The notes beneath the pieces were generated by a model. That model did no database searches. It was not told the origin of the DNA and worked only from the letters and a program-made list of their open reading frames with translations. From positions 558,001-622,000 of the forward strand of contig BPGU01000002.1 in the NCBI GenBank assembly GCA_026003195.1: a DNA stretch of 64,000 bases, given 5' to 3'. Shown here piece after piece: positions 1 to 64,000 of the stretch. This DNA is from Armatimonadota bacterium. GTDB taxonomy: Bacteria; Armatimonadota; HRBIN16. Position 1 is the stretch's first letter. Each line of letters begins with the position of its first letter. Position numbers and translations under genes: made by a program.

Positions 1-714
1 CGCAGCAATCGTGACCAGCCCCTGCAATTCCAGAGGCAACAAAAGAAACACAAAACTGAGCCCTGTCAGCACTGCCATTACCGTGAGCCACGCCCGCAGC
101 ACCTTTTGCACCACCTGTTCCTGTACTGCCCACTCCTTCAGCGCGGCGAAGGTCTCTATCGGGCTGCCACACTGGATGCACCGCCTTGCCTCGCCGGGGT
201 TTTCCGCACCACACATGGGACAGAGCACCAGCTGGCGCCGGGCGAACGCCTGTTCCCGCTTCCAGGCATTCAACTTACCCCGCTCCAGTCGCGAGACGGC
301 TGGAGAGCTCTCCACAGCGTACTCCAGATGCTCGATCGCCTCGTCCAGTCTGCCCAGCCTGTACAGTTTCTCTGCCAGCACCACGCGGGCGATATGGTTT
401 TCGGGGTTCTGGGCGAGAGCGTCGCGTGCGCGATACATCTCTTCCTCGTCCATTTTACGCAAGGCGCGGCGATTGAACATCTCACCCAGCCAGGGCATCA
501 TGGCAACCCCCGATACCAGAAGAACCAGCGCCAGGAACGCCATCCACGCGCTGCCGCTAACCAGCAACAGTCCCATCAAGCCGATATACGTGCACAGCAG
601 CACCGCCAGCTCCCCACCTGCAATACTGCCCTCAATCCACCAGCCAACGAAACGGTACACGGGGAACGCTGCCAGCAACGCGCCCAGTACAAAAAGCATC
701 AGCCCCTCGCCCAT
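1..714 (-). CDS. Membrane protein with TPR-like segment and zinc ribbon (C-terminus off the window)
   Basis: An open frame starts at ATG 714 and runs to base 1 without a stop, so about 238 N-terminal residues are visible. There are hydrophobic segments at about residues 5-22 and 35-72. A TPR-like helical stretch follows at about 90-138 (AEKLYRLGRLDEAIEHLEYA). A four-cysteine zinc ribbon (CPMC then CIQC, Cys164/167/178/181) comes next, then another membrane segment near 208-226. The start lies 4 bases after the stop of the HicB-like gene, so the two are probably co-transcribed. Soluble zinc-ribbon/TPR regions held between membrane segments often mediate protein contacts, but I do not recognise the family and assign no function. 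Confidence 0.75.
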   Translation of the reverse strand, partial: MGEGLMLFVLGALLAAFPVYRFVGWWIEGSIAGGELAVLLCTYIGLMGLLLVSGSAWMAFLALVLLVSGVAMMPWLGEMFNRRALRKMDEEEMYRARDALAQNPENHIARVVLAEKLYRLGRLDEAIEHLEYAVESSPAVSRLERGKLNAWKREQAFARRQLVLCPMCGAENPGEARRCIQCGSPIETFAALKEWAVQEQVVQKVLRAWLTVMAVLTGLSFVFLLLPLELQGLVTIAA

Positions 715-718
715 GCGC

Positions 719-982
719 TCACACCTCGACAGTGACCAGCCTCGCTCCTGCCTCTTCGTCCTCTTCATCCCACACAATCTCGATATCGTCTTCGGGCAAG
801 GCTTGCCCCGCCTCCTGCAGCCGTTCGAGATGGCGACGTAGCAGGTCGCGCAGCAGGTTCTCCGCTTCCTCCTCGCTGTCACCGTGCGCCATCAAACCGG
901 GCACCGCAGGCAGCACTGCCACGTAACCCTTCGGTTCGTCAGGCTCGACAATGACGCGATAGGTTCTGCCGAATGTTTTCAT
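719..982 (-). CDS. HicB-like antitoxin-fold protein, orphan
   Basis: This 87-residue protein begins MKTFGRTYRVIVEPDE and contains the HicB-type pattern of a beta strand, then GYVAVLPAVPGLMAHGDS followed by an acidic EEEAENLLRDLL helix. HicB antitoxins fold like a partial RNase H domain and bind HicA. No HicA-like reading frame lies on either side, so it may be a stand-alone regulator. ATG 982 is chosen because AAAGG lies 7 bases upstream. A TTG at 997 would give five more residues but has no suitable binding site. The gene sits between the alpha-2-macroglobulin gene and the TPR/zinc-ribbon gene with gaps of a few bases. Confidence 0.75.
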   Translation of the reverse strand: MKTFGRTYRVIVEPDEPKGYVAVLPAVPGLMAHGDSEEEAENLLRDLLRRHLERLQEAGQALPEDDIEIVWDEEDEEAGARLVTVEV

Positions 983-993
983 CGTCATACCTT

Positions 994-3900
994 TCAACGT
1001 GCTACACGCACTGCGTTTTCACCGCTGTTGCCGTTGATTTCGGGCAGATACATGCCGAACGCCTGCACTGGCCGTGCGCGCACCTGCCCGGGACGCTCCG
1101 CCCGCAGGGTATAGATAATCACGCTTTTGCCTTTCGGGATGCGTGTGGAGAGAAACGCTACGCGGTCGTCCCTGACCTCCCGACGCGAGTACCAGTACCC
1201 CCCACTCATACTGGTCTTCCTCACGCTCCACGAACTCAAAGCCGGAGGGCTTGGGGTCGTCGATAACGCCGTAATACACGTCAGTTGCGCAGTGGATGAC
1301 CAGCTTCACCACCACCTGGTCGCCCGGGCGAAACACGCCCTTTGCCGGTTGCAGGTACCAGAGGTACTCCGACTCATTCCCGTGAAGGCGCGCGAGCTTC
1401 CTGCGCTCCTCGGGCGACAGTTTGCGCGGCACACGTTTCAGATAGGTGCGTTCCACGCGCAGTTGCTGCGATCTCGCCTGTGCGTGCTCGGTCGGCTCAA
1501 AGTAACGCACCACCATCGAAGCCACTACCGCACCTTCTCCCTCATGCTCGACGCGCAACGTGTTCGCCCCGTCTCGCAGGCGGGCAGTTGGTATCTCTAT
1601 CGTATCCTCCGGGCGCAGCCAGTCCGCTGCCCCGTACTGCAGCTCCCGGACTACCTCTCCGTTCAGCACCACTCGCACCCGGTGTGTGCTCTTCAACACC
1701 TGCGGCACCCGCTGAGCATATTCCAACAGCGCCAGAATGACCTGCGCGGTGTCGTTTGTAGAACGCCAGTATTCGCCCTGTCGCTTCTCCGCCAGCCAGC
1801 GCAGCGCTTTCGGCAGCAGAGGGTGTCGTGGGTCGTTCCGCGCTATCAGACGAGCTACCCACGCGGTCGCATAGGTATCCTGAGCATACCACAGCCATTC
1901 GACCTCGCGTTGTAGCTGCGGGGTCGTTTCACGCCAGAAGGCGGTGGTTGGGGTCTGGACGGCGCGTGCAAGTATCTCCTCATAGAGCCGTTTCGCCTGC
2001 GCGGGCAGGTTCGCCTGTTGCAACCCCATCACCAGAGCACATTGTGAAGAGGTGCCCAGATACTGGCGCACTTCATACAGGCGCAGCAACGGCTTTTGCG
2101 CCCAGCGCGGAGAGAGCCTCGCCGCCGTCTGCAGCGCGTGCGCCTTCTGGTTGAGGTGGTGTACCCAATCCGCTATGAGCATCTGCCGTTTGAGCCTGGG
2201 TAACCCCTGCAGGTTGGGAGGCTGGGAAGGCACCGCAGCGAGGAGACGGAACAGCGCGCTGATGCCTCGCTGGACACGCTGCTCGGAGACCGCAAAGCCT
2301 GCCTCTTTCGCCCGTTGCAGGGCATCCAGAGCCAGCGCAGTCCACAGCACGTTCTCCGGAGAGTGCTCTGTGTATCCCCAGCTGCCCGCTCCTTGCTGTA
2401 AGACACCGAGCCGCGTCACGCCTCGCCGTATGGCTTCCTGTGCCCTCTGGCGACGCTCGGTATCCTGTATGCCCAGCGCATCCATCACCTCCAGCACACG
2501 CAGTGCGCTGAGCATCGGATGCACGGTTTGCTCCACGCAGCCGTAGGGATACTGTAGAATCTCGTCCAGCGCACCGATGGCTGTTCCCAACCATGAAGGA
2601 GCGACACGCACCACGCCTTTCAGGGTTCCCGGAACCCGTGCGCTCGCCAGGTGGAACTGTTTTTCTATCGCTTTTTCCACCACCGAGGCGCTAGCCATCA
2701 GGCGCGGCACTCCCCGTGCAACCACAGGCACTTTCCACTCCATGCCGTCGAACTGGTCGGGCGAGCGGGCAGTGAGCGTCAAAACCGCCTCGCCTGCGCT
2801 TTCTGCCAAAAGCGTCCATTCCACGCTTGCCTGTCCCTGCGGCGGCAGGGTGATGCGTCTGCTCTGTCCTTCCACGATGCGCACCGAACCGCTAATCTGC
2901 AACGCAACCTGCACGTCCTGTGTCTTCTCTGTATAGTTATGCACTACGCCTGCAATGACGGAACGGTCGCCCTGTGTCAGGAAGCGCGGGGTCTGCAGGC
3001 GTACCAGCAGCGGCTTGAAGGTTTTGGCGTAACTGCGCACCGTGCCCACCGCGGTATCGGTGGTGATTGCGCGCGCGGTCGCCCGCCATTCGGTCAGGTT
3101 CTCGGGCATCGCGAAGCGCACCTGTGCCTCGCCGTTGCTGTCGGTCACGATAGCGGGGTTCCAGAAGGCGGTGTCTTCAAAGCGACGTCGTATCTGCTCG
3201 TCCATTTGTCGTGCGACCGCCTCCTTCGCCGCGCCAGCCGCATATTCTCTTCCGAAAGAGACCGCCGTGTCCACCGCGTTCGGTGTCGCGCCCCAGAAGA
3301 ACCTGCGGATATCGGGTGTGTAGTCGGGCACGATGGCGTAGATGGCTTCGTCCACCACACCCAGCGCGACCTCCGCCGATACAGGCTTGCCCTCTTCATC
3401 ACGTGTGCGGATAGTGTACAATGCTTCCTCGCCGGGCAGATAACGCTCCTTGCTGGGCAGCACTTCCACCTGGAGCAATTTGCCCTTCGGGGCGACCCGA
3501 AGCAGTTTCTGCACGCGGATAAGGCTCTTACGGTTCACGAAGTTCGCCGCGACAAAAGCGTTAGGCACGTGCTGCCACTCTGTGGACCACTCCACCACAC
3601 CCACACCGTTGCGCAAACGCACCACGCGCGAGGAAAACAGCTGGCGCCCCTCCACCGTCAGCCATACTTCCGCATCGGGCACGGAGGAACGAATCAGCAC
3701 CTTTGCCGTCTGCCCGGGCAGATAGCTCCTGCGATCCAGAGAGAGCTCCAGCGTCTGGCGCGCGCCTACCTCCTCACCGCGATACAGGGAGGTGTATGCC
3801 CCTACATCGTACTCACTCCGTGCGCTGCGCCCCTGCGCATCCGTCGCCGAGGCTCTGAGCAGATAGTCACCCTCACGCGGGGGCGTGAAGTCCACACTCG

Positions 3901-5509
3901 CGATGCCCTGCGCGTCCGTGTACACCGTGCGGCTCCACAACAGAATCTCCTCACGCTTCCACTGCGAGCCTCGAACACGCAACCACCGCACTCGGTAAGC
4001 CGCCACCTTCAACGCCGTACGCAACGGCTGTTTGGTACGCGGGTGGGTGGCGCGAATCTGGAACTTTCCCGTTTGCCCCGGCTCCAGCCACCATGCCTCC
4101 GAACGCCAGTCCAGCCGCACCGCTGCCGGATACACCTCCACGGACGCCGAAGCCTCTTCGGTGCGCAAGCTCAGGTCGGTCACCTCCACCTCCAGCGCAT
4201 ACACACAGGGTTCGGCGTGTGACCGGGCGGGCACACGAATCAGGGCATTCCCCTGAGCATCGGTGGTCGCCTCTCCTTCGAAAAGCATCTCACCATAGCC
4301 GCCGTACGCTTCTTCCTCTCCCTCTTCCGTCCCGTACAGCTCGCGATATTCGTCCTCTCCTTCCCACCAGCCCCAGTGCCAAAGATAGCGTTTATACACG
4401 TAGTAACGCACTTGTGCCTGAGCCACAGGCGCTCCGAAGTAATACTCTGCATGGAGCCTGAAGGTCACCGTCTCGCCGCGAAGATACACCGGCTGAGCGG
4501 GCTCCAGCTGCACCCGAAACTCAGGCTTCCGATACTCCTGTACCTCGAAGCCACCTGCGTATTCTACGACCTCTACCGGTTCCAGCTGACCGGCGCGCAG
4601 GTAAACCACCCGAAAGGAATAGCCTCCCAGCGGAGCTTCTTCGGGCAGCGAGAACTCCCCAGCGAAAGTGCCTCGCTCGTTGACAGGCAAGGTCTGTTCA
4701 GCTATCTGCTTGTTTTCCGAATCCAGCACGCTCACTCTGGCTTCGCTGACTGCAGGTACACGGTATTCGTTCTGCTCTCGCTCGCGGACAATGCCCTTAA
4801 AATACACCTTCTGTCCGGGGCGATACACCGGACGATCGGTGAACAGATAGTGCGTATAGGAGGAGGTCTCGCCGCGCGAGGAGATGTACGTCGCCGCGCG
4901 ATGCGCTCCCCAGAACGCCCACACCATCGCCGTCTCCCCAGGGCAGGGCGGCAGTTCAGCAGTGCCGTCGGTGCCGGTGGTCGTTTGCGCCAAGGGGGTT
5001 TTCTCTTTCCAGTAAAGCGCTACCGTCGCTCCCGGCACGCCTCTGCCATCTTGCAAACGCACCACACGCACTACCATGTTGCCCGCTGGAGCATGTTTCA
5101 CGACCAGACCGATATCGGATACCCATAATAGATTGGCTCGGGAGTTGCCTCGTGCATCGGTAGTGATGGCTACGTACATCCCTGCGGGTAGGCGGGGCAA
5201 ACGTACTTCTCGGGCATGATACAGTCGCCGTGTGGAGGGCGGCTTGAGCAGAACCTCTTGAGGTTTCCCAACTGGTCTGCCTTTGAGAGCCAGTGGGCTC
5301 ACCTGATTCAGGTGGTATCGCACCACCTTGCTGTCGTCCACCTGATACACCCTCACCTGCAACCGGTGCGTGCCGACACCTGACACCGTCAGGCTCGGCT
5401 GTTCGTCAGTGGTAAACACCCGTTGAGGCGCGTAGGCATCCCAATACTCCTGCGCTCCACCAGAAACGCACACCATCGTTAGCAGCATTACCAACCAAAC
5501 CCGCCTCAT
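994..5509 (-). CDS. Bacterial alpha-2-macroglobulin family protein, frameshifted near the C-terminus
   Basis: This is a secreted or periplasmic protease trap of about 1500 residues. It has a signal peptide (MRRVWLVMLLTMVCVSGG), several macroglobulin domains with the typical FTDRPVYRPGQKVYFKG motif near residue 220, and the intact thioester motif YPYGCVEQT (Cys991, Gln994). The uninterrupted frame ends at 1019 with an unrelated arginine-rich tail. The expected family C-terminus (WYSRREVRDDRVAF through MYLPEINGNSGE) lies in another frame ending at 994. The two frames meet at a run of six G on the coding strand (1198-1203). One base fewer would restore a normal protein. I infer either a sequencing error or a real slippage site. 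The HicB-like gene follows directly. Confidence 0.9.
1198..1203 (-). other. Homopolymer G6 frameshift site in the alpha-2-macroglobulin gene
   Basis: The coding strand reads TGG followed by GGGG then TAC here. Upstream of the run the conserved frame is ...QYEWG; downstream, family-typical sequence (YWYSRRE) is in the +1 frame. A change of one base in the run joins the two. Confidence 0.75.
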
Positions 5510-5597
5510 GGCAGAGAAATCCTCCTCGTTGTGGTCGTTTTTGCACCCTCTCCTCTATCGTTACATTCCACCTGCGGGATAGAGCTCCTGCAAAGGG

Positions 5598-6410
5598 CTA
5601 TTCGCCCTGCTGGCTTCGCTTCGCCGAGCTATTCTCCATGCGTTTCACCACGCCAATGGTGAGAAAATACAGAAACGCCATCGGCAACGCCATCACGGTC
5701 ATCGACAGCGGGTCGTTCGTCGGCGTGATCACGGCTGCGATGATGGAGATAATGACGACGGCGTGACGCCAGTAAGCCATCAGTCGCCTGGAGGTGACCA
5801 ACCCCAGCTTGGCGAGAATAATCAGCACAATGGGCAGCTGGAAGGAGAGACCGAAAGCCAGTAAAATCTTCACAGCCAGCAGCACATAGCTGAGAGGGTT
5901 CTGCAGCAGGGTCGCGTTGCCGTAATCTTCCAGATACGAGAGAAACCAGCGTATCGCAGCAGGCAACAACAGGTATCCCAGCACAACACCCATTGCAAAC
6001 AGTACCCCCGAAAAGGGGATGAACATCTTGACCACACGCCGTTCACTGCGGGTCAGTCCGGGTGCCACAAACGCCCATATCTGGTAGGTTACATAAGGCG
6101 CAGCAAAAATCAGCCCCACCACAAACGAGAGCTTCAAGCGCAGAAAGAAGGGGTCGGCAAAGTGCAAGAAGACGGTCTGTCCATGCACCGCGCGCAGAGG
6201 TTCCTGAAGAGGAGAGGCAATCACATGGTACACCACAGGAAACAAAACATATCCTACCACCCATCCGATAAATATGCCGGAAAACGCTCGAATAATGCGT
6301 GTGCGCAGCTCCTCCAGGTGCTCGGTCAGGTCAGCCGGACGGTCTTCCAGCTCGTTCTCTTCCGTTTCTGGAACCTGCTTCGTTTTTTCTGCAGTGGCGC
6401 TGCTATTCAT
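5598..6410 (-). CDS. tatC: Sec-independent protein translocase TatC
   Basis: TatC is the polytopic inner-membrane receptor that recognises twin-arginine signal peptides and forms the Tat translocase with TatA-type proteins. The product has about 270 residues. It has an N-terminal cytosolic stretch, the signature DLTEHLEELRTRIIRA, six predicted membrane segments, and the conserved FVAPGLTRSERR loop. ATG 6410 is chosen because TGAGGTGGGT lies just upstream; a GTG at 6416 is possible. The start is 7 bases after the Uma2 stop, so the genes are likely one transcript. No tatA is visible nearby. The superoxide dismutase at 23592 carries a Tat-like signal and could be a substrate. Confidence 0.96.
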   Translation of the reverse strand: MNSSATAEKTKQVPETEENELEDRPADLTEHLEELRTRIIRAFSGIFIGWVVGYVLFPVVYHVIASPLQEPLRAVHGQTVFLHFADPFFLRLKLSFVVGLIFAAPYVTYQIWAFVAPGLTRSERRVVKMFIPFSGVLFAMGVVLGYLLLPAAIRWFLSYLEDYGNATLLQNPLSYVLLAVKILLAFGLSFQLPIVLIILAKLGLVTSRRLMAYWRHAVVIISIIAAVITPTNDPLSMTVMALPMAFLYFLTIGVVKRMENSSAKRSQQGE

Positions 6411-6417
6411 ACCCACC

Positions 6418-7176
6418 TCACTCTGTCATACCCTCAGGGTCTACACCCAGCTCGCGCAACCGCCGAGCCAGCTGCTCTGCCCGCAGGCGTGCCTGCTCTG
6501 CCTCCCGCTGCGCCTGCTCCGCCCGCTGACGCTCCTGCTCTGCCTCCCGCTGCGCCTGCTCCGCCCGCTGACGCTCCTGCTCTGCCTCCCGCTGCGCCTG
6601 CTCCATCCGTCGGTGCAACTCCACATAGGGGATAAAACGCTCCCCGTTAGGACGGTACAGCACCAGCGCATCTCCTTCCAACGTGAACCGTACGCCCAGC
6701 AGCGGGCTGACCCAGCCCTCCATCTGTTCCACGGGCTTCAGGTCGCCCTCTTGGCGAATCCAGCCATCCAGCACGCCCCGGTCGGGGTCGTACAGATAAT
6801 ATTCCTGCACTCCGTACTGCCGGTAGAACAGGTACTTCTCGATCAGGTCGGAAGGACGATTGCTGGGGGAAAGCACTTCCAACACCACCTGTGGAGCGAC
6901 GCCGTCTTCTTCCCACTGCTTGTAGGAGGGACGATGTCCCTTGGGGCGCCCCAACACCACCATCACATCGGGAGCAGTGCGGATTTCAGGATGCCCTTCC
7001 ACGGGGTACCAGAAGAGGTCAGCCGCCACAAACACGTCCTCACGGTCGGCAAAAAGCGCGCAGAGGTTATCGTAAAGATACACAATCGCTTCCAGCTGCT
7101 TGGTATTATCCGCCATCGGCTTGCCGTCGCTTTCCGGGTAAACGATTTTGGGTTTGCTCGTCGGGTGTACTGCCAT
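6418..7176 (-). CDS. Uma2 (DUF820) family PD-(D/E)XK nuclease-like protein with coiled-coil tail
   Basis: Residues 1-185 match the Uma2/DUF820 fold: PDVMVVLGRPKG, then VVLEVLSPSNRPSDLIEKYLFYRQYGVQEYYLYDP. These hold the acidic and lysine residues of a PD-(D/E)XK core. The last 60 residues are a highly charged coiled coil built from a 14-residue repeat (AQREAEQERQRAEQ) that is a direct DNA repeat. Uma2 proteins are very abundant in cyanobacteria and Armatimonadota, and their biological role is unsettled. ATG 7176 is preceded by GAGGAAAA and by an extended -10 promoter (7194-7202). tatC follows directly. Confidence 0.88.
   Translation of the reverse strand: MAVHPTSKPKIVYPESDGKPMADNTKQLEAIVYLYDNLCALFADREDVFVAADLFWYPVEGHPEIRTAPDVMVVLGRPKGHRPSYKQWEEDGVAPQVVLEVLSPSNRPSDLIEKYLFYRQYGVQEYYLYDPDRGVLDGWIRQEGDLKPVEQMEGWVSPLLGVRFTLEGDALVLYRPNGERFIPYVELHRRMEQAQREAEQERQRAEQAQREAEQERQRAEQAQREAEQARLRAEQLARRLRELGVDPEGMTE
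6493..6604 (-). repeat. 42-bp tandem repeat coding for the Uma2 coiled coil
   Basis: There are about 2.7 almost identical copies of a 42-base unit, beginning at 6493, 6535 and 6577. Each unit encodes 14 residues rich in Glu, Arg, Gln and Ala. Copy number is likely to vary by slippage without breaking the frame. Confidence 0.95.
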
Positions 7177-7193
7177 TTTTCCTCACCGCTCGT

Positions 7194-7202
7194 ATTATAC
7201 CA
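7194..7202 (-). promoter_or_regulatory. Extended -10 promoter for the Uma2-tatC transcript
   Basis: The minus strand reads TGGTATAAT 18 bases before the Uma2 ATG, which gives a leader of roughly 10 bases. No -35 hexamer is visible at 16-18 bases, as expected for an extended -10 promoter. Confidence 0.65.
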
Positions 7203-7263
7203 GATAACGCAGAAACGGGCGGAGCAGGAGATGCCCCGCCCGCTTGCAGAAGCATCTAACCCC

Positions 7264-8841
7264 TTACTGCTGGAGCAGCTGCACCGACTGTACGACCTTC
7301 AGCTTCAGCGGCGCTTGCTCGCGGCTCATCATGCCACCTGTGCCGATACCGCCACGAGTCATACCGGGCATTCCAGGCACACCGGGGACGCCTGCCAACC
7401 CACCTCGGGTGGTACGCCTGCCGGTACCGATACCGGGAGCACCGGAGGTCGGTCCCATCATGGGTACGCCGGGAGCACCCGGCAAGCCGGGAGGCGCACC
7501 GTAACTTGTCCCGCCACGGCTTCCGGTCATACCGCCGTATGCAGGCGGTGCACCGGGCACTCCGGGCATTCCCGGAGCGGTAACACCACCCCGTGCTCTG
7601 GGGGCACCGCTCGTCGGGGCGCCGTAGGGTGCACCGTATGCTCCGTATGGCGCACCGCCCATCATCGGTCCCGTCATCGGTGCGCCGGGCATTCCGCCCA
7701 ATCCGGCAAGGCGGCTGGGCTGTACACCGGTAGGCACCTGCCCTTCAATCTCTACCGTCGTCTCGCTACGCACCAGCCGTCCCGCATTGAAGGCGAACCA
7801 GAGTGTCCTATCCAGCTTCACCTTTGGGTTCTGCAGAACGTAGTTGCTGAACTCCAGCGTGCCCGACAACGTGCCCTCATACGTCTGGCGTATCTTCACG
7901 GTGGGGTAACCGCCTTCCCACTCGACGCCCTCCAGCCTGTTCTGCGCCAGCACTTTGCGCGCTCGTTCCACCGGCATATCGGGCAACAAAATGTGCGCCC
8001 ACGATGTCCATGTGTCCCCCGGCTTCACGCGCAACTCGGGCAATACGGGCAACACCATCACCCGAAACACATACGGGTCGTTGGTGGTGTCCACGTTCTG
8101 GTAAATGACGTTGCCCAGCGGGGTGACAAACTGCAGTACGGCGCGGAACATCTCCTCGCCCAGAGTGTACACCGGCTGGTTGTATGCTAGCACCTGCTGT
8201 TTGTTCGCCCGCTGGCGGATGATGAAAGTCTCGCCGCGAATGTCGTAAGCGAACAGGTTAAAGAAGGTATTCGCCTCGTAAGCCACCTGCTCGCCGGTGG
8301 CTCCGCCAGTAATCTCCGCCCCTGTCTGCCCCGCCAGCAGAATCACTTCGTCATGTTGCTTGTAGTTGACATTTTCGCCCAGTCGGAAGCGATATTGCAG
8401 GCGTGCGCCCATGGCAGGCAGGTTGATCCCCTCCTGATTCGCCACTTGCACACGCACTTCGGCACGGTCTATCGCTTTGCCCTCAGGATCATACAGCACC
8501 ACCGTGATGGTGTGCTCGCCGTCCTGAATAGGCTCTGTTTTCTGGGTTGAGGGGTCCAGCACAGGCGTTTTGGTATCCCAGATGTAACGCAGGCGAGGCT
8601 CTTTATCGTCCTGCCGGGGTGCCAGGGACGTCTGGAATTTGCCATCGATATACACACCGACAAAACCACCCTGTGGGATGCTGGCACGCGGCACCTCGAT
8701 GCGCACCCGCTCGCGCACGATGGCGCCGTCCGCCGGACGCAAGATATTGAAAGGCGTTCCCTGAGCCAGCGCGATCGCCGTCAACCCAAGTACCGCGACC
8801 ACTGTCGCCAGCGCTGCTCTCCAAGCGGAATATTTGGGCAT
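7264..8841 (-). CDS. Exported protein with Ig-like N-terminus and collagen-like Gly/Pro tail
   Basis: The protein has 525 residues and a signal peptide ending near TAIALAQG. Residues 27-130 look like a bacterial Ig-type module (LRPADGAIVRERVRIEV, VYIDGKFQTSLAP, DGEHTITVVLYDPEGK). The middle 240 residues are an unrecognised beta-rich domain. From about residue 375 the chain becomes rich in Gly, Pro, Ala and Met, with many GAPG, GVPG and GMPG triplets, and it ends in a short hydrophilic segment. It is probably a surface or periplasmic protein with a flexible collagen-like stalk. GGGAGGG lies upstream of ATG 8841. I do not know its function. Confidence 0.8.
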   Translation of the reverse strand: MPKYSAWRAALATVVAVLGLTAIALAQGTPFNILRPADGAIVRERVRIEVPRASIPQGGFVGVYIDGKFQTSLAPRQDDKEPRLRYIWDTKTPVLDPSTQKTEPIQDGEHTITVVLYDPEGKAIDRAEVRVQVANQEGINLPAMGARLQYRFRLGENVNYKQHDEVILLAGQTGAEITGGATGEQVAYEANTFFNLFAYDIRGETFIIRQRANKQQVLAYNQPVYTLGEEMFRAVLQFVTPLGNVIYQNVDTTNDPYVFRVMVLPVLPELRVKPGDTWTSWAHILLPDMPVERARKVLAQNRLEGVEWEGGYPTVKIRQTYEGTLSGTLEFSNYVLQNPKVKLDRTLWFAFNAGRLVRSETTVEIEGQVPTGVQPSRLAGLGGMPGAPMTGPMMGGAPYGAYGAPYGAPTSGAPRARGGVTAPGMPGVPGAPPAYGGMTGSRGGTSYGAPPGLPGAPGVPMMGPTSGAPGIGTGRRTTRGGLAGVPGVPGMPGMTRGGIGTGGMMSREQAPLKLKVVQSVQLLQQ

Positions 8842-9000
8842 TTGCGTTCCCTCCCGGTTGTTCTCTCACCCCAAATAGCATCAGGTCGTGCGAAGGGATA
8901 GACCTCTGCACTCCTTTTTGGACGCCGAACATGGCTGAAAGGTTACAGCGTCCGCCTCTCTTTTTCTTTCGCACAGCACAGGTGCTATTCCTGCATCCGG

Positions 9001-10833
9001 TTACTCGTCACCTATCTCGCCGAAGTTGAGAACGATGACCGCGAAGTCGAACAGCGTGACCTCCGCGTCCATGTCCAAATCGGCGTTGATGTTCCAGTTG
9101 GCGCTATACGGGTTGCTCCCGAAAGCCTGCACCAGCAGCCCGAAGTCGAACAGCGTGACCTCGTTGTCGCCGTCGATATCGCCGTTGACGAGGTACACCT
9201 GCACTTCGGGCGCGCCCGGCGCAACAGTCACCTGCGGTACCACGCGCCTCAGCCAGTGTGCTCCTCGAAAAGCAATGTCGTACACGCCTTCAGGTACGTT
9301 GTATAGGGTAAACCGCCCATTCTCGTCCACGGGTATGCGCTCGCGGCGCACCACGCCTCCATACTGGCGTAGATCCGCTTCGATAGAAATGACCAGCGGG
9401 TACATAGCCACGTCGCCAAGCCAGGCTCTACCCTGCAGGTTCAAGCCGGTACGCAAGCCATACTTCAGTAGCAGGATGTCGGTCGATATCCCAGTATCTG
9501 TATAACTGGTTGTCGAATATCCCGAGTTCGCCGCCAGTATAACGTTGCCGAAGGGGTCTGCGGCGATATCGACGGACTCGTCATACATGCTGGGCGAGGA
9601 GTCATAAACAACCTCCCGAAGCAAGGCGCCGTCTTCGCTGAACTGCCACAGCACGTTGTCCATGCGCCCCGTGTCCCGCGACTGGCGTGTGCCAGCCAGC
9701 CAGAAGTTGCCATAGGCATCGAGCACAGCCGCATCCACCCGCTGCAGTAAATCCCAGCTGAACACTTTCTGCCACGCTACCGCACCGTCAGGGCGCAGAT
9801 TGACAGCGACCGCAGCCGACTGATACGGATACAAGGAGCCTCCCGTGCCCGCGACGTACACATTACCCAGGTGGTCTACTTGCGCACCGTTTACCTTGAG
9901 CGACAATCCCGCTATCGAGTAGTAGGTGCGCCACAGGCGGTTGCCATTCGCATCGTACTTCAGCACGACGAAACTGCCGTTGATGTCTCCTACCACGTAC
10001 AGGTTTCCCGAATTGTCCAGCAGGGCGAAGCGTGGATTCAAGGTATCCCCACCCCCGTACGGTGCGCCGGGATGCGTCTCACGCCGATTCCACACGAGAT
10101 TGCCCCGCGCGTCGTATTTGAGAACTATCCATTCTACCTGACCAGAGGTTCCGCTTACCCATCCCACCACATACACGTCGCCTGCCGGGCTTACCGCGAT
10201 CGCCGTACCGGCTTCGTGGAGGTAGTAGTAGTAGAAGAAGTTGCTGCTGTAGCGCCTTACCCACAACGCCCTTCCGTCGGCAGAGTATTTGACCGTGGTC
10301 ACATCGCCCCCCGAGTAGAAACCTTCGGAGGAACCTGTCACGTACACGTTGCCAGCAGCATCCACCCCTAACGCACTGGCAAGGTCGTTGGACTGATAGG
10401 TTCCGCCGGTACCATCATAGCTCTGTATCCAGAGCAGACTGCCCATGGAGTCATACGTAAGCAACACATAGTCGCCTACTGATGGTTGCTGGAGCAGCAC
10501 ATGCGTTTTGCCGGAGGGATGCACATACAGACCCACCGGTCGTGAAGCAGTGCCATCCCGCAGAGGATACTGGGTTTCCCAAAGAAGCTCACCCTGCGGA
10601 CTGTACTTCACCAGCAGTAGCCTCAGACCGGGCTGGCTACCCGTGACTTGTCGTACGCCTGCTACATATACGTTGCCAGCTGCGTCCGTACCCACTTTGG
10701 AAGCCAGGTCCGATTGCAGGTTATACTCGTGACGCCTCACCCAGAGGATATCCAGAGGCTGCGCCCCCACAGGCAAAGAAGCCATACCGAGCAGAACGCC
10801 GAAGGTGAACAAGAACATACGCCACACGCGCAT
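9001..10833 (-). CDS. Secreted SBBP-type beta-propeller protein with C-terminal dockerin-like repeat
   Basis: The protein has 610 residues with a signal peptide (SLPVGAQ cleavage region). At least eight repeats of the form DAAGNVYVAG / DNSGNLYVVG are typical of SBBP beta-propeller blades. After about residue 450 comes a carboxypeptidase-regulatory-like Ig module (GRFTLYNVPEGVYDIAFRGA). The end is a duplicated calcium-loop motif, DIDGDNEVTLFDFGLLVQAF and DLDMDAEVTLFDFAVIVLNF, as in type I dockerins. No cohesin is seen in this window, so docking to a cellulosome is not implied. AAAGGAGGGG precedes the ATG. Confidence 0.88.
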   Translation of the reverse strand: MRVWRMFLFTFGVLLGMASLPVGAQPLDILWVRRHEYNLQSDLASKVGTDAAGNVYVAGVRQVTGSQPGLRLLLVKYSPQGELLWETQYPLRDGTASRPVGLYVHPSGKTHVLLQQPSVGDYVLLTYDSMGSLLWIQSYDGTGGTYQSNDLASALGVDAAGNVYVTGSSEGFYSGGDVTTVKYSADGRALWVRRYSSNFFYYYYLHEAGTAIAVSPAGDVYVVGWVSGTSGQVEWIVLKYDARGNLVWNRRETHPGAPYGGGDTLNPRFALLDNSGNLYVVGDINGSFVVLKYDANGNRLWRTYYSIAGLSLKVNGAQVDHLGNVYVAGTGGSLYPYQSAAVAVNLRPDGAVAWQKVFSWDLLQRVDAAVLDAYGNFWLAGTRQSRDTGRMDNVLWQFSEDGALLREVVYDSSPSMYDESVDIAADPFGNVILAANSGYSTTSYTDTGISTDILLLKYGLRTGLNLQGRAWLGDVAMYPLVISIEADLRQYGGVVRRERIPVDENGRFTLYNVPEGVYDIAFRGAHWLRRVVPQVTVAPGAPEVQVYLVNGDIDGDNEVTLFDFGLLVQAFGSNPYSANWNINADLDMDAEVTLFDFAVIVLNFGEIGDE

Positions 10834-10896
10834 CGTTTTGCCCCTCCTTTCGTGTTTCTACTAGCAATTGTAGTGGAATAGATACAAAAAAGTCAA

Positions 10897-11580
10897 CTAC
10901 GTCGTCTTGGGCATCGTAATCGCAGGCGGTTTCAGGTACATCGGCACCAGGGTCAGCGGGTCATCGCGGCGTCCTTGCTCTAGAAGCATGGCAGCTAGTC
11001 TGCCCAGCGTCTCCGCGCGGGGATACTCTACCGGCGCAAGGCACACGGGGTAATCTGCCAGAGCCTGCTGCAGTTCCACCGGTACGCTCCCCACCAGCAC
11101 CACATCTCCCCCGATGAATGGTAGCAGGATGTCATGCAGATTCTGAGGGGTATACACCGCCCGTTCGGAGAGAGGTTGGGGTATATCGCTTCCCCCTTCA
11201 TACACACAGGCATACACCTCACCCTTGCGAGCGGGCACCACTGCGCATACCACCTGGTGAGGGATGAAAGTATACTCCGCCGCGAGAACGTCTAAACTGC
11301 ACACGCCCACTATTGGCTTGGCGTGCACCTGCGCGAAGGTCTTGGCGGTCATCACCCCCACCCGTGTGCCGGTGAAGGAGCCCGGTCCCAATCCCACCGC
11401 GAAGGCGTCTACCTCTCCGCTTCGCCATCCAGCCGTATGCAACACGTGGTCGATGAAGGGTATCAGGCGGGTGGAGAGCTGCATCTCGTGTGCGAAGGTA
11501 AGCACCGCCACCGGTTTGCCCTTCTGTACCGCCGCGATACTGCAGATGTCACCCGTCGTTTCTAAAGCCAGCAGACGCAA
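10897..11580 (-). CDS. tsaB: tRNA threonylcarbamoyladenosine biosynthesis protein TsaB
   Basis: TsaB is the catalytically inactive ASKHA-fold partner of TsaD. With TsaE it forms the complex that puts N6-threonylcarbamoyl on A37 of ANN-decoding tRNAs. The product begins LRLLALETTGDICSIAA and contains the hallmark VGLGPGSFTGTRVG. I choose TTG 11580 because GGAGGA lies 5 bases upstream; this gives 227 residues and a 32-base overlap with tsaE. A longer frame from 11622 would start inside tsaE without a ribosome site. tsaE and a TolB-like gene lie immediately upstream, so the three are probably one transcript. Confidence 0.93.
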   Translation of the reverse strand: MRLLALETTGDICSIAAVQKGKPVAVLTFAHEMQLSTRLIPFIDHVLHTAGWRSGEVDAFAVGLGPGSFTGTRVGVMTAKTFAQVHAKPIVGVCSLDVLAAEYTFIPHQVVCAVVPARKGEVYACVYEGGSDIPQPLSERAVYTPQNLHDILLPFIGGDVVLVGSVPVELQQALADYPVCLAPVEYPRAETLGRLAAMLLEQGRRDDPLTLVPMYLKPPAITMPKTT

Positions 11581-12040
11581 GGGTCTCCTCCAGCTGTTTC
11601 CAGCGTTGTGTGTAGCGCTCACCGTGCGCCGTCAGTGTGATGCGTCGGTGTTCATCCAAGCCGCCCTCCAGCAACACCTCCAGCCGTTCCTCGGGCAAAG
11701 CATCGGCGATGTGCTCTGCCCACTCGATGGCGAACACCCCACCCCGCTCGAAATACTCCTGCAATCCAAGGTCTGCTGCCTGCTCCGCGCCTTCCAGGCG
11801 ATAAGCGTCGGCGTGGAAGAAAGGCAACCGCCCCCGATGCTCGCGGATGAGAGTAAAGGTAGGGCTGAGCACGGGTTCGTGAACCCCCAATCCACGCGCA
11901 ATACCCTGCGCCAGCGTGGTCTTCCCCGCGCCCAGTTCTCCACGCAACCACACAACATCTCCCGGTTGCAACACCTGAGCAAGTATTGCTCCGAGCAGGC
12001 GTGTTTGCTCGGCGCTATGGGTGTGTACCACTATGCTCAT
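11549..12040 (-). CDS. tsaE: tRNA threonylcarbamoyladenosine biosynthesis ATPase TsaE
   Basis: TsaE is the small P-loop ATPase that resets the TsaB-TsaD complex after t6A synthesis. The Walker A motif GELGAGKTTLAQ is near residue 35. SPTFTLIREHRG, FFHADAYRLEG and IEWAEHI follow as in the family, and the length (163 residues) is normal. I use ATG 12040 (MSIVVHTHSAEQ). An upstream TTG at 12055 overlaps the previous stop, but its ribosome site would be too close. The 3' end overlaps tsaB by 32 bases, which suggests translational coupling. Confidence 0.94.
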   Translation of the reverse strand: MSIVVHTHSAEQTRLLGAILAQVLQPGDVVWLRGELGAGKTTLAQGIARGLGVHEPVLSPTFTLIREHRGRLPFFHADAYRLEGAEQAADLGLQEYFERGGVFAIEWAEHIADALPEERLEVLLEGGLDEHRRITLTAHGERYTQRWKQLEETLASAGFRNDG

Positions 12041-12051
12041 CCGTGCCAGTG

Positions 12052-13113
12052 TCAATCCTTCCAGTCCGCCACGAAGATGTTGGTCTCGCCCGGTCGCTTG
12101 CTGTTGCGGTTCGAAGCCCAGATGAGCTTCTTCCCATCGCGAGAGAACATGGGAAAGCCGTCAAACTCGGGCGTGTAGGTGATGCGCTGGAGCCCGGTGC
12201 CGTCCACGTTGATGATGTACAGGTCAAACTCGCGCCCCCGCGGGTCCTGGTGATTGGACGAGAAGATAATGCGCTTGTTATCCGGGTGCATAAAGGGCGC
12301 AAAATTGGCTCCGCCTAGTCGGGTCACCTGACGCTTGCCCGTGCCGTCGGAACGCATCACCCACACCTCCAGGTTCATCGGACGGATCGCGCGCTCCTTG
12401 AGCAACGCTTTGTAATCGGCAATCTCCTCAGGCGTCTTTGGATGGTAGGCGCGATACACTATGTATTTGCCATCCCACGAGTAGAAGGGACCGCCGTCGT
12501 ATCCCAGCTCGTTCGTCAGCCGCTGGACCTTACCGGTTCGCAGGTCCATCTCATAGAGGTCTAAATCTCCATCTCGGTCGGAGGTAAACAGCACCTTCTT
12601 GCCGTCCGGTGAGAAGGAGGCTTCCGCGTTGTAGCCCTCGCCATCGGTGACCGCTTTGCGGTTGGAGCCATCGGCGTTTGCAATATAGAGGCGATAAGGA
12701 TACAGACCCCACACATACCCTTTGGAACGGTCAGGGGGTGGAGGCGGTTCATCCGACCACCAGTCGGTGCTGCTATACAGTATCTTCTTGCCATCCGGCG
12801 AGAAGAAACCGCAGGTACATCTCCCTTTGCCCGATGAGACCAGTCGTACTTCCGAGCCATCGGCGTTCATGGTAAACATCTGGTCGGCTTTATAGGGCGG
12901 GCGTGTGGACTGAAAGATGATTTTCTTGCCGTCGAACGAGAAGTATGCCTCGGCATTTTCACCGCCATTGGTCAGCTGCACGACATTTGCCAGATGCGTT
13001 TCGCGCGGGTCGTGCAAGATACGCGGTGAGGTAGCGGGTGGCTGTGCCCCACGCAGAGCCATTGCTGCCGCAAAGCCCAGAATCAGCAGGCAGGGAAACG
13101 CTCGCCGGAACAT
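12052..13113 (-). CDS. Exported TolB-like PD40 beta-propeller protein
   Basis: The protein has 353 residues and a signal peptide (LILGFAAAMALRGAQ). Five or six PD40/WD40-type repeats follow: AYFSFDGKKIIFQSTRP, GFFSPDGKKILYSSTD, ASFSPDGKKVLFTSDRDG, GGPFYSWDGKYIVYRA and FPMFSRDGKKLIWASNR. These are the repeats of the TolB propeller, but the N-terminal TolB domain is missing and no Pal or TolA is nearby, so it is not the canonical TolB. It may be a periplasmic scaffold or sensor. GGAGG lies 6 bases before the ATG. The end overlaps the region just upstream of tsaE. Confidence 0.87.
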   Translation of the reverse strand: MFRRAFPCLLILGFAAAMALRGAQPPATSPRILHDPRETHLANVVQLTNGGENAEAYFSFDGKKIIFQSTRPPYKADQMFTMNADGSEVRLVSSGKGRCTCGFFSPDGKKILYSSTDWWSDEPPPPPDRSKGYVWGLYPYRLYIANADGSNRKAVTDGEGYNAEASFSPDGKKVLFTSDRDGDLDLYEMDLRTGKVQRLTNELGYDGGPFYSWDGKYIVYRAYHPKTPEEIADYKALLKERAIRPMNLEVWVMRSDGTGKRQVTRLGGANFAPFMHPDNKRIIFSSNHQDPRGREFDLYIINVDGTGLQRITYTPEFDGFPMFSRDGKKLIWASNRNSKRPGETNIFVADWKD

Positions 13114-13208
13114 GGGATACCTCCACTCTCCCCCAATGTGTGGGGTTCAATTCGTCGCCGGCGAGACGTTTCCCTGCTCGAGATATCAGTCAGACAGGTG
13201 AAGTTGAG

Positions 13209-13299
13209 TTGGACCTACCCCCTAGCCCCCTTCCCTACGAGAGAAGGGGGAAAAATACACCCCTCTCCTCGCAGGAGAGGGGATGGGGGGTGAGGTCAC
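13209..13299. repeat. Composite palindromic repeat, copy 1
   Basis: Two hairpins lie side by side. One pairs CCCCCTTC (13226-13233) with GAAGGGGG (13243-13250). The other is a perfect 10-base stem, CCCCTCTCCT / AGGAGAGGGG (13260-13269 and 13273-13282), with loop CGC. Flanking C-rich and G-rich tracts are shared with the copies at 21258, 34742 and 61453. This copy ends exactly at the stop codon of the chemoreceptor gene and may also act as its transcription terminator. Confidence 0.85.
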
Positions 13300-15426
13300 C
13301 TACGCTGCACGGGGCAGAGATGTTCCTCCCTCGCGCTCCGCTGCCTCACGCAGGCGGTCTAAACCAGCCACTATCTCTTTGCTGACCCCGCGCACCTGTT
13401 CCAGCAACCTTTCTGCCTGTGCCTTATCGCCGCGGTCGATGCAGTCCACTATCTGGCGTGCGATAGTGTGCAGCTTTTCGTGCGGCGGCTCGATCGCCCG
13501 GAACTCGGGCAGATGCCCGTAGCGTTGCACCCCGAACGAGTAGTACCACTGTCCAAGCGCGCAGTTCCGGTGCGAAACCAGTTCCTCACGCGGTATCTGG
13601 ATGCCCTGATAGATCAGCTTCTCCAGACGCTCCACCCAGCGCAGGTGTGCCTGCTTGAAGATGTCCACCTTGCGGTGAATATCGTTCGCCTCTTCCTGCG
13701 TGAGCACGAACTTACCCAGCGAGAAGCGTAGCTTGTCCACCACGCCGTATAGTCCCTCTGCCTCCACGCTCACGCTGTCCACCACGCGCGTGATGCTGTC
13801 CACTGCGTTGGTGCTAGAGGCGAGCATCTCCTCTGCGGCTGCGCTCGACTCTTGGGCAATCGCCGCGATGTGCTCTATCTCGCTGAGCATCTGCTGGGCG
13901 TTGGTCTGCACCCGTTCTACCGAAGATGCCGACTGCTGCACCTGCTGGATGATGCTCTCTACCGCCTGCAGGATTTCCGCCAGCCCCTGCCCCACCTGCA
14001 GCGATTGCTTCACGCCGTCGCTCACCGCGGTCAGGTTGGCGTCCATTGCCTGCGCCGCCGCCTGTGCCTGCGCGGTCACCTCGTCGATAATCTTCTTAAT
14101 CTGCTGCGTTGCCTGAGCCGATTGCTCCGCCAGACGGCGCACCTCATCCGCCACTACCGCAAAACCGCGCCCATGCTCGCCTGCACGCGCCGCTTCAATG
14201 GCTGCGTTGAGCGCGAGCAGGTTGGTTTGCCCTGCTATCTCCTCGATGGTGCTGAGGATACCGCCGATGTTGGACGCCATCGTCACCAGCTGCTGCAGCT
14301 GCTCCGCCAGGATGCGCGTGTCCTTCTCCAGCGATTGCATCGCCTGCTCGGACTGGCGCAAGCCCTGCCGTCCCTGCTCGGCGACCTGTCCCACCTCGTT
14401 GGCGGTTTGCTGCGCGCCCAGCAGCTGCTCGGACATCACGCGGATGTCCTCCACAATCGCGCTCACGCTCTCCACACCCCGCGAGGCGGAAAGCGCGGTC
14501 TGTTCCGCACCCTTCGCCACCTCTTGCACCGCTTTCTGCAGCTGGTGCAGCAGGTCTACCACGCTGTCGCCGCCCGCGCTGTCGGAGGAGACGAAGGCTT
14601 GCAGCAGTTCGTTTGTGCGTTTCACGTGATCCTGCACTTCCCGCGCGGCGCGACGCGTGTCCTGAATCGTATCCGCCAGCGCCTGAATGGCGGTATCGAA
14701 GTTGGCGGAGAGCGTACCGGTATTGCGACTGCCTGCAGACAGACGAGTGCTGAGGTCACCCTTGCCCACGCTGTCCAGTGCCTTCAGCAGGTTCTGCATG
14801 TTGCGCTGTATCTGCCCTGTATGCTCGGTGATGTCCCGCATCTGGTCCACAACGATGTCGGACGTATCCACCCCGAACGTCTGCATCAGGTACATCAGAT
14901 ACGAATCGGTGACCGCCTGCATATCGTAGTTGAACACCTTGAAAATCGCCTCCTCGGCGCGAGCGCGGAAGGAGGACTTCCAGCGAAAATCGCGCCGCAG
15001 GTACTGGCGCACCAGACTCTGGTAGATGGTATAGCTGCCCAGATACCACTTCTGGGGCAGGTCGATCACCACGTGCACATAGCCGACGCGCAACCTCTTC
15101 TCGAAGTAATCCGTACCGAACTGACCGCCGCTCGCCGCCTCCTGAAAGATGTCGCGGAAGTACTGCGCCTGCGTCTTCTCCAGTGCCTGCCTCAGCTGCT
15201 CCAGCGTGATACCTTTCTTCTGCGCGTAGCGTTCAAAGAACTCACGGGTGGGCGGGAAGGCGAACTGCACATCGTAGAACTGCTTCGCGATGCTATCGGC
15301 GACCCGCTCTGCCCACGGCTGCAGCTGTTTCAGGATGCGCACATCCTCTTCGGTCAGCTGCACAAACTGCTTCCGGAGATTCAGGTTGGTTTCATTGATG
15401 TGCATGAAAGCGCACAGGCTGTCCAT
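13300..15426 (-). CDS. Soluble globin-coupled chemoreceptor with C-terminal zinc-binding (CZB) domain
   Basis: The 708-residue protein has three parts. Residues 10-185 are a globin-coupled sensor (protoglobin) domain with [17 protein letters not shown]; His118 is the expected heme ligand, as in HemAT. Residues 215-560 are a methyl-accepting signalling domain with the conserved tip [42 protein letters not shown]. Residues 590-690 are a CZB domain ([34 protein letters not shown]) carrying the zinc His/Cys set. No membrane segment is present, so it should sense oxygen or redox signals in the cytoplasm and act on CheA/CheW, which are not in this window. GGTGAGAG precedes the ATG. Confidence 0.93.
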
Positions 15427-15514
15427 GCTCTCTCACCCCATGCGATAAGGATTCTATGGGTTATTATCGGCAGGAGCAGAGAAATTTAGCAGGGCGAAGG
15501 TAAGGCTGTTGTGA

Positions 15515-16981
15515 CTACGTCTTATCCGCTTCCGTGCTGCCACACACAGCGGGCTCTTCTTCCCACAGCTGCTTGCTCAGTTTCACGTCGCGGGGTACGG
15601 GGATCGGATACCTGCCGTCGAAACAGGCGAGGCAGTAGTGGTGGCGCTTCATGCGCACGGCACGCAACATGCCGTCGATGCTGAGATAGCCCAGCGAAGT
15701 GGCGCCAATCATCTGGCGTATCTCCTCCACACTGTGCGAGGCGGCGACCAGCTCCTCACGTGTCGCCATGTCGATGCCGTAGAAGCAAGGATAGCGAATA
15801 GGCGGCGAGGTAATGCGCACGTGTACCTCTTTCGCGCCCGCCTCAAAAAGCATCCGCACGATTTTGCCGGTGGTGGTTCCGCGCACGATGCTGTCATCCA
15901 CCATCACCAGCTTGCGTCCGGCAATCACCTCACGCAGTGGGTTGAGCTTGATTTTGACGCCCAGATCGCGCATCCGCTGGTCGGGCTGGATGAAGGTGCG
16001 CTGGATGTAGCGGTTTTTAATCAGTCCTTCCGCGTAGGGGATACCGCTCGCCTGCGAGAAGCCCAGCGCGGCGGGAATGCCTGTATCGGGGATGGGGATC
16101 ACCACCTGCGCGCCTGGGGCAGGGTGCTCTCGCGCCAGCTCCTGTCCCATTCGCCGGCGTACCTCATGCAGGGTACGGTTGTAGATGTGGCTGTCAGGGC
16201 GGGCGAAGTAGATGAACTCAAACATGCACAGGCTATGCCGCTGTAAGGGTACTGCCTGTTCCTCGCGCAAGCCGCTTTCGTCCATCACCAGCACCTCGCC
16301 CGGTTCTATCTCGCGCACGAAATCCGCCCCCACCACGTTCAGCGCACAGGTCTCGGAAGCGATGATGTGATGCCCATTAATACGCCCAAGGCAAAGTGGT
16401 CGTACGCCGTAGGGGTCACGAGCAGCGATCAGATGACGGGGGGTCAGGATGACCAGGCTGTATGCGCCCGAAATCTGTTGCATCACCCGGCGCATTGCTT
16501 CTGCGGGGTCGCGAAACTCCGCCAGCTCCGTCGCCAGCAGGCGAGCGATGATTTCGCTGTCGTTGGTGCTGTGGAAATGAATCCCAGCCTCCTGTAAGCG
16601 CAGGCGAAGAGGTGCCGCGTTGACCAGGTTGCCGTTGTGAGCTACCGCCAGCGTGCCGATGGGTGATTCGCAAATCACCGGCTGCGCGTTACGCAACACG
16701 CTGGAACCGGTAGTAGAATAGCGGGTGTGCCCGATGGCAATGTGCCCGCGCAGGTAGCCCAGCGTCTCCTCGTCGAACACCTGCGAGACCAGCCCCATTT
16801 CCTTGTGCACCAGCACCCGATCACCATTCGAGACGGCAATGCCCGCGCTTTCCTGCCCGCGATGCTGTAGCGCGTACAGCCCGAAGAAAGTGATCCGCGC
16901 TACGTCCTCCCCCGGCGCGTAAATGCCGAACACCCCGCACTCCTCGTGCGGATGGTCAAACGGTATGCCTTCAGCGCCCAT
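15515..16981 (-). CDS. purF: Amidophosphoribosyltransferase (first step of purine synthesis)
   Basis: PurF makes phosphoribosylamine from PRPP and glutamine. The product has 488 residues. A short propeptide precedes the glutaminase nucleophile in HEECGVFGIY (Cys15). The Ntn domain has ALQHRGQESAGIA and HTRYSTTGSS. The transferase domain holds the PRPP motif KLVMVDDSIVRGTTTG. Cysteines in YPCFYGID and YCLACFDG match the Bacillus-type enzyme, which has a 4Fe-4S cluster and is made as a proenzyme. The gene stands alone; purL is about 17 kb away on the same strand. A weak promoter (TTGCTT, 18 bases, TACCAT on the minus strand) may lie near 17020-17050. Confidence 0.97.
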   Translation of the reverse strand: MGAEGIPFDHPHEECGVFGIYAPGEDVARITFFGLYALQHRGQESAGIAVSNGDRVLVHKEMGLVSQVFDEETLGYLRGHIAIGHTRYSTTGSSVLRNAQPVICESPIGTLAVAHNGNLVNAAPLRLRLQEAGIHFHSTNDSEIIARLLATELAEFRDPAEAMRRVMQQISGAYSLVILTPRHLIAARDPYGVRPLCLGRINGHHIIASETCALNVVGADFVREIEPGEVLVMDESGLREEQAVPLQRHSLCMFEFIYFARPDSHIYNRTLHEVRRRMGQELAREHPAPGAQVVIPIPDTGIPAALGFSQASGIPYAEGLIKNRYIQRTFIQPDQRMRDLGVKIKLNPLREVIAGRKLVMVDDSIVRGTTTGKIVRMLFEAGAKEVHVRITSPPIRYPCFYGIDMATREELVAASHSVEEIRQMIGATSLGYLSIDGMLRAVRMKRHHYCLACFDGRYPIPVPRDVKLSKQLWEEEPAVCGSTEADKT

Positions 16982-17138
16982 TCGTCACCATCCCGAAAAC
17001 CGGCTCCGACATTCATAATGGTATCAGCAAAAGCCCCTCGAAAGCAAGCTGAGAGCATCCAGCGAGGGCGCAGGAAACGGACAGGCAGCGGTGAAAAAGT
17101 ACGGCACAGGAACGGTGACGCAAGGAGGGGCATCTTCG

Positions 17139-19679
17139 TTGAACCCAGCAAGAGGCTTGTGGCTCACTATCGCGCTTGCTTTTCTCGCTATAGCCTGCAG
17201 CACCTGTGCTATCCGAATAGCAGGAGCACTGCCCCGGCAAAGCGACTCACTTCCACCAGACAAACCGCAGGTCAAACACATCTGCGCGGTCGCTCCCGAT
17301 ATGCTGGCGCTGGAGATACAATCAGGACGTTTCACACCCAACCAGCTGGTTCGTTATACTCCTCAGCCGGACGACGAATTGGTGGAAGAGAAGGACAGAC
17401 CGCACCACGAGATCGTAGATGGTCAGGTCGTACAGATTTTCCAGAAACGGCTCTATCGCCAAGTCAATGGTCAGCGCGTCAACGTCGGGTTGCTTTCGCC
17501 AGATGGTCGATATCTGTTCATCGAGGGGCAGAGCCAGGGCGAACTGCTGGACGAAACCAATATAGACCAGCCGGATGCCTACGAGATACAATCCAGTGAC
17601 GACGCCGCTTACCGTCAACCGCGCAAGCCGTCCGCTGTTTATCGTAAGAACAAGCCCAACGGTTATAGCCAGCCGCTGCCTTACCTGTATACCATCTCCT
17701 TGCGTCTGCCCTCCCCACTGCAAGAAGGCGCAACCTATACCCTCCGGCTGCGAGGAATCAACACTGCACAACAGCAGCTGACCTATACCCATCGCACTCG
17801 ATCGGTGCGCAGCCTCGCCGTGCACGCGATCCAGACAGGATACCGCCCAGATGACCCTTGTAAACGCGCATATTACTCCTTCTGGGCAGGCGTGGACAGA
17901 GAGGGCAACCACGGTTTCTGCACGCTCTCGGCGAGCACGTTCGAGCTGATAGACGACACAGGGAAAACGGTTTTCACTGGCGAGATACGGAGGGCAAAAC
18001 GGGAAGGCGAACAGGAGCAGGTGTGTATCCATGAAACAGGGGACTACTCGAAATCACCGGTGTATCGCCTGGATTTCAGCAATTTCCACAAGCCCGGGCG
18101 CTACCGGGTGTTTGTCCCCGGTGTGGGTACAAGTTACCCATTTCGCATTGCAGAGGACGTGTGGGAACAACCGTTCCGGGCAGCTATGCTGGGTATTCTG
18201 CACCAGCGACAGGGCATCGCCCTAGGTCCGCCTGCTACCCGCTACCGTCGCCCGAGAACCTTTCACCCCGATGATGGCGTGCAGTTCTATCAGATGACCA
18301 TCACCGTGCACGAAGGACAGGAAGACGATCGCGGCAAGAATCTGCTGGAACTGGCTCAGGCGGGTCAGTTACAGCGCATACAGGCAGTATGGGGCGGCTA
18401 TCAGGACGCGGGCGACTGGGATACCTTAGGGCACCATCTCAGCGCGACATACGACCTGCTGGGGCTGTACTTCTTGAATCCGTCCGCTTTTCGTGCGACC
18501 AAGCTTTCGCTACCCGAAAACGAGCGCAAGAACCGCCTGCCTGATATTCTGGATGAAGCGCTGTGGCAGATGGCGTGCTGGCAACGCTTGCAGATGCCCG
18601 ATGGCGGCGTACGCGGCGGCTATGGCTACGGCTGGTGGGTGCCCACCGAACGGGGTATCACCAGCTGGATGCTCCGAAGTGCGGGGGTGTACGCGGTAGA
18701 CCATGTGACCACTCTGCATTTTGCAGCGGTAGCCGCACGCGCATCACGGGTGCTTCGCCACTTCGACCGTACACTGGCAGACCAGTATCTGCAGAACGCC
18801 ATGCGTGCCTGGCGATGGGCAGAGGAGCACTCCAGTGATCGCGACCCCACATATGCCCGGCTGAAGCAGCGAGAAGGCTGGCCTCCTTTCCTGTTGGAAC
18901 TGAGGAACAAGCGCGCCCTGGCAGCGGTGGAGCTGTTCGCGGCGACACGTAACCCCGCGTACGATACCGCCTTCCAGCAATCCTCTACCCTGCTCACCGA
19001 AGACAGCCTTTACTACGACCCCGAGCAGGTAGATGCCGCGTTCGCATACGCGCGCTTACCACAGGGATTGGGTTCCTCGGAAGTGAAGCGAAAGCTGGTG
19101 GCACAGATTACCCGTGTCGCCGACCACGCCATCGAGTTCAGCAAGAAGAACGCCTACGACCTGGTCGTGGGCACACGCCTGGATTATCCACTGATCGCTC
19201 CCTTGCGCTTCTTCAGCACGCCGGCGGCAGGTGGTTTCTTGCTCCTCTACGCTTACGAACTGACCCGAAATCCGAGGTACCTTGCCGCAGCAGTGCAGGC
19301 AAGCAGCTTCTGCCTGGGGGCAAACCCGGACAATCTGTCGTACTGCACCGGCGTCGGACATCGCTATCAGCAGTTCAACTTCATTGTGGACGCGCAGATC
19401 ACTGGACAGATACCTGGTGTGCTCACGGGGCACATCCCTTACGGTCAGGGCAATGAGGGCAACGCGATGAGCAGAGGGTCTAACAGCTGGGTGCAGCAAT
19501 GGTTGCTGAAATTCGGCCCGCGTAAGATGCTACCGGACTGGTACGACTGGCCCGTTTACGAGCAGTACATTGACTTTGGCCGCTACCCCCTGCACAACGA
19601 GACCTGTTTTAACCAGACGACGGTGGAAGCGGCTTGCTACTGGTTCTGGCTACACACTCGTGCGAAAACAGCTCCATAG
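17139..19679 (+). CDS. Glycoside hydrolase family 9 (endoglucanase-like), exported
   Basis: The 846-residue protein begins with a hydrophobic export signal (GLWLTIALAFLAIACSTC); the AIAC site could also be a lipobox. An N-terminal Ig-like CelD_N-type region (about 60-330) precedes the catalytic alpha/alpha barrel. Visible GH9 hallmarks are GGYQDAGDWDTLGHH (catalytic Asp pair), CLGANPDNLSYCTGVG, and the C-terminal HNETCFNQTTVEAACYW with the acid Glu. The substrate is likely beta-1,4-glucan or a related glycan. I choose TTG 17139 because AAGGAGGGG (17121-17129) is ideally spaced; a GTG at 17091 has no such site. The next gene starts 6 bases after the stop. Confidence 0.9.
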   Translation: MNPARGLWLTIALAFLAIACSTCAIRIAGALPRQSDSLPPDKPQVKHICAVAPDMLALEIQSGRFTPNQLVRYTPQPDDELVEEKDRPHHEIVDGQVVQIFQKRLYRQVNGQRVNVGLLSPDGRYLFIEGQSQGELLDETNIDQPDAYEIQSSDDAAYRQPRKPSAVYRKNKPNGYSQPLPYLYTISLRLPSPLQEGATYTLRLRGINTAQQQLTYTHRTRSVRSLAVHAIQTGYRPDDPCKRAYYSFWAGVDREGNHGFCTLSASTFELIDDTGKTVFTGEIRRAKREGEQEQVCIHETGDYSKSPVYRLDFSNFHKPGRYRVFVPGVGTSYPFRIAEDVWEQPFRAAMLGILHQRQGIALGPPATRYRRPRTFHPDDGVQFYQMTITVHEGQEDDRGKNLLELAQAGQLQRIQAVWGGYQDAGDWDTLGHHLSATYDLLGLYFLNPSAFRATKLSLPENERKNRLPDILDEALWQMACWQRLQMPDGGVRGGYGYGWWVPTERGITSWMLRSAGVYAVDHVTTLHFAAVAARASRVLRHFDRTLADQYLQNAMRAWRWAEEHSSDRDPTYARLKQREGWPPFLLELRNKRALAAVELFAATRNPAYDTAFQQSSTLLTEDSLYYDPEQVDAAFAYARLPQGLGSSEVKRKLVAQITRVADHAIEFSKKNAYDLVVGTRLDYPLIAPLRFFSTPAAGGFLLLYAYELTRNPRYLAAAVQASSFCLGANPDNLSYCTGVGHRYQQFNFIVDAQITGQIPGVLTGHIPYGQGNEGNAMSRGSNSWVQQWLLKFGPRKMLPDWYDWPVYEQYIDFGRYPLHNETCFNQTTVEAACYWFWLHTRAKTAP

Positions 19680-19685
19680 ACCCAC

Positions 19686-21242
19686 ATGGCGGAGTGGATA
19701 CAGGCTTTCGGTCAGCGCAAGAGATGGCGCAGGATGTTTCAGGCGGTCAACGGGAGACCGCTGGCGGCCTTCTGTGGCGGCTACCTGGCGGGAGCCGCAG
19801 CAGGCGTGACGTTCCCTGTGCTATCGGTATTACAGGGATGCTGCCTCTGCACCGCTACCGGGTGGCTCCTCTGGCGCTACCGGGTGCTTTCCGCATCTAT
19901 AGCCTTTTTGATGTTAGCAGGGGTGTGGTTGGGTGCAACGCAGGGCATTCGCGCCGCGACACAGGATGAACTGCTCTGGCGTACCTTGCCAAGTGATCAG
20001 GTGATGGTTGTCGAGGGAGTTGTGCTGACCGAACCGGTGAAAAAAGCGGGCGTGTGGCGGTTTGTGTTCCGTACGGAGGGACTGTTGACCGCGCAGGGTA
20101 CGCTTCGATCGCCGGTGCAGCTGTGGGTACACGTACGGGAAACGCTGATAGAGGACGTATTTGCGGGCGAGCGATTGCGTCTGGAAGGCAGGCTCAGAAC
20201 ACCCTCTGCCACCCCGGGCGATCCCGAAGGCTCTTTTGCGCGTTACCTGCGCAGGCAGGGAGTCTCCAGAACCCTGCGCCCCTATCGTGTCGAGCGGCTA
20301 CCGCAGGCGCGATGGACTATCCTTTTCTCCCGCTGGCGGCGCACGCTCATACGCCATCTGCGCTCCCACCTGCCCACCCGCGAAGGGCATGTCGCTGCCG
20401 CCATTGTGCTCAACGACCGCACCGGACTGGACGACCAGATCCGCGAAAGATTCCGACGCACCGGCACGGTGCATATCCTCTCGCCCTCAGGCACGCATGT
20501 CTCCATGCTGGCGTTTGCTGTATGGGCATTATGCAGGTTCATCAGGCTATCACGCAGGACTTCCGCGCTGGCGGTTATTACGGTTATCTGGCTGTTTGCA
20601 GGTGTGGCTGCAGGGGGCGAACCCGCTTTCCGTGCCGCCGTGATGGGCACTCTAGTGGCGGGATCGGTAACTCTGCAGCGCGAGCTAGACCTGCCCACCT
20701 CGCTGGCTCTCGCAGGTTTTCTGCTGGTATGCGCAGAGCCCGGCACTCTGCGCGACCCCGGCTTTCAGTTCTCCTTCACGCTGGTCGCTGCCATTATCGC
20801 TTCCTCAGGGTGGCTGGGCGCCATTGCTTTCCGCGCAACAGACGACAGAATCACCCTGTTCAGGAGTATCTTTGCCAGCCTGCTCCTCAGCGGGGTATGC
20901 ACGGTGGCGTCCGCACCGCTCACCGCGTTATACTATGGTCAAATGTCGCTCATTGCGCCCGTCGCCAACCTGGTTATTGCCCTACCGGTACAGCTGCTCA
21001 CCAGCGCAGGGCTGGCAGCCGCCTGCCTGCCTCAGCTGCCCGAGATTCTGTGCACACCGATAGCGGCAAGCGCGTGGAGTGTGGACAGGGCGGTGCGCTG
21101 GCTCGCCATGCCTCCGTGGGCAAGTGTGGACGTTTCTGCCCCTTCGAGGTGGCATATCATTCTGTTCTATGCACTGCTCTTCACCGTGTTACTCACCCTG
21201 AGCGCACGTGTCGATCGGCGCAGGAGAGGATGGGCATGGTGA
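19686..21242 (+). CDS. ComEC/Rec2-type DNA-uptake channel protein without the metallo-beta-lactamase domain
   Basis: ComEC carries single-stranded DNA across the inner membrane during transformation. The 518-residue product has N-terminal membrane segments, a DUF4131-like OB-type region (VVEGVVLTEP, GERLRLEGRL), then the Competence domain with the signature RRTGTVHILSPSGTHVSML and GFQFSFTLVAAII. It stops after the membrane domain, so the C-terminal metallo-beta-lactamase nuclease found in many ComECs is absent; shorter ComECs of this kind are known. The ATG is 6 bases after the GH9 stop and has a weak ribosome site. The end overlaps the LptD-like start by 7 bases. Confidence 0.88.
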   Translation: MAEWIQAFGQRKRWRRMFQAVNGRPLAAFCGGYLAGAAAGVTFPVLSVLQGCCLCTATGWLLWRYRVLSASIAFLMLAGVWLGATQGIRAATQDELLWRTLPSDQVMVVEGVVLTEPVKKAGVWRFVFRTEGLLTAQGTLRSPVQLWVHVRETLIEDVFAGERLRLEGRLRTPSATPGDPEGSFARYLRRQGVSRTLRPYRVERLPQARWTILFSRWRRTLIRHLRSHLPTREGHVAAAIVLNDRTGLDDQIRERFRRTGTVHILSPSGTHVSMLAFAVWALCRFIRLSRRTSALAVITVIWLFAGVAAGGEPAFRAAVMGTLVAGSVTLQRELDLPTSLALAGFLLVCAEPGTLRDPGFQFSFTLVAAIIASSGWLGAIAFRATDDRITLFRSIFASLLLSGVCTVASAPLTALYYGQMSLIAPVANLVIALPVQLLTSAGLAAACLPQLPEILCTPIAASAWSVDRAVRWLAMPPWASVDVSAPSRWHIILFYALLFTVLLTLSARVDRRRRGWAW

Positions 21243-23551
21243 GGCAGGAAGCTGACTTGAACCTTACCCCCGTCCCCTCTCCTACAAGGAGAGGGGTGTA
21301 TGCACATTCCCCCTTCCCTCGCAGGGAAGGGAGGCAGGGGGTTCGGTTCATCCTCCTTCTCGCTGTCATATGGTTCTTGTGCACGAGTGCTGTCTCAGCC
21401 CAGCAAGCCGAATCGCCTGCTTCACCCCAGCGCAAGGTGGAACGTCTGGATGTGGAGCGGTTCGGCACGCTCTTCCTGGACGCACGCAACAACCTGCAAG
21501 CCACCGACATCCTCGCCCGCTGGCGCGAGTACACCATCCAGGCAGAGAGCGTGGAGGGCAATCTGGACAGAGGCGAGTACCTGTTTCAGGGCAGGGTCAC
21601 TCTGGAGGGCGGTGGGCTGGATGCGCATGGTGAGATGCTCCGCCTGAACGTGCGCCGACGCCTGTGGCAGATGGAGGGCGCGGGAGCGGACCTCCTGCCC
21701 GAGTTTCTCAAAAACCAGCTGCGCGGCACAGTGCGCCTGTCCGGTCAGCAGTTGCAGGGAGAGCAACAACAGGCGCAGATGCAGCACGGCGAACTGACCA
21801 CCTGCTTGCTGGAGCATCCGCATTACCACTTTTCCGCTGGTAGCGTGGACGTGGTGGTGGATAAGCGTCTGATTGCACGAGGGGTCAGCCTGAACGCGCT
21901 CGGCAGGAAACTGTTTACCCTGCCCACACTGGTAGTGCCTTTGGACAGACGCCTTTCACGGGGCACCCTGCCTCAGGTAGGACAATCGGTGGAGGAGGGG
22001 TATTACGTCAAGACCGCGCTGGGCTACCTGCTGGGCGACAACGCGGGTACGGCGCGCATCGACCTGATGCAGAAAAAGGGTATCGGGCTGGGCGTAGACC
22101 AGCAATATCTGTGGAAGGGAGCGGCAGGGCTGCTCTCGCTGTACTACCTGAACGATCGCAGTCGCGCTACCCGCTCCGTCACCGCCCAGCTGCGCCACGA
22201 GCAGCAGCTTTTCGGTTTCAACGCGCGGCTCACCGGCGACCTGCGCTCCGGCAGCTATCTCTACTACTCCGACACCCGCGCCTCCAGCTGGCAGCTGAGT
22301 TTCAGCAGAGCATGGTCGTCAGGCAATCTGTCCATTCTCTCGCGCCTCAGTCAGCAAAGTAGTGCAGGTTATTTGAGTGATTCCTCTACAAATTCGCTCC
22401 GGTGGAACCAGCGCTGGGGTACGCGCGCCTCGCTCACCTTTTCTACCGACCTGTCGCGTTTTCGCTCCCAATCGGGTGGAGCAGTGCGCTCCCAGCAAGA
22501 GCAACTCGCCACGCAGGCGTCGCTGAGCGGCAGCAGCAGCAAGTTTGACTGGAGCCTCGCTTTCAACCGGATTATCCCCATTGGCGGGCAGACAGGAGGC
22601 TTCACTTTTGGCGGCATAGAAAAGACGCCCGAACTGCTCCTTTCCACCACCGACCGCCGTCTGTTCGGCAAAGACATGGGGCTACACATGCAGTTCGGGT
22701 TCGGCAGTTTTCGCGAGCTGCCGCAGGGCAATCCCATCCAGCGCATCCTGTTTGAAGCCCGCTGGAACCCTGTGACCTCCAGCGCAGGTAAAAGCTCGCT
22801 GAGCACCTCCGCCCTCTTCCGGCAGGTGTTCACCAGCGACGGAACCGCCCAGTACATCCTGCAGGGCAATACCGACTGGCAGGTGCGCTTTGGGCAAAAC
22901 AGCCGATGGTACGCGAACTACCGTTATCTGCGTCCATATGGCTTCACCCCCCTGCGCACGGAGTATACAGGCACAACCAATTTCGCCTCAGCGGGGCTGG
23001 AGTGGAACGCCAGCCGTGCGCTGTCCATCCGCGCGTATACGGGATATGACCTTTTTGCCCGACAGCGCGGCAGCCGACCCTGGCAGCCGCTGAATCTCGG
23101 CTTGCAGTGGCAACCGAACCCTGCATGGCAACTGAACGTGCAATCCACGCTGAACCTCAATGAAGGACAGTGGAACTATCTGCGGGCATACCTGCGCGCC
23201 CGCACCGATGCTTTCTCGATGAACCTGAATGGCGTGTACGACCCTATCCGCCATCGCTGGGCGAGCGCGAACCTGTGGCTGGACACGCAGCTGTTCCGAA
23301 CGCCCCTGCGCGTGCAAACGGTGGTGACCTACAACGGCTACGTGAACCGCTTTGAGGGCAGGCAACTGTTGCTCACCTGGGATTTGCACTGCTGGGAGAT
23401 GAGCGTAGGGTATATTGACAACCCGCTGGGCTTCCGCACCGACCGCGAAGTGGTTTTCCGTTTGCGGATTAAGGCTTTCCCGGAGGCACAACGGTTCGGG
23501 GTGGGACAGTTCGGGCAGTCGCTGGAGACGGGCGGAGGATGGGCTTATTAA
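21236..23551 (+). CDS. LptD/OstA-like outer-membrane beta-barrel protein whose N-terminus is a translated repeat
   Basis: The protein has about 771 residues. A signal segment (RFILLLAVIWFLCTSAVSAQQ) sits at residues 36-56. An OstA/LptA-like domain follows at about 70-240 (ARWREYTIQAESVEGNLDRGEYLFQGRVTLEGG). A long beta-barrel-like region fills the rest, with alternating residues and many aromatic girdle positions. LptD inserts LPS at the cell surface; this divergent form suggests a diderm envelope. ATG 21236 has AGGAGAGG upstream and overlaps comEC. Residues 6-35 are encoded by a palindromic repeat (21258-21347). GTG 21296 inside it, preceded by AAGGAGAGG, is an alternative start. Confidence 0.8.
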   Translation: MVRQEADLNLTPVPSPTRRGVYAHSPFPRREGRQGVRFILLLAVIWFLCTSAVSAQQAESPASPQRKVERLDVERFGTLFLDARNNLQATDILARWREYTIQAESVEGNLDRGEYLFQGRVTLEGGGLDAHGEMLRLNVRRRLWQMEGAGADLLPEFLKNQLRGTVRLSGQQLQGEQQQAQMQHGELTTCLLEHPHYHFSAGSVDVVVDKRLIARGVSLNALGRKLFTLPTLVVPLDRRLSRGTLPQVGQSVEEGYYVKTALGYLLGDNAGTARIDLMQKKGIGLGVDQQYLWKGAAGLLSLYYLNDRSRATRSVTAQLRHEQQLFGFNARLTGDLRSGSYLYYSDTRASSWQLSFSRAWSSGNLSILSRLSQQSSAGYLSDSSTNSLRWNQRWGTRASLTFSTDLSRFRSQSGGAVRSQQEQLATQASLSGSSSKFDWSLAFNRIIPIGGQTGGFTFGGIEKTPELLLSTTDRRLFGKDMGLHMQFGFGSFRELPQGNPIQRILFEARWNPVTSSAGKSSLSTSALFRQVFTSDGTAQYILQGNTDWQVRFGQNSRWYANYRYLRPYGFTPLRTEYTGTTNFASAGLEWNASRALSIRAYTGYDLFARQRGSRPWQPLNLGLQWQPNPAWQLNVQSTLNLNEGQWNYLRAYLRARTDAFSMNLNGVYDPIRHRWASANLWLDTQLFRTPLRVQTVVTYNGYVNRFEGRQLLLTWDLHCWEMSVGYIDNPLGFRTDREVVFRLRIKAFPEAQRFGVGQFGQSLETGGGWAY
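21258..21347. repeat. Composite palindromic repeat, copy 2, inside a coding region
   Basis: Two perfect stems are present. CCCCTCTCCT / AGGAGAGGGG spans 21274-21283 and 21287-21296. CCCTTCCCT / AGGGAAGGG spans 21311-21319 and 21323-21331, with loop CGC. The module order is reversed relative to copy 1. The repeat is read in frame as the N-terminal extension of the LptD-like protein. Confidence 0.85.
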
Positions 23552-23557
23552 AACCGA

Positions 23558-23582
23558 AGGGGCGACGCGGGGCGTCGCCCCT
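23558..23582. terminator. Hairpin terminator between convergent genes
   Basis: A perfect 11-base stem (AGGGGCGACGC / GCGTCGCCCCT) with a GGG loop lies between the LptD-like stop and the superoxide dismutase stop. A-rich sequence on the left and AAAATCTT on the right suit a bidirectional terminator, although the T tract is weak. Confidence 0.75.
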
Positions 23583-23591
23583 CCCAAAATC

Positions 23592-24386
23592 TTATCGCCC
23601 CGCGTTATACATCTTCAACGCCTGCTCCAGCCGTGCATTCACGGCATCCCAGTCGATGGCTTGCAAAAAGACATCGATGTACTTGGCGCGGGCGGTCTGG
23701 AAGTCATAGTAGTAGGCGTGCTCATAGGTATCCAGCGCGAGGATCGGTGTGGCATTCCATATCGGGAAGGTGTTCTGCGCGTCGCCGATATAGTTAAACA
23801 GGCTCCCGTCGTCGTGGTCCAGCGCGAGCCACACCCAGCCGCGCGCGGCGATACCGGTCGCCTTCAGGTCCTGCGCCCACGCCTCGTAGGAGCCAAAGTG
23901 CTTGTTGATCCACTCTGCCACGAGACCAGTGGGTGCACCACCCTTGCCACCCAGGATGTCGAAGTACAGTTCGTGGTTCTTCACTCCGCCCAGCGCAAAG
24001 GTATACTCTACCTTCAGCACACGGATGTCGGAGTAGGTCTGGTTTGCCTTCGCAGGGTCCTTGTCCAGCGCAGCCAGCTTCTCTCGAATCTCGTTCGCTT
24101 TATTCACATAGCCCTGGTACAGCTTGTAGTGTTCATCATGCGTCTTGCGGGAAATCCCCACGCTCTCGGTGTTGTACACTTTCTCCGGTAGCGGCTTCGC
24201 TACGATTTTGACGATCTCCATCTCTCCTGTCCTCCTGTCGGGTCTGGAAGCGTTTTCCATCTGTTGCGCCAAGCCTCCGATGGCGGGCGAACCGCTCATC
24301 ATCATGGCAATGCCCAGCGCAGAGGCTTTGAGGAAGCGTCTGCGCCCCTCATCGTGTTCGTGCGTTGACCGTGCGATGGCGAACAC
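23592..24386 (-). CDS. Fe/Mn superoxide dismutase with Tat-like signal
   Basis: This enzyme dismutates superoxide. The N-terminal segment RRRFLKASALGIAMMMSG is a twin-arginine-type signal, so the enzyme is probably exported. The metal ligands of the family are visible: His in KTHDEHYKLYQGYVNKANE, His in GGVKNHELYFDIL, and Asp/His in ALDTYEHAYYYDFQ. The mature part (about 205 residues) is normal. Start choice is awkward. The only in-frame start is GTG 24386, which overlaps the AGGAGG sequence. The spacing fits better with ATC 24377, an unusual codon. A promoter is visible at 24409-24438. Confidence 0.92.
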   Translation of the reverse strand: MFAIARSTHEHDEGRRRFLKASALGIAMMMSGSPAIGGLAQQMENASRPDRRTGEMEIVKIVAKPLPEKVYNTESVGISRKTHDEHYKLYQGYVNKANEIREKLAALDKDPAKANQTYSDIRVLKVEYTFALGGVKNHELYFDILGGKGGAPTGLVAEWINKHFGSYEAWAQDLKATGIAARGWVWLALDHDDGSLFNYIGDAQNTFPIWNATPILALDTYEHAYYYDFQTARAKYIDVFLQAIDWDAVNARLEQALKMYNAGR

Positions 24387-24408
24387 CTCCTGTTTGCCTG
24401 GTGTTCTG

Positions 24409-24438
24409 AGTGTACCCTACCTCGAACAATATTTTCAA
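24409..24438 (-). promoter_or_regulatory. Sigma-70 promoter for superoxide dismutase
   Basis: On the minus strand TTGAAA and TACACT are separated by 18 bases, about 20 bases ahead of the start region. Confidence 0.6.
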
Positions 24439-24508
24439 TAGCAAAATACGTTTTGACGCGATTTTTTCGTGAAATAGTTCACAATGGGGGTTGGAATGCC
24501 TTTCCTCT

Positions 24509-25093
24509 TCAGCGGCTTCTTTCCCGAAAATCTGAGGCATGCATCACATATACCAGCAGGGTACGATGACTACCGTCCGCCCAATCTTCCTCGATCTCCC
24601 CGCGCAGACGGAAGCCCAGCCTTTCAGGGATGGCGCGGCTCCGGGTATTTTCCGGCTCCACGCGGATGCGCACCGTCGGCACCTGCCACTGCTCGAATGC
24701 ATATTGGGTCAACACCCGCGTCGCGCGGGTGACCAGCCCCTGTCCCTCTGCGGATTCATCGATCCAGTAGCCGATTTCCGCCTCCGGTTCTGCACTGGCA
24801 GTACGAAACAGTCCGATAGTGCCCACCAGGCTGCCGTTCAGCCATATCCCCATCTGCAAGCTGCGTCCCGAGCGGAAATTGCGTAGAGATTCCCGGATAA
24901 AGCCGCGCGTGTCGTCTTCACTGCACACGAAGTCCACCCACGTCATCCATCGGCGCAGCCGTTCTTTGTTGCGAACGGTGAGTTCGAACAGTGCAGAAGC
25001 GTCCTGCATAGTGAGCTGACGAAGCTCTGCGCCTTCACCCAGTGAAAGCACTACCTGCTTGCGCCTCATCCACCGGCGCCAGAAAGCCATCAT
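24509..25093 (-). CDS. GNAT N-acetyltransferase, RimJ/RimL type
   Basis: The protein has 194 residues of the RimJ/RimL/SpeG type. ELRQLTMQDASALFEL opens the fold, MGIWLNGSLVGTIGLFR and EAEIGYWIDESAEGQGLVTRATRVL form the acetyl-CoA site (the Q/RxxGxG-type loop is QGLVTRA), and VRIRVEPENTRSRAIPERLGF is the usual end. The substrate cannot be told from sequence. ATG 25093 overlaps the stop of the upstream SIS gene by 4 bases (ATGA) and follows AGAGGG, so the three genes 26300-24509 form one translationally coupled operon. Confidence 0.88.
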   Translation of the reverse strand: MMAFWRRWMRRKQVVLSLGEGAELRQLTMQDASALFELTVRNKERLRRWMTWVDFVCSEDDTRGFIRESLRNFRSGRSLQMGIWLNGSLVGTIGLFRTASAEPEAEIGYWIDESAEGQGLVTRATRVLTQYAFEQWQVPTVRIRVEPENTRSRAIPERLGFRLRGEIEEDWADGSHRTLLVYVMHASDFRERSR

Positions 25094-25674
25094 CCCTCTG
25101 ACACCTTCCCCGCACCCAGCAAACGAAGTATCTCCGCGTTCAGCATCCAGTATACCAGCGTGTTCGCGAAACCGCTGAGAGGACACGCTGGAGTGGGCAG
25201 CCATGATTCCTCCAGTACTCCATCAGTATACGGTACATGGGTGCGTATCACAAGATGCGCAACATCCGCTACACGCTTGCCAGAAGGATGCTGAGGTGGC
25301 ACCACCTTCCTATCCACAGGCGAACCGATATACACTACCTTTGCCCCCTTCTCCTTCGCCTGCGCACAGATGTCCACCGATAGCGCAAACACTCCAAGAA
25401 TACTCCCGAACACCAGCACATCACCGCGCTCTATCTTCTGAACCTCCTCCAACCGATAGGACAGAGGCTCCAACAGCCGGGGGTTACCGGCTCGCTCCGG
25501 AGCGGTTTCAAAGGGCGGAAAGTGCCCAATATCCAGATGCCACAATTGCTTACCCGCTCGCTTTGCTTCCACACACCACTCCGCTGCCCGGCGAATAGCA
25601 GTCATTTCGCGTCGCAGTATCTCCCGCACCAGCACCTGCGCGGCTTCCAGATATCTCTCCGATAACATCATCAA
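25090..25674 (-). CDS. SIS-domain protein, second of a tandem pair
   Basis: The 194-residue protein resembles the SIS (sugar isomerase) sugar-phosphate binding fold. It has a long N-terminal helix, GKQLWHLDIGHFPPFE, GDVLVFGSILGVFALSVDICAQAKEKGAKVVYIGS, the HPSGKRVADVAHLVI segment and ACPLSGFANTLVYWML. The loop that is usually S-N-S-G-x-N reads GSILGV, so sugar-phosphate chemistry may be altered or lost. It starts 4 bases inside the end of its upstream paralogue. The two may form a heterodimer. Candidate roles are a phosphosugar-binding regulator or isomerase; I cannot choose. Confidence 0.75.
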   Translation of the reverse strand: MMMLSERYLEAAQVLVREILRREMTAIRRAAEWCVEAKRAGKQLWHLDIGHFPPFETAPERAGNPRLLEPLSYRLEEVQKIERGDVLVFGSILGVFALSVDICAQAKEKGAKVVYIGSPVDRKVVPPQHPSGKRVADVAHLVIRTHVPYTDGVLEESWLPTPACPLSGFANTLVYWMLNAEILRLLGAGKVSEG

Positions 25675-26300
25675 TACCCCTCCCGTGCGGTAGATTCCAG
25701 TTCCTTCTCGTTGAAAGGTTTGCTGTCAGGTAGTTTGATGCTGCGCCAGAGGTGCGGCGTCTTACCATGCGCATACATTCGCTCGATGAACGCTGCGGTG
25801 AGCATCCACAATACCACACAGGCTACTGTCCCTGAAATCGGGCAGGCGCTCTTGCCATCCGACATCGTGAAGATTCCCCCATCTGGGGGCACACTCAGAT
25901 GCGTTGATGCCCAGCGCGGCAAGGATAGCGGGTCCTCCCCCTGTGACGCAGGGCATATCGCCACGACGTAAACGCCCCGCTGGCGTGCGTCTCGTGCCAG
26001 AACGCTCATCGACACGTTCTCCGCCCGGCGCGAACAGACTACCAGAATGTCGGGGGCAGCTATGCCTGCTTTTTCCAGATCCGTTGTGGGCAGGCGCTGA
26101 ATCATCATCAACCCACCTGCTCTGCCCAGCGCCTCACTGATGAGCCCGCTGTTGTCATCCACAATAAATAGCCTCGCGCCCTGCAACACTCTTTGTGCCA
26201 TCGCCTCGGCTGCTCGCTCCACGAAGGCAAGGTGACCGGCACGCAGGTTTTGCAGTTCGGCAAGCAGCTTTCGAGCGTACTCCTCCGCCGAACCTGTCAT
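25671..26300 (-). CDS. SIS-domain-like protein, first of a tandem pair
   Basis: The 209-residue protein has the same layout as the next gene: N-terminal helix, GARLFIVDDNSGLISEALGRAGGLMMIQRL, ILVVCSRRAENVSMSVLARDARQRGVYVVAI, and a C-terminal helix after ACPISGTVACVVLWML. The loop SRRAEN replaces the usual SNSGxN. The shared ACP(I/L)SG motif shows that the two genes are related by duplication. GGAGAGG precedes the ATG. Divergent from the beta-lactamase-fold gene. Confidence 0.72.
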   Translation of the reverse strand: MTGSAEEYARKLLAELQNLRAGHLAFVERAAEAMAQRVLQGARLFIVDDNSGLISEALGRAGGLMMIQRLPTTDLEKAGIAAPDILVVCSRRAENVSMSVLARDARQRGVYVVAICPASQGEDPLSLPRWASTHLSVPPDGGIFTMSDGKSACPISGTVACVVLWMLTAAFIERMYAHGKTPHLWRSIKLPDSKPFNEKELESTAREGY

Positions 26301-26392
26301 CTGTATCCTCTCCTCCTGGTGTTCGTCGACTCTGACAACTCTGAATTTGTGTAGGGAACGGGGATTCCTTCACCCCTGCAGGACAACCCGTG

Positions 26393-27292
26393 ATGTCGGC
26401 TCGAAACTATCGTTATCTCCGAGACCGATACGTCTCGTACATACCGGAGTGCCCACCGATGGAACGGGAAATGGAACAGAAACTCGCCGAGAAAATCAGC
26501 ACTTCCTCAGCCGAGGTAGGATTGGCAATCCGGGGCGTCGACTTCCACTGGCAGGTAGACATTCACGGTGAGAAGGTGTTCCGTTCTGCTAGCGTCATCA
26601 AGGTACCCCTGCTTGCCACGCTTTTCTGGCTGAACGAGCGAGGCGAGCTGGACTGGCGGGAGAAGATCCCCCTGCGTGACAGCGACCGCACGCCCGGCTC
26701 CGGCATCCTGCGCGAACTGCACACCGGACTGGAGCTGACCCTGCACGACCTCGCCGTGCTGATGATTGTGCTGAGCGATAATACCGCCACCAATATTCTC
26801 ATTGACCACGTGGGCGTGCAGAGAGTTCAGGAGTTTCTGCAGCGGGTGGGTTTTCATCGCACGACCCTGCAGCGCAAGATGTACGATTTCGCCGCCGCCG
26901 AACAGGGCAGGGAGAACCTCTGCTGCGCCGCCGAGATTGCCGACCTGTTGAAATGGGCAGCACAGGGCGAAATCCGCGCCGTCGACGGCACCCTGCTGGT
27001 CTCCCCATCCGGTTGCGAGCAAATGCTCCACATCATGCAGGAGCAGTTCTACCGTGACCAGATACCCTACCTGCTGCCCGATGAAGCGAAAGTGGCAAAC
27101 AAAACGGGTGAAATCAGCGGACATCACCACGACTCGGCGGTCATCTGGACGCCTGCGGGATGCTATACGCTGGTGGTGCTCACACGCGGCTTCGAGAACC
27201 GCCGCATCGCCGCACGGTTTATCTCGGAGGTTTCGCTGATGGTGTACGAAGCCGTGCGACACCGCCACGTCACCGAGAACCCTGATTTGTGA
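26393..27292 (+). CDS. Serine hydrolase of the class A beta-lactamase fold
   Basis: The protein has about 299 residues. Three of the classical motifs are present: SxxK in FRSASVIKVPLL, SDN in IVLSDNTATNIL, and KTG in VANKTGEISGHHHD. A proper omega-loop Glu (ExxxN of true class A enzymes) is not evident; GRENLCCAAEIADLL resembles the non-lactamase relatives. There is no signal peptide. It may be a cytoplasmic esterase, amidase or peptidase rather than a resistance enzyme. Start at ATG 26393 (AGGA 9 bases upstream); ATG 26459 is an alternative. Confidence 0.85.
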   Translation: MSARNYRYLRDRYVSYIPECPPMEREMEQKLAEKISTSSAEVGLAIRGVDFHWQVDIHGEKVFRSASVIKVPLLATLFWLNERGELDWREKIPLRDSDRTPGSGILRELHTGLELTLHDLAVLMIVLSDNTATNILIDHVGVQRVQEFLQRVGFHRTTLQRKMYDFAAAEQGRENLCCAAEIADLLKWAAQGEIRAVDGTLLVSPSGCEQMLHIMQEQFYRDQIPYLLPDEAKVANKTGEISGHHHDSAVIWTPAGCYTLVVLTRGFENRRIAARFISEVSLMVYEAVRHRHVTENPDL

Positions 27293-27436
27293 GAGAAGGG
27301 ACAGATGGTTTCCTACAGGAAAGAGTCATCTATCCCCTTCTCTATCATTCTCGCGGGCGCGCTTTAGCAGGTTTCTTACGTCAACGTAGCGAAGAGAGGA
27401 AACAGCCTGGAGAACATGGTGAGGAGGTCGAAGAAC

Positions 27437-28120
27437 ATGCGACGGCTAGGCTTGTGGCTCTGGATAACCCTGTGGGTGTGTACTGCGGCTGTCGCCCAGC
27501 AACACAACACCCTCTCCCCACGCGAGCAACGTTTCGGGTGGAAGCTGCTCTTCAACGGAAACGACCTCTCCGGCTGGACAGTTGCCGACGCTCCGGACGC
27601 ATGGCGCGTGGAGAACGAAACTATCTACTGCACCGGCAGAGGAGGAGGTTATCTGTACTCCAACGACCAGTACAAGAACTTCGTGCTGCGCCTCGACTTC
27701 AAGATGTCGCCCAATGCCAATAGCGGCGTCTTCGTGCGCATCTGGGATCGCAACGACCCGGTGAATACGGGCATGGAAATCCAGATCCTGGATAGCTACG
27801 GCAAGCCGAACCCCGGTAAACACGATTGCGGTGCGCTGTACGACATTGTGGCTCCCCTGAAGAACGTCGCCCGTCTCGCGGGCGAGTGGAACAGTCTGAG
27901 CATCTGCTGTCGGGACAGCCACCTGATGGCGTTTATGAACGGAGAGAAAATCGTGGATGTGGACTTGAGTCGGTGGACGGAGGCTGGCAAAAATCCCGAC
28001 GGTACGCCCAACAAGTTCAAATACGCCTATAAGGAGATGGTGAAACCGGGCTATATTGGGTTGCAGAATCACGGACACGAGGTGTGGTTCCGCAACATCA
28101 AGATACGACCGTTGTACTGA
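27437..28120 (+). CDS. Secreted DUF1080 (3-keto-disaccharide hydrolase-like) protein
   Basis: The 227-residue protein has a signal peptide (GLWLWITLWVCTAAVAQQ). It consists of one DUF1080 jelly-roll domain: FGWKLLFNGNDLSGWTVAD, WRVENETIYCTGRGGGYLYSND, FKMSPNANSGVFVRI, MEIQILDSYG, then GYIGLQNHGHEVWFRNIKIRPL. The family includes 3-keto-glycoside hydrolases and is abundant in Planctomycetota, Verrucomicrobiota and Armatimonadota. ATG 27437 is chosen because AGGAGG lies 9 bases upstream; ATG 27416 would add seven residues. Confidence 0.92.
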   Translation: MRRLGLWLWITLWVCTAAVAQQHNTLSPREQRFGWKLLFNGNDLSGWTVADAPDAWRVENETIYCTGRGGGYLYSNDQYKNFVLRLDFKMSPNANSGVFVRIWDRNDPVNTGMEIQILDSYGKPNPGKHDCGALYDIVAPLKNVARLAGEWNSLSICCRDSHLMAFMNGEKIVDVDLSRWTEAGKNPDGTPNKFKYAYKEMVKPGYIGLQNHGHEVWFRNIKIRPLY

Positions 28121-28176
28121 GTGCTCCGCTGCCGGCAGTGCAGCCATGAGGATTTCTGCCGTCACCTTAGGGGGAG

Positions 28177-28199
28177 GGCGGGGCGCCTGCGGAGCCGTT
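28177..28199. repeat. Short hairpin repeat, shared with 38729-38751
   Basis: A 23-base stretch with the core CCTGCGGAGCCGTT matches 20 of 23 bases at 38729-38751. It lies between convergent genes (DUF1080 and the dehydrogenase). Confidence 0.5.
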
Positions 28200-28237
28200 T
28201 CGCGCACTGGTGATACATGAGGAGCCCTGTCCTCCCT

Positions 28238-29242
28238 TTAGGGAGCAACTACCTCCTCTGGCATCTCGTCGCGGGCGATGCGCTCCACATCTTGTACCAC
28301 TTTTTCGCCCATCAGGCGCAACGACTCGCGCGTGTAGGCGGCGATATGCGGTACGACAAGCACATTCGGATACTTCAGCAGGCGGTGACTACCGTCTATC
28401 GGCTCGCCCTCCACCACGTCCATGCCGATTGCCGCCACCTTGCCCGATTCGATAGCGGCAACCAGTGCGTCTTCGTCCACCAGTTCGCCCCGTGCGGTGT
28501 TTACCAGAAACACCCCCTGTTTCATCAGGGCGAATTCACGGTCGGAGAGCATGTGGTAGTTGCCCTCGTTGAGCGAGGCGTTCAGTGAGATGATATCGGA
28601 GCGCCTGAGCAAGTCGTCCAGATCCACCGGCTCGGCGGCACGACTGCGGATGGTGTCGGGCGTGAGGTAGGGATCGTAAGCGATGGTGTTCGCACCGAAA
28701 CCGTAGCGCAGTATCTCCGCCACGCGGCTGCCGATGTTACCGATGCCGATGATGCCCACCGTCTTGTCTTTGATTTCAAAACCCACAAACCGCGCCCGCT
28801 CTGCCCAGCGATTTGCGTAAACCGCCTGTCTCGCCTCGTGCGTGAGGCGCAGGATGTCCAGCAGCAACGTTACCGCGAGCTCTGCCACCGCCTCCCGCTC
28901 TACCCACGGGGTCACTTTGGTCACGATAACACCCTTCTCTGACGCGCTGGGCAGGTGGATGTTGTCTACACCAATGCCATGCCGTGCGATGAGCAGAGTG
29001 TGGTCTTTGTGTTCGAAGAACTCACGGTTGTAGTAGGGCTTGACGCTGGCGATGAGGACATTGTATCCCTGCAAAGCCTCCGCCAGTGACCTGCCGTCGA
29101 TGCCCACTGGAAAGTCGAAGCGGGTCACCTCTCCCAGTGCTCTCAACCGCTCGATGTGCTCCGGGAAGTACTTGCCGAAGCTGCTGGAATTGACGATAGC
29201 GATACGTAACCTCAACGCTTCTCCCTCACCCTGTCCATTCAC
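28238..29242 (-). CDS. D-isomer-specific 2-hydroxyacid dehydrogenase
   Basis: This is an NAD-dependent dehydrogenase of the phosphoglycerate/glyoxylate dehydrogenase family, about 330 residues. It has VGIIGIGNIGSRVAEIL (Rossmann GxGxxG), catalytic Arg in NTARGELVDEDAL, Glu in IGMDVVEGEP and His in VVPHIAAYT. RHGIGVDNIHL and WVEREAVAELAV are family-typical. It follows the SGNH hydrolase and the UxaE epimerase, which suggests a hydroxy-acid or sugar-acid substrate. ATG 29242 overlaps the previous gene by 17 bases; TTG 29215 with AGGGAG 5 bases upstream is an equally good start. Confidence 0.92.
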   Translation of the reverse strand: MNGQGEGEALRLRIAIVNSSSFGKYFPEHIERLRALGEVTRFDFPVGIDGRSLAEALQGYNVLIASVKPYYNREFFEHKDHTLLIARHGIGVDNIHLPSASEKGVIVTKVTPWVEREAVAELAVTLLLDILRLTHEARQAVYANRWAERARFVGFEIKDKTVGIIGIGNIGSRVAEILRYGFGANTIAYDPYLTPDTIRSRAAEPVDLDDLLRRSDIISLNASLNEGNYHMLSDREFALMKQGVFLVNTARGELVDEDALVAAIESGKVAAIGMDVVEGEPIDGSHRLLKYPNVLVVPHIAAYTRESLRLMGEKVVQDVERIARDEMPEEVVAP

Positions 29243-29864
29243 CTACTGTTTGTAGCCACTGTCGCGCGATGAGCGCATGTCCCGCTGCGGACGGATGCAC
29301 CCCGTCACCCGCCCAGAAAACGGGTTCTCGCAGAGCGCAAACTCTGGCGAAGATGCCGTCCAGTGGAATATACAGTGCATTGAACTCCCGCGCCAGCCGA
29401 CGCACCGCCTGAATCTTGGGGTCTAAGTCCTCGCGCCAGCCTTCCATCTCCCGACGCACGGGGATCAGGAACGGCTCCAGCAGAATGAGTCGCGCGCGGG
29501 TACGCTCCCGGGTGATGCGCAACAGTTCACGATATTCGCGCTCGAACCGGTCTACCGGCGTAGGGTCATTGCTATCGTAACGACGCCACATGTCGTTGAT
29601 GCCTATCAGGATGGACACCCAGTCGGGTTTGAGGGCGATACAATCCTGTTCCCACCGCGCCAGCAGATCGCGCACGCGGTTGCCGCTGATACCACGATTC
29701 ACAAATCGTACCGGACGATGTGGATACATGGCAGCGAACAAACTCGCCACCATCATGGCGTAGCCCGAGCCCAAGCTGGCGGCATCGTTCTTGTCGCGCC
29801 CGGCATCGGTGATGCTATCACCTTGAAACAGCACCAGAGAGTCGTTTCCCAAAAGCCCTGACAT
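29226..29864 (-). CDS. SGNH/GDSL hydrolase (esterase-like)
   Basis: The 212-residue enzyme has all four SGNH blocks: GDS in LVLFQGDSITDAG, Gly in RGISGNRVRDLL, Asn in ILIGINDMWRR, and DxxH in WAGDGVHPSAAGH. There is no signal peptide. Such enzymes often deacetylate sugars, which fits its position between the UxaE epimerase and the 2-hydroxyacid dehydrogenase. ATG 29864 is chosen because GGAGG lies 5 bases upstream; the longer frame to 29996 runs inside uxaE. Confidence 0.92.
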   Translation of the reverse strand: MSGLLGNDSLVLFQGDSITDAGRDKNDAASLGSGYAMMVASLFAAMYPHRPVRFVNRGISGNRVRDLLARWEQDCIALKPDWVSILIGINDMWRRYDSNDPTPVDRFEREYRELLRITRERTRARLILLEPFLIPVRREMEGWREDLDPKIQAVRRLAREFNALYIPLDGIFARVCALREPVFWAGDGVHPSAAGHALIARQWLQTVGEWTG

Positions 29865-29880
29865 CGTTTCCTCCCTTACC

Positions 29881-31323
29881 TCATAAAAGTGCCTGCAGAT
29901 GCCGCTCGATATGTTCCGTGACGAGGCGGTAATGTTCCTGCTCATGCTCGTCAAGCAGATCGCGTATTGCGCTACCTGCTTCCTCCAGTAACACACCGTA
30001 GGAGATATGGAACAACTGACGCACGGCAGGCTGTGTGAGGAAGGTGTTCAGGTCGGCAGGGGGCATCGGTGGCAGTTGCCCGGCAGAGATGGTCACAGAA
30101 TACGCCTGCCTGCTTTCTTCCAGATGTAACAGACAAAGCCGATATAGCTCAGTAAAGAGAGCAGGATCGGTCTGGGCAATCAACCGTACCGCTTGCAGCC
30201 AGCTGGTACCGGAGGTCTTCACGTGGAAGTTGCCTCCTGTTGCCTCGCGGAAGAGGTGGTAGACGCTGAACTTGTCACTACCGGAGTGCAGGCTCAGACG
30301 ATAACCCTGCAGCTCCCGACACAGCGCCGCGTGCAGGCGTAGAGACCTGTCCAGCTCCGCCATGTCTCCTGCGTAATCCACGCCCTTCTGGAACTCACCC
30401 GGGAAGCGTGGGGCAAGGCTCCACAACTGAACGCCACTGCGTCGCAGATACTCCACCACGTACAGATGGTCTTCTGGCGTGGTCACCCGCGTACTCTCAT
30501 CGATAGAAACCTCGAAGTCAAACTCCGTGAGATGCTCCTTCAGCATTTCGTAGAAACGAACCGCCAGCTGCACCGCCTCTTCAAAGGTGATGGCGGACTG
30601 CACCAGCCTCTCTGCCTCCATGGTATAGCGGATATCACCTTCGGCGCGGAGGGACATCTGTGCGTGGTCGCGGATGATGCTCTGGCTCAGTGGCAACAGA
30701 GTGCGCGCTTTGTCCACGATTTCGGGCTGGGTGAGGCGGGTCACATCGCGCAGATGGTCACTGAGGTCTATAGTGTACATGCTATAGCCAGATTCCATTG
30801 CTTGGATCAGCTGCTGTTCGTGTTTGATATGGTCCGCATCTGCACCAAACTTGCCCACGTAGCCCGCTTCCAGCACGCCACACGCTGTGCTGAGCAACAC
30901 CTCGCGGAAATCTCGCCCCGTTCGTACCAGCTCGCGCGGCGACTGTTGAGCGATAACCGGAAAGACATCATGGCGCGAAAAAGCCTGCAGATGGGCGGCG
31001 GTGACCATGCCGAGCCTGTCCCCCGTGCCGAAGGAAGCCGTTTTGTCGCAGGGCGAGGGAGATAACGAAAGCGTTCCACGCAGAGCGCGGTAGTTTTGCC
31101 AGTCCACAGGATACAGGTAGAAGTCTCCTATTCTCAGCACAGCAACGGGCTCCTCTGCAGGCAGCGGCTGCTGGCACACCACGAACCCCTGTTGCTCGTG
31201 CTTTGCAAAGCCAACCAGTGCCTCCCCCACCCGACGAATCGACTGGGGATAAAAGCGCAAGCCATGTTCCCGCAGAAACTGCGCCGCCTGTTGCCATTCT
31301 GGTGAAAAACCTATCTCATCCAT
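29881..31323 (-). CDS. uxaE: Tagaturonate epimerase family protein (UxaE-like)
   Basis: UxaE interconverts D-tagaturonate and D-fructuronate in hexuronate breakdown. The 480-residue product shows the family pattern GTGDRLGMVTAAHLQA, PVIAQQSPRELVRTGRDF, KFGADADHIKHEQQL, SMYTIDLSDH, then DFEVSIDESTRVTTPEDH and LHSGSDKFSVY, with the His and Asp residues expected to bind metal. ATG 31323 overlaps the end of the HepT-like toxin gene by 8 bases. The neighbouring SGNH hydrolase and dehydrogenase are probably the same pathway or operon. Confidence 0.88.
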   Translation of the reverse strand: MDEIGFSPEWQQAAQFLREHGLRFYPQSIRRVGEALVGFAKHEQQGFVVCQQPLPAEEPVAVLRIGDFYLYPVDWQNYRALRGTLSLSPSPCDKTASFGTGDRLGMVTAAHLQAFSRHDVFPVIAQQSPRELVRTGRDFREVLLSTACGVLEAGYVGKFGADADHIKHEQQLIQAMESGYSMYTIDLSDHLRDVTRLTQPEIVDKARTLLPLSQSIIRDHAQMSLRAEGDIRYTMEAERLVQSAITFEEAVQLAVRFYEMLKEHLTEFDFEVSIDESTRVTTPEDHLYVVEYLRRSGVQLWSLAPRFPGEFQKGVDYAGDMAELDRSLRLHAALCRELQGYRLSLHSGSDKFSVYHLFREATGGNFHVKTSGTSWLQAVRLIAQTDPALFTELYRLCLLHLEESRQAYSVTISAGQLPPMPPADLNTFLTQPAVRQLFHISYGVLLEEAGSAIRDLLDEHEQEHYRLVTEHIERHLQALL

Positions 31324-31717
31324 CCTGATGCGTTACCTCCCTCTTTGCAACAGTCAACACTTCCTCCACTTTGCTGAACAGGTCTACCGCTTCCAGCAGC
31401 TCCTGTTCGGAAATCATGTGATATTCGTGAGCGATCAGGTTGCGCAGGTAGACCAGCCTCTTGCCTGCTTCCGCCGCTTCGAAGGAGATTACTCCCTGCC
31501 GACACAGCATATCAAACACCTTCCTGTAGGTGTCGGGTAGAGGCATCCTGCGAATCGTAATCAGCGATTGCCCTATCTCGATGAGCGAATTCACCGCCTG
31601 AAAGCACTCCATCGCCAGCGCGGTAAACACCAGGTAGTCAGAGATGTCCTGTTCCTTCAGATCATACGCTTTGCGCCGATGACTCTCAAAGCGGGCGATA
31701 CTCTCGGCAAGCCTCAC
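31316..31717 (-). CDS. hepT: HepT-like toxin (DUF86, HEPN family)
   Basis: HepT is a HEPN-fold ribonuclease toxin, silenced in the MNT/HepT system by the nucleotidyltransferase antitoxin, which adenylylates the toxin tyrosine. The 133-residue product carries the Rx4HxY motif as RNLIAHEYH. It starts at GTG 31717, with AGGAGG 7 bases upstream, overlapping the antitoxin stop by 3-4 bases. Its own stop overlaps uxaE. So the toxin gene is locked between antitoxin and metabolic gene in one transcript. Confidence 0.92.
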   Translation of the reverse strand: MRLAESIARFESHRRKAYDLKEQDISDYLVFTALAMECFQAVNSLIEIGQSLITIRRMPLPDTYRKVFDMLCRQGVISFEAAEAGKRLVYLRNLIAHEYHMISEQELLEAVDLFSKVEEVLTVAKREVTHQDG

Positions 31718-32100
31718 CGCAGAACCTCCTCAAAATACCTGCGATAGAGCCACTCCATCTCATGGTACTGCCGCATTACCCGGAAGGTCACCTCTTGCAC
31801 CTTCTGCTCATCACGCACGAAAAGAGGTTTCCCCTCCTTCAGCACCTGGAACTGGATACGTACAGGCAGGCGATGAAACAGCACCACATCCACCGTCGGC
31901 GAATACATGCTGCCGATATCCGCCTCATCGCTCTTGTCGGGGTTATCCAGCAGCACGGCGATGTCCACGTCGGAGATAGGCATCTGCTCGCCTCGCGCCC
32001 ACGAACCGAAGAGGAAGATGGCTATCACCTTCGGATGTTCCCGTATCTCCGCAACGATGCGCTGGACGACTTCGGGCAAGGCTGCAAGGCTGATAGCCAC
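31714..32100 (-). CDS. mntA: MntA-like nucleotidyltransferase antitoxin
   Basis: The 128-residue protein has the minimal nucleotidyltransferase motif GSx10DxD (GSWARGEQMPISDVDIAV) and a further Asp in TVDVVLF. MntA transfers AMP to HepT and blocks it. The GTG start at 32100 directly follows the purL stop, and its ribosome site (GGAGGAG) lies inside the last codons of purL. It is therefore expressed with purL unless there is an internal promoter that I cannot see. Confidence 0.92.
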   Translation of the reverse strand: MAISLAALPEVVQRIVAEIREHPKVIAIFLFGSWARGEQMPISDVDIAVLLDNPDKSDEADIGSMYSPTVDVVLFHRLPVRIQFQVLKEGKPLFVRDEQKVQEVTFRVMRQYHEMEWLYRRYFEEVLR

Positions 32101-34338
32101 TTAAGCTCCTCCCTCCGCTCGCAGCAACCGTGGGATAGCCCCTTCGTAGGCGTCTACCAGCGCGTCCAGAGGCAAGTCGATGCGCGTGCCCCCATGAACG
32201 TCGATGCGCAGCGCCCTCTCGGATGTGACCGCGCCCAGCTCCGCAGCCGAAATGCGATATGCCTTCGCTATCTCCTGCAAGCGTGGGAGGTTTTCTGCAG
32301 GCAGGGAGACTACGATGCGCGAAGCGGTCTCGCCGAACAGCGCGGCATCGGTACGCTCGTCGGTATCCAGCGCAACCTGTGCGCCCAAATCGCCCATCAT
32401 ACAGCATTCCGCCATCGCCACCGCCAGACCGCCGTCGGAGCAATCGTGTGCACTGTGCAGCAGTCGTTGCGCAATCGCCTCACGGACGCACGCTTGCAGT
32501 CGCTTCTCCGCCTCGATGTCCAGTGCAGGAGGCGCGCCCGCTTCGATATCATGAACAACCGCCAGATACTCGCTACCGCCCAGCCCCTGCAACGGGTCGC
32601 GCCAGCCTTCGGGTATCAACAGCACTACTCTATCGCCCGCCTGCCGGAAGCCTGCCTTACAGTGCAGGCTCACATCCTCCAGCAGTCCCACCATGCCGAT
32701 CGTGGGGGTAGGAAACACCGCGCCGTCGGGCGTCTCGTTGTAGAACGACACATTGCCCGAGATGACGGGCGTCTCCAGCACCTCACAGGCGGTAGCGATG
32801 CCGTCCACTGCTCGCTCGAACTGCCAGAAGATTTCGGGGCGTTCGGGGTTGGCGAAGTTCAGGCAGTCGGTGACCGCCAGCGGTTTCGCGCCTGTGCAGG
32901 AGATATTGCGTGCGCACTCGGCAACGGTATGCATTCCCCCCACGAAGGGGTCCAGGTAGCAGTATCGCCCGTTGCCGTCTATCTTCAGGGCGATCCCTTT
33001 GCCCCCTGTGCCTCGCAAGCGCAGCACCGCCGCGTCGCCGCCGGGCAGGTAAACGGTTTGAGTCTGCACCATATGGTCGTACTGCTCGTACACCCACCGC
33101 TTGCTGGCAACGGAAGGCGAGGCGAGAAGCCCCAGCAACACGCGGTTATAGTCATCGGGTTCGGGAATCTGCCGTGGGTCAAACTCACGCAGGCGGGCGA
33201 TGGTGGCAGGTTCCTCCGCTTTCAGCGTGTAGGTTGGGCAGGCGTCGGTGAGGAAGGCGGCGGGGAACTCGGCGGCAACCGCGTCACCCTCTTTGACGCG
33301 CAGGATGCCGTCGTCCGTCACGTGCCCGATAACCACCGCGTTCAGTCCCCACTTGCGGAAAATGCTGGCGACCGCCTCCTCGCGCCCCTTCTGGACGATG
33401 CACAGCATGCGCTCCTGCGATTCGGAGAGCATCACCTCATAAGGTGTCATACCCTCCTCACGACGGGGTACTTTCAGCACGTCTATCTCCATGCCCGTGC
33501 CGCCTTTGAAAGCGGTCTCGCTGGTGGAACAGGTAAGTCCTGCCGCGCCCATGTCCTGAATGCCCACGATGTCGCCCGTGGCGAGCGCTTCAAGGGTGGC
33601 TTCGATGAGCAGCTTCTCGGCAAAGGGATCGCCCATCTGCACGTTGGGGCGTCTGGCTTCCGAGTCTTCGCTCAACTCCTCGCTGGCGAAGGTGGCGCCG
33701 TGGATGCCGTCACGCCCGGTACTGGAACCGACGTACAGCACCGGGTTGCCCACGCCTTCCGCCCGCGCCCGGGCAATTTTATCCAGGCGCACGATGCCCA
33801 CCGCCATTGCGTTCACCAGCGGGTTACCCGAATAGCAACGGTGGAAATACACCTCGCCTGCAACCGTCGGCACGCCCACGCAGTTGCCGTACCACGAGAT
33901 ACCGCCGACGACATGCGTGAACAGATAGCGGTTACGGGCGTCATCCAAGGGACCGAAGCGCAGGCTGTCCAGAATGGCAATGGGGCGCGCGCCCATGGTG
34001 AAGATGTCGCGCAGGATACCACCCACACCCGTCGCCGCACCCTGAAACGGTTCCACCGCGGAGGGGTGGTTGTGGCTCTCCACCTTCATCACGATGCCCC
34101 ATCCATCGCCGATGTCCACTACCCCTGCGTTCTCCAGACCTCCGCTCTCCACCGCTTTGCGGTATTCGCGAAACCGTCGCAGGATGGGTCGCGAGTATTT
34201 ATAGCCGCAATGCTCCGACCACATCACGGCGAACATGCCCAGTTCCGTATATGTCGGCTCCCGACCAAGCAGCTGCAGGATGCGTTCGTACTCCTGGTCG
34301 TTCAAGCCCATTTCGCGGTACACTTTGGGGTCTATCAT
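32101..34338 (-). CDS. purL: Phosphoribosylformylglycinamidine synthase subunit PurL
   Basis: PurL uses ATP and ammonia (from PurQ) to convert FGAR to FGAM in purine synthesis. The product has about 745 residues, the size of the three-component bacterial enzyme. Landmarks are [71 protein letters not shown] and [13 protein letters not shown]. No purS or purQ is nearby. ATG 34338 fits the family N-terminus ([14 protein letters not shown]). An extended -10 promoter lies 40 bases upstream. The 3' end carries the ribosome site for mntA. Confidence 0.97.
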
Positions 34339-34377
34339 GCAAACCGTCCTCATGGAATGCACAGGTTCTCTGAGGGC

Positions 34378-34407
34378 ATTATAACATTCCGGGATAGGAG
34401 GCTTCAA
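34378..34407 (-). promoter_or_regulatory. Promoter for purL
   Basis: On the minus strand TTGAAG and TATAAT are 18 bases apart, and TGT precedes TATAAT (extended -10). The predicted leader is about 33 bases. Confidence 0.75.
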
Positions 34408-34482
34408 GGTGCGCTCAGGAAATCAACCGTTCGTCTACTTTCACCTCGCGGTTGTAATCCAGATCACTCTGTTCTTAAAGAG

Positions 34483-34653
34483 CTACCACAGCCCAAATAC
34501 CTTTGCGAAACATCGCTTTATAGATTGCAAATCTCTTTTTCTGATCGGGGATGGACATAACCCTTGAGAAAAACCCTGGCTCAACCAGTAACGAATCAGG
34601 TCCTCTGTGGTACCAGGTCGTCTTGCTGCCTCTCGAATGCCAATAAGGGGCAT
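34483..34653 (-). CDS. Small putative helix-turn-helix (MerR-like) protein
   Basis: This 56-residue frame begins MPLIGIREAARRPGTTEDLI and continues RYWLSQGF, a pattern like the winged-helix DNA-recognition part of MerR or excisionase-type proteins (REAARR turn TTEDLIRYW). It lacks any effector domain. AGGTGAT lies upstream of ATG 34653 and an extended -10 promoter (TGGTATAAT) lies 30 bases further. The proline in the turn and the abrupt end suggest it could be a remnant. I would treat it as a possible small regulator. Confidence 0.5.
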   Translation of the reverse strand: MPLIGIREAARRPGTTEDLIRYWLSQGFSQGLCPSPIRKRDLQSIKRCFAKVFGLW

Positions 34654-34683
34654 CCATATCACCTGCTTTAAGGGATCGAATCC

Positions 34684-34692
34684 ATTATACCA
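34684..34692 (-). promoter_or_regulatory. Extended -10 promoter ahead of the small HTH gene
   Basis: The minus strand reads TGGTATAAT, identical to the elements at 7194 and 59711. No -35 hexamer is visible. Confidence 0.6.
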
Positions 34693-34741
34693 CAGGACGC
34701 TCCGAACCACGCCAGCAAGTGAGATCAGGAGAGAAGTAATT

Positions 34742-34852
34742 CCCCTACCTCCGAGGAGAGGGGAGTTGCCCCCCTTCCCTCGTAGGGAAGGGGGGCAGGG
34801 GGTTAGGTCCAACATCACCTCTCCCCCAACCCCTCTCCCACTGGGAGAGGGG
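34742..34852. repeat. Composite palindromic repeat, copy 3 (largest)
   Basis: Three dyads in a row. The first is imperfect, around 34742-34763. The second is a perfect 12-base stem with loop CGT (34769-34780 and 34784-34795). The third is a perfect 10-base stem CCCCTCTCCC / GGGAGAGGGG (34830-34839 and 34843-34852). The spacer reads GGGGGTTAGGTCCAAC, the reverse complement of the left edge of copies 1 and 4. Together with the small HTH gene it fills the 550 bases between purL and the FGE-fusion gene. Confidence 0.9.
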
Positions 34853-34892
34853 AGCACGCATTCGCGAGAGGCAGGTGTACCCTTCACCCAGT

Positions 34893-37463
34893 TCACCACA
34901 CACAACGAAAGCCGATAGTAGCGCATCTGTCCAGACCGGAGTACAGCAGAATAAACTTTGCATGAGTGGTGATGGGTTGTTGTCCACCGGGGAAGTACCA
35001 GATGGAACCAGTTGCCTGATAGCGGCTTCCTCCTCGCAACATCACAAAGCGCGTGTGCCCATCATCACGCAGGCTCTCCGTCCACTCCCAGACCGTGCCG
35101 TACGAGAACCGCTCCCCCAGCACTTCTGCTGCGCGTTGCCATTCCCACTCGGTGGGCAGGCGCGCTCCCGCCCAGGCTGCGTAGGCGCGTGCGTCGTGGA
35201 TATCGACATACACTACCGGCTCATCTATCAGGTTTAACGGGCAACGTTTTCCGCCCCAGTGCTTGAGGAAGTTGGTCGGGTCGGCGGGAGCATAGCCAGT
35301 CGCATCCAGAAACCCCTGATACTGCGCATTGGTCACTGGTGTGGGCATGGTGTGAAAGTCGTCCAGCCTTTGCGTGAGGCGATGCTCCATCTCTTCGTGA
35401 AACGGGTTACCGGTCAGGAAACGCCTCCATTCATCGGGGGGTGCCTCCGGGTCAGGATAGCAGCCGCATTCGCGTCGAACGTGCCGCACGACGAACCGAA
35501 CGATCCCTCCCGTGACAAACTCCGCGTGTTCGGGAATGCGTCTCAGAGATGATGTGAGCGGCGACGGCTGAGGCTGCACCACCGGTAAAGAAGACACATG
35601 CGCATCCTGAGCGGGCGGCTGGCGGTCCCCGGCATGAAGGCGACGCTGGTGTTCCAGTAGCGAACGGATATTTCTATCGGCTTCGCCGGAAAGTGCCAGC
35701 ACCGCTCCAAATCGCTCCAGGGGAAACTCTACTACCCACTGCCCCCCATCGTGGCGAACTGGTCGCAGGGGTTCCCCGCGCCAGAGGTCGTACCAGTGCC
35801 ATGCTTGCGACCGCAAGGCGGGAGGTACCGGAAGTGCTGCTACTTGCTCACCCGCTTGCCGATAAAACGTCCACAGCCACCGGTTCTGCTGCTTCCAGCA
35901 GGAAGCCAGCACGCCCCTCGTCGCGGCAGGATAACAGGGCAGCCATTCGCCGCCGTGCAGCAGGTCAGCGGTCGCACGCCATACAGGAGCCATACGACGT
36001 AGCGCGGCGCGGTCCTCCCAGCGCCACGGGTTCCACGAGCCGAAGATATTCTCCCAGACCAGCATCCCGCTACCGTTCAGCCATGCCGCTGCCAGCTCCT
36101 GTGTGTGGTCGGCGTCCCAGCGACGTATCTGGTGCTGGATGTGTCGCCGCTCTATCCATTTGAGGTGCAGTACGCCTATCCCGTCGAACGCCTGCAACCA
36201 CTGTGCCCACGAAGCGTTGCAGCGCTCCATCTCCTCGATGGTGGGATGCCCTTCCGGCTCGAAGGCGACGCCACGACGCCTGCTATCCACTGCTTCGCGC
36301 AGGCGGGCGGGAGCCTCCACCATCGTATCCAGAAAGATGCCATCCACACCGAGCTGCGCCACCATCTCTGCAAGCACGTGGGTGTCAGGCTGTGGCTCCC
36401 GGCGCGTGCCGGTATCCCAGGGCAGATAGGGAATGAACACCTTAACACCATGCCGGTGAAACTGTTCCACTACCTGCCGAACGCCCCGGATACCACCGGG
36501 CATATCGCGCCAGAAGTCGAACTGATTACGTTCGTCCGCGCCGACACGCGGGTAGGCGTGCCAGAGCACCACCGCATCGAAGCCGCCGAACTCTCTTTCT
36601 GCCTCCTCCAGCAGCTCCTCCACACGATAGCGCATCCGCTCGGGGTGCCAGAAGATACGGTCGTAAACAAAGATAAAACCGCACACAAAACATCGTTGCA
36701 CCCACTGCAGGTCACGACGAGTATACAACGTATCATCCAACGAGAGGCGGACGCGCCTTTTGAACGCAGAGAGACGCAGGCTCCTCTCCGTGCTCTCAGG
36801 AAACTGCATCTCCAGCGCACGTAGTAGCAGGCTGCCTGTCTGCGGGTCTGCGGTCGCGTCCTGTCCAATAATGGGACGTGCCCAGAAGCGCGCGGTATCG
36901 AAAGAGGGCACCTTCACCTCTGCTTGGAAGTGATGCCAGTGTCCGTCGGTCGGGATGGGCACACTGGTCAGGGTGGTAGACCAGCCACCCCATGCCCCCG
37001 CGCTACCCTGCGTTCTGTCGCACCAGTCGAAGGCAAGCCACAATGTAGCGTTCCCCGACAGGTGTTTCGCTTCGCCGCGAACAACGACCGTTTCCCCCGG
37101 CTGGAGGTCTATGGCGAAAGCTTCCTCGCGGGATAACCTCACCCAGGCGCGCACTCCGTCAAACTGCAAGCGTATATGCCATTTGCGCGCATCATGCAGG
37201 TGTTCTCGCACCCAGCGGCGGTACTGCTTCGCTTGTTGTAGCCACTGTGTCCACTGGTCGGGGTTCTCCGGTGGGGCGATGTAATATGCGTTCATTCGCA
37301 ACAGATTCCATGCAGGCAGGTCTGCTTCCCACGCACATCCCTCACCGGGCGTCCATAGCGACTTGTAACCCGAAAGTGTTCGCATACGCATACCATACCG
37401 TTCGCCACCCTGCCAGCTCTTCTCCTTGCCCGAACGGGCATAGATGCGATACACTAATTCCAT
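34893..37463 (-). CDS. Glycosidase-like TIM-barrel protein fused to a formylglycine-generating-enzyme (SUMF1) domain
   Basis: The 856-residue protein has no signal peptide. Residues 1-235 look like a carbohydrate-binding beta-sandwich. Residues 265-600 look like a TIM-barrel glycoside-hydrolase-like domain (AVVLWHAYPRVGADERNQF, GVKVFIPYLPWDTGTR, GVDGIFLDTMVEAPARL, LVWENIFGSWNPW). Residues 660-856 are an FGE-sulfatase domain (TPVTNAQYQGFLDATGY, DARAYAAWAGARLPTEWEWQRAAE, VWEWTESLRD, FVMLRGGSRY, ATIGFRCVW). The active-site cysteine pair of true FGE is not evident, so the domain may bind sugar or ligand. I do not recognise this fusion. The start overlaps the argD promoter and may lie further in. 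Confidence 0.78.
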   Translation of the reverse strand: MELVYRIYARSGKEKSWQGGERYGMRMRTLSGYKSLWTPGEGCAWEADLPAWNLLRMNAYYIAPPENPDQWTQWLQQAKQYRRWVREHLHDARKWHIRLQFDGVRAWVRLSREEAFAIDLQPGETVVVRGEAKHLSGNATLWLAFDWCDRTQGSAGAWGGWSTTLTSVPIPTDGHWHHFQAEVKVPSFDTARFWARPIIGQDATADPQTGSLLLRALEMQFPESTERSLRLSAFKRRVRLSLDDTLYTRRDLQWVQRCFVCGFIFVYDRIFWHPERMRYRVEELLEEAEREFGGFDAVVLWHAYPRVGADERNQFDFWRDMPGGIRGVRQVVEQFHRHGVKVFIPYLPWDTGTRREPQPDTHVLAEMVAQLGVDGIFLDTMVEAPARLREAVDSRRRGVAFEPEGHPTIEEMERCNASWAQWLQAFDGIGVLHLKWIERRHIQHQIRRWDADHTQELAAAWLNGSGMLVWENIFGSWNPWRWEDRAALRRMAPVWRATADLLHGGEWLPCYPAATRGVLASCWKQQNRWLWTFYRQAGEQVAALPVPPALRSQAWHWYDLWRGEPLRPVRHDGGQWVVEFPLERFGAVLALSGEADRNIRSLLEHQRRLHAGDRQPPAQDAHVSSLPVVQPQPSPLTSSLRRIPEHAEFVTGGIVRFVVRHVRRECGCYPDPEAPPDEWRRFLTGNPFHEEMEHRLTQRLDDFHTMPTPVTNAQYQGFLDATGYAPADPTNFLKHWGGKRCPLNLIDEPVVYVDIHDARAYAAWAGARLPTEWEWQRAAEVLGERFSYGTVWEWTESLRDDGHTRFVMLRGGSRYQATGSIWYFPGGQQPITTHAKFILLYSGLDRCATIGFRCVW
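37426..37455 (+). promoter_or_regulatory. Sigma-70 promoter for argD
   Basis: TTGCCC (37426-37431) and TACACT (37450-37455) are 18 bases apart, which gives a start of transcription about 20 bases before the argD ATG. It overlaps the beginning of the divergent gene. Confidence 0.55.
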
Positions 37464-37483
37464 CCAGGGAAGCGAGGCGAGAG

Positions 37484-38698
37484 ATGGAGGAGAAGAATCT
37501 TCTACAGGAACTGCAAGCGATTGACGAGCAGTGCATCATGTCCACCTACGCCCGCCAGCCTGTGGTGTTTGTGAAGGGCTGTGGGGCAAGGTTATGGGAC
37601 GCAGAGGGCAAGGAGTATATCGACTTTTTAGGCGGCATTGCGGTAGATGCGGTAGGACATTGTCATCCTCGCGTGGTGCACGCCATCCAGCAGCAGGCGG
37701 AGAAATTGCTGCACGTCAGCAACCTGTTCTACACCGAGCCGCAGTTCCGTCTGGCGAGAAAGCTCACCGCCATTGCGGGCATGGACAAGGTCTTCTTTTG
37801 TAACAGCGGGGCGGAGGCGAACGAATGCGCGCTCAAAATCGCTCGCAAATGGGGTAAGCGCAAGGAGCCACACGCTATCGAGATTGTGGCGGTAGAAGGC
37901 GCGTTTCACGGCAGGCTGTTCGGCACGCTGTCGGTGACGGCGCAGGCGAAGTACCAGCAACCCTACGAGCCACTGGTGCCTGGTGTGCGCGTCGTGCCGC
38001 GCAACGACGTTTCCGCTCTGCGCGACGCGGTGACCGAGAAGACCTGTGCGGTCATCATGGAGCCGATTCAGGGTGAAAGCGGGGTGTATCCGCTCGGCGT
38101 GGAGTTCCTCCAAACTGCCCGCGAACGCTGCGACCAGGTGGAGGCTCTCCTCATCTTCGACGAGGTGCAGACCGGCATGGGACGCACAGGCAGCTGGTTT
38201 TTCTGGCAACAGCTGGGTGTCAAGCCGGACATCCTGACCTCTGCCAAAGCGCTGGGTGGCGGGCTGCCCATCGGCGCATGTATGGCGCATGGCGCGGCGG
38301 CGAACGTGCTGGAGAAAGGCGACCACGGCTCCACCTTTGCGGGGGGACCGCTTATCACCTCTGTTGCGCTGGCGGCTATAGAGGCGATCGAAGAGGAAGG
38401 AATGCTGGACAACGCGCGCACGATGGGCGAGTACCTGCGCGATGAGATTGCCTCGTGGTGCGAGACGCTTCCTGTCACCGAAATACGCGGCGCAGGGCTG
38501 ATGATAGGCTTTGACCTGGCAAAACCCATCGCGCGAGAAGTGGTGCGCACGGCACTGCAAGAGGGCGTGGTGGTGAACGCTACCGGTGAAAACACTATCC
38601 GCCTGCTACCCCCACTGAACCTGAAGCGGGATGAGGCGGACGAAGGTCTGCGCCGGCTCCGCACGGCTATGGAGAAGGCAGTCCATCACGAAGGATAA
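37484..38698 (+). CDS. argD: Acetylornithine/succinyldiaminopimelate aminotransferase
   Basis: This is a class III PLP aminotransferase of 404 residues. It has GCGARLWDAEGKEYIDFLGGIAV, FCNSGAEANECALKIAR, EGAFHGRLFGTLS, IMEPIQGESGVYP, LIFDEVQTGMGRTG, and the PLP lysine in LTSAKALGGGLPIG. These fit ArgD, which makes acetylornithine for arginine or succinyl-DAP for lysine. No other arg gene is nearby. Related ornithine or 4-aminobutyrate transaminases cannot be fully excluded. ATG 37484 follows GAGGCGAG; frames reaching further upstream lie in the promoter. Confidence 0.92.
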   Translation: MEEKNLLQELQAIDEQCIMSTYARQPVVFVKGCGARLWDAEGKEYIDFLGGIAVDAVGHCHPRVVHAIQQQAEKLLHVSNLFYTEPQFRLARKLTAIAGMDKVFFCNSGAEANECALKIARKWGKRKEPHAIEIVAVEGAFHGRLFGTLSVTAQAKYQQPYEPLVPGVRVVPRNDVSALRDAVTEKTCAVIMEPIQGESGVYPLGVEFLQTARERCDQVEALLIFDEVQTGMGRTGSWFFWQQLGVKPDILTSAKALGGGLPIGACMAHGAAANVLEKGDHGSTFAGGPLITSVALAAIEAIEEEGMLDNARTMGEYLRDEIASWCETLPVTEIRGAGLMIGFDLAKPIAREVVRTALQEGVVVNATGENTIRLLPPLNLKRDEADEGLRRLRTAMEKAVHHEG

Positions 38699-38728
38699 AA
38701 GGTGTTCACAACACCATCCCTGTTGGGT

Positions 38729-38751
38729 GGCGAGGCTCCTGCCGAGCCGTT
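38729..38751. repeat. Short hairpin repeat, second copy
   Basis: GGCTCCTGCCGAGCC forms a small hairpin. The 23-base unit matches 28177-28199 at 20 of 23 positions. It lies in the argD-radA gap, after a short GGTGTT/AACACC dyad at 38701-38715. Confidence 0.5.
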
Positions 38752-38802
38752 CGTGGGTTACCTGGTTGCGTCCCCAACGGGACGAAGATGAAGGAGAACG
38801 CT

Positions 38803-40173
38803 ATGCCCAGAGCAATCTCTCGTTATGTCTGCCAGCAATGCGGACACGAATCGCCTCGATGGATGGGGCGATGCCCGGAATGCGGCGAGTGGAACAGCCT
38901 GGTCGAGGAGGTCGTTGCCCCCATCCCAAAGCGTTCCTCCGCCCGACAGGCTCCGGTGGGCGGCGCACAGCCTGTTCGCTTGACGGAAGTGTCGGTAGAG
39001 GCGTTGCCGCGCCTCTCTACCGGCATGGAGGAGATGGATCGGGTGCTGGGCGGTGGCATCGTGCCGGGTTCACTGGTGCTGCTGGGGGGCGACCCGGGCG
39101 TGGGCAAATCCACCTTGCTCACACAGGTCGCAGACATCCTCAGTCACGAACAGACCGTGTTGTACGTCTCTGGCGAGGAGAGCGCACACCAGATCAAACT
39201 GCGCGCCAAACGACTGGGAGTGACGGGGGCAAACCTGTACGTGCTGGCGGAGACCCATCTGGAAGCGATATTGGGGCACATCCACAGCCTGCAGCCCGCC
39301 CTGGTCATTGTGGATTCGATACAGACCACCCAGGTCGGCGAGCTGGAGAGCGCACCGGGTACGGTGGCGCAGGTGCGAGCCTGTGGTGTGGCGCTACAGC
39401 GGGTGGCGAAGGAGCAGGGTATCGCGGTCTTCCTGGTGGGTCACGTCACGAAAGAGGGCGCGCTGGCGGGACCAAAAGCGCTGGAGCATCTGGTGGATAC
39501 GGTGCTGACTTTCGAGGGCGACCCGCACTTGAACTATCGCATCCTGCGAGCAACCAAAAACCGCTTCGGCAGCACCGACGAGGTAGCGCTGTTCGAGATG
39601 CGCGAGCAGGGGCTGGTGGCGGTGCAAAACCCTTCTGAGTGGTTATTGTCGGAACGCGCTTCACACAGCCCCGGCTCGGTGGTCACCGCCATCATGGAGG
39701 GCACACGCCCGCTGCTGGTAGAGGTGCAGGCTCTGGTGACGCATTCCTATCTCAGCCAGCCGCGCCGGCAGGTGACCGGTCTGGACTATAACCGGGTAAA
39801 CATGGTGCTGGCGGTGCTGGAGAAGCGCGCCGGTATGCGCCTCAGCGACAAAGACGTGTTTGTGAACGCTGCAGGGGGTATCTTTATCCGCGAACCGTCT
39901 GCCGATTTAGCCGTCGCTCTGGCGGTGGTCAGTAGCCTGAAAGACCGGCCGCTTCCGCCTGACATGGTGGTTTTCGGCGAGCTGGGACTGGCGGGCGAGG
40001 TGCGTTCGGTCATCCACACCGAACAGCGGGTGCGTGAGGCACAACGGCTGGGCTTTTCGCGGGTGATGTTGCCCCGTCGCGACGCCAGGGCGTTGAAAGC
40101 GCGTGGTCTGGAGATCAGTCTCGATGGGACGTATACCATCCGCGACGCGGTGGGCGTGGTCACGGAGGGGTAA
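38803..40173 (+). CDS. radA: DNA repair protein RadA
   Basis: RadA (Sms) is a RecA-related ATPase that aids branch migration in recombination. The 456-residue product has an N-terminal C4 zinc finger (CQQCGHES...CPECGEW), Walker A GGDPGVGKSTLL near residue 95, the RadA-specific KNRFGSTDE motif, and a C-terminal Lon-protease-like domain (VNAAGGIFIREPSADLAVALAVVSS). ATG 38803 is chosen because AAGGAG lies 6 bases upstream; ATG 38788 is inside the leader. Confidence 0.97.
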   Translation: MPRAISRYVCQQCGHESPRWMGRCPECGEWNSLVEEVVAPIPKRSSARQAPVGGAQPVRLTEVSVEALPRLSTGMEEMDRVLGGGIVPGSLVLLGGDPGVGKSTLLTQVADILSHEQTVLYVSGEESAHQIKLRAKRLGVTGANLYVLAETHLEAILGHIHSLQPALVIVDSIQTTQVGELESAPGTVAQVRACGVALQRVAKEQGIAVFLVGHVTKEGALAGPKALEHLVDTVLTFEGDPHLNYRILRATKNRFGSTDEVALFEMREQGLVAVQNPSEWLLSERASHSPGSVVTAIMEGTRPLLVEVQALVTHSYLSQPRRQVTGLDYNRVNMVLAVLEKRAGMRLSDKDVFVNAAGGIFIREPSADLAVALAVVSSLKDRPLPPDMVVFGELGLAGEVRSVIHTEQRVREAQRLGFSRVMLPRRDARALKARGLEISLDGTYTIRDAVGVVTEG

Positions 40174-40183
40174 CCACCACATC

Positions 40184-40212
40184 TTGACAACCTCTTCTCA
40201 ACCTGCTATATT
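40184..40212 (+). promoter_or_regulatory. Strong sigma-70 promoter for the subtilase gene
   Basis: A consensus TTGACA (40184-40189) and TATATT (40207-40212) are 17 bases apart. The leader to ATG 40302 is about 83 bases. Confidence 0.85.
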
Positions 40213-40301
40213 TGCGAGGGCAAACGAAAAGGTTAACGCGAGGTAACCTACCCTATCTCTTCCCAAGCAACAAGGTTGTAGACAAGGAGGAAACCTGCAC
40301 A

Positions 40302-43300
40302 ATGAACACAGGCAGATGGTTCGCATGTGTTCTTTGCGTGTTGTGGGCGACTTTGCTCCTCGCGCCGTTCTCCCAGGCGCAAGAAGAGACCAACGTGCCC
40401 GCGCTCACTTCGCTGGCGGCACGTGCTTCCCTGCGAGCTGCTGTTGAAAAACGACAGGCGGAAGAGTGGGCGAAGCAACGTGGCTTGCCGGTGCGCCGCA
40501 AACTCCCCAACGGCGCGATGATGGAAATCATGGCGGTACGCAACGGAGTACCTGTCTACTATGTTACAAATGGAGTGGAAACTGCTGATTCCCTCAGCGC
40601 AGATGAGCTATGGCCAGGTGGTTCCACCGGACTGAATCTGACCGGTGTAGGAGTCGTGCTGGGGGTATGGGACGCTGGTGCAGTAGACCCCTCTCACCCG
40701 GAGTTTCGGGGACGGCTCCGCATTCGCGATGGTGCCGAACCGGACGACCATGCAACGATGGTGGGAGGTATCCTGGCTGCAGCTGGAGTAGACCCGCGCG
40801 CCAGAGGAATGTCCTTCGCTGCCAGTCTGGACAGCTACGATTGGGACAGCGACACCTCTGAAATGGCAGATGCCGCCCGTGCTGGGCTACTGGTATCCAA
40901 CCACTCCTATGGGATTGTTTCGGGATGGCTGGGTGACTTTCTCTGGACAGGCGATACCACCATCAGTCAGAGAGAGGACTGGAAGTTTGGTTTCTATGGC
41001 GACTGGTCGCAGGAGTGGGACCAGATAGCTTATAATGCCCCCTACTACCTGATTGTGCAGGGAGCGGGTAACGATCGCGGAGAAGGTCCCTCGTCGCAAC
41101 CCGTGCAGCACTATCATCTCGACGGTCAAACGTATTCCGATAGCCACGACCTGGATGGAGGAGCATCCGGCTTTGATTGTATCCCCTACTCGACCACTGC
41201 GAAGAATACCCTCGTGGTCGGGGGTGTTTACCCCATCCCTGGAGGATACGCAGGACCTGATAGCGTGCGCATGACCAGCTTCAGTAGCTGGGGACCTACC
41301 GATGACGGTCGTGTGAAGCCCGATCTCGTGGGCATCGGCACGGATGTATACACGACCTTTATCGGGGGATATGGCATGGGCGGCGGCACCTCGGCAGCTT
41401 CCCCCAGCGTTGCGGGTGCACTGGGGCTGCTGATCCAGCATTACCGGCAGACTCACGGTGGCGCGAACATGCGCTCCGCCACCCTCAAGGCGCTGGCTAT
41501 CCACACCGCTGACGAGTGCGGACCTGCCCCCGGACCCGACTACATGTTCGGCTGGGGTATCCTGAACGCCAAAACCGCCGCGCAGGTCATCTCGGAGAGC
41601 GTGAAAAACCCGTATGCGATTCAGGAGCGTACCCTGCGTAACGGCGAAACGCATACCATCCGCGTGGTCTCCGACGGCACTCAGCCCCTGAAGGTCACCA
41701 TCGTCTGGACAGACCCGCCGGGCACGCCGCCACCAGTCTCGCTGGACCCGCCCGACCGCATGCTGGTGAACGACCTGGACCTGCGCGTGACCAACGGTAC
41801 CACCACCTATATGCCCTGGGTGCTGAACCCGGCGAACCCTGCCGCTCCCGCTACCACCGGCGATAACGTGGTGGATAACGTCGAGCAGGTGGTTGTGCCT
41901 CATCCGCAGGCGAGCGTGTACACCATCACTGTTACCCACAAAGGTATCCTGCGACCGGCTGGCAGACAGGCGTACTCGATGATTGTCACCGGCGCGGTGA
42001 CGCATACCCTGCAGGTGAACTCCAGTGACCCGGACAGCGGTGTGGCTATTACCGTATCACCGAACGACATCAACGGACAGGGCGACGGCTCCACGCCGTT
42101 CACCCGTGTGTACGATGGCGGCACGCAGGTGACACTGACCGCCCCTGCCACCGCGCCCAATGATAACGTGTTCATCAAGTGGGTGCGTGACGGAGCAGAC
42201 TTCTCCACGAACCGCACCATCACCCTGACGATGGACGCCGATTACACCCTGACTGCGGTGTACGAGTTTATCTCGCCGGTTCCGGTGCTGCTACAGCCGA
42301 CGGCGAACGCCGTTGTCTCGCCGACGCCTACCTTCCGCATGAAGGCGACCTCTTCGCCCGGCGCGAGGATGAAGTACAAAGTGGTCATCTATCAGGGCGA
42401 CCAGCAGATAGAGGTGTTCGACCAGAGCACCGACACCACCGGCTGGAGCAAGCCCGACTACGCCAGCGGCGAGGAGGCAGTGTTGACCGTTCCCGCTTCG
42501 CGAGCGCTGCCGACCGGCGTGTTGTACTGGCAGGCGTTCGCTTACGACGGCATCAAGTGGAGCGAGGGCAGCGATAAGCGCAGGATGGTGGTCAACCGGA
42601 TGCCCAATGCGCCGGTGCTGGTCAGCCCGGCAGCAAACGCTATTGTGCTGGGCACGCCGACGTTGACAGTACGCGCTGCCGACGCTGACGCTACCGACAC
42701 ACTGAAATACAAAATCATCTTCACGCGCAACGGCACCACCGTCGCCACCTTCGACCAGACGGTGGACACGACCGGCTGGAGCAAACCCGGCTACGCCAGC
42801 GATGAAGACGCCACACTCACTGTGCCGTCACACCGTGCGTTGAACCCTGGCACCTACCAGTGGCAGGCGTTCGTGTACGATGGCAAGCAATGGAGCGATG
42901 GTAGCGAGAGCCGAACGCTCGTCGTGAACTCCGCGCCATCTGCTCCTGACCTGATAGAACCTGCAGGCGGTAGCTTCGTGTCGCACACACCCACCTTCCG
43001 CCTGCGCGCCACCGACGCCAACGGCGACAACCTGCAGTACAAAATCGTGGTGAAGCAGGCAGGACAGGTGGTGGCTACCTTTGACCAGAGTGTGGACACC
43101 ACCGGCTGGAATAAGCCCAGCTACGCCAGTGGTGAGGAAGCGGTATTCACCGTGCCGGCAGGCGCATCGCTGGCAACGGGCGCGTATCAGTGGCAGGCGT
43201 TCGCTACCGACGGCAGGCAATGGGGCAACGGCAGCTGGGAGCGTGCCTTCACCGTAGACCAGGCTCCCGAAGCGCCGGAGATTCTCACCCCCGCTGCCGG

Positions 43301-44891
43301 AGCGGTCACATCACCCACGCCGGAGATTCGCCTGCGCTCTACCGACGCCGACCTGTCCGACGGTCTACGCTACAAGCTGGTGCTCTCCAGAGGCGGTCAG
43401 CAAGTAGCGGTGTATGACCAGAGCGTGGATACCACCGGCTGGAATAAGCCCAGCTACGCCAGTGGCGAGGAAGCGATCTTCCGCCTGCCTGCAGGCAGTG
43501 CGCTCAGCGCAGGAAACTACCAGCTGGAAGCATACGCCAGCGACGGACAGCAGTGGAGCAACGCGGGGAGCCGCTCCTTCAAGGTGTCCGCCAGAGTGCC
43601 CGCAAGGCTGGTGGGCGTGGGTACCTTTGCAGTGAACCTTGCTCTGCCAGATGCCAGCAAGAGTGCGATCGGTGCTGCGGGGGTGCCCATGAAGGTATGG
43701 AACGCCAGCACACAGTCGTATGTGGATGCGGGCAACAACCTGCTTATCGGCGTGGGCTACTGGTACAGCGCGGCACAGCCGGCTGCGCTCCGCATTGCGG
43801 GCAACGAGTTGCCCATTTCCTTCCCGATTGCCCTGAAGCGCGGCTGGAACTTCATCGCCAGCACCTCCGCCGACCCGGTTGTGTGGGACGTGAACGCTAT
43901 CAAGGTGCGTCGGCAGGGCGAGGAGGTCACCCTGCGACAGGCACGACAATCAGGGTGGATAGAAGACCACGCCTGGGGCTGGCTACAGGATGGCGCGAAC
44001 CCGACAACCGGTCGCTACGTGCTGGTGTATGACCCGTTGCGGATACCCGGCGCGGTGAACACCATCGAGCCGTGGCGAGGCTACTGGGTATATGCCCACG
44101 AGGAGTGCGAACTGCTGCTGAAGCCGTCCGATGGGGTGATACCGAACGTCACGCGCGCCCCGTCGGCGACTGCCAGAGCCTGGTCGGTGCGTCTGCTGGT
44201 TCAGTCCGCTTCCGGCAGCGCAGAGGCGGTATTCGGTGCAAACGCCTCCGAAAACATCGCCATCGGTCTACCTCCCGATCCGCCGGCAGCTTCCGCTGCA
44301 CCGAAGGTGATTCTGGTGCAGAACGGTCAGCCGCTGGCGGTGGATGTGCGTGCGGAGAGCCGCGCCAGCACACCGTGGGAGGTGAAGGTACAGATTCCCG
44401 CAGGCAACGAAGGCACTGCCACGCTCTACTGGCAGGGTGTGCATCAGGCGCCTCGCACGGTGACCCCGGTGCTGGTAGACCTGCAAACCGGCGAGCGTCG
44501 CTTCCTGCGCACGACCAGCTCGCATACCTTTGCGGTCAGCCGACAGGGTGGTGTGTACCGCTTCCGCATCGAGATGGCTCCGCAAAGCGGACTGCTCCGC
44601 CTGTCGCAGGTGCGGGTGAGCGGTGGACGCAGCACCAGTGGACGCTACACCGTCTCGTTCCACCTCAGTGCCAGCGCACAGGTGGAGGTGAACGTCTTCT
44701 CCGCAGGGAAGCTGGTGCGCCGGTTGACCGGCGGCGCTTCACGCTTGGCAGGTATCCAGCAAATCACATGGGATGGACGTGATGCGAACGGCGTTGCCCT
44801 GCCCGCTGGTAGCTATACGGTGGAGATCAAGGCGGTCAGCGCGGACGGGCAGGTGGCTCGCAGCACGGTACCCATCACGCTGACACGGTGA
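40302..44891 (+). CDS. Large secreted S8 (subtilisin-family) protease with four Ig-like repeats
   Basis: The 1529-residue protein has a signal peptide (WATLLLAPFSQAQ). The catalytic domain holds Asp124 (GVWDAGAVDPSHPEF), His150 (DDHATMVGGIL), Asn in QGAGNDRGEG and Ser364 (GGGTSAASPSVAGA). A P-domain-like sandwich and an InlB-type repeat (VTLTAPATAPND) follow. Next come four approximately 105-residue repeats of the form DTTGWSKPDYASGEEAV...YWQAFAYDG. The end is a FlgD-like Ig module (AGIQQITWDGRDANGVALPAGSYTVEI), as in many anchored exoenzymes. AAGGAGG lies 11 bases before the ATG, with a consensus promoter upstream. Confidence 0.94.
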   Translation: MNTGRWFACVLCVLWATLLLAPFSQAQEETNVPALTSLAARASLRAAVEKRQAEEWAKQRGLPVRRKLPNGAMMEIMAVRNGVPVYYVTNGVETADSLSADELWPGGSTGLNLTGVGVVLGVWDAGAVDPSHPEFRGRLRIRDGAEPDDHATMVGGILAAAGVDPRARGMSFAASLDSYDWDSDTSEMADAARAGLLVSNHSYGIVSGWLGDFLWTGDTTISQREDWKFGFYGDWSQEWDQIAYNAPYYLIVQGAGNDRGEGPSSQPVQHYHLDGQTYSDSHDLDGGASGFDCIPYSTTAKNTLVVGGVYPIPGGYAGPDSVRMTSFSSWGPTDDGRVKPDLVGIGTDVYTTFIGGYGMGGGTSAASPSVAGALGLLIQHYRQTHGGANMRSATLKALAIHTADECGPAPGPDYMFGWGILNAKTAAQVISESVKNPYAIQERTLRNGETHTIRVVSDGTQPLKVTIVWTDPPGTPPPVSLDPPDRMLVNDLDLRVTNGTTTYMPWVLNPANPAAPATTGDNVVDNVEQVVVPHPQASVYTITVTHKGILRPAGRQAYSMIVTGAVTHTLQVNSSDPDSGVAITVSPNDINGQGDGSTPFTRVYDGGTQVTLTAPATAPNDNVFIKWVRDGADFSTNRTITLTMDADYTLTAVYEFISPVPVLLQPTANAVVSPTPTFRMKATSSPGARMKYKVVIYQGDQQIEVFDQSTDTTGWSKPDYASGEEAVLTVPASRALPTGVLYWQAFAYDGIKWSEGSDKRRMVVNRMPNAPVLVSPAANAIVLGTPTLTVRAADADATDTLKYKIIFTRNGTTVATFDQTVDTTGWSKPGYASDEDATLTVPSHRALNPGTYQWQAFVYDGKQWSDGSESRTLVVNSAPSAPDLIEPAGGSFVSHTPTFRLRATDANGDNLQYKIVVKQAGQVVATFDQSVDTTGWNKPSYASGEEAVFTVPAGASLATGAYQWQAFATDGRQWGNGSWERAFTVDQAPEAPEILTPAAGAVTSPTPEIRLRSTDADLSDGLRYKLVLSRGGQQVAVYDQSVDTTGWNKPSYASGEEAIFRLPAGSALSAGNYQLEAYASDGQQWSNAGSRSFKVSARVPARLVGVGTFAVNLALPDASKSAIGAAGVPMKVWNASTQSYVDAGNNLLIGVGYWYSAAQPAALRIAGNELPISFPIALKRGWNFIASTSADPVVWDVNAIKVRRQGEEVTLRQARQSGWIEDHAWGWLQDGANPTTGRYVLVYDPLRIPGAVNTIEPWRGYWVYAHEECELLLKPSDGVIPNVTRAPSATARAWSVRLLVQSASGSAEAVFGANASENIAIGLPPDPPAASAAPKVILVQNGQPLAVDVRAESRASTPWEVKVQIPAGNEGTATLYWQGVHQAPRTVTPVLVDLQTGERRFLRTTSSHTFAVSRQGGVYRFRIEMAPQSGLLRLSQVRVSGGRSTSGRYTVSFHLSASAQVEVNVFSAGKLVRRLTGGASRLAGIQQITWDGRDANGVALPAGSYTVEIKAVSADGQVARSTVPITLTR
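42274..43590 (+). repeat. Four tandem approximately 330-bp coding repeats in the subtilase
   Basis: The units encode Ig-like/fibronectin-like modules. They begin near PVLLQPTANAVVSPTPTF, PVLVSPAANAIVLGTPTL, PDLIEPAGGSFVSHTPTF and PEILTPAAGAVTSPTPEI. DNA around the DTTGW(S/N)KP motif is strongly conserved in all four, which suggests recent duplication or gene conversion. Confidence 0.85.
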
Positions 44892-44905
44892 GAGGAGGTG
44901 GCACG

Positions 44906-45298
44906 ATGAAGCGTATGACATCTGCACTCACCGCGCTGGGATGGCTGGCAGCGGGACTGCTGGCAGGGTGTGGTAGCGCGGAAAAAGGTGTACCTTTTGA
45001 CCCCACACCGCCCGTCATCGGCACGCCCGCAGTCACCCGCGAGGCGGGCACCAACCGCGTGCTGGTGCAGGTACAGGCGTTTGATGTAGGAACCGGTGTG
45101 GCATCGGTGACCGTTCTGGCGGTTGGAGTGGAGCCCACGCCGACGGTGGTCGCCATGCAGCAGGTTCCCGGCACCGAGCAGTACCAGGCGACTCTGCCCG
45201 CCAGCACCGTTCGCCTGCAGGTGAAGGCGGTGGATCGGGGAGGCAACGAGACGGTTTCTGCTGAGATTCGCGTGCCACCCCCCTCGCCGCCGTTCTAG
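44906..45298 (+). CDS. Small lipoprotein
   Basis: The 130-residue protein has a signal peptide with lipobox LLAGCG, so it should be lipid-anchored. The mature part looks like a single Ig-like module (VQAFDVGTGVASVTVLAV, LQVKAVDRGGNETVSAEI). ATG 44906 has AGGAGGT 6 bases upstream. The gene begins 14 bases after the subtilase stop and is probably on the same transcript. It may help to retain or chaperone that protease, but this is only inferred from position. Confidence 0.8.
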   Translation: MKRMTSALTALGWLAAGLLAGCGSAEKGVPFDPTPPVIGTPAVTREAGTNRVLVQVQAFDVGTGVASVTVLAVGVEPTPTVVAMQQVPGTEQYQATLPASTVRLQVKAVDRGGNETVSAEIRVPPPSPPF

Positions 45299-45299
45299 T

Positions 45300-45330
45300 C
45301 AGTGTGCCGGGGGAATCACCCGGCACACTG
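45300..45330 (+). terminator. 12-base perfect stem-loop after the lipoprotein gene
   Basis: CAGTGTGCCGGG pairs with CCCGGCACACTG across a 7-base loop, 2 bases after the stop. There is no T tract, so it may stabilise the 3' end rather than terminate by itself. Confidence 0.65.
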
Positions 45331-45338
45331 AAAGTCGT

Positions 45339-45404
45339 GGGCAACGACGACACCCCCCTTTGGGGTTGGTAACCTGCGTCAGCAGGCTTCGTTGCCCGTT
45401 GCCC
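45339..45404 (+). ncRNA. Candidate three-way-junction RNA in the leader of the GH42-like gene
   Basis: A 9-base outer stem (GGGCAACGA 45339-45347 with TCGTTGCCC 45389-45397) encloses two hairpins: ACCCC/GGGGT (45352-45356 and 45362-45366) and CCTGC/GCAGG with a GTCA loop (45373-45386). A second copy of CGTTGCCC directly after the outer stem (45397-45404) could pair in its place, giving two alternative folds. It lies 62 bases before ATG 45466. No known riboswitch class is recognised. Confidence 0.4.
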
Positions 45405-45465
45405 TCTATTTTCAATCGCCGGGGCAATACCAGGATGTTCAGAAAGCGGAGGTGGAACAAGCACG

Positions 45466-48400
45466 ATGCGCCCGTTATGCTTCTACGTGGTCTTCACGAT
45501 TCTGAGCACCGCAGTCTCTGCCCAGAACCTGCGCTTGCTCGACATTCGCACCGAACCGCTCTCCTCCCATCGGAATCTCATCCGCAACGCCAGCTTTGAA
45601 GAGGTCGGCGCCGGTGGCGTGCCCGCAGGCTGGTCGTGGTCGCCGCGAAACACCAACGCCACCCTGCGCATCGTGACCGACCGCACCCGCAGCGGCAAAC
45701 GCTCGCTGTTTATCACCAACGGTACGCCGTTCGGTGCGCACGTGTACGGCATGGCGGAATACCTGACGCCCATTCCTCTGCAGGCAGGCAAACGTTACAC
45801 CCTGAGCGCATACGTGTACAGCCCGAAGCCCGGCATCGCCTGGCTGGGTGGCGGGGGAGGCTGGCAGTTTCGGATGCGCCTGCCTGCGTCGCCAGACGGC
45901 TGGCGACGGGTGAGTATGACCTTCACGCCGGGTGAGGGAGATATTCCCTTTGCCCTGCGCCTCATCACCGAAAGCCCAACCGACGGCATCTGGATAGACG
46001 ACATCAAGCTGGAGGAGGGCGAAGAGGCAACCCCCTTTGTGGATGAAGAGGATACCGCTTCTGAACTGCAGGTAGAGCCTGTACGCGAACAAGTGGAGAT
46101 ACAAAGCGAAGGCAGGTTCACCATCCCGTTCCTGCTGGCGATACCGCAAAAGACACAGGTGGAGCTGGCTGCCCGTTTGGCAAAACCATCGGGGGCTGCA
46201 CTCTCCGTCTCGCGGCAGCTGGACGCAGGCTTTTATCGGGTGACTGTGGTGGGCGAAGCGAACGAGATGGATTCACAGCCTCGCCAGCTGGTTCTGGAGG
46301 TGAAGACGGCAATGGCAAAAGCGGAAGGACACACAAGCGCTCGCTTCTACTCCCGCGCCAGGGCGTTGCGCCTGTTGAGCGAGATACGGCAACGGCTCCC
46401 CGCGTATGAAAGGGCAGTCGCCGAGGCGGAAAAGGCAGGCAAGCCCATGCAGTGGGCGAAGGTGAGCCTGACGGTATTGCAGAACTTCGTGCATTACATC
46501 GAGGAAGACCTGAATCACAGGGTCACCACCCCGGAAGGCAGCGAAACCTATCCTGAACTGCGCCGCGCATGGATGCAGCTGGATGAAATGCGTGAGGTGG
46601 AAACGCACCTGCTTCAAGAACTGCGTCACCCGTCCCCTGACGTGCCGCTGTGGCAATGCCGCGCACAGCGTCCCAGGGTACAAAATGGGAGCTTGCTGGA
46701 TGAGCATGGCAGAGCACTTTTCTTCACAGGCTATGGACACTTCGGGCAGGTGCGTGCGGACATCGAGAAGTTGCCCAGCTACGGCGTGAACATCATCCAG
46801 ATAGAGACAGGTCCGAACTCCATCTTCCCCTCCGAGGGCGTGGTCAACGAGGAACCCATCCGCGACCTGCAACGGATTCTGCAGCGCGCGGAGAAGGCGA
46901 ACGTCGCAGTCACCCTGCTCATCAGCCCGCACTACTTCCCAGACTGGATGCTGGAAAAGTATCCACACCTGCGCAAACGACGCCAGGGATTCTTGCAGTA
47001 CTGCCTGCACGCGCCTGAAAGCCAACAACTGCTGAAGGATTTCATTCGCACCTTCATTCCTCCGCTGAGCCGATACCCTGCCCTGCACAGCATCTGCCTG
47101 AGCAACGAGCCGGTCAGCTTCGAAGAGCCGTGCGAATACGCCACACGCGACTGGCACCGCTGGCTGCAGCAAAGGCATGGCGACCTGCAAACGCTGAACC
47201 GCCGCTGGGGAACAGCGTACGCGCAATGGGAAGACATTCCCCTGCCCAACCCGTTCGACGGCAACGCGCGTCAGCACCTGCCCAGCTGGTACGACTACAT
47301 CCGCTTCAATCAGGAGTTCTTTGCCGGGTGGCACCGGATGCTGGCGGACGCCATCCGGGAGGTAGCTCCGAACCTGCCCATCCACGCCAAAGCGATGACG
47401 TGGACATTGCTCAACGACGGCGACGTGGTGTACGGCGCGGACGCTTACCTCTTCGCGCAGTTCAGCGATATCAACGGCAACGATAGCGTGAACTTCTACA
47501 GTCACGGCGAGGGCGATGACGCACAGGGCTGGGTGCTGAACGCCATGTCGCACGACCTGCAACGCTCGGTGAAAAACGCCCCTGTTTTCAACAGCGAGAA
47601 CCACCTGATACCCGATCGCGAAACGCGCCCTGTGCCTGCTCAGCACGTGCATACCGTGCTGTGGCAGGAGGCGATTCACGGTCAATGCGCCACCACGATA
47701 TGGGTGTGGGAACGTACCTTCGACCCGCGCAGTGATTTCGCGGGCAGTATCATGCATCGTCCCGCTTGCGCGGAGGCGGTCGGAAGGGTGAACCTGATGC
47801 TGAACCGCTATGCGCGCGAGGTGACCGCCATCCAGCAATCCCCAGCAGACGTGGTGTTGATAGATAGCGTTACGGGCAAGGTGTGGGATGGTGGAGCGTA
47901 TACCGACTGCCGCGGCAAATTGTATGAGGCATTGAGCTTCACCGGGCTGAAGGTCGGCTTCATCTCCGAGAGACAGCTGGAGGAGGGCGTTTTGCCCACC
48001 GCGCCAGTGCTTTTCGTGACCAACCAGAAGCATCTGAGCAACGGGGCGGTAGAAACGCTGCAGAAGTACCGAGGGCGCATCGTCTTCGTGGGAGAGAAAG
48101 ACCTGCTCACGCACGATGAGTATGGACAGGTGCGCGAATACCAGCTGGCACCTGCCGCCATCATCCCCTTTGGCATCACGACAGCCCGAGACCTGTGGCA
48201 GGCTCTGCGGGAGAGATTGCCGCAGTGGGGACTGAAGGCACGTGTCGAACTGCAGGATGATGCGGGCAACCCCGTGTGGGGCGTTGCATGGCGCACCGCT
48301 GAGGTGGACGGCAAAGTGGTGGTGAACCTGTGCAATTACCGTCACGATGCGGTGCGTCTTCGCTTGCTGCGTGAGGGCAAACCAGCGCGTTATCGCGCCC

Positions 48401-48474
48401 CGGAGGACACCTCCTGGCGCAGAGGTGCGGTAGCGCTGAAAAGCCTGGAAACGCGCCTGCTGGTGGTGGAGTGA
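45466..48474 (+). CDS. Secreted GH42-like beta-galactosidase-type glycoside hydrolase
   Basis: The 1002-residue protein has a signal peptide (VVFTILSTAVSAQN). A carbohydrate-binding jelly roll (NLIRNASFEEVG, IWIDDIKLEEGE) is followed by a helical segment. The GH-A barrel then has HFGQVRADIEKLPSYGVNIIQIE, the acid/base Glu in LSNEPVSFEEP, DWHRWLQQRHGDLQTLNRRWGT (typical of GH42) and a candidate nucleophile Glu in VFNSENHL. The C-terminal part is Rossmann-like, as in the GH42 trimerisation domain. The substrate is likely a beta-galactoside or related glycan. GGAGGTGG lies 11 bases upstream. Confidence 0.87.
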   Translation: MRPLCFYVVFTILSTAVSAQNLRLLDIRTEPLSSHRNLIRNASFEEVGAGGVPAGWSWSPRNTNATLRIVTDRTRSGKRSLFITNGTPFGAHVYGMAEYLTPIPLQAGKRYTLSAYVYSPKPGIAWLGGGGGWQFRMRLPASPDGWRRVSMTFTPGEGDIPFALRLITESPTDGIWIDDIKLEEGEEATPFVDEEDTASELQVEPVREQVEIQSEGRFTIPFLLAIPQKTQVELAARLAKPSGAALSVSRQLDAGFYRVTVVGEANEMDSQPRQLVLEVKTAMAKAEGHTSARFYSRARALRLLSEIRQRLPAYERAVAEAEKAGKPMQWAKVSLTVLQNFVHYIEEDLNHRVTTPEGSETYPELRRAWMQLDEMREVETHLLQELRHPSPDVPLWQCRAQRPRVQNGSLLDEHGRALFFTGYGHFGQVRADIEKLPSYGVNIIQIETGPNSIFPSEGVVNEEPIRDLQRILQRAEKANVAVTLLISPHYFPDWMLEKYPHLRKRRQGFLQYCLHAPESQQLLKDFIRTFIPPLSRYPALHSICLSNEPVSFEEPCEYATRDWHRWLQQRHGDLQTLNRRWGTAYAQWEDIPLPNPFDGNARQHLPSWYDYIRFNQEFFAGWHRMLADAIREVAPNLPIHAKAMTWTLLNDGDVVYGADAYLFAQFSDINGNDSVNFYSHGEGDDAQGWVLNAMSHDLQRSVKNAPVFNSENHLIPDRETRPVPAQHVHTVLWQEAIHGQCATTIWVWERTFDPRSDFAGSIMHRPACAEAVGRVNLMLNRYAREVTAIQQSPADVVLIDSVTGKVWDGGAYTDCRGKLYEALSFTGLKVGFISERQLEEGVLPTAPVLFVTNQKHLSNGAVETLQKYRGRIVFVGEKDLLTHDEYGQVREYQLAPAAIIPFGITTARDLWQALRERLPQWGLKARVELQDDAGNPVWGVAWRTAEVDGKVVVNLCNYRHDAVRLRLLREGKPARYRAPEDTSWRRGAVALKSLETRLLVVE

Positions 48475-49629
48475 TTACAAACACCTCTCCAGAATGCTTG
48501 CCGCCACCTCGGGCGTGATGTCGCCGTGCTCGCCCAGCGCAGTCATTTTGTGCTCTTTGAGTTGCTGGACGATCGCGGGAACGGCCTCCGCCCCGATGCC
48601 GTACGCGGACAAACGGGTGGGAATGCCCACGCTCTCGAAGAACTCGCGGGTGCGCTCAATGGCTTCATCGATACGGCTGTCCTCATCGCCCTCGTGGATG
48701 CCCCATACTCGCTCCGCATACTGCAGGAGCTTCTCCCTCTTCTCGCGACGTTTGACTTCCATCACCCCTGGCAACACGATAGCCAGCGTGCGCGCATGGT
48801 CGACGTCGTAGAGAGCAGTGATTTCATGCCCAATAGCGTGCGTCGCCCAGTCCTGCGGCACACCGACACCGATCATGCCGTTCAGCGCCATCGTCGCGCA
48901 CCACATGATGTTGGCGCGGGTATCGTAATCGGTGGGGTTTTGCAACACCTTCGGTGCCTGTTCGATCAGGGTGACCAGAATCGCCTCCGCCATCCGGTCT
49001 TGCAAAGGAGCGTTCACCGGATAGGTCAGGTACTGCTCCATCACGTGCACAAAGGCGTCCACGATACCGTTGGCGGTCTGGCGTGGCGGCAAGGAGAAGG
49101 TGGTTTGCGGGTCCAGCACGGCAAAGCGCGGGTACACCAGCGGCGAGTAAAAAGCCAGCTTTGCCTTCCTCTCCCAGCGCGTAATCACCGCATTGCCGTT
49201 CATCTCCGAACCGGTGCCCGGCAGAGTCAACACCGCGCCGATGGGCAGTGCTTTCTGCACCTTTGCCCGTTTCTCCAGAATATCCCAGGGTTCTCCCTCA
49301 AAGGGGACTGCCGCGGCAATGAACTTGGTGCCATCCAGCACCGAACCACCCCCCACAGCCAGCAGGAAATCTATCCCTTCCCGACGCACCAGATCCACCG
49401 CAGGCATCAGCGTTTCGTAGCGCGGGTTCGGCTCGATGCCTCCGAACTCGGTCACCTGCCACCCTTGCAGCGTGTTCATCACCCGTTCGTAAACGCCATT
49501 GCGCTTGATGCTGCCGCCTCCGTATGTCATCAGAATGCGCGCGCCGGAGGGTATCTCCTCGCGAATACGCTCAATAGCATCCTTGCCAAACAGAATCTTT
49601 GTCGGGTTGTGAAAGGTAAAATCAAACAT
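48475..49629 (-). CDS. Iron-containing alcohol dehydrogenase, YqhD/BDH type
   Basis: The 384-residue NAD(P)H-dependent aldehyde/alcohol oxidoreductase has an N-terminal nucleotide domain with AVGGGSVLDGTKFIA. Metal ligands are Asp in NGIVDAFVHVMEQY, the next His, and His residues in HAIGHEITALYDVDHARTLA. LTLPGTGSEMNGNAVI is typical of the YqhD/butanol dehydrogenase branch. AAGGAGGCGG precedes the ATG. It is the last gene of an operon with a GH-A glycosidase and a broken zinc dehydrogenase, so it may reduce sugar-derived aldehydes. Confidence 0.95.
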   Translation of the reverse strand: MFDFTFHNPTKILFGKDAIERIREEIPSGARILMTYGGGSIKRNGVYERVMNTLQGWQVTEFGGIEPNPRYETLMPAVDLVRREGIDFLLAVGGGSVLDGTKFIAAAVPFEGEPWDILEKRAKVQKALPIGAVLTLPGTGSEMNGNAVITRWERKAKLAFYSPLVYPRFAVLDPQTTFSLPPRQTANGIVDAFVHVMEQYLTYPVNAPLQDRMAEAILVTLIEQAPKVLQNPTDYDTRANIMWCATMALNGMIGVGVPQDWATHAIGHEITALYDVDHARTLAIVLPGVMEVKRREKREKLLQYAERVWGIHEGDEDSRIDEAIERTREFFESVGIPTRLSAYGIGAEAVPAIVQQLKEHKMTALGEHGDITPEVAASILERCL

Positions 49630-49642
49630 TTCTCCGCCTCCT

Positions 49643-50234
49643 TCAGGGATGAATAATGACCTTGTTGCGCTCTGGGCTCGCCATCACTTCCACCGCCTGA
49701 TGGATGTCGGTCAGCGGGAAGCGATGCGAGATGACCTTTTCCGGGTCTACCAGCCCACGTTCAATCAGCCGGATGGCTTTCTGCATCGCCAGCGGGTGAG
49801 TGCCGAAACTGGCGTCCATCCGAGCCTCTAAAAAGTGCATCAGACCCCCGTCCAGTTCAAAGGTCTCGTGCGTGGTGATGCCGAAGACGTTCCGGTCCGT
49901 CGCCACCGGTGACGAAAGATTGAGGACAGTAGTGGTGCAGCCCTACCCGGCAGTACTGGCAGGTTCCGCAGAAACCACTCGGCTGCACAATCACCTCGTC
50001 GCCCTCTTTCACATGCTTCACTCCAGCACCGACCGCCGCCACAACGCCTGCCGGTTCGTGTCCCGGGATCAACGGGAATCGCACATTGCGCCGAATGCCC
50101 TTGATGGCTTTGTAGTCGGTGGCGCAGAAACCACATGCCTGTATGCGCACCAGCACCTCGCCCGGACCCGGCTCCGGGGTGGGTACCTCGCGCAACTCCA
50201 GCTGGTTGAAGCCCGTCAATACGGCTGCTAACAT
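49643..50234 (-). pseudogene. Zinc-dependent alcohol dehydrogenase with its NAD-binding domain deleted
   Basis: The first about 110 residues (from ATG 50234; AAGGAG 6 bases upstream) are a normal medium-chain dehydrogenase N-terminus: catalytic Cys in ACGFCATDYKA, PGHEPAGVV, and the four structural-zinc cysteines in GFCGTCQYCRVGLHHYC. After TGGDGP the frame breaks and stops at 49857. In the next frame (about 49906 to 49643) a normal family C-terminus appears (NVFGITTHETFELDGG, LMHFLEARMDASFGT, then SHRFPLTDIHQAVEVM). The central Rossmann domain, normally about 150 residues, is missing. The gene lies between intact operon partners. Confidence 0.88.
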
Positions 50235-50245
50235 CTTCTTCTCCT

Positions 50246-52258
50246 TCACAGAAACAGTTTGGGTAGATACTCTACCGGCTCCTCAAAGGGCGGTTCTAAT
50301 CCCGCCGCAACAACGTACATACGCTCATGGCTCTGTCGCGCCGCCTGTGCCAGTGGCTCGTAGGGCTTGTTGCATACATCCAGAAAGCCGATGTTATAGT
50401 TCTCGCCATCAAACCGCCCCAGCGCGGACTGGTCGTACAGCGTGAAGTAGTGTACCCCAACGCACCAGGGTTCCGCGGCAGCAGTCTCCAGATACACCCG
50501 GTAAGCGCGTCCACGTTCCGTCTGGTTCCGCACCCTGCCGATACCGCTGGCGGGCAGTCCCACATCCAGCGCACCAAAATGCCACTCACCAATCAGCACG
50601 GGCATGCCCAGCGAGTCGCTCAGCGGACGCAGGCGATGCGCCGGCACCCGGCTGTCATAGCAGTTGATGCTGAACACATCGAAGCATTTCATCCCCTCCA
50701 CCGCCCACGCAGGCGGAACCGTGTAGTAACGCGCTCCCAGGTTCAGGTGATGAGGGTCTACACGCCGACACGCTGCGCTGAGCGTCTCGTACAATTTTCG
50801 CACCATCACGCTGCTGAAACTCGCCAGGTCCTCTCGCGCCTGCGCGGTAAGTGGTCTGTGCCACGCTCCCTCAGCGACATCGGCGAAACGCACCTCCATC
50901 CCCCACGCCTGTGCCAGTGCAGTGTCGCTGACATATCTTTCTCGCAGCCAGTCCGCCAGCGCACGCCGGGTGGCGCAGGAGGGTGTGTTCAGCAACATCC
51001 CCTCGGCGGGAGTCTGCGCGGCAAATCCCCAGGTGGGCTCATTCATCAGGAAGTAACCGATGAAGGCTGGGTCTTCGACCGTATCGCGCAGTTGCTCGGC
51101 GAAGGCATCAGCATCCCCCTCAAAACGCGGGTCAAACACATCGGGAAAATCGCGAAACACCAGTGGCGCATGGTGCGATTCGAAATGCAAAGGACGCACG
51201 TACGGGAATCCTGCTTCACGTGCTATCTGCCAGTCCGACCAGTTTGCCACCGTATTGAAACCGAATCGCCGCAGATGCGCCAGTGCCATTTGCGACCAGC
51301 ATTCGTACCAATGCTCTTTCCCAAACGCCCGGATGAAGTTCGCCGCCAGATAGTTGATGCTGCGCCGCATCCACCCTCCTGCCGTACGGTAGATAGCAGC
51401 ATACTCTCCCGATGGCTCCGGCATCCACTCCAGCGCGGATTCCAGACCGTCATAAGCCGCTTCGGTATCCACGCGCACGCAGTCCACGCCTGCCGACCAG
51501 AAGGCGTAGCCGTCGGGGTCTACCAGCCACCACCGCCTGCCGTCGTAGTGGGTGCGAAAGAAGCCCGTCCCCTCGAAGCGCAGATGCTTCCAGCCTCCCC
51601 AGCGCGAGAAGCTATCCGGAAAGGCAGCAGCAGGCGATTCGGCGAGTTGCCGATGCAATCGTTCGGTGACCTCTTCTGCGGAACGGCTCTTGCCCTCCCA
51701 CTCGTGCAGTCGGCTTTGCCCAAACATGTCCAGCAGTGCACCCTTCGGCAATACGGGAGAGGTCAGTCTAGGCGGCTCTTGTGCTGTAGCGACAACAGGT
51801 GTCATACACCAGCGCACAGGGTCATCCGCCTTACGCAGCACGGTGAGGGTCATGCGGTCTACCCTGTGCAGGTCCACCACATCGCCGCCGCACATCGGTT
51901 TCAGCCATGCCCCTTCGCGCGGGTACTGCCAGCGGTTCTGGTGCACTGCCTCCAGAGGAACCCGCATTCGCGCCGAACACTGGTTCAGCAGCCCAAAGAT
52001 AAGGTGGAACGTTCTGCCGGTTTCCGACTCGTGCAGGCGCAGTGCGAAAACCGCCAGGAACTTGCCGTCCAGCAACAGGTCGGCGGTGAGATAACGCATG
52101 TTCGCCAGCGCACCTTTGGGGAAGGTGTACTCCAGCCCGTCACCCTCCGAGGGAGCGACATACCATACGGCGCCCTCGATGGGGGCAGTTTCCTCCGAAA
52201 CACGCAAACCTCCCAGCACGCCCTTCGGCGCGAGGGTGAAGCTATCCGTTCGTTCCAT
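50246..52258 (-). CDS. GH-A clan glycoside hydrolase, beta-agarase-like (GH50-like)
   Basis: The 670-residue protein has no signal peptide. Residues 1-190 are a beta-sandwich. The barrel starts around WWLVDPDGYAFWSAGVDCVR, the pattern seen in GH50-type agarases. LRRFGFNTVANWSD follows, then acid/base Glu in GYFLMNEPTWGF and nucleophile Glu in PVLIGEWHFGALD. Substrate is inferred only at clan level. ATG 52258 has GGAGG 6 bases upstream. It heads an operon with the broken zinc dehydrogenase (12-base overlap region) and the iron dehydrogenase. Confidence 0.82.
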   Translation of the reverse strand: MERTDSFTLAPKGVLGGLRVSEETAPIEGAVWYVAPSEGDGLEYTFPKGALANMRYLTADLLLDGKFLAVFALRLHESETGRTFHLIFGLLNQCSARMRVPLEAVHQNRWQYPREGAWLKPMCGGDVVDLHRVDRMTLTVLRKADDPVRWCMTPVVATAQEPPRLTSPVLPKGALLDMFGQSRLHEWEGKSRSAEEVTERLHRQLAESPAAAFPDSFSRWGGWKHLRFEGTGFFRTHYDGRRWWLVDPDGYAFWSAGVDCVRVDTEAAYDGLESALEWMPEPSGEYAAIYRTAGGWMRRSINYLAANFIRAFGKEHWYECWSQMALAHLRRFGFNTVANWSDWQIAREAGFPYVRPLHFESHHAPLVFRDFPDVFDPRFEGDADAFAEQLRDTVEDPAFIGYFLMNEPTWGFAAQTPAEGMLLNTPSCATRRALADWLRERYVSDTALAQAWGMEVRFADVAEGAWHRPLTAQAREDLASFSSVMVRKLYETLSAACRRVDPHHLNLGARYYTVPPAWAVEGMKCFDVFSINCYDSRVPAHRLRPLSDSLGMPVLIGEWHFGALDVGLPASGIGRVRNQTERGRAYRVYLETAAAEPWCVGVHYFTLYDQSALGRFDGENYNIGFLDVCNKPYEPLAQAARQSHERMYVVAAGLEPPFEEPVEYLPKLFL

Positions 52259-52404
52259 CCTTCGCCTCCGCAACACGGCATTGCTACTACCTGATTAGCG
52301 ATGGAGCAGGACGTTGCCTGCTTTGTGTCTGTAGTAATCGATGGCTTTGCCTGGAGAGCGGACGGGGTGTCGCTGATTAGCTTCACCTGCTGGCTCCGCA
52401 ACTC

Positions 52405-52433
52405 TTTTCACAGAAAATGCGTATGAGTAGAAT
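52405..52433 (+). promoter_or_regulatory. Possible promoter for the small exported protein
   Basis: TTTTCA and TAGAAT are separated by 17 bases, about 58 bases before ATG 52492. The rest of the 230-base gap shows nothing else that I can name. Confidence 0.4.
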
Positions 52434-52491
52434 AGAAAAAAACTGCCCGAGATGAAGGGCTTCGGGGAAGACAGGTAAGGAGGTTTTCACC

Positions 52492-52878
52492 ATGCAACCT
52501 CTGATCCAAGAAGCACTGCTTGGCGGTCTCGCGACAGTGATGGTTCTGGGGGCACTGCCACACGTCACCTCTCCCCATACGTCCACGCCAAATGAGAAGC
52601 GCGTCTCTACTGTTGTTTCCGCACAAACGGTGAAGGCAATACCATCCGATACTCCGTCGCAGAAACCCATTGTCCTGCAACGCACGTCTGCGCCACCTGT
52701 CATGAATCAGTATCATCTTCAAATCATTGAGCCACCTCCCGGCTGGCAAACGCATATCCCCTGTGCACGCCCATCTGCATTGTTCCGGGCGGATATGCCG
52801 GTTCTTCAGCCGGAAGGCATTCTGGGCACGAACAGAACAATGACCCCGCCGGTACGAATCATGGTGCGTCCGCGATAG
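52492..52878 (+). CDS. Small protein with N-terminal hydrophobic segment, unknown function
   Basis: The 128-residue protein has one hydrophobic stretch (ALLGGLATVMVLGALP) that is a signal peptide or anchor. A Ser/Thr/Pro-rich, low-complexity remainder follows, with two cysteine-free proline motifs (EPPPGW, TPPVRIMVRPR). I recognise no domain. A perfect ribosome site (AAGGAGG, 8 bases before ATG) supports translation; the antisense frame over it lacks one. The next gene, mtaB, starts 77 bases downstream. Confidence 0.65.
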   Translation: MQPLIQEALLGGLATVMVLGALPHVTSPHTSTPNEKRVSTVVSAQTVKAIPSDTPSQKPIVLQRTSAPPVMNQYHLQIIEPPPGWQTHIPCARPSALFRADMPVLQPEGILGTNRTMTPPVRIMVRPR

Positions 52879-52955
52879 CGCGGCACTGTGCGTTTGCGCA
52901 ACCCCTGCCACTTCGGGTAAACTAAGGCGGAATACGTTTCAGGGTATCAACAGGG

Positions 52956-54329
52956 ATGGTTCGTGTTGCTTTTGCCACCTTAGGTTGCAAGGTCAATCAG
53001 TACGAGACACAGCGCATTATCGACACCTTCGAGGAACAGGGCTTCGCAGTGGTGGGTTTCGATGAGCCGGCAGAGCTGTATGTGGTCAACTCGTGTTCGG
53101 TCACCCAGCTGGCGGAGAAGAAGTCGCTGCAGATCGTGCGCCGTGCCGCTCGACAGAACCCCGATGCGCGCGTGGTGTTGACCGGTTGCTTCGCCCAGTT
53201 CACCATCCTGCGGGGAGAAAGCGTCGCCGAAGCCGCTTTGCTGGTTCCCAATACCGACAAGATGCGCACGGTGCACCATGTGCTGGAAGCCTTCCCCGAC
53301 ATCCGCGAGCGTGTGTCTCGTGACCCTGCCCCCCCTGCTCTGCGCAATCCTTACGAGCGCACCCGGGCGGTGGTCAAGATACAGGACGGCTGCAACGTCT
53401 GCTGTTCCTTTTGCTCCATCCCCTACACCCGTCCTCGCATGTTCAGCCGTCCCTACACGGAAGTGCTGGATGAGGTACGCCGACTGGTGGACGAGGGCTT
53501 CCGGGAGGTGGTGTTGACAGGAGTGCTTATAGGCTCTTATGGGGAAGAAACCGGCAGCGGCGGTCCCGACCTGGCGGGTTTGCTACAGCATATGGCGCGA
53601 ATCGACGGACTGGAGAGAATCCGTATTAGCTCCATTGAGCTGACACAGGTCACCGACAGGTTGATCGAAGTGTGCGCCAGCGAGCGGAGGGTTTGCCCAC
53701 ACCTGCATATCCCTTTGCAAAGCGGAGACGACCGCATCCTGCAGGCAATGAATCGTCCCTACCGCCAGCAGGACGTGCTGAACCTCGCGGAAAAATTATA
53801 TACACAGATACCCGACCTTGCCATCACCACCGATATCATGGTGGGTTTCCCGGGTGAAGACGATGCCGCCTTCCGGGAGACCTGCAAGGTGGTGGAAACG
53901 GTGCAGTATGCACGGGCGCACCTCTTTCGCTTCAGCCCACGTCCGGGCACACCTGCGGCACAGATGGCAGAGCAGGTACCCGACAGCGAGAAGGAGCAAC
54001 GTAGTCACGAACTGGCGGATCTCTGCCGAAAGTACCGCGAACGGTTTATCGCGGCGCGGCTGGGGAGAACGGTGCGCGTGCTGGTGGAAGGCAAGCAGGG
54101 CAAAGGCGGCTTGATGAAGGGATTGACCGATAACTACATCCCCGTAGAGTTCGCCGGTAGCGCGCACCTTGCCGGGCAGCTGGTGTGGGTGCGCCTGCTG
54201 GAGTTAACCGACGAGGGCGCACTGGGCGAACTGATAACCACTTCTTCAGGAGGGCATGAGGATGGAGGATTGCATCTTTTGCCGAATCGCGCAGAAGCAG
54301 GTGCCGTCCACCTGCGTGTACGAGGATGA
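52956..54329 (+). CDS. mtaB: tRNA t6A37 methylthiotransferase MtaB
   Basis: MtaB is a radical-SAM enzyme that adds a methylthio group to t6A37, making ms2t6A. The 457-residue product has the UPF0004 domain (ATLGCKVNQYETQ, VNSCSVTQLAEKKS, LTGCFAQ), the radical-SAM CxxxCxxC in GCNVCCSFCSIPYTRPR, HLHIPLQSGDDRILQAMNR, and a C-terminal TRAM-like segment (RTVRVLVEGKQGKGGLMKG). The last 24 residues overlap the HIT gene in another frame, which is unusual. It acts on the product of TsaB/TsaE encoded at 10897-12040. Confidence 0.95.
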   Translation: MVRVAFATLGCKVNQYETQRIIDTFEEQGFAVVGFDEPAELYVVNSCSVTQLAEKKSLQIVRRAARQNPDARVVLTGCFAQFTILRGESVAEAALLVPNTDKMRTVHHVLEAFPDIRERVSRDPAPPALRNPYERTRAVVKIQDGCNVCCSFCSIPYTRPRMFSRPYTEVLDEVRRLVDEGFREVVLTGVLIGSYGEETGSGGPDLAGLLQHMARIDGLERIRISSIELTQVTDRLIEVCASERRVCPHLHIPLQSGDDRILQAMNRPYRQQDVLNLAEKLYTQIPDLAITTDIMVGFPGEDDAAFRETCKVVETVQYARAHLFRFSPRPGTPAAQMAEQVPDSEKEQRSHELADLCRKYRERFIAARLGRTVRVLVEGKQGKGGLMKGLTDNYIPVEFAGSAHLAGQLVWVRLLELTDEGALGELITTSSGGHEDGGLHLLPNRAEAGAVHLRVRG

Positions 54330-54606
54330 GGACGTCTATGCCTTCAAGGACCTGAATCCACAAGCGCCGGTGCATGTGCTTCTCATCCCCAAACAGCACG
54401 TGCAGGATGTGGCTGCATTGCAGGAACAGCACGATGCACTAGCAGGCAAACTGCTTCGGGTGGCAGCACACATCGCTCGCGAAATGAACGTAGACAAAAC
54501 CGGCTACCGACTGGTGGCAAACGTGGGACCCCATGCGGGACAGAGCGTGCTGCATCTACATATCCATCTGCTGGGTGGTCGGCAGATGAGCTGGCCACCG
54601 GGATAG
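54262..54606 (+). CDS. HIT family hydrolase (HINT-like)
   Basis: The 114-residue enzyme is of the purine nucleoside phosphoramidase type. It begins MEDCIFCRIAQKQVPS, has NPQAPVHVLLIPKQHV and ends with the histidine triad HLHIHLLGG. ATG 54262 gives the usual MEDCIFC start with AGGAGG 8 bases upstream; ATG 54256 is too close to it. The gene overlaps the 3' end of mtaB by 68 bases. Confidence 0.94.
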   Translation: MEDCIFCRIAQKQVPSTCVYEDEDVYAFKDLNPQAPVHVLLIPKQHVQDVAALQEQHDALAGKLLRVAAHIAREMNVDKTGYRLVANVGPHAGQSVLHLHIHLLGGRQMSWPPG

Positions 54607-54616
54607 GGGGAGAGCC

Positions 54617-55270
54617 ATGAACCGTTCGGCGGGGGGAACGAACCCCTACATCTGTCAGATGGTGGGCTGTTTTGAATCTGCCACAGAGCCTCTACCTCTG
54701 CCTGAAGAGGAGGGGAGACTGTTTTTGTGTGCCAAGCATCGCGCCCAGTACCTGTCGGGGGAGATGTCTTTAGGGCATATCGCCAGCATGACCACCCGGT
54801 ATATTCACGACCTGCGTGTGAAGCGCCTGAACCGACTGTATGACGAACGAGGCAACCTGTGCGAGATTTTGCGCCGTGATGACCCTATCTACCGCGAATG
54901 CTTCCCCGAGGGTTTCGCACAGGCGTATATCACGCACGTGGACTACCACGTGGTGAAGGGCTGGCACCAGCACCTGAAACAGAAAGACCACTTCTTCGGC
55001 GTGTATGGCAGGGCAAAAGTGGTACTGTATGACGAGCGCGAAGATTCGCCCACGCGGGGCTTGATGAACGAAATCATCCTCACACCCGAGCGCCCTCTGC
55101 TGGTGCAGATTCCAGAAAGGGTATGGCACGGCTTCATGGCACTTTCGCTGGAGGGAGCAGGTATTCTGAACTTCCCCACCCGCCTGTACGACTATGCAGA
55201 CCCCGACGAGTACCGGCGCGACCCGCACACAGGCGGCATCCCCTACTCGTGGGCAGTGAAGGACAGGTAG
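54617..55270 (+). CDS. RmlC-like cupin (dTDP-sugar epimerase-like) with an N-terminal Cys/His motif
   Basis: The 217-residue protein's second half is the RmlC fold: AYITHVDYHVVKGWHQHLKQKDHFFGVYGRAKVVLYDER, LMNEIILTPERPLLVQIPERVWHGFMAL, and the end DPDEYRRDPHTGG. These match dTDP-4-dehydrorhamnose 3,5-epimerases and relatives. The first 50 residues hold Cys-x4-Cys and Cys-x2-His (CQMVGC...CAKH), a possible zinc site not usual for RmlC. It precedes an O-antigen ligase-like gene, which suggests a cell-surface sugar role. GGGGGAGAG precedes the ATG. Confidence 0.82.
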   Translation: MNRSAGGTNPYICQMVGCFESATEPLPLPEEEGRLFLCAKHRAQYLSGEMSLGHIASMTTRYIHDLRVKRLNRLYDERGNLCEILRRDDPIYRECFPEGFAQAYITHVDYHVVKGWHQHLKQKDHFFGVYGRAKVVLYDEREDSPTRGLMNEIILTPERPLLVQIPERVWHGFMALSLEGAGILNFPTRLYDYADPDEYRRDPHTGGIPYSWAVKDR

Positions 55271-55318
55271 TTCTGCGAGTTTTCCTGCAAGGGTCTGGTA
55301 ATGTACGACGCGGAGTCG

Positions 55319-55324
55319 TATAAT
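55319..55324 (+). promoter_or_regulatory. Possible -10 element for the O-antigen ligase-like gene
   Basis: A consensus TATAAT lies 40 bases before ATG 55365. No matching -35 or TG extension is seen. Confidence 0.4.
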
Positions 55325-55364
55325 AGAGGCGTGCTCAATTCTGGTGGACAAAGGGGCGAGCAGG

Positions 55365-56960
55365 ATGACCGGTGTTCCACGTGTAGTCACGCAATCCTAC
55401 TATCGTGTGGTATCGGGATACTATCGGCTGGCAGAAAGTTTCCAGGATTACTGGAACCTGTCGCGCCGTCTTAATCTGCTCATCTTCGCCATTGCCCTGT
55501 TAGGGAGCATCGGCATCGCGGTGTCGGTGCATTACGAGGCATGGGTGGGCACCATCCTGTTGATGCTGGTGATGGTACTGGTTCCCCTGATGGTGGTTTA
55601 TCCCGAGCTGATTGTGGTGGGTATCCTGCTCTGCGTTGCTTCGGTGGTATCGCCCTTCCTCTGGGACAGAATCTTTTTGGGAGACCGTGGGATTACCCTG
55701 CCGAACCTTCTGATTGCGCTGGGTTTGACCGTAGTATTGTTCAGACATCTCACCGGCAAGACCAGCCCAGGCAAACTGTGGGGTTCCCCTTCCACGATAG
55801 CCATCCTTGTCTTTCTGATATTGACGGTCCCCGTAGGTCTTTTATACCACTACCTGTTCAGAGGCTGGAGCATCCGTTCGCAGCTGTCCGAAATGGAATA
55901 CATGCTGGCGTGGTTCATCTTCTTCATTGCCATCGGTATCATGCGCACAGAGAAAACGGTACGCAACCTGCAGGTTGCCTTCCTCTCGGTGGCGGCTGTT
56001 GGGGCGCTGGCAACCGTGCTACAGGCTCTGCTGAGGGAAAAAGCGGTATTCTTCCTCAGGCTGGCGGAGTGGGATATTCCCGTGCGCGATACGGAAGGAC
56101 TTTTGCGCGTCTTGCCGCCGGGGCAGTATCTCTTCCTGGCGGGCTTGATGATTAGCGCGCAGATGTCCACCGTTCGCGAGGGACCCAGACGATGGGGATG
56201 GATCGCACTGACGGCTCTGTACGGGCTGGCGGTAGTGTTTACGCTCACTCGCCACTCGTGGTTCGGAGCGCTATTCGGCCTGGGGCTCATCTGGTTGTTC
56301 GGAAGCAGTCGCACGAAAGTGAACCTGTTGCTCATCGCCTTCCTGGCGGTAGCCGTGGTCGGCTCGTTGACGATGTTTGCGCGCCCCGCGTGGGTGACCC
56401 AGCCCACCGACATCGTCGCCAAACTGCAAAGACGATTCATCAGCACGTTTACCGAACCGCCCAACCGCTATACATACGGCGTGCCCAGCTCCGTCGGACA
56501 GCGGATTTTCGAGATGCGCTATATCCTGGACAGGCTTCCCGAATCCCCGTGGTTTGGACTGGGTTGGGGCACCAAACATCCCCTGCGCGTGACCAAGAGT
56601 CCGTATGTGGGCAGCACCTATGAGATGCGCACCTACATCCACAACTCAATACTGTGGATTCTGGGAAAGGGAGGTATTGTGGGGCTGGCTGGTCTTCTCA
56701 TCCTGGTGCTCACCGGACTGATACGTGGCTACTGGCTCTACAGGATAACTCCCCCACAGGAGATATATGCACGGTCGTGGCTACTTGCCCTGTGGATTAG
56801 CTGGTTGATGTTATTGCTTGCCGCGCAGTTCGAACCGGTGTTCTGGACGAAGAACCGCCTGGTCTCCCCTGCCATGATACTTGCGCTGATGGAGGGGCTA
56901 TACTACTTCAGCACGCGGAACACACCGGCACCACAGACGGCTGAAGCCAAAACACACTGA
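55365..56960 (+). CDS. O-antigen ligase / Wzy-type polymerase-like membrane protein
   Basis: The 531-residue protein has about 11 hydrophobic segments and a large loop at about 330-410, as in the Wzy_C (O-antigen ligase) family. Conserved features are the arginine in TLTRHSWFGALFGL, the loop end PWFGLGWGTKH, and HNSILWILGKGGIVGLAGL, which matches the family's H-N-x-x-L motif. It should transfer or polymerise lipid-linked glycans on the periplasmic side. ATG 55365 is chosen; GTG 55344 would add seven residues. The RmlC-like gene is just upstream. Confidence 0.85.
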   Translation: MTGVPRVVTQSYYRVVSGYYRLAESFQDYWNLSRRLNLLIFAIALLGSIGIAVSVHYEAWVGTILLMLVMVLVPLMVVYPELIVVGILLCVASVVSPFLWDRIFLGDRGITLPNLLIALGLTVVLFRHLTGKTSPGKLWGSPSTIAILVFLILTVPVGLLYHYLFRGWSIRSQLSEMEYMLAWFIFFIAIGIMRTEKTVRNLQVAFLSVAAVGALATVLQALLREKAVFFLRLAEWDIPVRDTEGLLRVLPPGQYLFLAGLMISAQMSTVREGPRRWGWIALTALYGLAVVFTLTRHSWFGALFGLGLIWLFGSSRTKVNLLLIAFLAVAVVGSLTMFARPAWVTQPTDIVAKLQRRFISTFTEPPNRYTYGVPSSVGQRIFEMRYILDRLPESPWFGLGWGTKHPLRVTKSPYVGSTYEMRTYIHNSILWILGKGGIVGLAGLLILVLTGLIRGYWLYRITPPQEIYARSWLLALWISWLMLLLAAQFEPVFWTKNRLVSPAMILALMEGLYYFSTRNTPAPQTAEAKTH

Positions 56961-57012
56961 GGTAGAGGTCTCGTTATTTGTGCCTGTTTTTTCCTCGGCA
57001 GTAACATATAGC

Positions 57013-57041
57013 TTGACATGATGCTTCAAACCTTCTAAGAT
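57013..57041 (+). promoter_or_regulatory. Sigma-70 promoter for the pseudopilin gene
   Basis: TTGACA (57013-57018) and TAAGAT (57036-57041) are 17 bases apart. The leader is about 68 bases. Confidence 0.8.
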
Positions 57042-57116
57042 ATAGCCGGAAGAAAACCAATGCTCACCGCGTGTACCGCGGGAGCGTTGCATCTCAATCT
57101 CAAAGGAGGGTCTTCG

Positions 57117-57917
57117 ATGCGAAACCGCTTGTCGCAACGACGAGCGTTCACACTGATTGAACTGCTCGTTGTTATCGCGATTATCGCGATCCTGGCGGCT
57201 ATCCTGTTCCCGGTGTTCGCGCAAGCACGCGAGAAGGCACGTGCCACCTCGTGCTTGAGCAATACCAAACAGATAGCCCTTGCGGTAAACATGTACGCGC
57301 AGGACTACGATGAAACTTACGCGATGAACCTGTACTTTGTAGCGCCCAACGTGTGGGTGAGTTTTTACGATGCACACGTGCCCTACGTGAAGAACGCCGA
57401 CATCCTGCGATGCCCTTCAGCCCCGATGGAGATCGATTGGCCCGGTATGATTCAGGCACTCACTGGAGGAGCATTGACAACGCCGGGGAACTTCCGTTAC
57501 GCTTCGTACAATGGGAACTACGCGCTGTTCGAGGACGGCAACTGGGGCGCTCCCCTGGGGCAGAATACGGCGGTGGCGCCTATTCGCATGGCGGAGCTGC
57601 AGTATCCAGCAGAAACCGGCGCTTTCTATGATGGCTGGCTGGATGTGCAGTTCTATAGCCCGATTGCCCCGCGCCATAACGAGATGGTGAACTGCGCCTA
57701 TGCGGATGGTCATGCCAAAGTGGTACGAGCACGCCGCAATCCCAATCCCACCGCTCCTACCGACCCCATCAAGGGGCGCAAGCGCGATGAGTGGCTGGTC
57801 GCGGGTGGTCCGTACGGCGGCTCATACGAAATATGGGGTATCGTGATTGACCCCAACTGCAACTATGACCTGTGGCGCGCAGGACAGTGTTCTGACACGC
57901 CGAGATCACTGCGCTAA
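57117..57917 (+). CDS. DUF1559 (H-X9-DG) type II secretion-like pseudopilin
   Basis: The 266-residue protein has a prepilin leader cut before Phe ([22 protein letters not shown]), the N-terminal helix of type IV pilin-like proteins. The globular part ends with the H-X9-DG signature [17 protein letters not shown]. This family is greatly expanded in Planctomycetota and Armatimonadota, and its role in secretion or surface structures is unclear. AAAGGAGGG lies 6 bases before ATG 57117, with a strong promoter upstream. No pilin peptidase or secretion ATPase is in this window. Confidence 0.94.
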
Positions 57918-57956
57918 GCGAAAGCACGTTCCCCGCACGTGCAGGACGTCGCATCT

Positions 57957-58021
57957 GGAGGGCGATCCTCCTGGTAAGCCGCAAACTCCCTGCGGAGGCT
58001 GTGTAGGATGTGTCGCCCTCC
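57957..58021. terminator. Branched stem structure between convergent genes
   Basis: A perfect 9-base outer stem (GGAGGGCGA 57957-57965 with TCGCCCTCC 58013-58021) encloses ATCCT/AGGAT and a CCGCA/TGCGG hairpin with a 7-base loop. It lies between the pseudopilin and HD-GYP stops and probably ends both transcripts. Confidence 0.55.
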
Positions 58022-58028
58022 GAGTAGC

Positions 58029-59567
58029 TTATGCTGCTGCCAGCAGGGGCATCTCTTCTTCTTGGTGCTCCTGGCTTCTGTGCTTCTCTATCGCCGCCAG
58101 AAAGGCGTCTACCACCAGGGGGTCAAACTGTATCCCTTTCTGTCTTTGCAGCTCCGCCAGAGCCGATTGCAAGTCCATTCCTTTGCGGTATGGACGGTCG
58201 GTGGTCATCGCGCTAAAGGCATCTGCTACAGCGAGAATCCGTGCCAGCAGTGGTATTTGCTCACCTGCTACTCCATCGGGATAACCCCTTCCGTCCCAGC
58301 GCTCATGATGGTGGCGCACGATGTGGGCAATCTGCTCCATGCCCGGTAGGGCTGACAGCATGACCGCCCCGAGAACCGCGTGTTGTTTCATCGTTTCATA
58401 CTCAGCAGCGTCCAGAGCACCCGGCTTCAGCAGTATCTCGTCGGGGATGCCGATTTTACCCACATCGTGCACCAGCCCCGCCAGGCGCAGGGTATGTTTC
58501 TGCTCTTCCGACAAACCCATCTCTTCGGCAATCCAGTGCGCGTACTCAGTCACCTCTTCCGAATGGCGGCACGTATAGTGATCCTTGTTGTCGATAGCGA
58601 TAACCATTGCTTCCAGGGTGGAGAATGTGCCGTTCGCCCGAATCCGGTAGCGCGTGCGCCAGCTGGACATCGAGTCCGCCACGCCTCTTCCGCTTTGCCT
58701 CGCCGTGTTCAGCGCGCCTTCTGCCACGGAGAGCAACCCCTGTACATTGTCGGCATCCCCGGGGAATTCGGCAACACCGATACTCGCGGTCACAGGAATC
58801 GCTTGACCGTTCTCCGACCGTACCAGAACCTCCTGAAGTATCTTTTCCCGCAAGTGCTGGGCGATAGTCACTGCCTGGATCCGTGCGGTACGGGGCAGGA
58901 TAATCAGGAACTCATCCGCATCATACCGTCCTACCACTGCCTCTGGCGGTAAGGATGCCTGCATACTTCGCCCAATCCTTTGCAAGAGGTCATCCCCTGC
59001 CCGATGCCCGTGCGTGGCGTTAAACAGTGCGAAGCGGTCCAGGTCCAGACGAATGAGGGAAAGAGGGTACTGTGTACGCGCGGCTTCGTGAACCTCCTGC
59101 TCCAGAACTTCATAGACCGTGTAGTGGCTCAGCAGCCCCGTGAGAGCATCACGATGCCGGTACAATTCCGAAATCTCTTGCAGGTGGGTTTCCAGATAGT
59201 GATTGCGCCACCACATCGCCCACGCCCACGCCCCCAGAAGCATGCCGGGTGCGCTGATCACCGCCATCGCCACGCCACCGTTGCACTCACGGAGCAACAC
59301 CAGCATTGCCCATACACCCGCAGCCAAACTCAGAGGAACACGCACAACACTCCACCAGTCCCCACGAGGCGCAAAACCTTTTCTGGAGGATTGCTGGTGC
59401 AAATGACGATAGGGAATCAGAATGGCAAAAAGAGCAACGACTGGGATGAGAAGCAGCACCACCTCTTTTTCGCCTCGCCCGCCCATCAGGAAGCCGGGTG
59501 AAGTGAAAGCCCATACCACGGGCAATAGAATGCAGACACTGCCAGCCAGTGCCACCAGTAAAAACAT
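58029..59567 (-). CDS. Membrane GGDEF (degenerate) plus HD-GYP cyclic-di-GMP protein
   Basis: The 512-residue protein has four or five N-terminal membrane segments, then a GGDEF domain at about 140-300, then an HD-GYP domain at about 315-500. The GGDEF signature reads RYDADEF, so cyclase activity is probably lost. The HD-GYP motifs are intact: HDVGKIGIPDEIL and HHHERWDGRGYPDG, with the downstream ADAFSAMTTDRPYRK. It should hydrolyse c-di-GMP. ATG 59567 is chosen because GGGAGG lies 6 bases upstream; ATG 59603 would add 12 residues. Divergent from the Doc-like gene. Confidence 0.93.
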   Translation of the reverse strand: MFLLVALAGSVCILLPVVWAFTSPGFLMGGRGEKEVVLLLIPVVALFAILIPYRHLHQQSSRKGFAPRGDWWSVVRVPLSLAAGVWAMLVLLRECNGGVAMAVISAPGMLLGAWAWAMWWRNHYLETHLQEISELYRHRDALTGLLSHYTVYEVLEQEVHEAARTQYPLSLIRLDLDRFALFNATHGHRAGDDLLQRIGRSMQASLPPEAVVGRYDADEFLIILPRTARIQAVTIAQHLREKILQEVLVRSENGQAIPVTASIGVAEFPGDADNVQGLLSVAEGALNTARQSGRGVADSMSSWRTRYRIRANGTFSTLEAMVIAIDNKDHYTCRHSEEVTEYAHWIAEEMGLSEEQKHTLRLAGLVHDVGKIGIPDEILLKPGALDAAEYETMKQHAVLGAVMLSALPGMEQIAHIVRHHHERWDGRGYPDGVAGEQIPLLARILAVADAFSAMTTDRPYRKGMDLQSALAELQRQKGIQFDPLVVDAFLAAIEKHRSQEHQEEEMPLLAAA

Positions 59568-59710
59568 GAGAATCCTCCCTGACGATGTTGCCTGCCCTTC
59601 CATAGGTGCGGCTCCGGCTAGCCGCTTCAGGCAACCATCTGGATTATTCCATAGACAGCATCGGAGGATGCACGCAATGGTGAGGGAATTTCCCCTCTCA
59701 CCGGGCGTTA

Positions 59711-59719
59711 TGGTATAAT
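59711..59719 (+). promoter_or_regulatory. Extended -10 promoter for the Doc-like gene
   Basis: TGGTATAAT lies 39 bases before ATG 59758, with no -35. It is the same element as at 7194 and 34684. Confidence 0.65.
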
Positions 59720-59757
59720 GCTCGTGCTAGAGTAGACCATTTTGCTAGAGGGAAGCC

Positions 59758-60198
59758 ATGCGCTATCTGACTGTTCAGGACGTCATCTGGATAAACACCG
59801 CCGTCACCGGTCGTCCACAGCGCTACGATTTTGACCGTTTAGAGAATGCAGTATACAGCCAGTATTCTTATGGAGACAGTCGTGATGCACTGAAGCAAGC
59901 GGCCAGGATGTTTCGCCACCTGTTACAGGAAAAGCCGTTCAGCGAGGGGAATGAGCTCACGGCTCTGGTTGCCACCCTTGCCTTCCTGCGCCTGAACGGG
60001 TATACCCTGCAGGTAAAGTTGGACGAGGTACAGGCGGTTCTGGAGCAAGTATCACAGGGGCAGGTCAATCCGAAAGATTTTATCCTGCAGAGGGTTCAAC
60101 CTGCAGAGGGTGGGGTGGACACTCTACGCCAGGTGGTGGCTCAGATTTGTGCCGCTCTGCACCTGCCGATGAAGGCGGCGCTGGCACAGGCACATTAG
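59758..60198 (+). CDS. Doc/Fic-like protein with degenerate catalytic motif
   Basis: The 146-residue protein follows the Doc (death on curing) layout: N-terminal MRYLTVQDVIWINTAV, helices with LKQAARMFRHLLQ, and the Fic-motif position in EKPFSEGNELTALVATLAFLRLNGY. The canonical HPFxxGNKRTA is changed. His becomes Lys and the KR pair becomes EL, so phosphate transfer to or from a target should be impossible. It may be a structural partner or an antitoxin-like derivative. AGAGGGAAG precedes the ATG. An unknown gene and a membrane gene follow in the same direction. Confidence 0.8.
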   Translation: MRYLTVQDVIWINTAVTGRPQRYDFDRLENAVYSQYSYGDSRDALKQAARMFRHLLQEKPFSEGNELTALVATLAFLRLNGYTLQVKLDEVQAVLEQVSQGQVNPKDFILQRVQPAEGGVDTLRQVVAQICAALHLPMKAALAQAH

Positions 60199-60226
60199 TC
60201 TCCGGAGAAAAGGCGGCACGGTAGAG

Positions 60227-60850
60227 ATGCAACTCAAGCAGGTACAGATTAACCTGAACGCGCCCATTGGGCAGCTGGGCGAAGTGCGCAAGAGCCATGT
60301 GTTACAGGCGCTGGGGGTGCCATTCACTATTCAGCCTGCGCCCATCCCGGGCTTTGTCGCATACGTAGACCCACTACACCGGCGCAGCGTGATGCTGGCG
60401 GAGCAACAGATTATTTTCATCCACGAGGGGGAGAACATCTCTCCCGATCTACGCGATGCCGAACGCCTTCTGGTTCGCACCCGAGACGCTCTCTTGCTGG
60501 ACGATCGATTCGTTGCGGGCATCCAGTGGATTGCACACCATGAGGCAGAAGGCGCTGCTACGGAGCTCTCGGTGGAGCGTTTCCTGCGCCTCAGTGCGTC
60601 AGAGGTTCGCGCCTTGTTCGAGCAGGGTCTGCGGGGCATCGGCTTGCGATTTACCTACGAATCACCGCCTTTTACGTGCGACCTGCGCATCGAGCCGTTC
60701 TATGCAGATACCGCCTTCTTTTTCATTCAGTTCAACGCGGCGCACCCACAACCGCTCTCGCTGGAAACCATCCTGCTTCGCGCAGCGGAGTTTGGGGAAT
60801 ACGTGCGCGACGAGGCGGAAGAGGTGCTTGCCTCACTGTTGCAGGGGTGA
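60227..60850 (+). CDS. Conserved-looking protein of unknown function
   Basis: The 207-residue protein is soluble, alpha/beta in character, without signal peptide or recognised motifs. It contains PGFVAYVDPLHRRSVMLAEQQIIF near residue 45 and a C-terminal segment with AFFFIQFNAAHPQPLSLETILL. It lies 28 bases after the Doc-like gene, and its stop overlaps the start of the membrane gene (GTGA). The three probably work together, but nothing in the sequence tells how. Confidence 0.65.
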   Translation: MQLKQVQINLNAPIGQLGEVRKSHVLQALGVPFTIQPAPIPGFVAYVDPLHRRSVMLAEQQIIFIHEGENISPDLRDAERLLVRTRDALLLDDRFVAGIQWIAHHEAEGAATELSVERFLRLSASEVRALFEQGLRGIGLRFTYESPPFTCDLRIEPFYADTAFFFIQFNAAHPQPLSLETILLRAAEFGEYVRDEAEEVLASLLQG

Positions 60851-61452
60851 GAGCCATACCACTACAACCTCCACGCTGGAAACAGGTGCTGGAAACGGTA
60901 CTGCCGCTGGCGCTGGCAGTGCTGGCGGTGCAGTTGAAAGGCATACTGCGCCATGCCGGAGGCACCAGCGTCTCGACGCTGCTGCTGGCACTGGTCGTCA
61001 TCGCCTTCCTGATACCGCAACTGCGACGTTACACGCTGGTGGTAATCTGCTTCGGCGTCTGCGTCTTCGCTGTACACCGCACCTGGGAAGGCATCCGGGT
61101 GGTGGACTGGCAGGAGGCAGTGTGGACGGATTACGCCTTTATCCTCATGTGGTTAGGCATCGCTCTGTGGAGCGGGTTGGCAGGGATCGGAGAGGTGTGG
61201 TTCGGGAGCCCACGGTGGTCGCAACAGAGCTATCTGCTGGCGGTTGCGCTGTATTTTATCGGGCATGGCGGCTCGGAATGGCTACAGGGCAAGCGCGCGC
61301 CCGCTTTGTTTCTCTTGCTGGTGGGTGTGGTCGCATTAGGCGGCGCATGGTGGATAGGAGGCAGGAGAACACCCATGCCCGAGACAGCACCTCTTCGGAG
61401 CCGACGGCGCGTCCGCTGGATTCACGAATCCTCCTCGTCGGAGGAGAGGTGA
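60847..61452 (+). CDS. Multi-pass membrane protein, unknown function
   Basis: The 201-residue protein has about six hydrophobic segments (VLPLALAVLAVQL, LLLALVVIAFLIP, LVVICFGVCVFAV, FILMWLGIALWSGL, LLAVALYFIGHGG, LFLLLVGVVALGGAW) and a basic, serine-rich end. I recognise no family. The GTG 60847 start overlaps the preceding stop. The longer frame upstream reads inside the unknown gene and is not supported. A repeat copy begins right after the stop. Confidence 0.65.
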   Translation: MRAIPLQPPRWKQVLETVLPLALAVLAVQLKGILRHAGGTSVSTLLLALVVIAFLIPQLRRYTLVVICFGVCVFAVHRTWEGIRVVDWQEAVWTDYAFILMWLGIALWSGLAGIGEVWFGSPRWSQQSYLLAVALYFIGHGGSEWLQGKRAPALFLLLVGVVALGGAWWIGGRRTPMPETAPLRSRRRVRWIHESSSSEER

Positions 61453-61525
61453 TGTTGGACCAACCCCCTGCCCCCCTTCCCTCTGAGGGAAGGAGGAAAT
61501 GCATGCTTCCCCTCTCCTCAGAGGA
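61453..61525. repeat. Composite palindromic repeat, copy 4
   Basis: GTTGGACCAACCCCCTGC matches the left edge of copy 1. A CCTTCCCT / AGGGAAGG stem (61465-61472 and 61476-61483) and a truncated CCCCTCTCCT half follow. It sits between the stop of the membrane gene and the stop of the convergent GxGYxYP gene. Confidence 0.8.
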
Positions 61526-61555
61526 ATCGCACCACCGTCCTGCATAGCGGAACGC

Positions 61556-63382
61556 TCAACGCGATTGCTGAGACAGGTACTGCTTGAGCAAGGCGAACAA
61601 CGTGCCGGCATGCACCACCTTCGCGCCCGGGTAGTTCTGCTCGATAACACGCTTCAGCTCCAGATGGTGAGAAGGTGTCCACAGAATGGTGCGGAACAAC
61701 AGGAACTGAGGCTTCTCACCGGTGAGGCGACTGCCCACGAGATGCAGGGCGTGTGGCATCTGCAGCCCGCCAACACCGGGCAGGTCATCGCGCATTCGCA
61801 AGTAAGGCATTCCGCTGTGCAGCCCCTGATCGGGTATCTTCTGCGCTGCGATTCCTCCCGGGGAAAAGCGGGCATAGGCATCCAGCCCGCGCTCGTCCAG
61901 CCCCCTGGCGTTCCCATCGATGATAAACCCGGTGATACGGATGTCCCAGCGGCTATACTCTCGCTGGCAATGCGCTTCCCATGCCTTCCAGCCATCCGGC
62001 AAGCCGCTATGGGGGCGAGGGCGGCTCAGATAGCCGGGGTTCAGGTAGCCTGCGCCCGTGTCGCCGGCGATGAAATAGTCCAGAGATGAGGCGTTGCGCC
62101 TCACGAAATGCATTCCCACCGGAAACCGATGCGCCAGATTGGGATTAAACGCCCAAGCCAGAGGCACCTTGCCTCGCGCCGGGTCATTCCACAGGCGCGG
62201 AATCATGCGATAAAACCAGGCACTGGAGTCGTAGTCGCCCACATAAAACGCGACGAAGCTGTAAGGAGCCACCATGCCGTTGAAGAGCACGTAGCCATCG
62301 CGCTGCAGGTCTTCCAGAGTAGGATGCCGCTGAGCATAGCGCTTTTCCAGCGGATAGTGCATGAAAAAGGAGGCGTTCGCCATCGCACCGATGGCGGGAG
62401 CATCAGCATCCAGATAGGCGTTGAAGCACGAAGCAATCTCCACGAACCGCCATTCCGACTCTACCGCCCCGTGGGGCTCACCCACTGCGTCGGTATACTT
62501 GAAATCCCACGGCACGAATCCGCCGATATGGGTCATGCCACCACCGGTGAGCTCGTAAGACGCCATGAGTATCGCCTTCAGCGTGCGGTTATCCGCGCCC
62601 AGCGGCTGATCTGGGTCATCCACCGGCTTCACGTCCTCCCAGGGCGACAGGTCAAAGAAAAAGCCTTTGCGAGCGATAAAATAGTCGTGGTTGCACAGCA
62701 TAGTGCGCTCCAGAGGCAGTCGCACTCTGCCCGTGAGCCAGTAAGCGTCGCTGTAATAGCCGAGCACCCCCGGCGAGCACTTGCCCCTGCGCAGATAGGC
62801 GCCCACCGCCCACATCAAAGCATCACACTTGGCACTGCCGGTGCTGGGCAACGCCAGAGGTCCCAAACTGCCTTTACCGGTGAACAGCGGACTGCCATCT
62901 GTCTTTAGCAGCGCAAGACGCACAGGTAACGCGCCCCTGCCCTGCGTCAGGCGAGTGTAGAGGGAATCGGCATCGGGATCATAGCGTACCGGCAACAGGT
63001 TATCCACTCCGGCGGCGGTTGAGGCGACCAGCGCGGTAGCAGGTACGCGCTCATCCCAGACAACCACTCCGTTGAACGATCGGCGGAACCGCTGCACCAG
63101 CTCCAGCACGTTGGCGACCTTTTCTACCTTCGCATGTTCCAGCCATTCGCCCGCCTGGCGCAGGTGTTCCAGCCAGTAGAGGTCGGTTGCACCTCGCCCA
63201 TCGTCTCCCACAAAAAGCACATAGAGCCGCGGTTGACGGCGATTGACGATGCCCTGCAGAGCGGTCACCAGATACAGTTCATCCCAAGCTTGCCGCCGCC
63301 GGCGTGCATCGGAGAGGTCTATGCGATGCAGGTGAGTCAGGTCGTACAGGACAATGTCTCCTGCAAACCCTGCGCGGGTCAT
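61556..63382 (-). CDS. GxGYxYP family putative glycoside hydrolase
   Basis: The 608-residue protein belongs to the GxGYxYP family, of uncertain but probably carbohydrate-related function. An N-terminal domain (VLYDLTHLHRIDL, ALQGIVNRRQPRLYVLF) is followed by the C-terminal barrel with GGMTHIGGFVPWDFKY, and the signature position reads GDTGAGYLNP, with Asn in place of the second Tyr. There is no signal peptide. ATG 63382 overlaps the rpoN stop (ATGA), so it is probably translated after rpoN. Confidence 0.87.
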   Translation of the reverse strand: MTRAGFAGDIVLYDLTHLHRIDLSDARRRRQAWDELYLVTALQGIVNRRQPRLYVLFVGDDGRGATDLYWLEHLRQAGEWLEHAKVEKVANVLELVQRFRRSFNGVVVWDERVPATALVASTAAGVDNLLPVRYDPDADSLYTRLTQGRGALPVRLALLKTDGSPLFTGKGSLGPLALPSTGSAKCDALMWAVGAYLRRGKCSPGVLGYYSDAYWLTGRVRLPLERTMLCNHDYFIARKGFFFDLSPWEDVKPVDDPDQPLGADNRTLKAILMASYELTGGGMTHIGGFVPWDFKYTDAVGEPHGAVESEWRFVEIASCFNAYLDADAPAIGAMANASFFMHYPLEKRYAQRHPTLEDLQRDGYVLFNGMVAPYSFVAFYVGDYDSSAWFYRMIPRLWNDPARGKVPLAWAFNPNLAHRFPVGMHFVRRNASSLDYFIAGDTGAGYLNPGYLSRPRPHSGLPDGWKAWEAHCQREYSRWDIRITGFIIDGNARGLDERGLDAYARFSPGGIAAQKIPDQGLHSGMPYLRMRDDLPGVGGLQMPHALHLVGSRLTGEKPQFLLFRTILWTPSHHLELKRVIEQNYPGAKVVHAGTLFALLKQYLSQQSR

Positions 63383-64000
63383 TGCAGTTTTTTTCTCCTC
63401 TTGGAGGACGGAATATGCAGCCGGATACGGTGCTTGGCGACGGTTCTGCGGGATGTCTTGATCCCCCAGCGCTGGTACAGGATATCGGCAACCTGCTCGT
63501 CGCTATAAGGGTTTTCAGGGTCTTCAGAGTGTATCACTTCCTGGATGGCTTGCTGGAGGCTCAGGGCAGGCGTGAAAAAGTCGGAGAAGGGTATCAAATC
63601 GCCATTTGGAAGCTGTACCCATTTGTTAGATATCGCCCGGCTGACGGTGGACTCGTGCACTCCCAGCTGATCAGCTATCTCTGTGCGCGTCAGCGGTTTC
63701 AGGAAGGTATACGAGCCGGTTTCGAGAAAACCCATCTGCCGCTGGATGATGGCTCGCGTGACACGCGTAAGGGTGCGATAACGTATCTCCAGCATATGAA
63801 GAAACCTCTCGGCACGCTCGACGCAATCTCGTATCTGCCTGATATTTTCCTCTGAGAATTCGGCAGGGTTCTTCTTCATTTTCTCATATTGTTCGCGCCA
63901 TCGCGGACTCACAATCAAAATGCCCGAGGGACGGACGATCTCCACTTCAAAGCCCTCCGGACTGCGTCGAATAATCACATCGGGCTGGATAGTATCCTGG
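63379..64000 (-). CDS. rpoN: RNA polymerase sigma-54 factor RpoN (N-terminus off the window)
   Basis: Only the C-terminal about 207 residues are visible; the frame continues past base 64000. It contains the helix-turn-helix RTEIADQLGVHESTVSRAIS, and the RpoN box SRRTVAKHR near the end, which reads the -24 promoter element. The core-binding region (QRQMGFLETG) is complete in view. RpoN needs an activator ATPase of the NtrC type; none is in this window. It overlaps the GxGYxYP gene by 4 bases. Confidence 0.96.
   Translation of the reverse strand, partial: QDTIQPDVIIRRSPEGFEVEIVRPSGILIVSPRWREQYEKMKKNPAEFSEENIRQIRDCVERAERFLHMLEIRYRTLTRVTRAIIQRQMGFLETGSYTFLKPLTRTEIADQLGVHESTVSRAISNKWVQLPNGDLIPFSDFFTPALSLQQAIQEVIHSEDPENPYSDEQVADILYQRWGIKTSRRTVAKHRIRLHIPSSKRRKKLQ

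Follow-up and report, generated by a model that had tools for sequence, protein, structure and literature searches.

How does a palindromic repeat come to be tolerated within the first codons of a gene for an envelope protein, and what becomes of the peptide that it encodes? This question is raised by a stretch of DNA from an Armatimonadota bacterium (the window; 64,000 nucleotides of contig C2 of the 4.58-Mb genome G000, which like all genomes compared here is a draft), in which such a repeat lies between the start codon and the signal peptide of an OstA/LptD-like gene. This gene is packed directly behind a comEC-like gene, the stop codon of which (21240-21242) overlaps the start region of the LptD-like reading frame within the sequence ATGGTGA. 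The features of the locus are as follows.

19686-21242, plus strand: comEC-like gene (Competence PF03772 and DUF4131), the upstream partner
21236-21238, plus strand: ATG, the likely start of the LptD-like reading frame, positioned relative to the comEC stop as are the starts of element-less orthologues
21261-21347, plus strand: palindromic element (BLAST, covariance model), 29 codons translated as LTPVPSPTRRGVYAHSPFPRREGRQGVRF
21261-21271, plus strand: 5′ arm of the outer stem, ACCTTACCCCC, pairing with 21337-21347
21337-21347, plus strand: 3′ arm of the outer stem, GGGGGTTCGGT
21274-21296, plus strand: hairpin 1, CCCCTCTCC-TACAA-GGAGAGGGG, containing the SD-like AAGGAG at 21286-21291
21296-21298, plus strand: in-frame GTG, a proposed alternative start, unconserved, its first base being the last paired base of hairpin 1
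21309-21333, plus strand: hairpin 2, CCCCCTTCCCT-CGC-AGGGAAGGGAG
21350-21400, plus strand: h- and c-regions of the signal peptide, ILLLAVIWFLCTSAVSA, assigned by eye, with probable cleavage before QQ
21401-23551, plus strand: mature LptD-like protein

The LptD-like identity of the gene is supported at the level of sequence by a partial match to the NCBIfam LptD model (E 3.7e-6, below the curated cut-off) and by the match of a profile of 15 orthologues to a solved LptD structure (8h1r in the PDB; 1.5e-12), and an LptD_N domain is present in four of 15 members of the orthologue group. From the ATG at 21236, the frame is open through the element and into the signal peptide, as the original prediction had it, such that the N-terminus reads MVRQEADLN, then the element-encoded LTPVPSPTRRGVYAHSPFPRREGRQGVRF, then ILLLAVIWFLCTSAVSA followed by QQ; the roughly 30 residues that the repeat was expected to add are encoded by 29 codons. 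Between the element and the h-region there is no in-frame ATG, GTG or TTG. The repeat, which had been placed at 21258-21347, is real, with its limits now corrected to 21261-21347, and it is palindromic as an element of three helices rather than as one palindrome.

It is useful to consider what kind of element this is. The 87-bp copy at lptD (94.6 bits, E 2.5e-18 with the covariance model) belongs to a repeat family that BLAST finds at 42 places in its own genome and the covariance model at about 70 distinct sites (E<=1e-3). Its members are GC-rich, 77-91 bp long and typically about 85 bp, and have an outer stem enclosing two hairpins; the consensus is ACCTCACCCCC-GTCCCCTCTCCTACGAGGAGAGGGG-(variable spacer)-CCCCCTTCCCTCGCAGGGAAGGGGG-NN-AGGGGGTTAGGT, running from ACCTCACCCCC to GGGGGTTAGGT over about 85 bp. 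The 11-nt outer arms are terminal inverted repeats, as in MITEs. Each of the ten genomes of the genus has copies, and most other families have few or none. Comparison with known RNA families gave microRNA models at chance level only, with scores under the gathering threshold, and these were rejected. The majority of the copies in G000 are intergenic, many of them between genes on the same strand, and those elsewhere in the window, identified with the covariance model unless stated, are of this kind.

13213-13296, minus strand: element copy, intergenic
34735-34876, plus strand: two degenerate tandem element copies, intergenic
61430-61518, minus strand: element copy identified by BLAST, near-intergenic, with the start coordinate set by eye to the full element length

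The RAYT transposase (Y1_Tnp), considered and rejected as a mobiliser, has no match in G000 and gives weak single matches in five of ten congeners, and in the search for target-site duplications the empty sites were highly diverged. Identical copies in the congener G005 had been considered as a guide to element boundaries and target duplication; these sit inside a separate 186-bp MITE and are therefore uninformative about the element's own insertion. This MITE, which has the ends GAGGGTGTTCGA/TCGAACACCCTC and makes target duplications of 9 bp, took up the palindromic element and then spread, reaching no fewer than 40 nearly identical copies in G005 (L189-L228); it is also present at L106 in G000. 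Many of its target duplications adjoin TTGAC(A/T), the hexamer of -35 promoter boxes, an indication that it inserts beside promoters. Other repeats were also observed in the window: a 165-nt stretch that occurs four times at 42408-43568 (spaced 330-333 nt apart and 64-73% identical to the reference copy) and may encode tandem protein domains, and a 21-nt tandem repeat at 6472-6609, detected as five 54-nt matches that overlap, which may be coding and heptad-like.

The strand at 21261-21347 folds strongly (-70.6 kcal/mol, z -3.4), inviting the proposal that the element matters as RNA, that is, as a REP-like hairpin between two operon genes by which lptD expression or mRNA stability is adjusted, its translation being incidental. 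The mostly intergenic distribution, with many copies between same-strand genes, fits this proposal, as does the known ability of REPs to act in such a way (PMC3733652). However, covariation in the pairing does not exceed that in shuffles, and hence there is no sequence sign of selection on pairing, which is kept as conserved sequence; moreover, an RNA role leaves unexplained the restriction to signal-peptide genes and the in-frame arrays described below. We therefore consider a primary role as RNA rather unlikely, although it is compatible with the n-region explanation that we favor.

Comparison with orthologues shows what the N-terminus looks like in the absence of the repeat. In four congeneric genomes (G001, G002, G004 and G007), lptD has no element; its start codon shares bases with the comEC stop (GTGA or ATGA), and the h-region follows 3-12 residues on. 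At the same site, an in-frame element is present as one copy in G009 and as two in G003, and lptD of G008 has no recognisable copy. An orthologue with the same N-terminus and no similarity to the repeat was sought as a refutation, and none was found. The prediction that the repeat is translated as the N-terminus is upheld by these same-genus orthologues, whose starts are at the corresponding codon, and by the absence of any start between the element and the h-region. Based on this distribution, the element inserted at lptD in the ancestor of the group comprising G000, G003, G005 and G009, or did so more than once, with later changes in copy number. In G005, lptD (L010) carries seven tandem copies in a broken frame: a G-run at each copy join shifts the frame, and no ATG, GTG or TTG leads in frame into the h-region, such that the gene is disrupted unless the assembly is in error. 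The G-runs could mark a slippage-switched locus or an assembly error. At this locus, which is on the reverse strand, the comEC frame continues into the first copy of the element, extending its C-terminus by about 36 residues.

A start codon inside the element must also be weighed. The AAGGAG just before the in-frame GTG is present as described in the original prediction, which proposed that the repeat may have supplied a new ribosome site; in that case the element would provide a new start and not an N-terminal extension. The motif is 4 nt upstream of the GTG at 21296, and the product, MYAHSPFPRREGRQGVRF-ILLL, would retain an element-encoded n-region. Yet this GTG is absent from the in-frame lptD copies of G003 and G009 and from three single-copy, sense-strand fusions in other genes (L098, L103 and L083), the AAGGAG forms the 3′ arm of hairpin 1 with the first base of the GTG also paired, and the original ATG/GTG start, at the overlap with the comEC stop, is still in place. 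The lack of conservation and the burial of the motif in a stem speak against a new ribosome site as the general explanation; a start at this GTG, which we think improbable, may apply to the lptD-like gene alone and does not explain the pattern across genes. Far less credible still is a start at TTG 21377, the first start-like codon past the element, which would make the element an untranslated leader: it would halve the h-region and leave an outer-membrane protein without a signal peptide, whereas all orthologues have one. We infer that translation starts at the ATG at 21236.

Viewing lptD as a single case is incomplete, as this gene is one of at least nine fusions of the same type, all before signal peptides. 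Every element site found in G000 was examined with a home-made codon-usage gene caller applied over genome stretches, and signal peptides were assigned by eye. In seven unrelated genes of G000, the element lies in frame directly before the h-region with no start codon between them: these are the genes for LptD, a glycoside-hydrolase-like protein (L083), a lipoprotein (L105; LASC) and a secretin-like protein (L091), together with L098, L103 and L078, and in L078 and L091 the element is in antisense orientation. All seven encode a signal peptide, an outcome with a chance probability of 7e-4 when 36% of genes, a deliberately permissive share, are counted as signal-peptide-like. When other congeners were searched with a profile, G003 and G009 yielded two more groups (L294/L295 and L296/L299), bringing the total to at least nine fused gene families, all predicted to be exported, and each fused group has congeneric element-less orthologues with an ordinary short n-region. 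Among the G000 element sites and in the relatives, there was no non-exported N-terminus fused to the element without a later start. In non-exported genes and some others, among them Era, a pilin, L104 and L074, an element in the 5′ region is followed by an ATG or GTG and is leader.

Several candidates did not survive inspection, and the pattern has limits. Possible fusions before Era, pilin, L084, L088 and L095 were rejected on account of an ATG of their own downstream of the element, and L297 was set aside as ambiguous, with a possible start downstream of the element. G001 and G002 showed no signal-peptide fusion at their 55 top-ranking element sites, indicating that the habit is confined to a subclade and is not a property of every genome that bears the element. 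Mature parts of proteins can take the element too, given that it lies just after the cleavage site in L076 and inside an enzyme gene in L086. Also observed were half elements in three L103 orthologues (L171, L173 and L177), where only the first hairpin (TSPPTPLLRGEG) is in frame before the h-region, and a secretin-like gene of G008 (L156) in which the element and the start of the h-region (SALTRLALLLH / SILTCLALLLL) are seemingly duplicated to give two half signal peptides in a row. L105 and its counterpart L179 (G000 C2:207-210 kb and G005 C2:580 kb) share more than 1 kb of identical sequence, including two element copies, in genomes whose other genes are about 90% alike; this identity marks a recent transfer between the two species, and a substitution test on the pair was dropped as it holds no information.

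By hand count, an upstream start leads into an open frame in 33 of the 36 element-bearing alleles. Of the site-frames at other element copies, 21% combine an open frame with such a start, a comparison that is indicative only, as alleles share ancestry (two of the 36, L105 and L179, being nearly identical by recent transfer) and groups were found via an open member. The remaining three, lptD of G005 (L010), L164 and L167, lack a canonical in-frame start ahead of the h-region; G-run assembly indels or non-canonical starts could account for these, or the genes may be broken. A further allele, L147, has a TAG within its mature part. In several relatives the element has formed in-frame tandem arrays of three to five units: four 114-nt units in L132 of G005, from an MRDTSFK start that is followed by a single copy in G000; five 108-nt units in L299 of G003, from a start followed by a single copy in G009; and three copies in L151, from MRRVIGN. 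No start codon lies between MRDTSFK and the h-region of L132, and export of this protein would therefore require translation of about 150 element-encoded residues.

In Sec signal peptides, the n-region can be of varying length, requires positive charge and is cut away with the rest of the signal peptide, and these properties underlie the tolerance that we propose. Specifically, a high-copy palindromic element would have inserted in frame in the first codons of the lptD-like gene behind comEC; translation would begin at the old ATG, coupled to the comEC stop, and continue through the element; the lengthened signal peptide would still be recognised by the export machinery; and signal peptidase would cut off the element-encoded peptide, leaving mature LptD unchanged. 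Near the start of packed genes, only in-frame insertions in a dispensable part would survive, and in exported proteins this part would be the n-region. A cleaved n-region that is tolerant of arginine and of length would be among the few sites of a packed operon at which an in-frame 85-bp insertion is nearly neutral, explaining the repeated survival of the element at such sites. We consider it probable that the insertion is tolerated in this way, with the element peptide serving as a long, net-positive n-region that is removed by signal peptidase. For the other fused genes we likewise infer start codon use, export, cleavage and neutrality.

The charge of the fused n-regions is in keeping with what such a region needs. 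The usual reading of the element ends in REGGQGVRF, which brings an arginine next to the h-region; net charges range from 0 to +9, most being +2 to +7, as compared with +1 to +7 without the element. In LptD, the fused n-region of about 38 residues has a net charge of +4 and ends in Arg-Phe before the h-region. It could be argued that long, arginine-rich n-regions are adaptive, altering export targeting or timing as is thought for the extended region of autotransporters, and were kept and amplified for this reason; the recurrence in nine families, the in-frame amplification to three to five units in several relatives and the arginine at the n/h border would all be in line with this. Against it, presence differs among close species, the element-less orthologues look normal, the fused genes have no common protein function, tandem repeats expand anyway and some copies look decayed (L140, L172), and we are doubtful that adaptation is the explanation. 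Returning to a tolerated, cleaved n-region, a broader and more tentative extension, which we would not yet favor, is that signal-peptide n-regions are a 'safe harbour' in the proteome into which a mobile repeat is repeatedly recruited, and where in-frame amplification may produce exported n-regions of 100-170 residues, far beyond those of known bacterial signal peptides, with a possible effect on export. The restriction of the N-terminal fusions to signal peptides itself gives a simple rule for the coding-DNA niches open to selfish repeats, namely the parts that get cut off. The fused genes and their orthologues also offer, in nature, signal peptides graded in n-region length from 3 to about 170 residues, in which the tolerance of the export machinery for length and charge is directly testable.

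It is informative to examine these fusions in light of other repeats and extensions found at N-termini. In-gene palindromes have hitherto been viewed as insertions that mature proteins tolerate, and those at N-termini were suspected to be errors of annotation; here, the absence of a later start codon forces translation through the element, and a partial literature search found no report of a repeat recurrently acting as an n-region. REPs of the GTAG/CGTC families are likewise palindromic and mostly intergenic, with some in ORFs and an excess at NH2 termini, where the Di Nocera 2013 survey suspected many to be untranslated, as translation may start downstream (PMC3733652). In contrast, the present fusions have no start downstream of the element, and while REPs are 20-40 bp long, carry a GTAG/CGTC tag and often have a RAYT, the element is about 85 bp long and lacks the REP tag and unit. 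In Yersinia, one protein has a signal peptide that is partly a YPAL/RU-2 repeat (Delihas 2007, PMC2759123), a single striking case in which RU-2 gives hydrophobic sequence, whereas the present element gives a charged n-region in at least nine families. The ESPR of autotransporters is also a charged extension ahead of standard n-, h- and c-regions (PMC2805444), but it is a conserved protein feature of about 25 residues, and the present extension is repeat-derived, absent from orthologues and up to about 170 residues long. Likewise, the BKC-1 beta-lactamase owes an unusually long signal peptide to a recent DNA event, a 16-residue duplication (PMC8262980); there the h-region was duplicated, whereas here a mobile repeat was inserted.

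The original prediction had drawn a likeness to the in-gene palindromic elements of Rickettsia. These RPEs, and with them the WPE of Wolbachia, are also short, high-copy palindromes that are found both between genes and in frame within them, with stop-free frames. They occur in unrelated metabolic genes, largely in mature proteins (PMC10969869, PMC2229807), and RPE-1 copies at NH2 termini are reported as expressed (PMC3733652, citing earlier work). In-frame insertion is common to both, but the present element is slightly shorter (77-91 bp, about 70 copies, versus about 100-150 bp), has what is probably a different sequence and resides in an uncultured hot-spring Armatimonadota host outside the Rickettsiales, the closest named records being hot-spring MAGs of the HRbin16 type; furthermore, its N-terminal fusions are all at signal peptides. 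The likeness holds as a way of working and fails as to the fate of the peptide, which, with at least nine fusions all before signal peptides, should be removed and discarded rather than kept in a mature envelope protein. The element behaves like the palindromic elements of Rickettsia but is not one of them.
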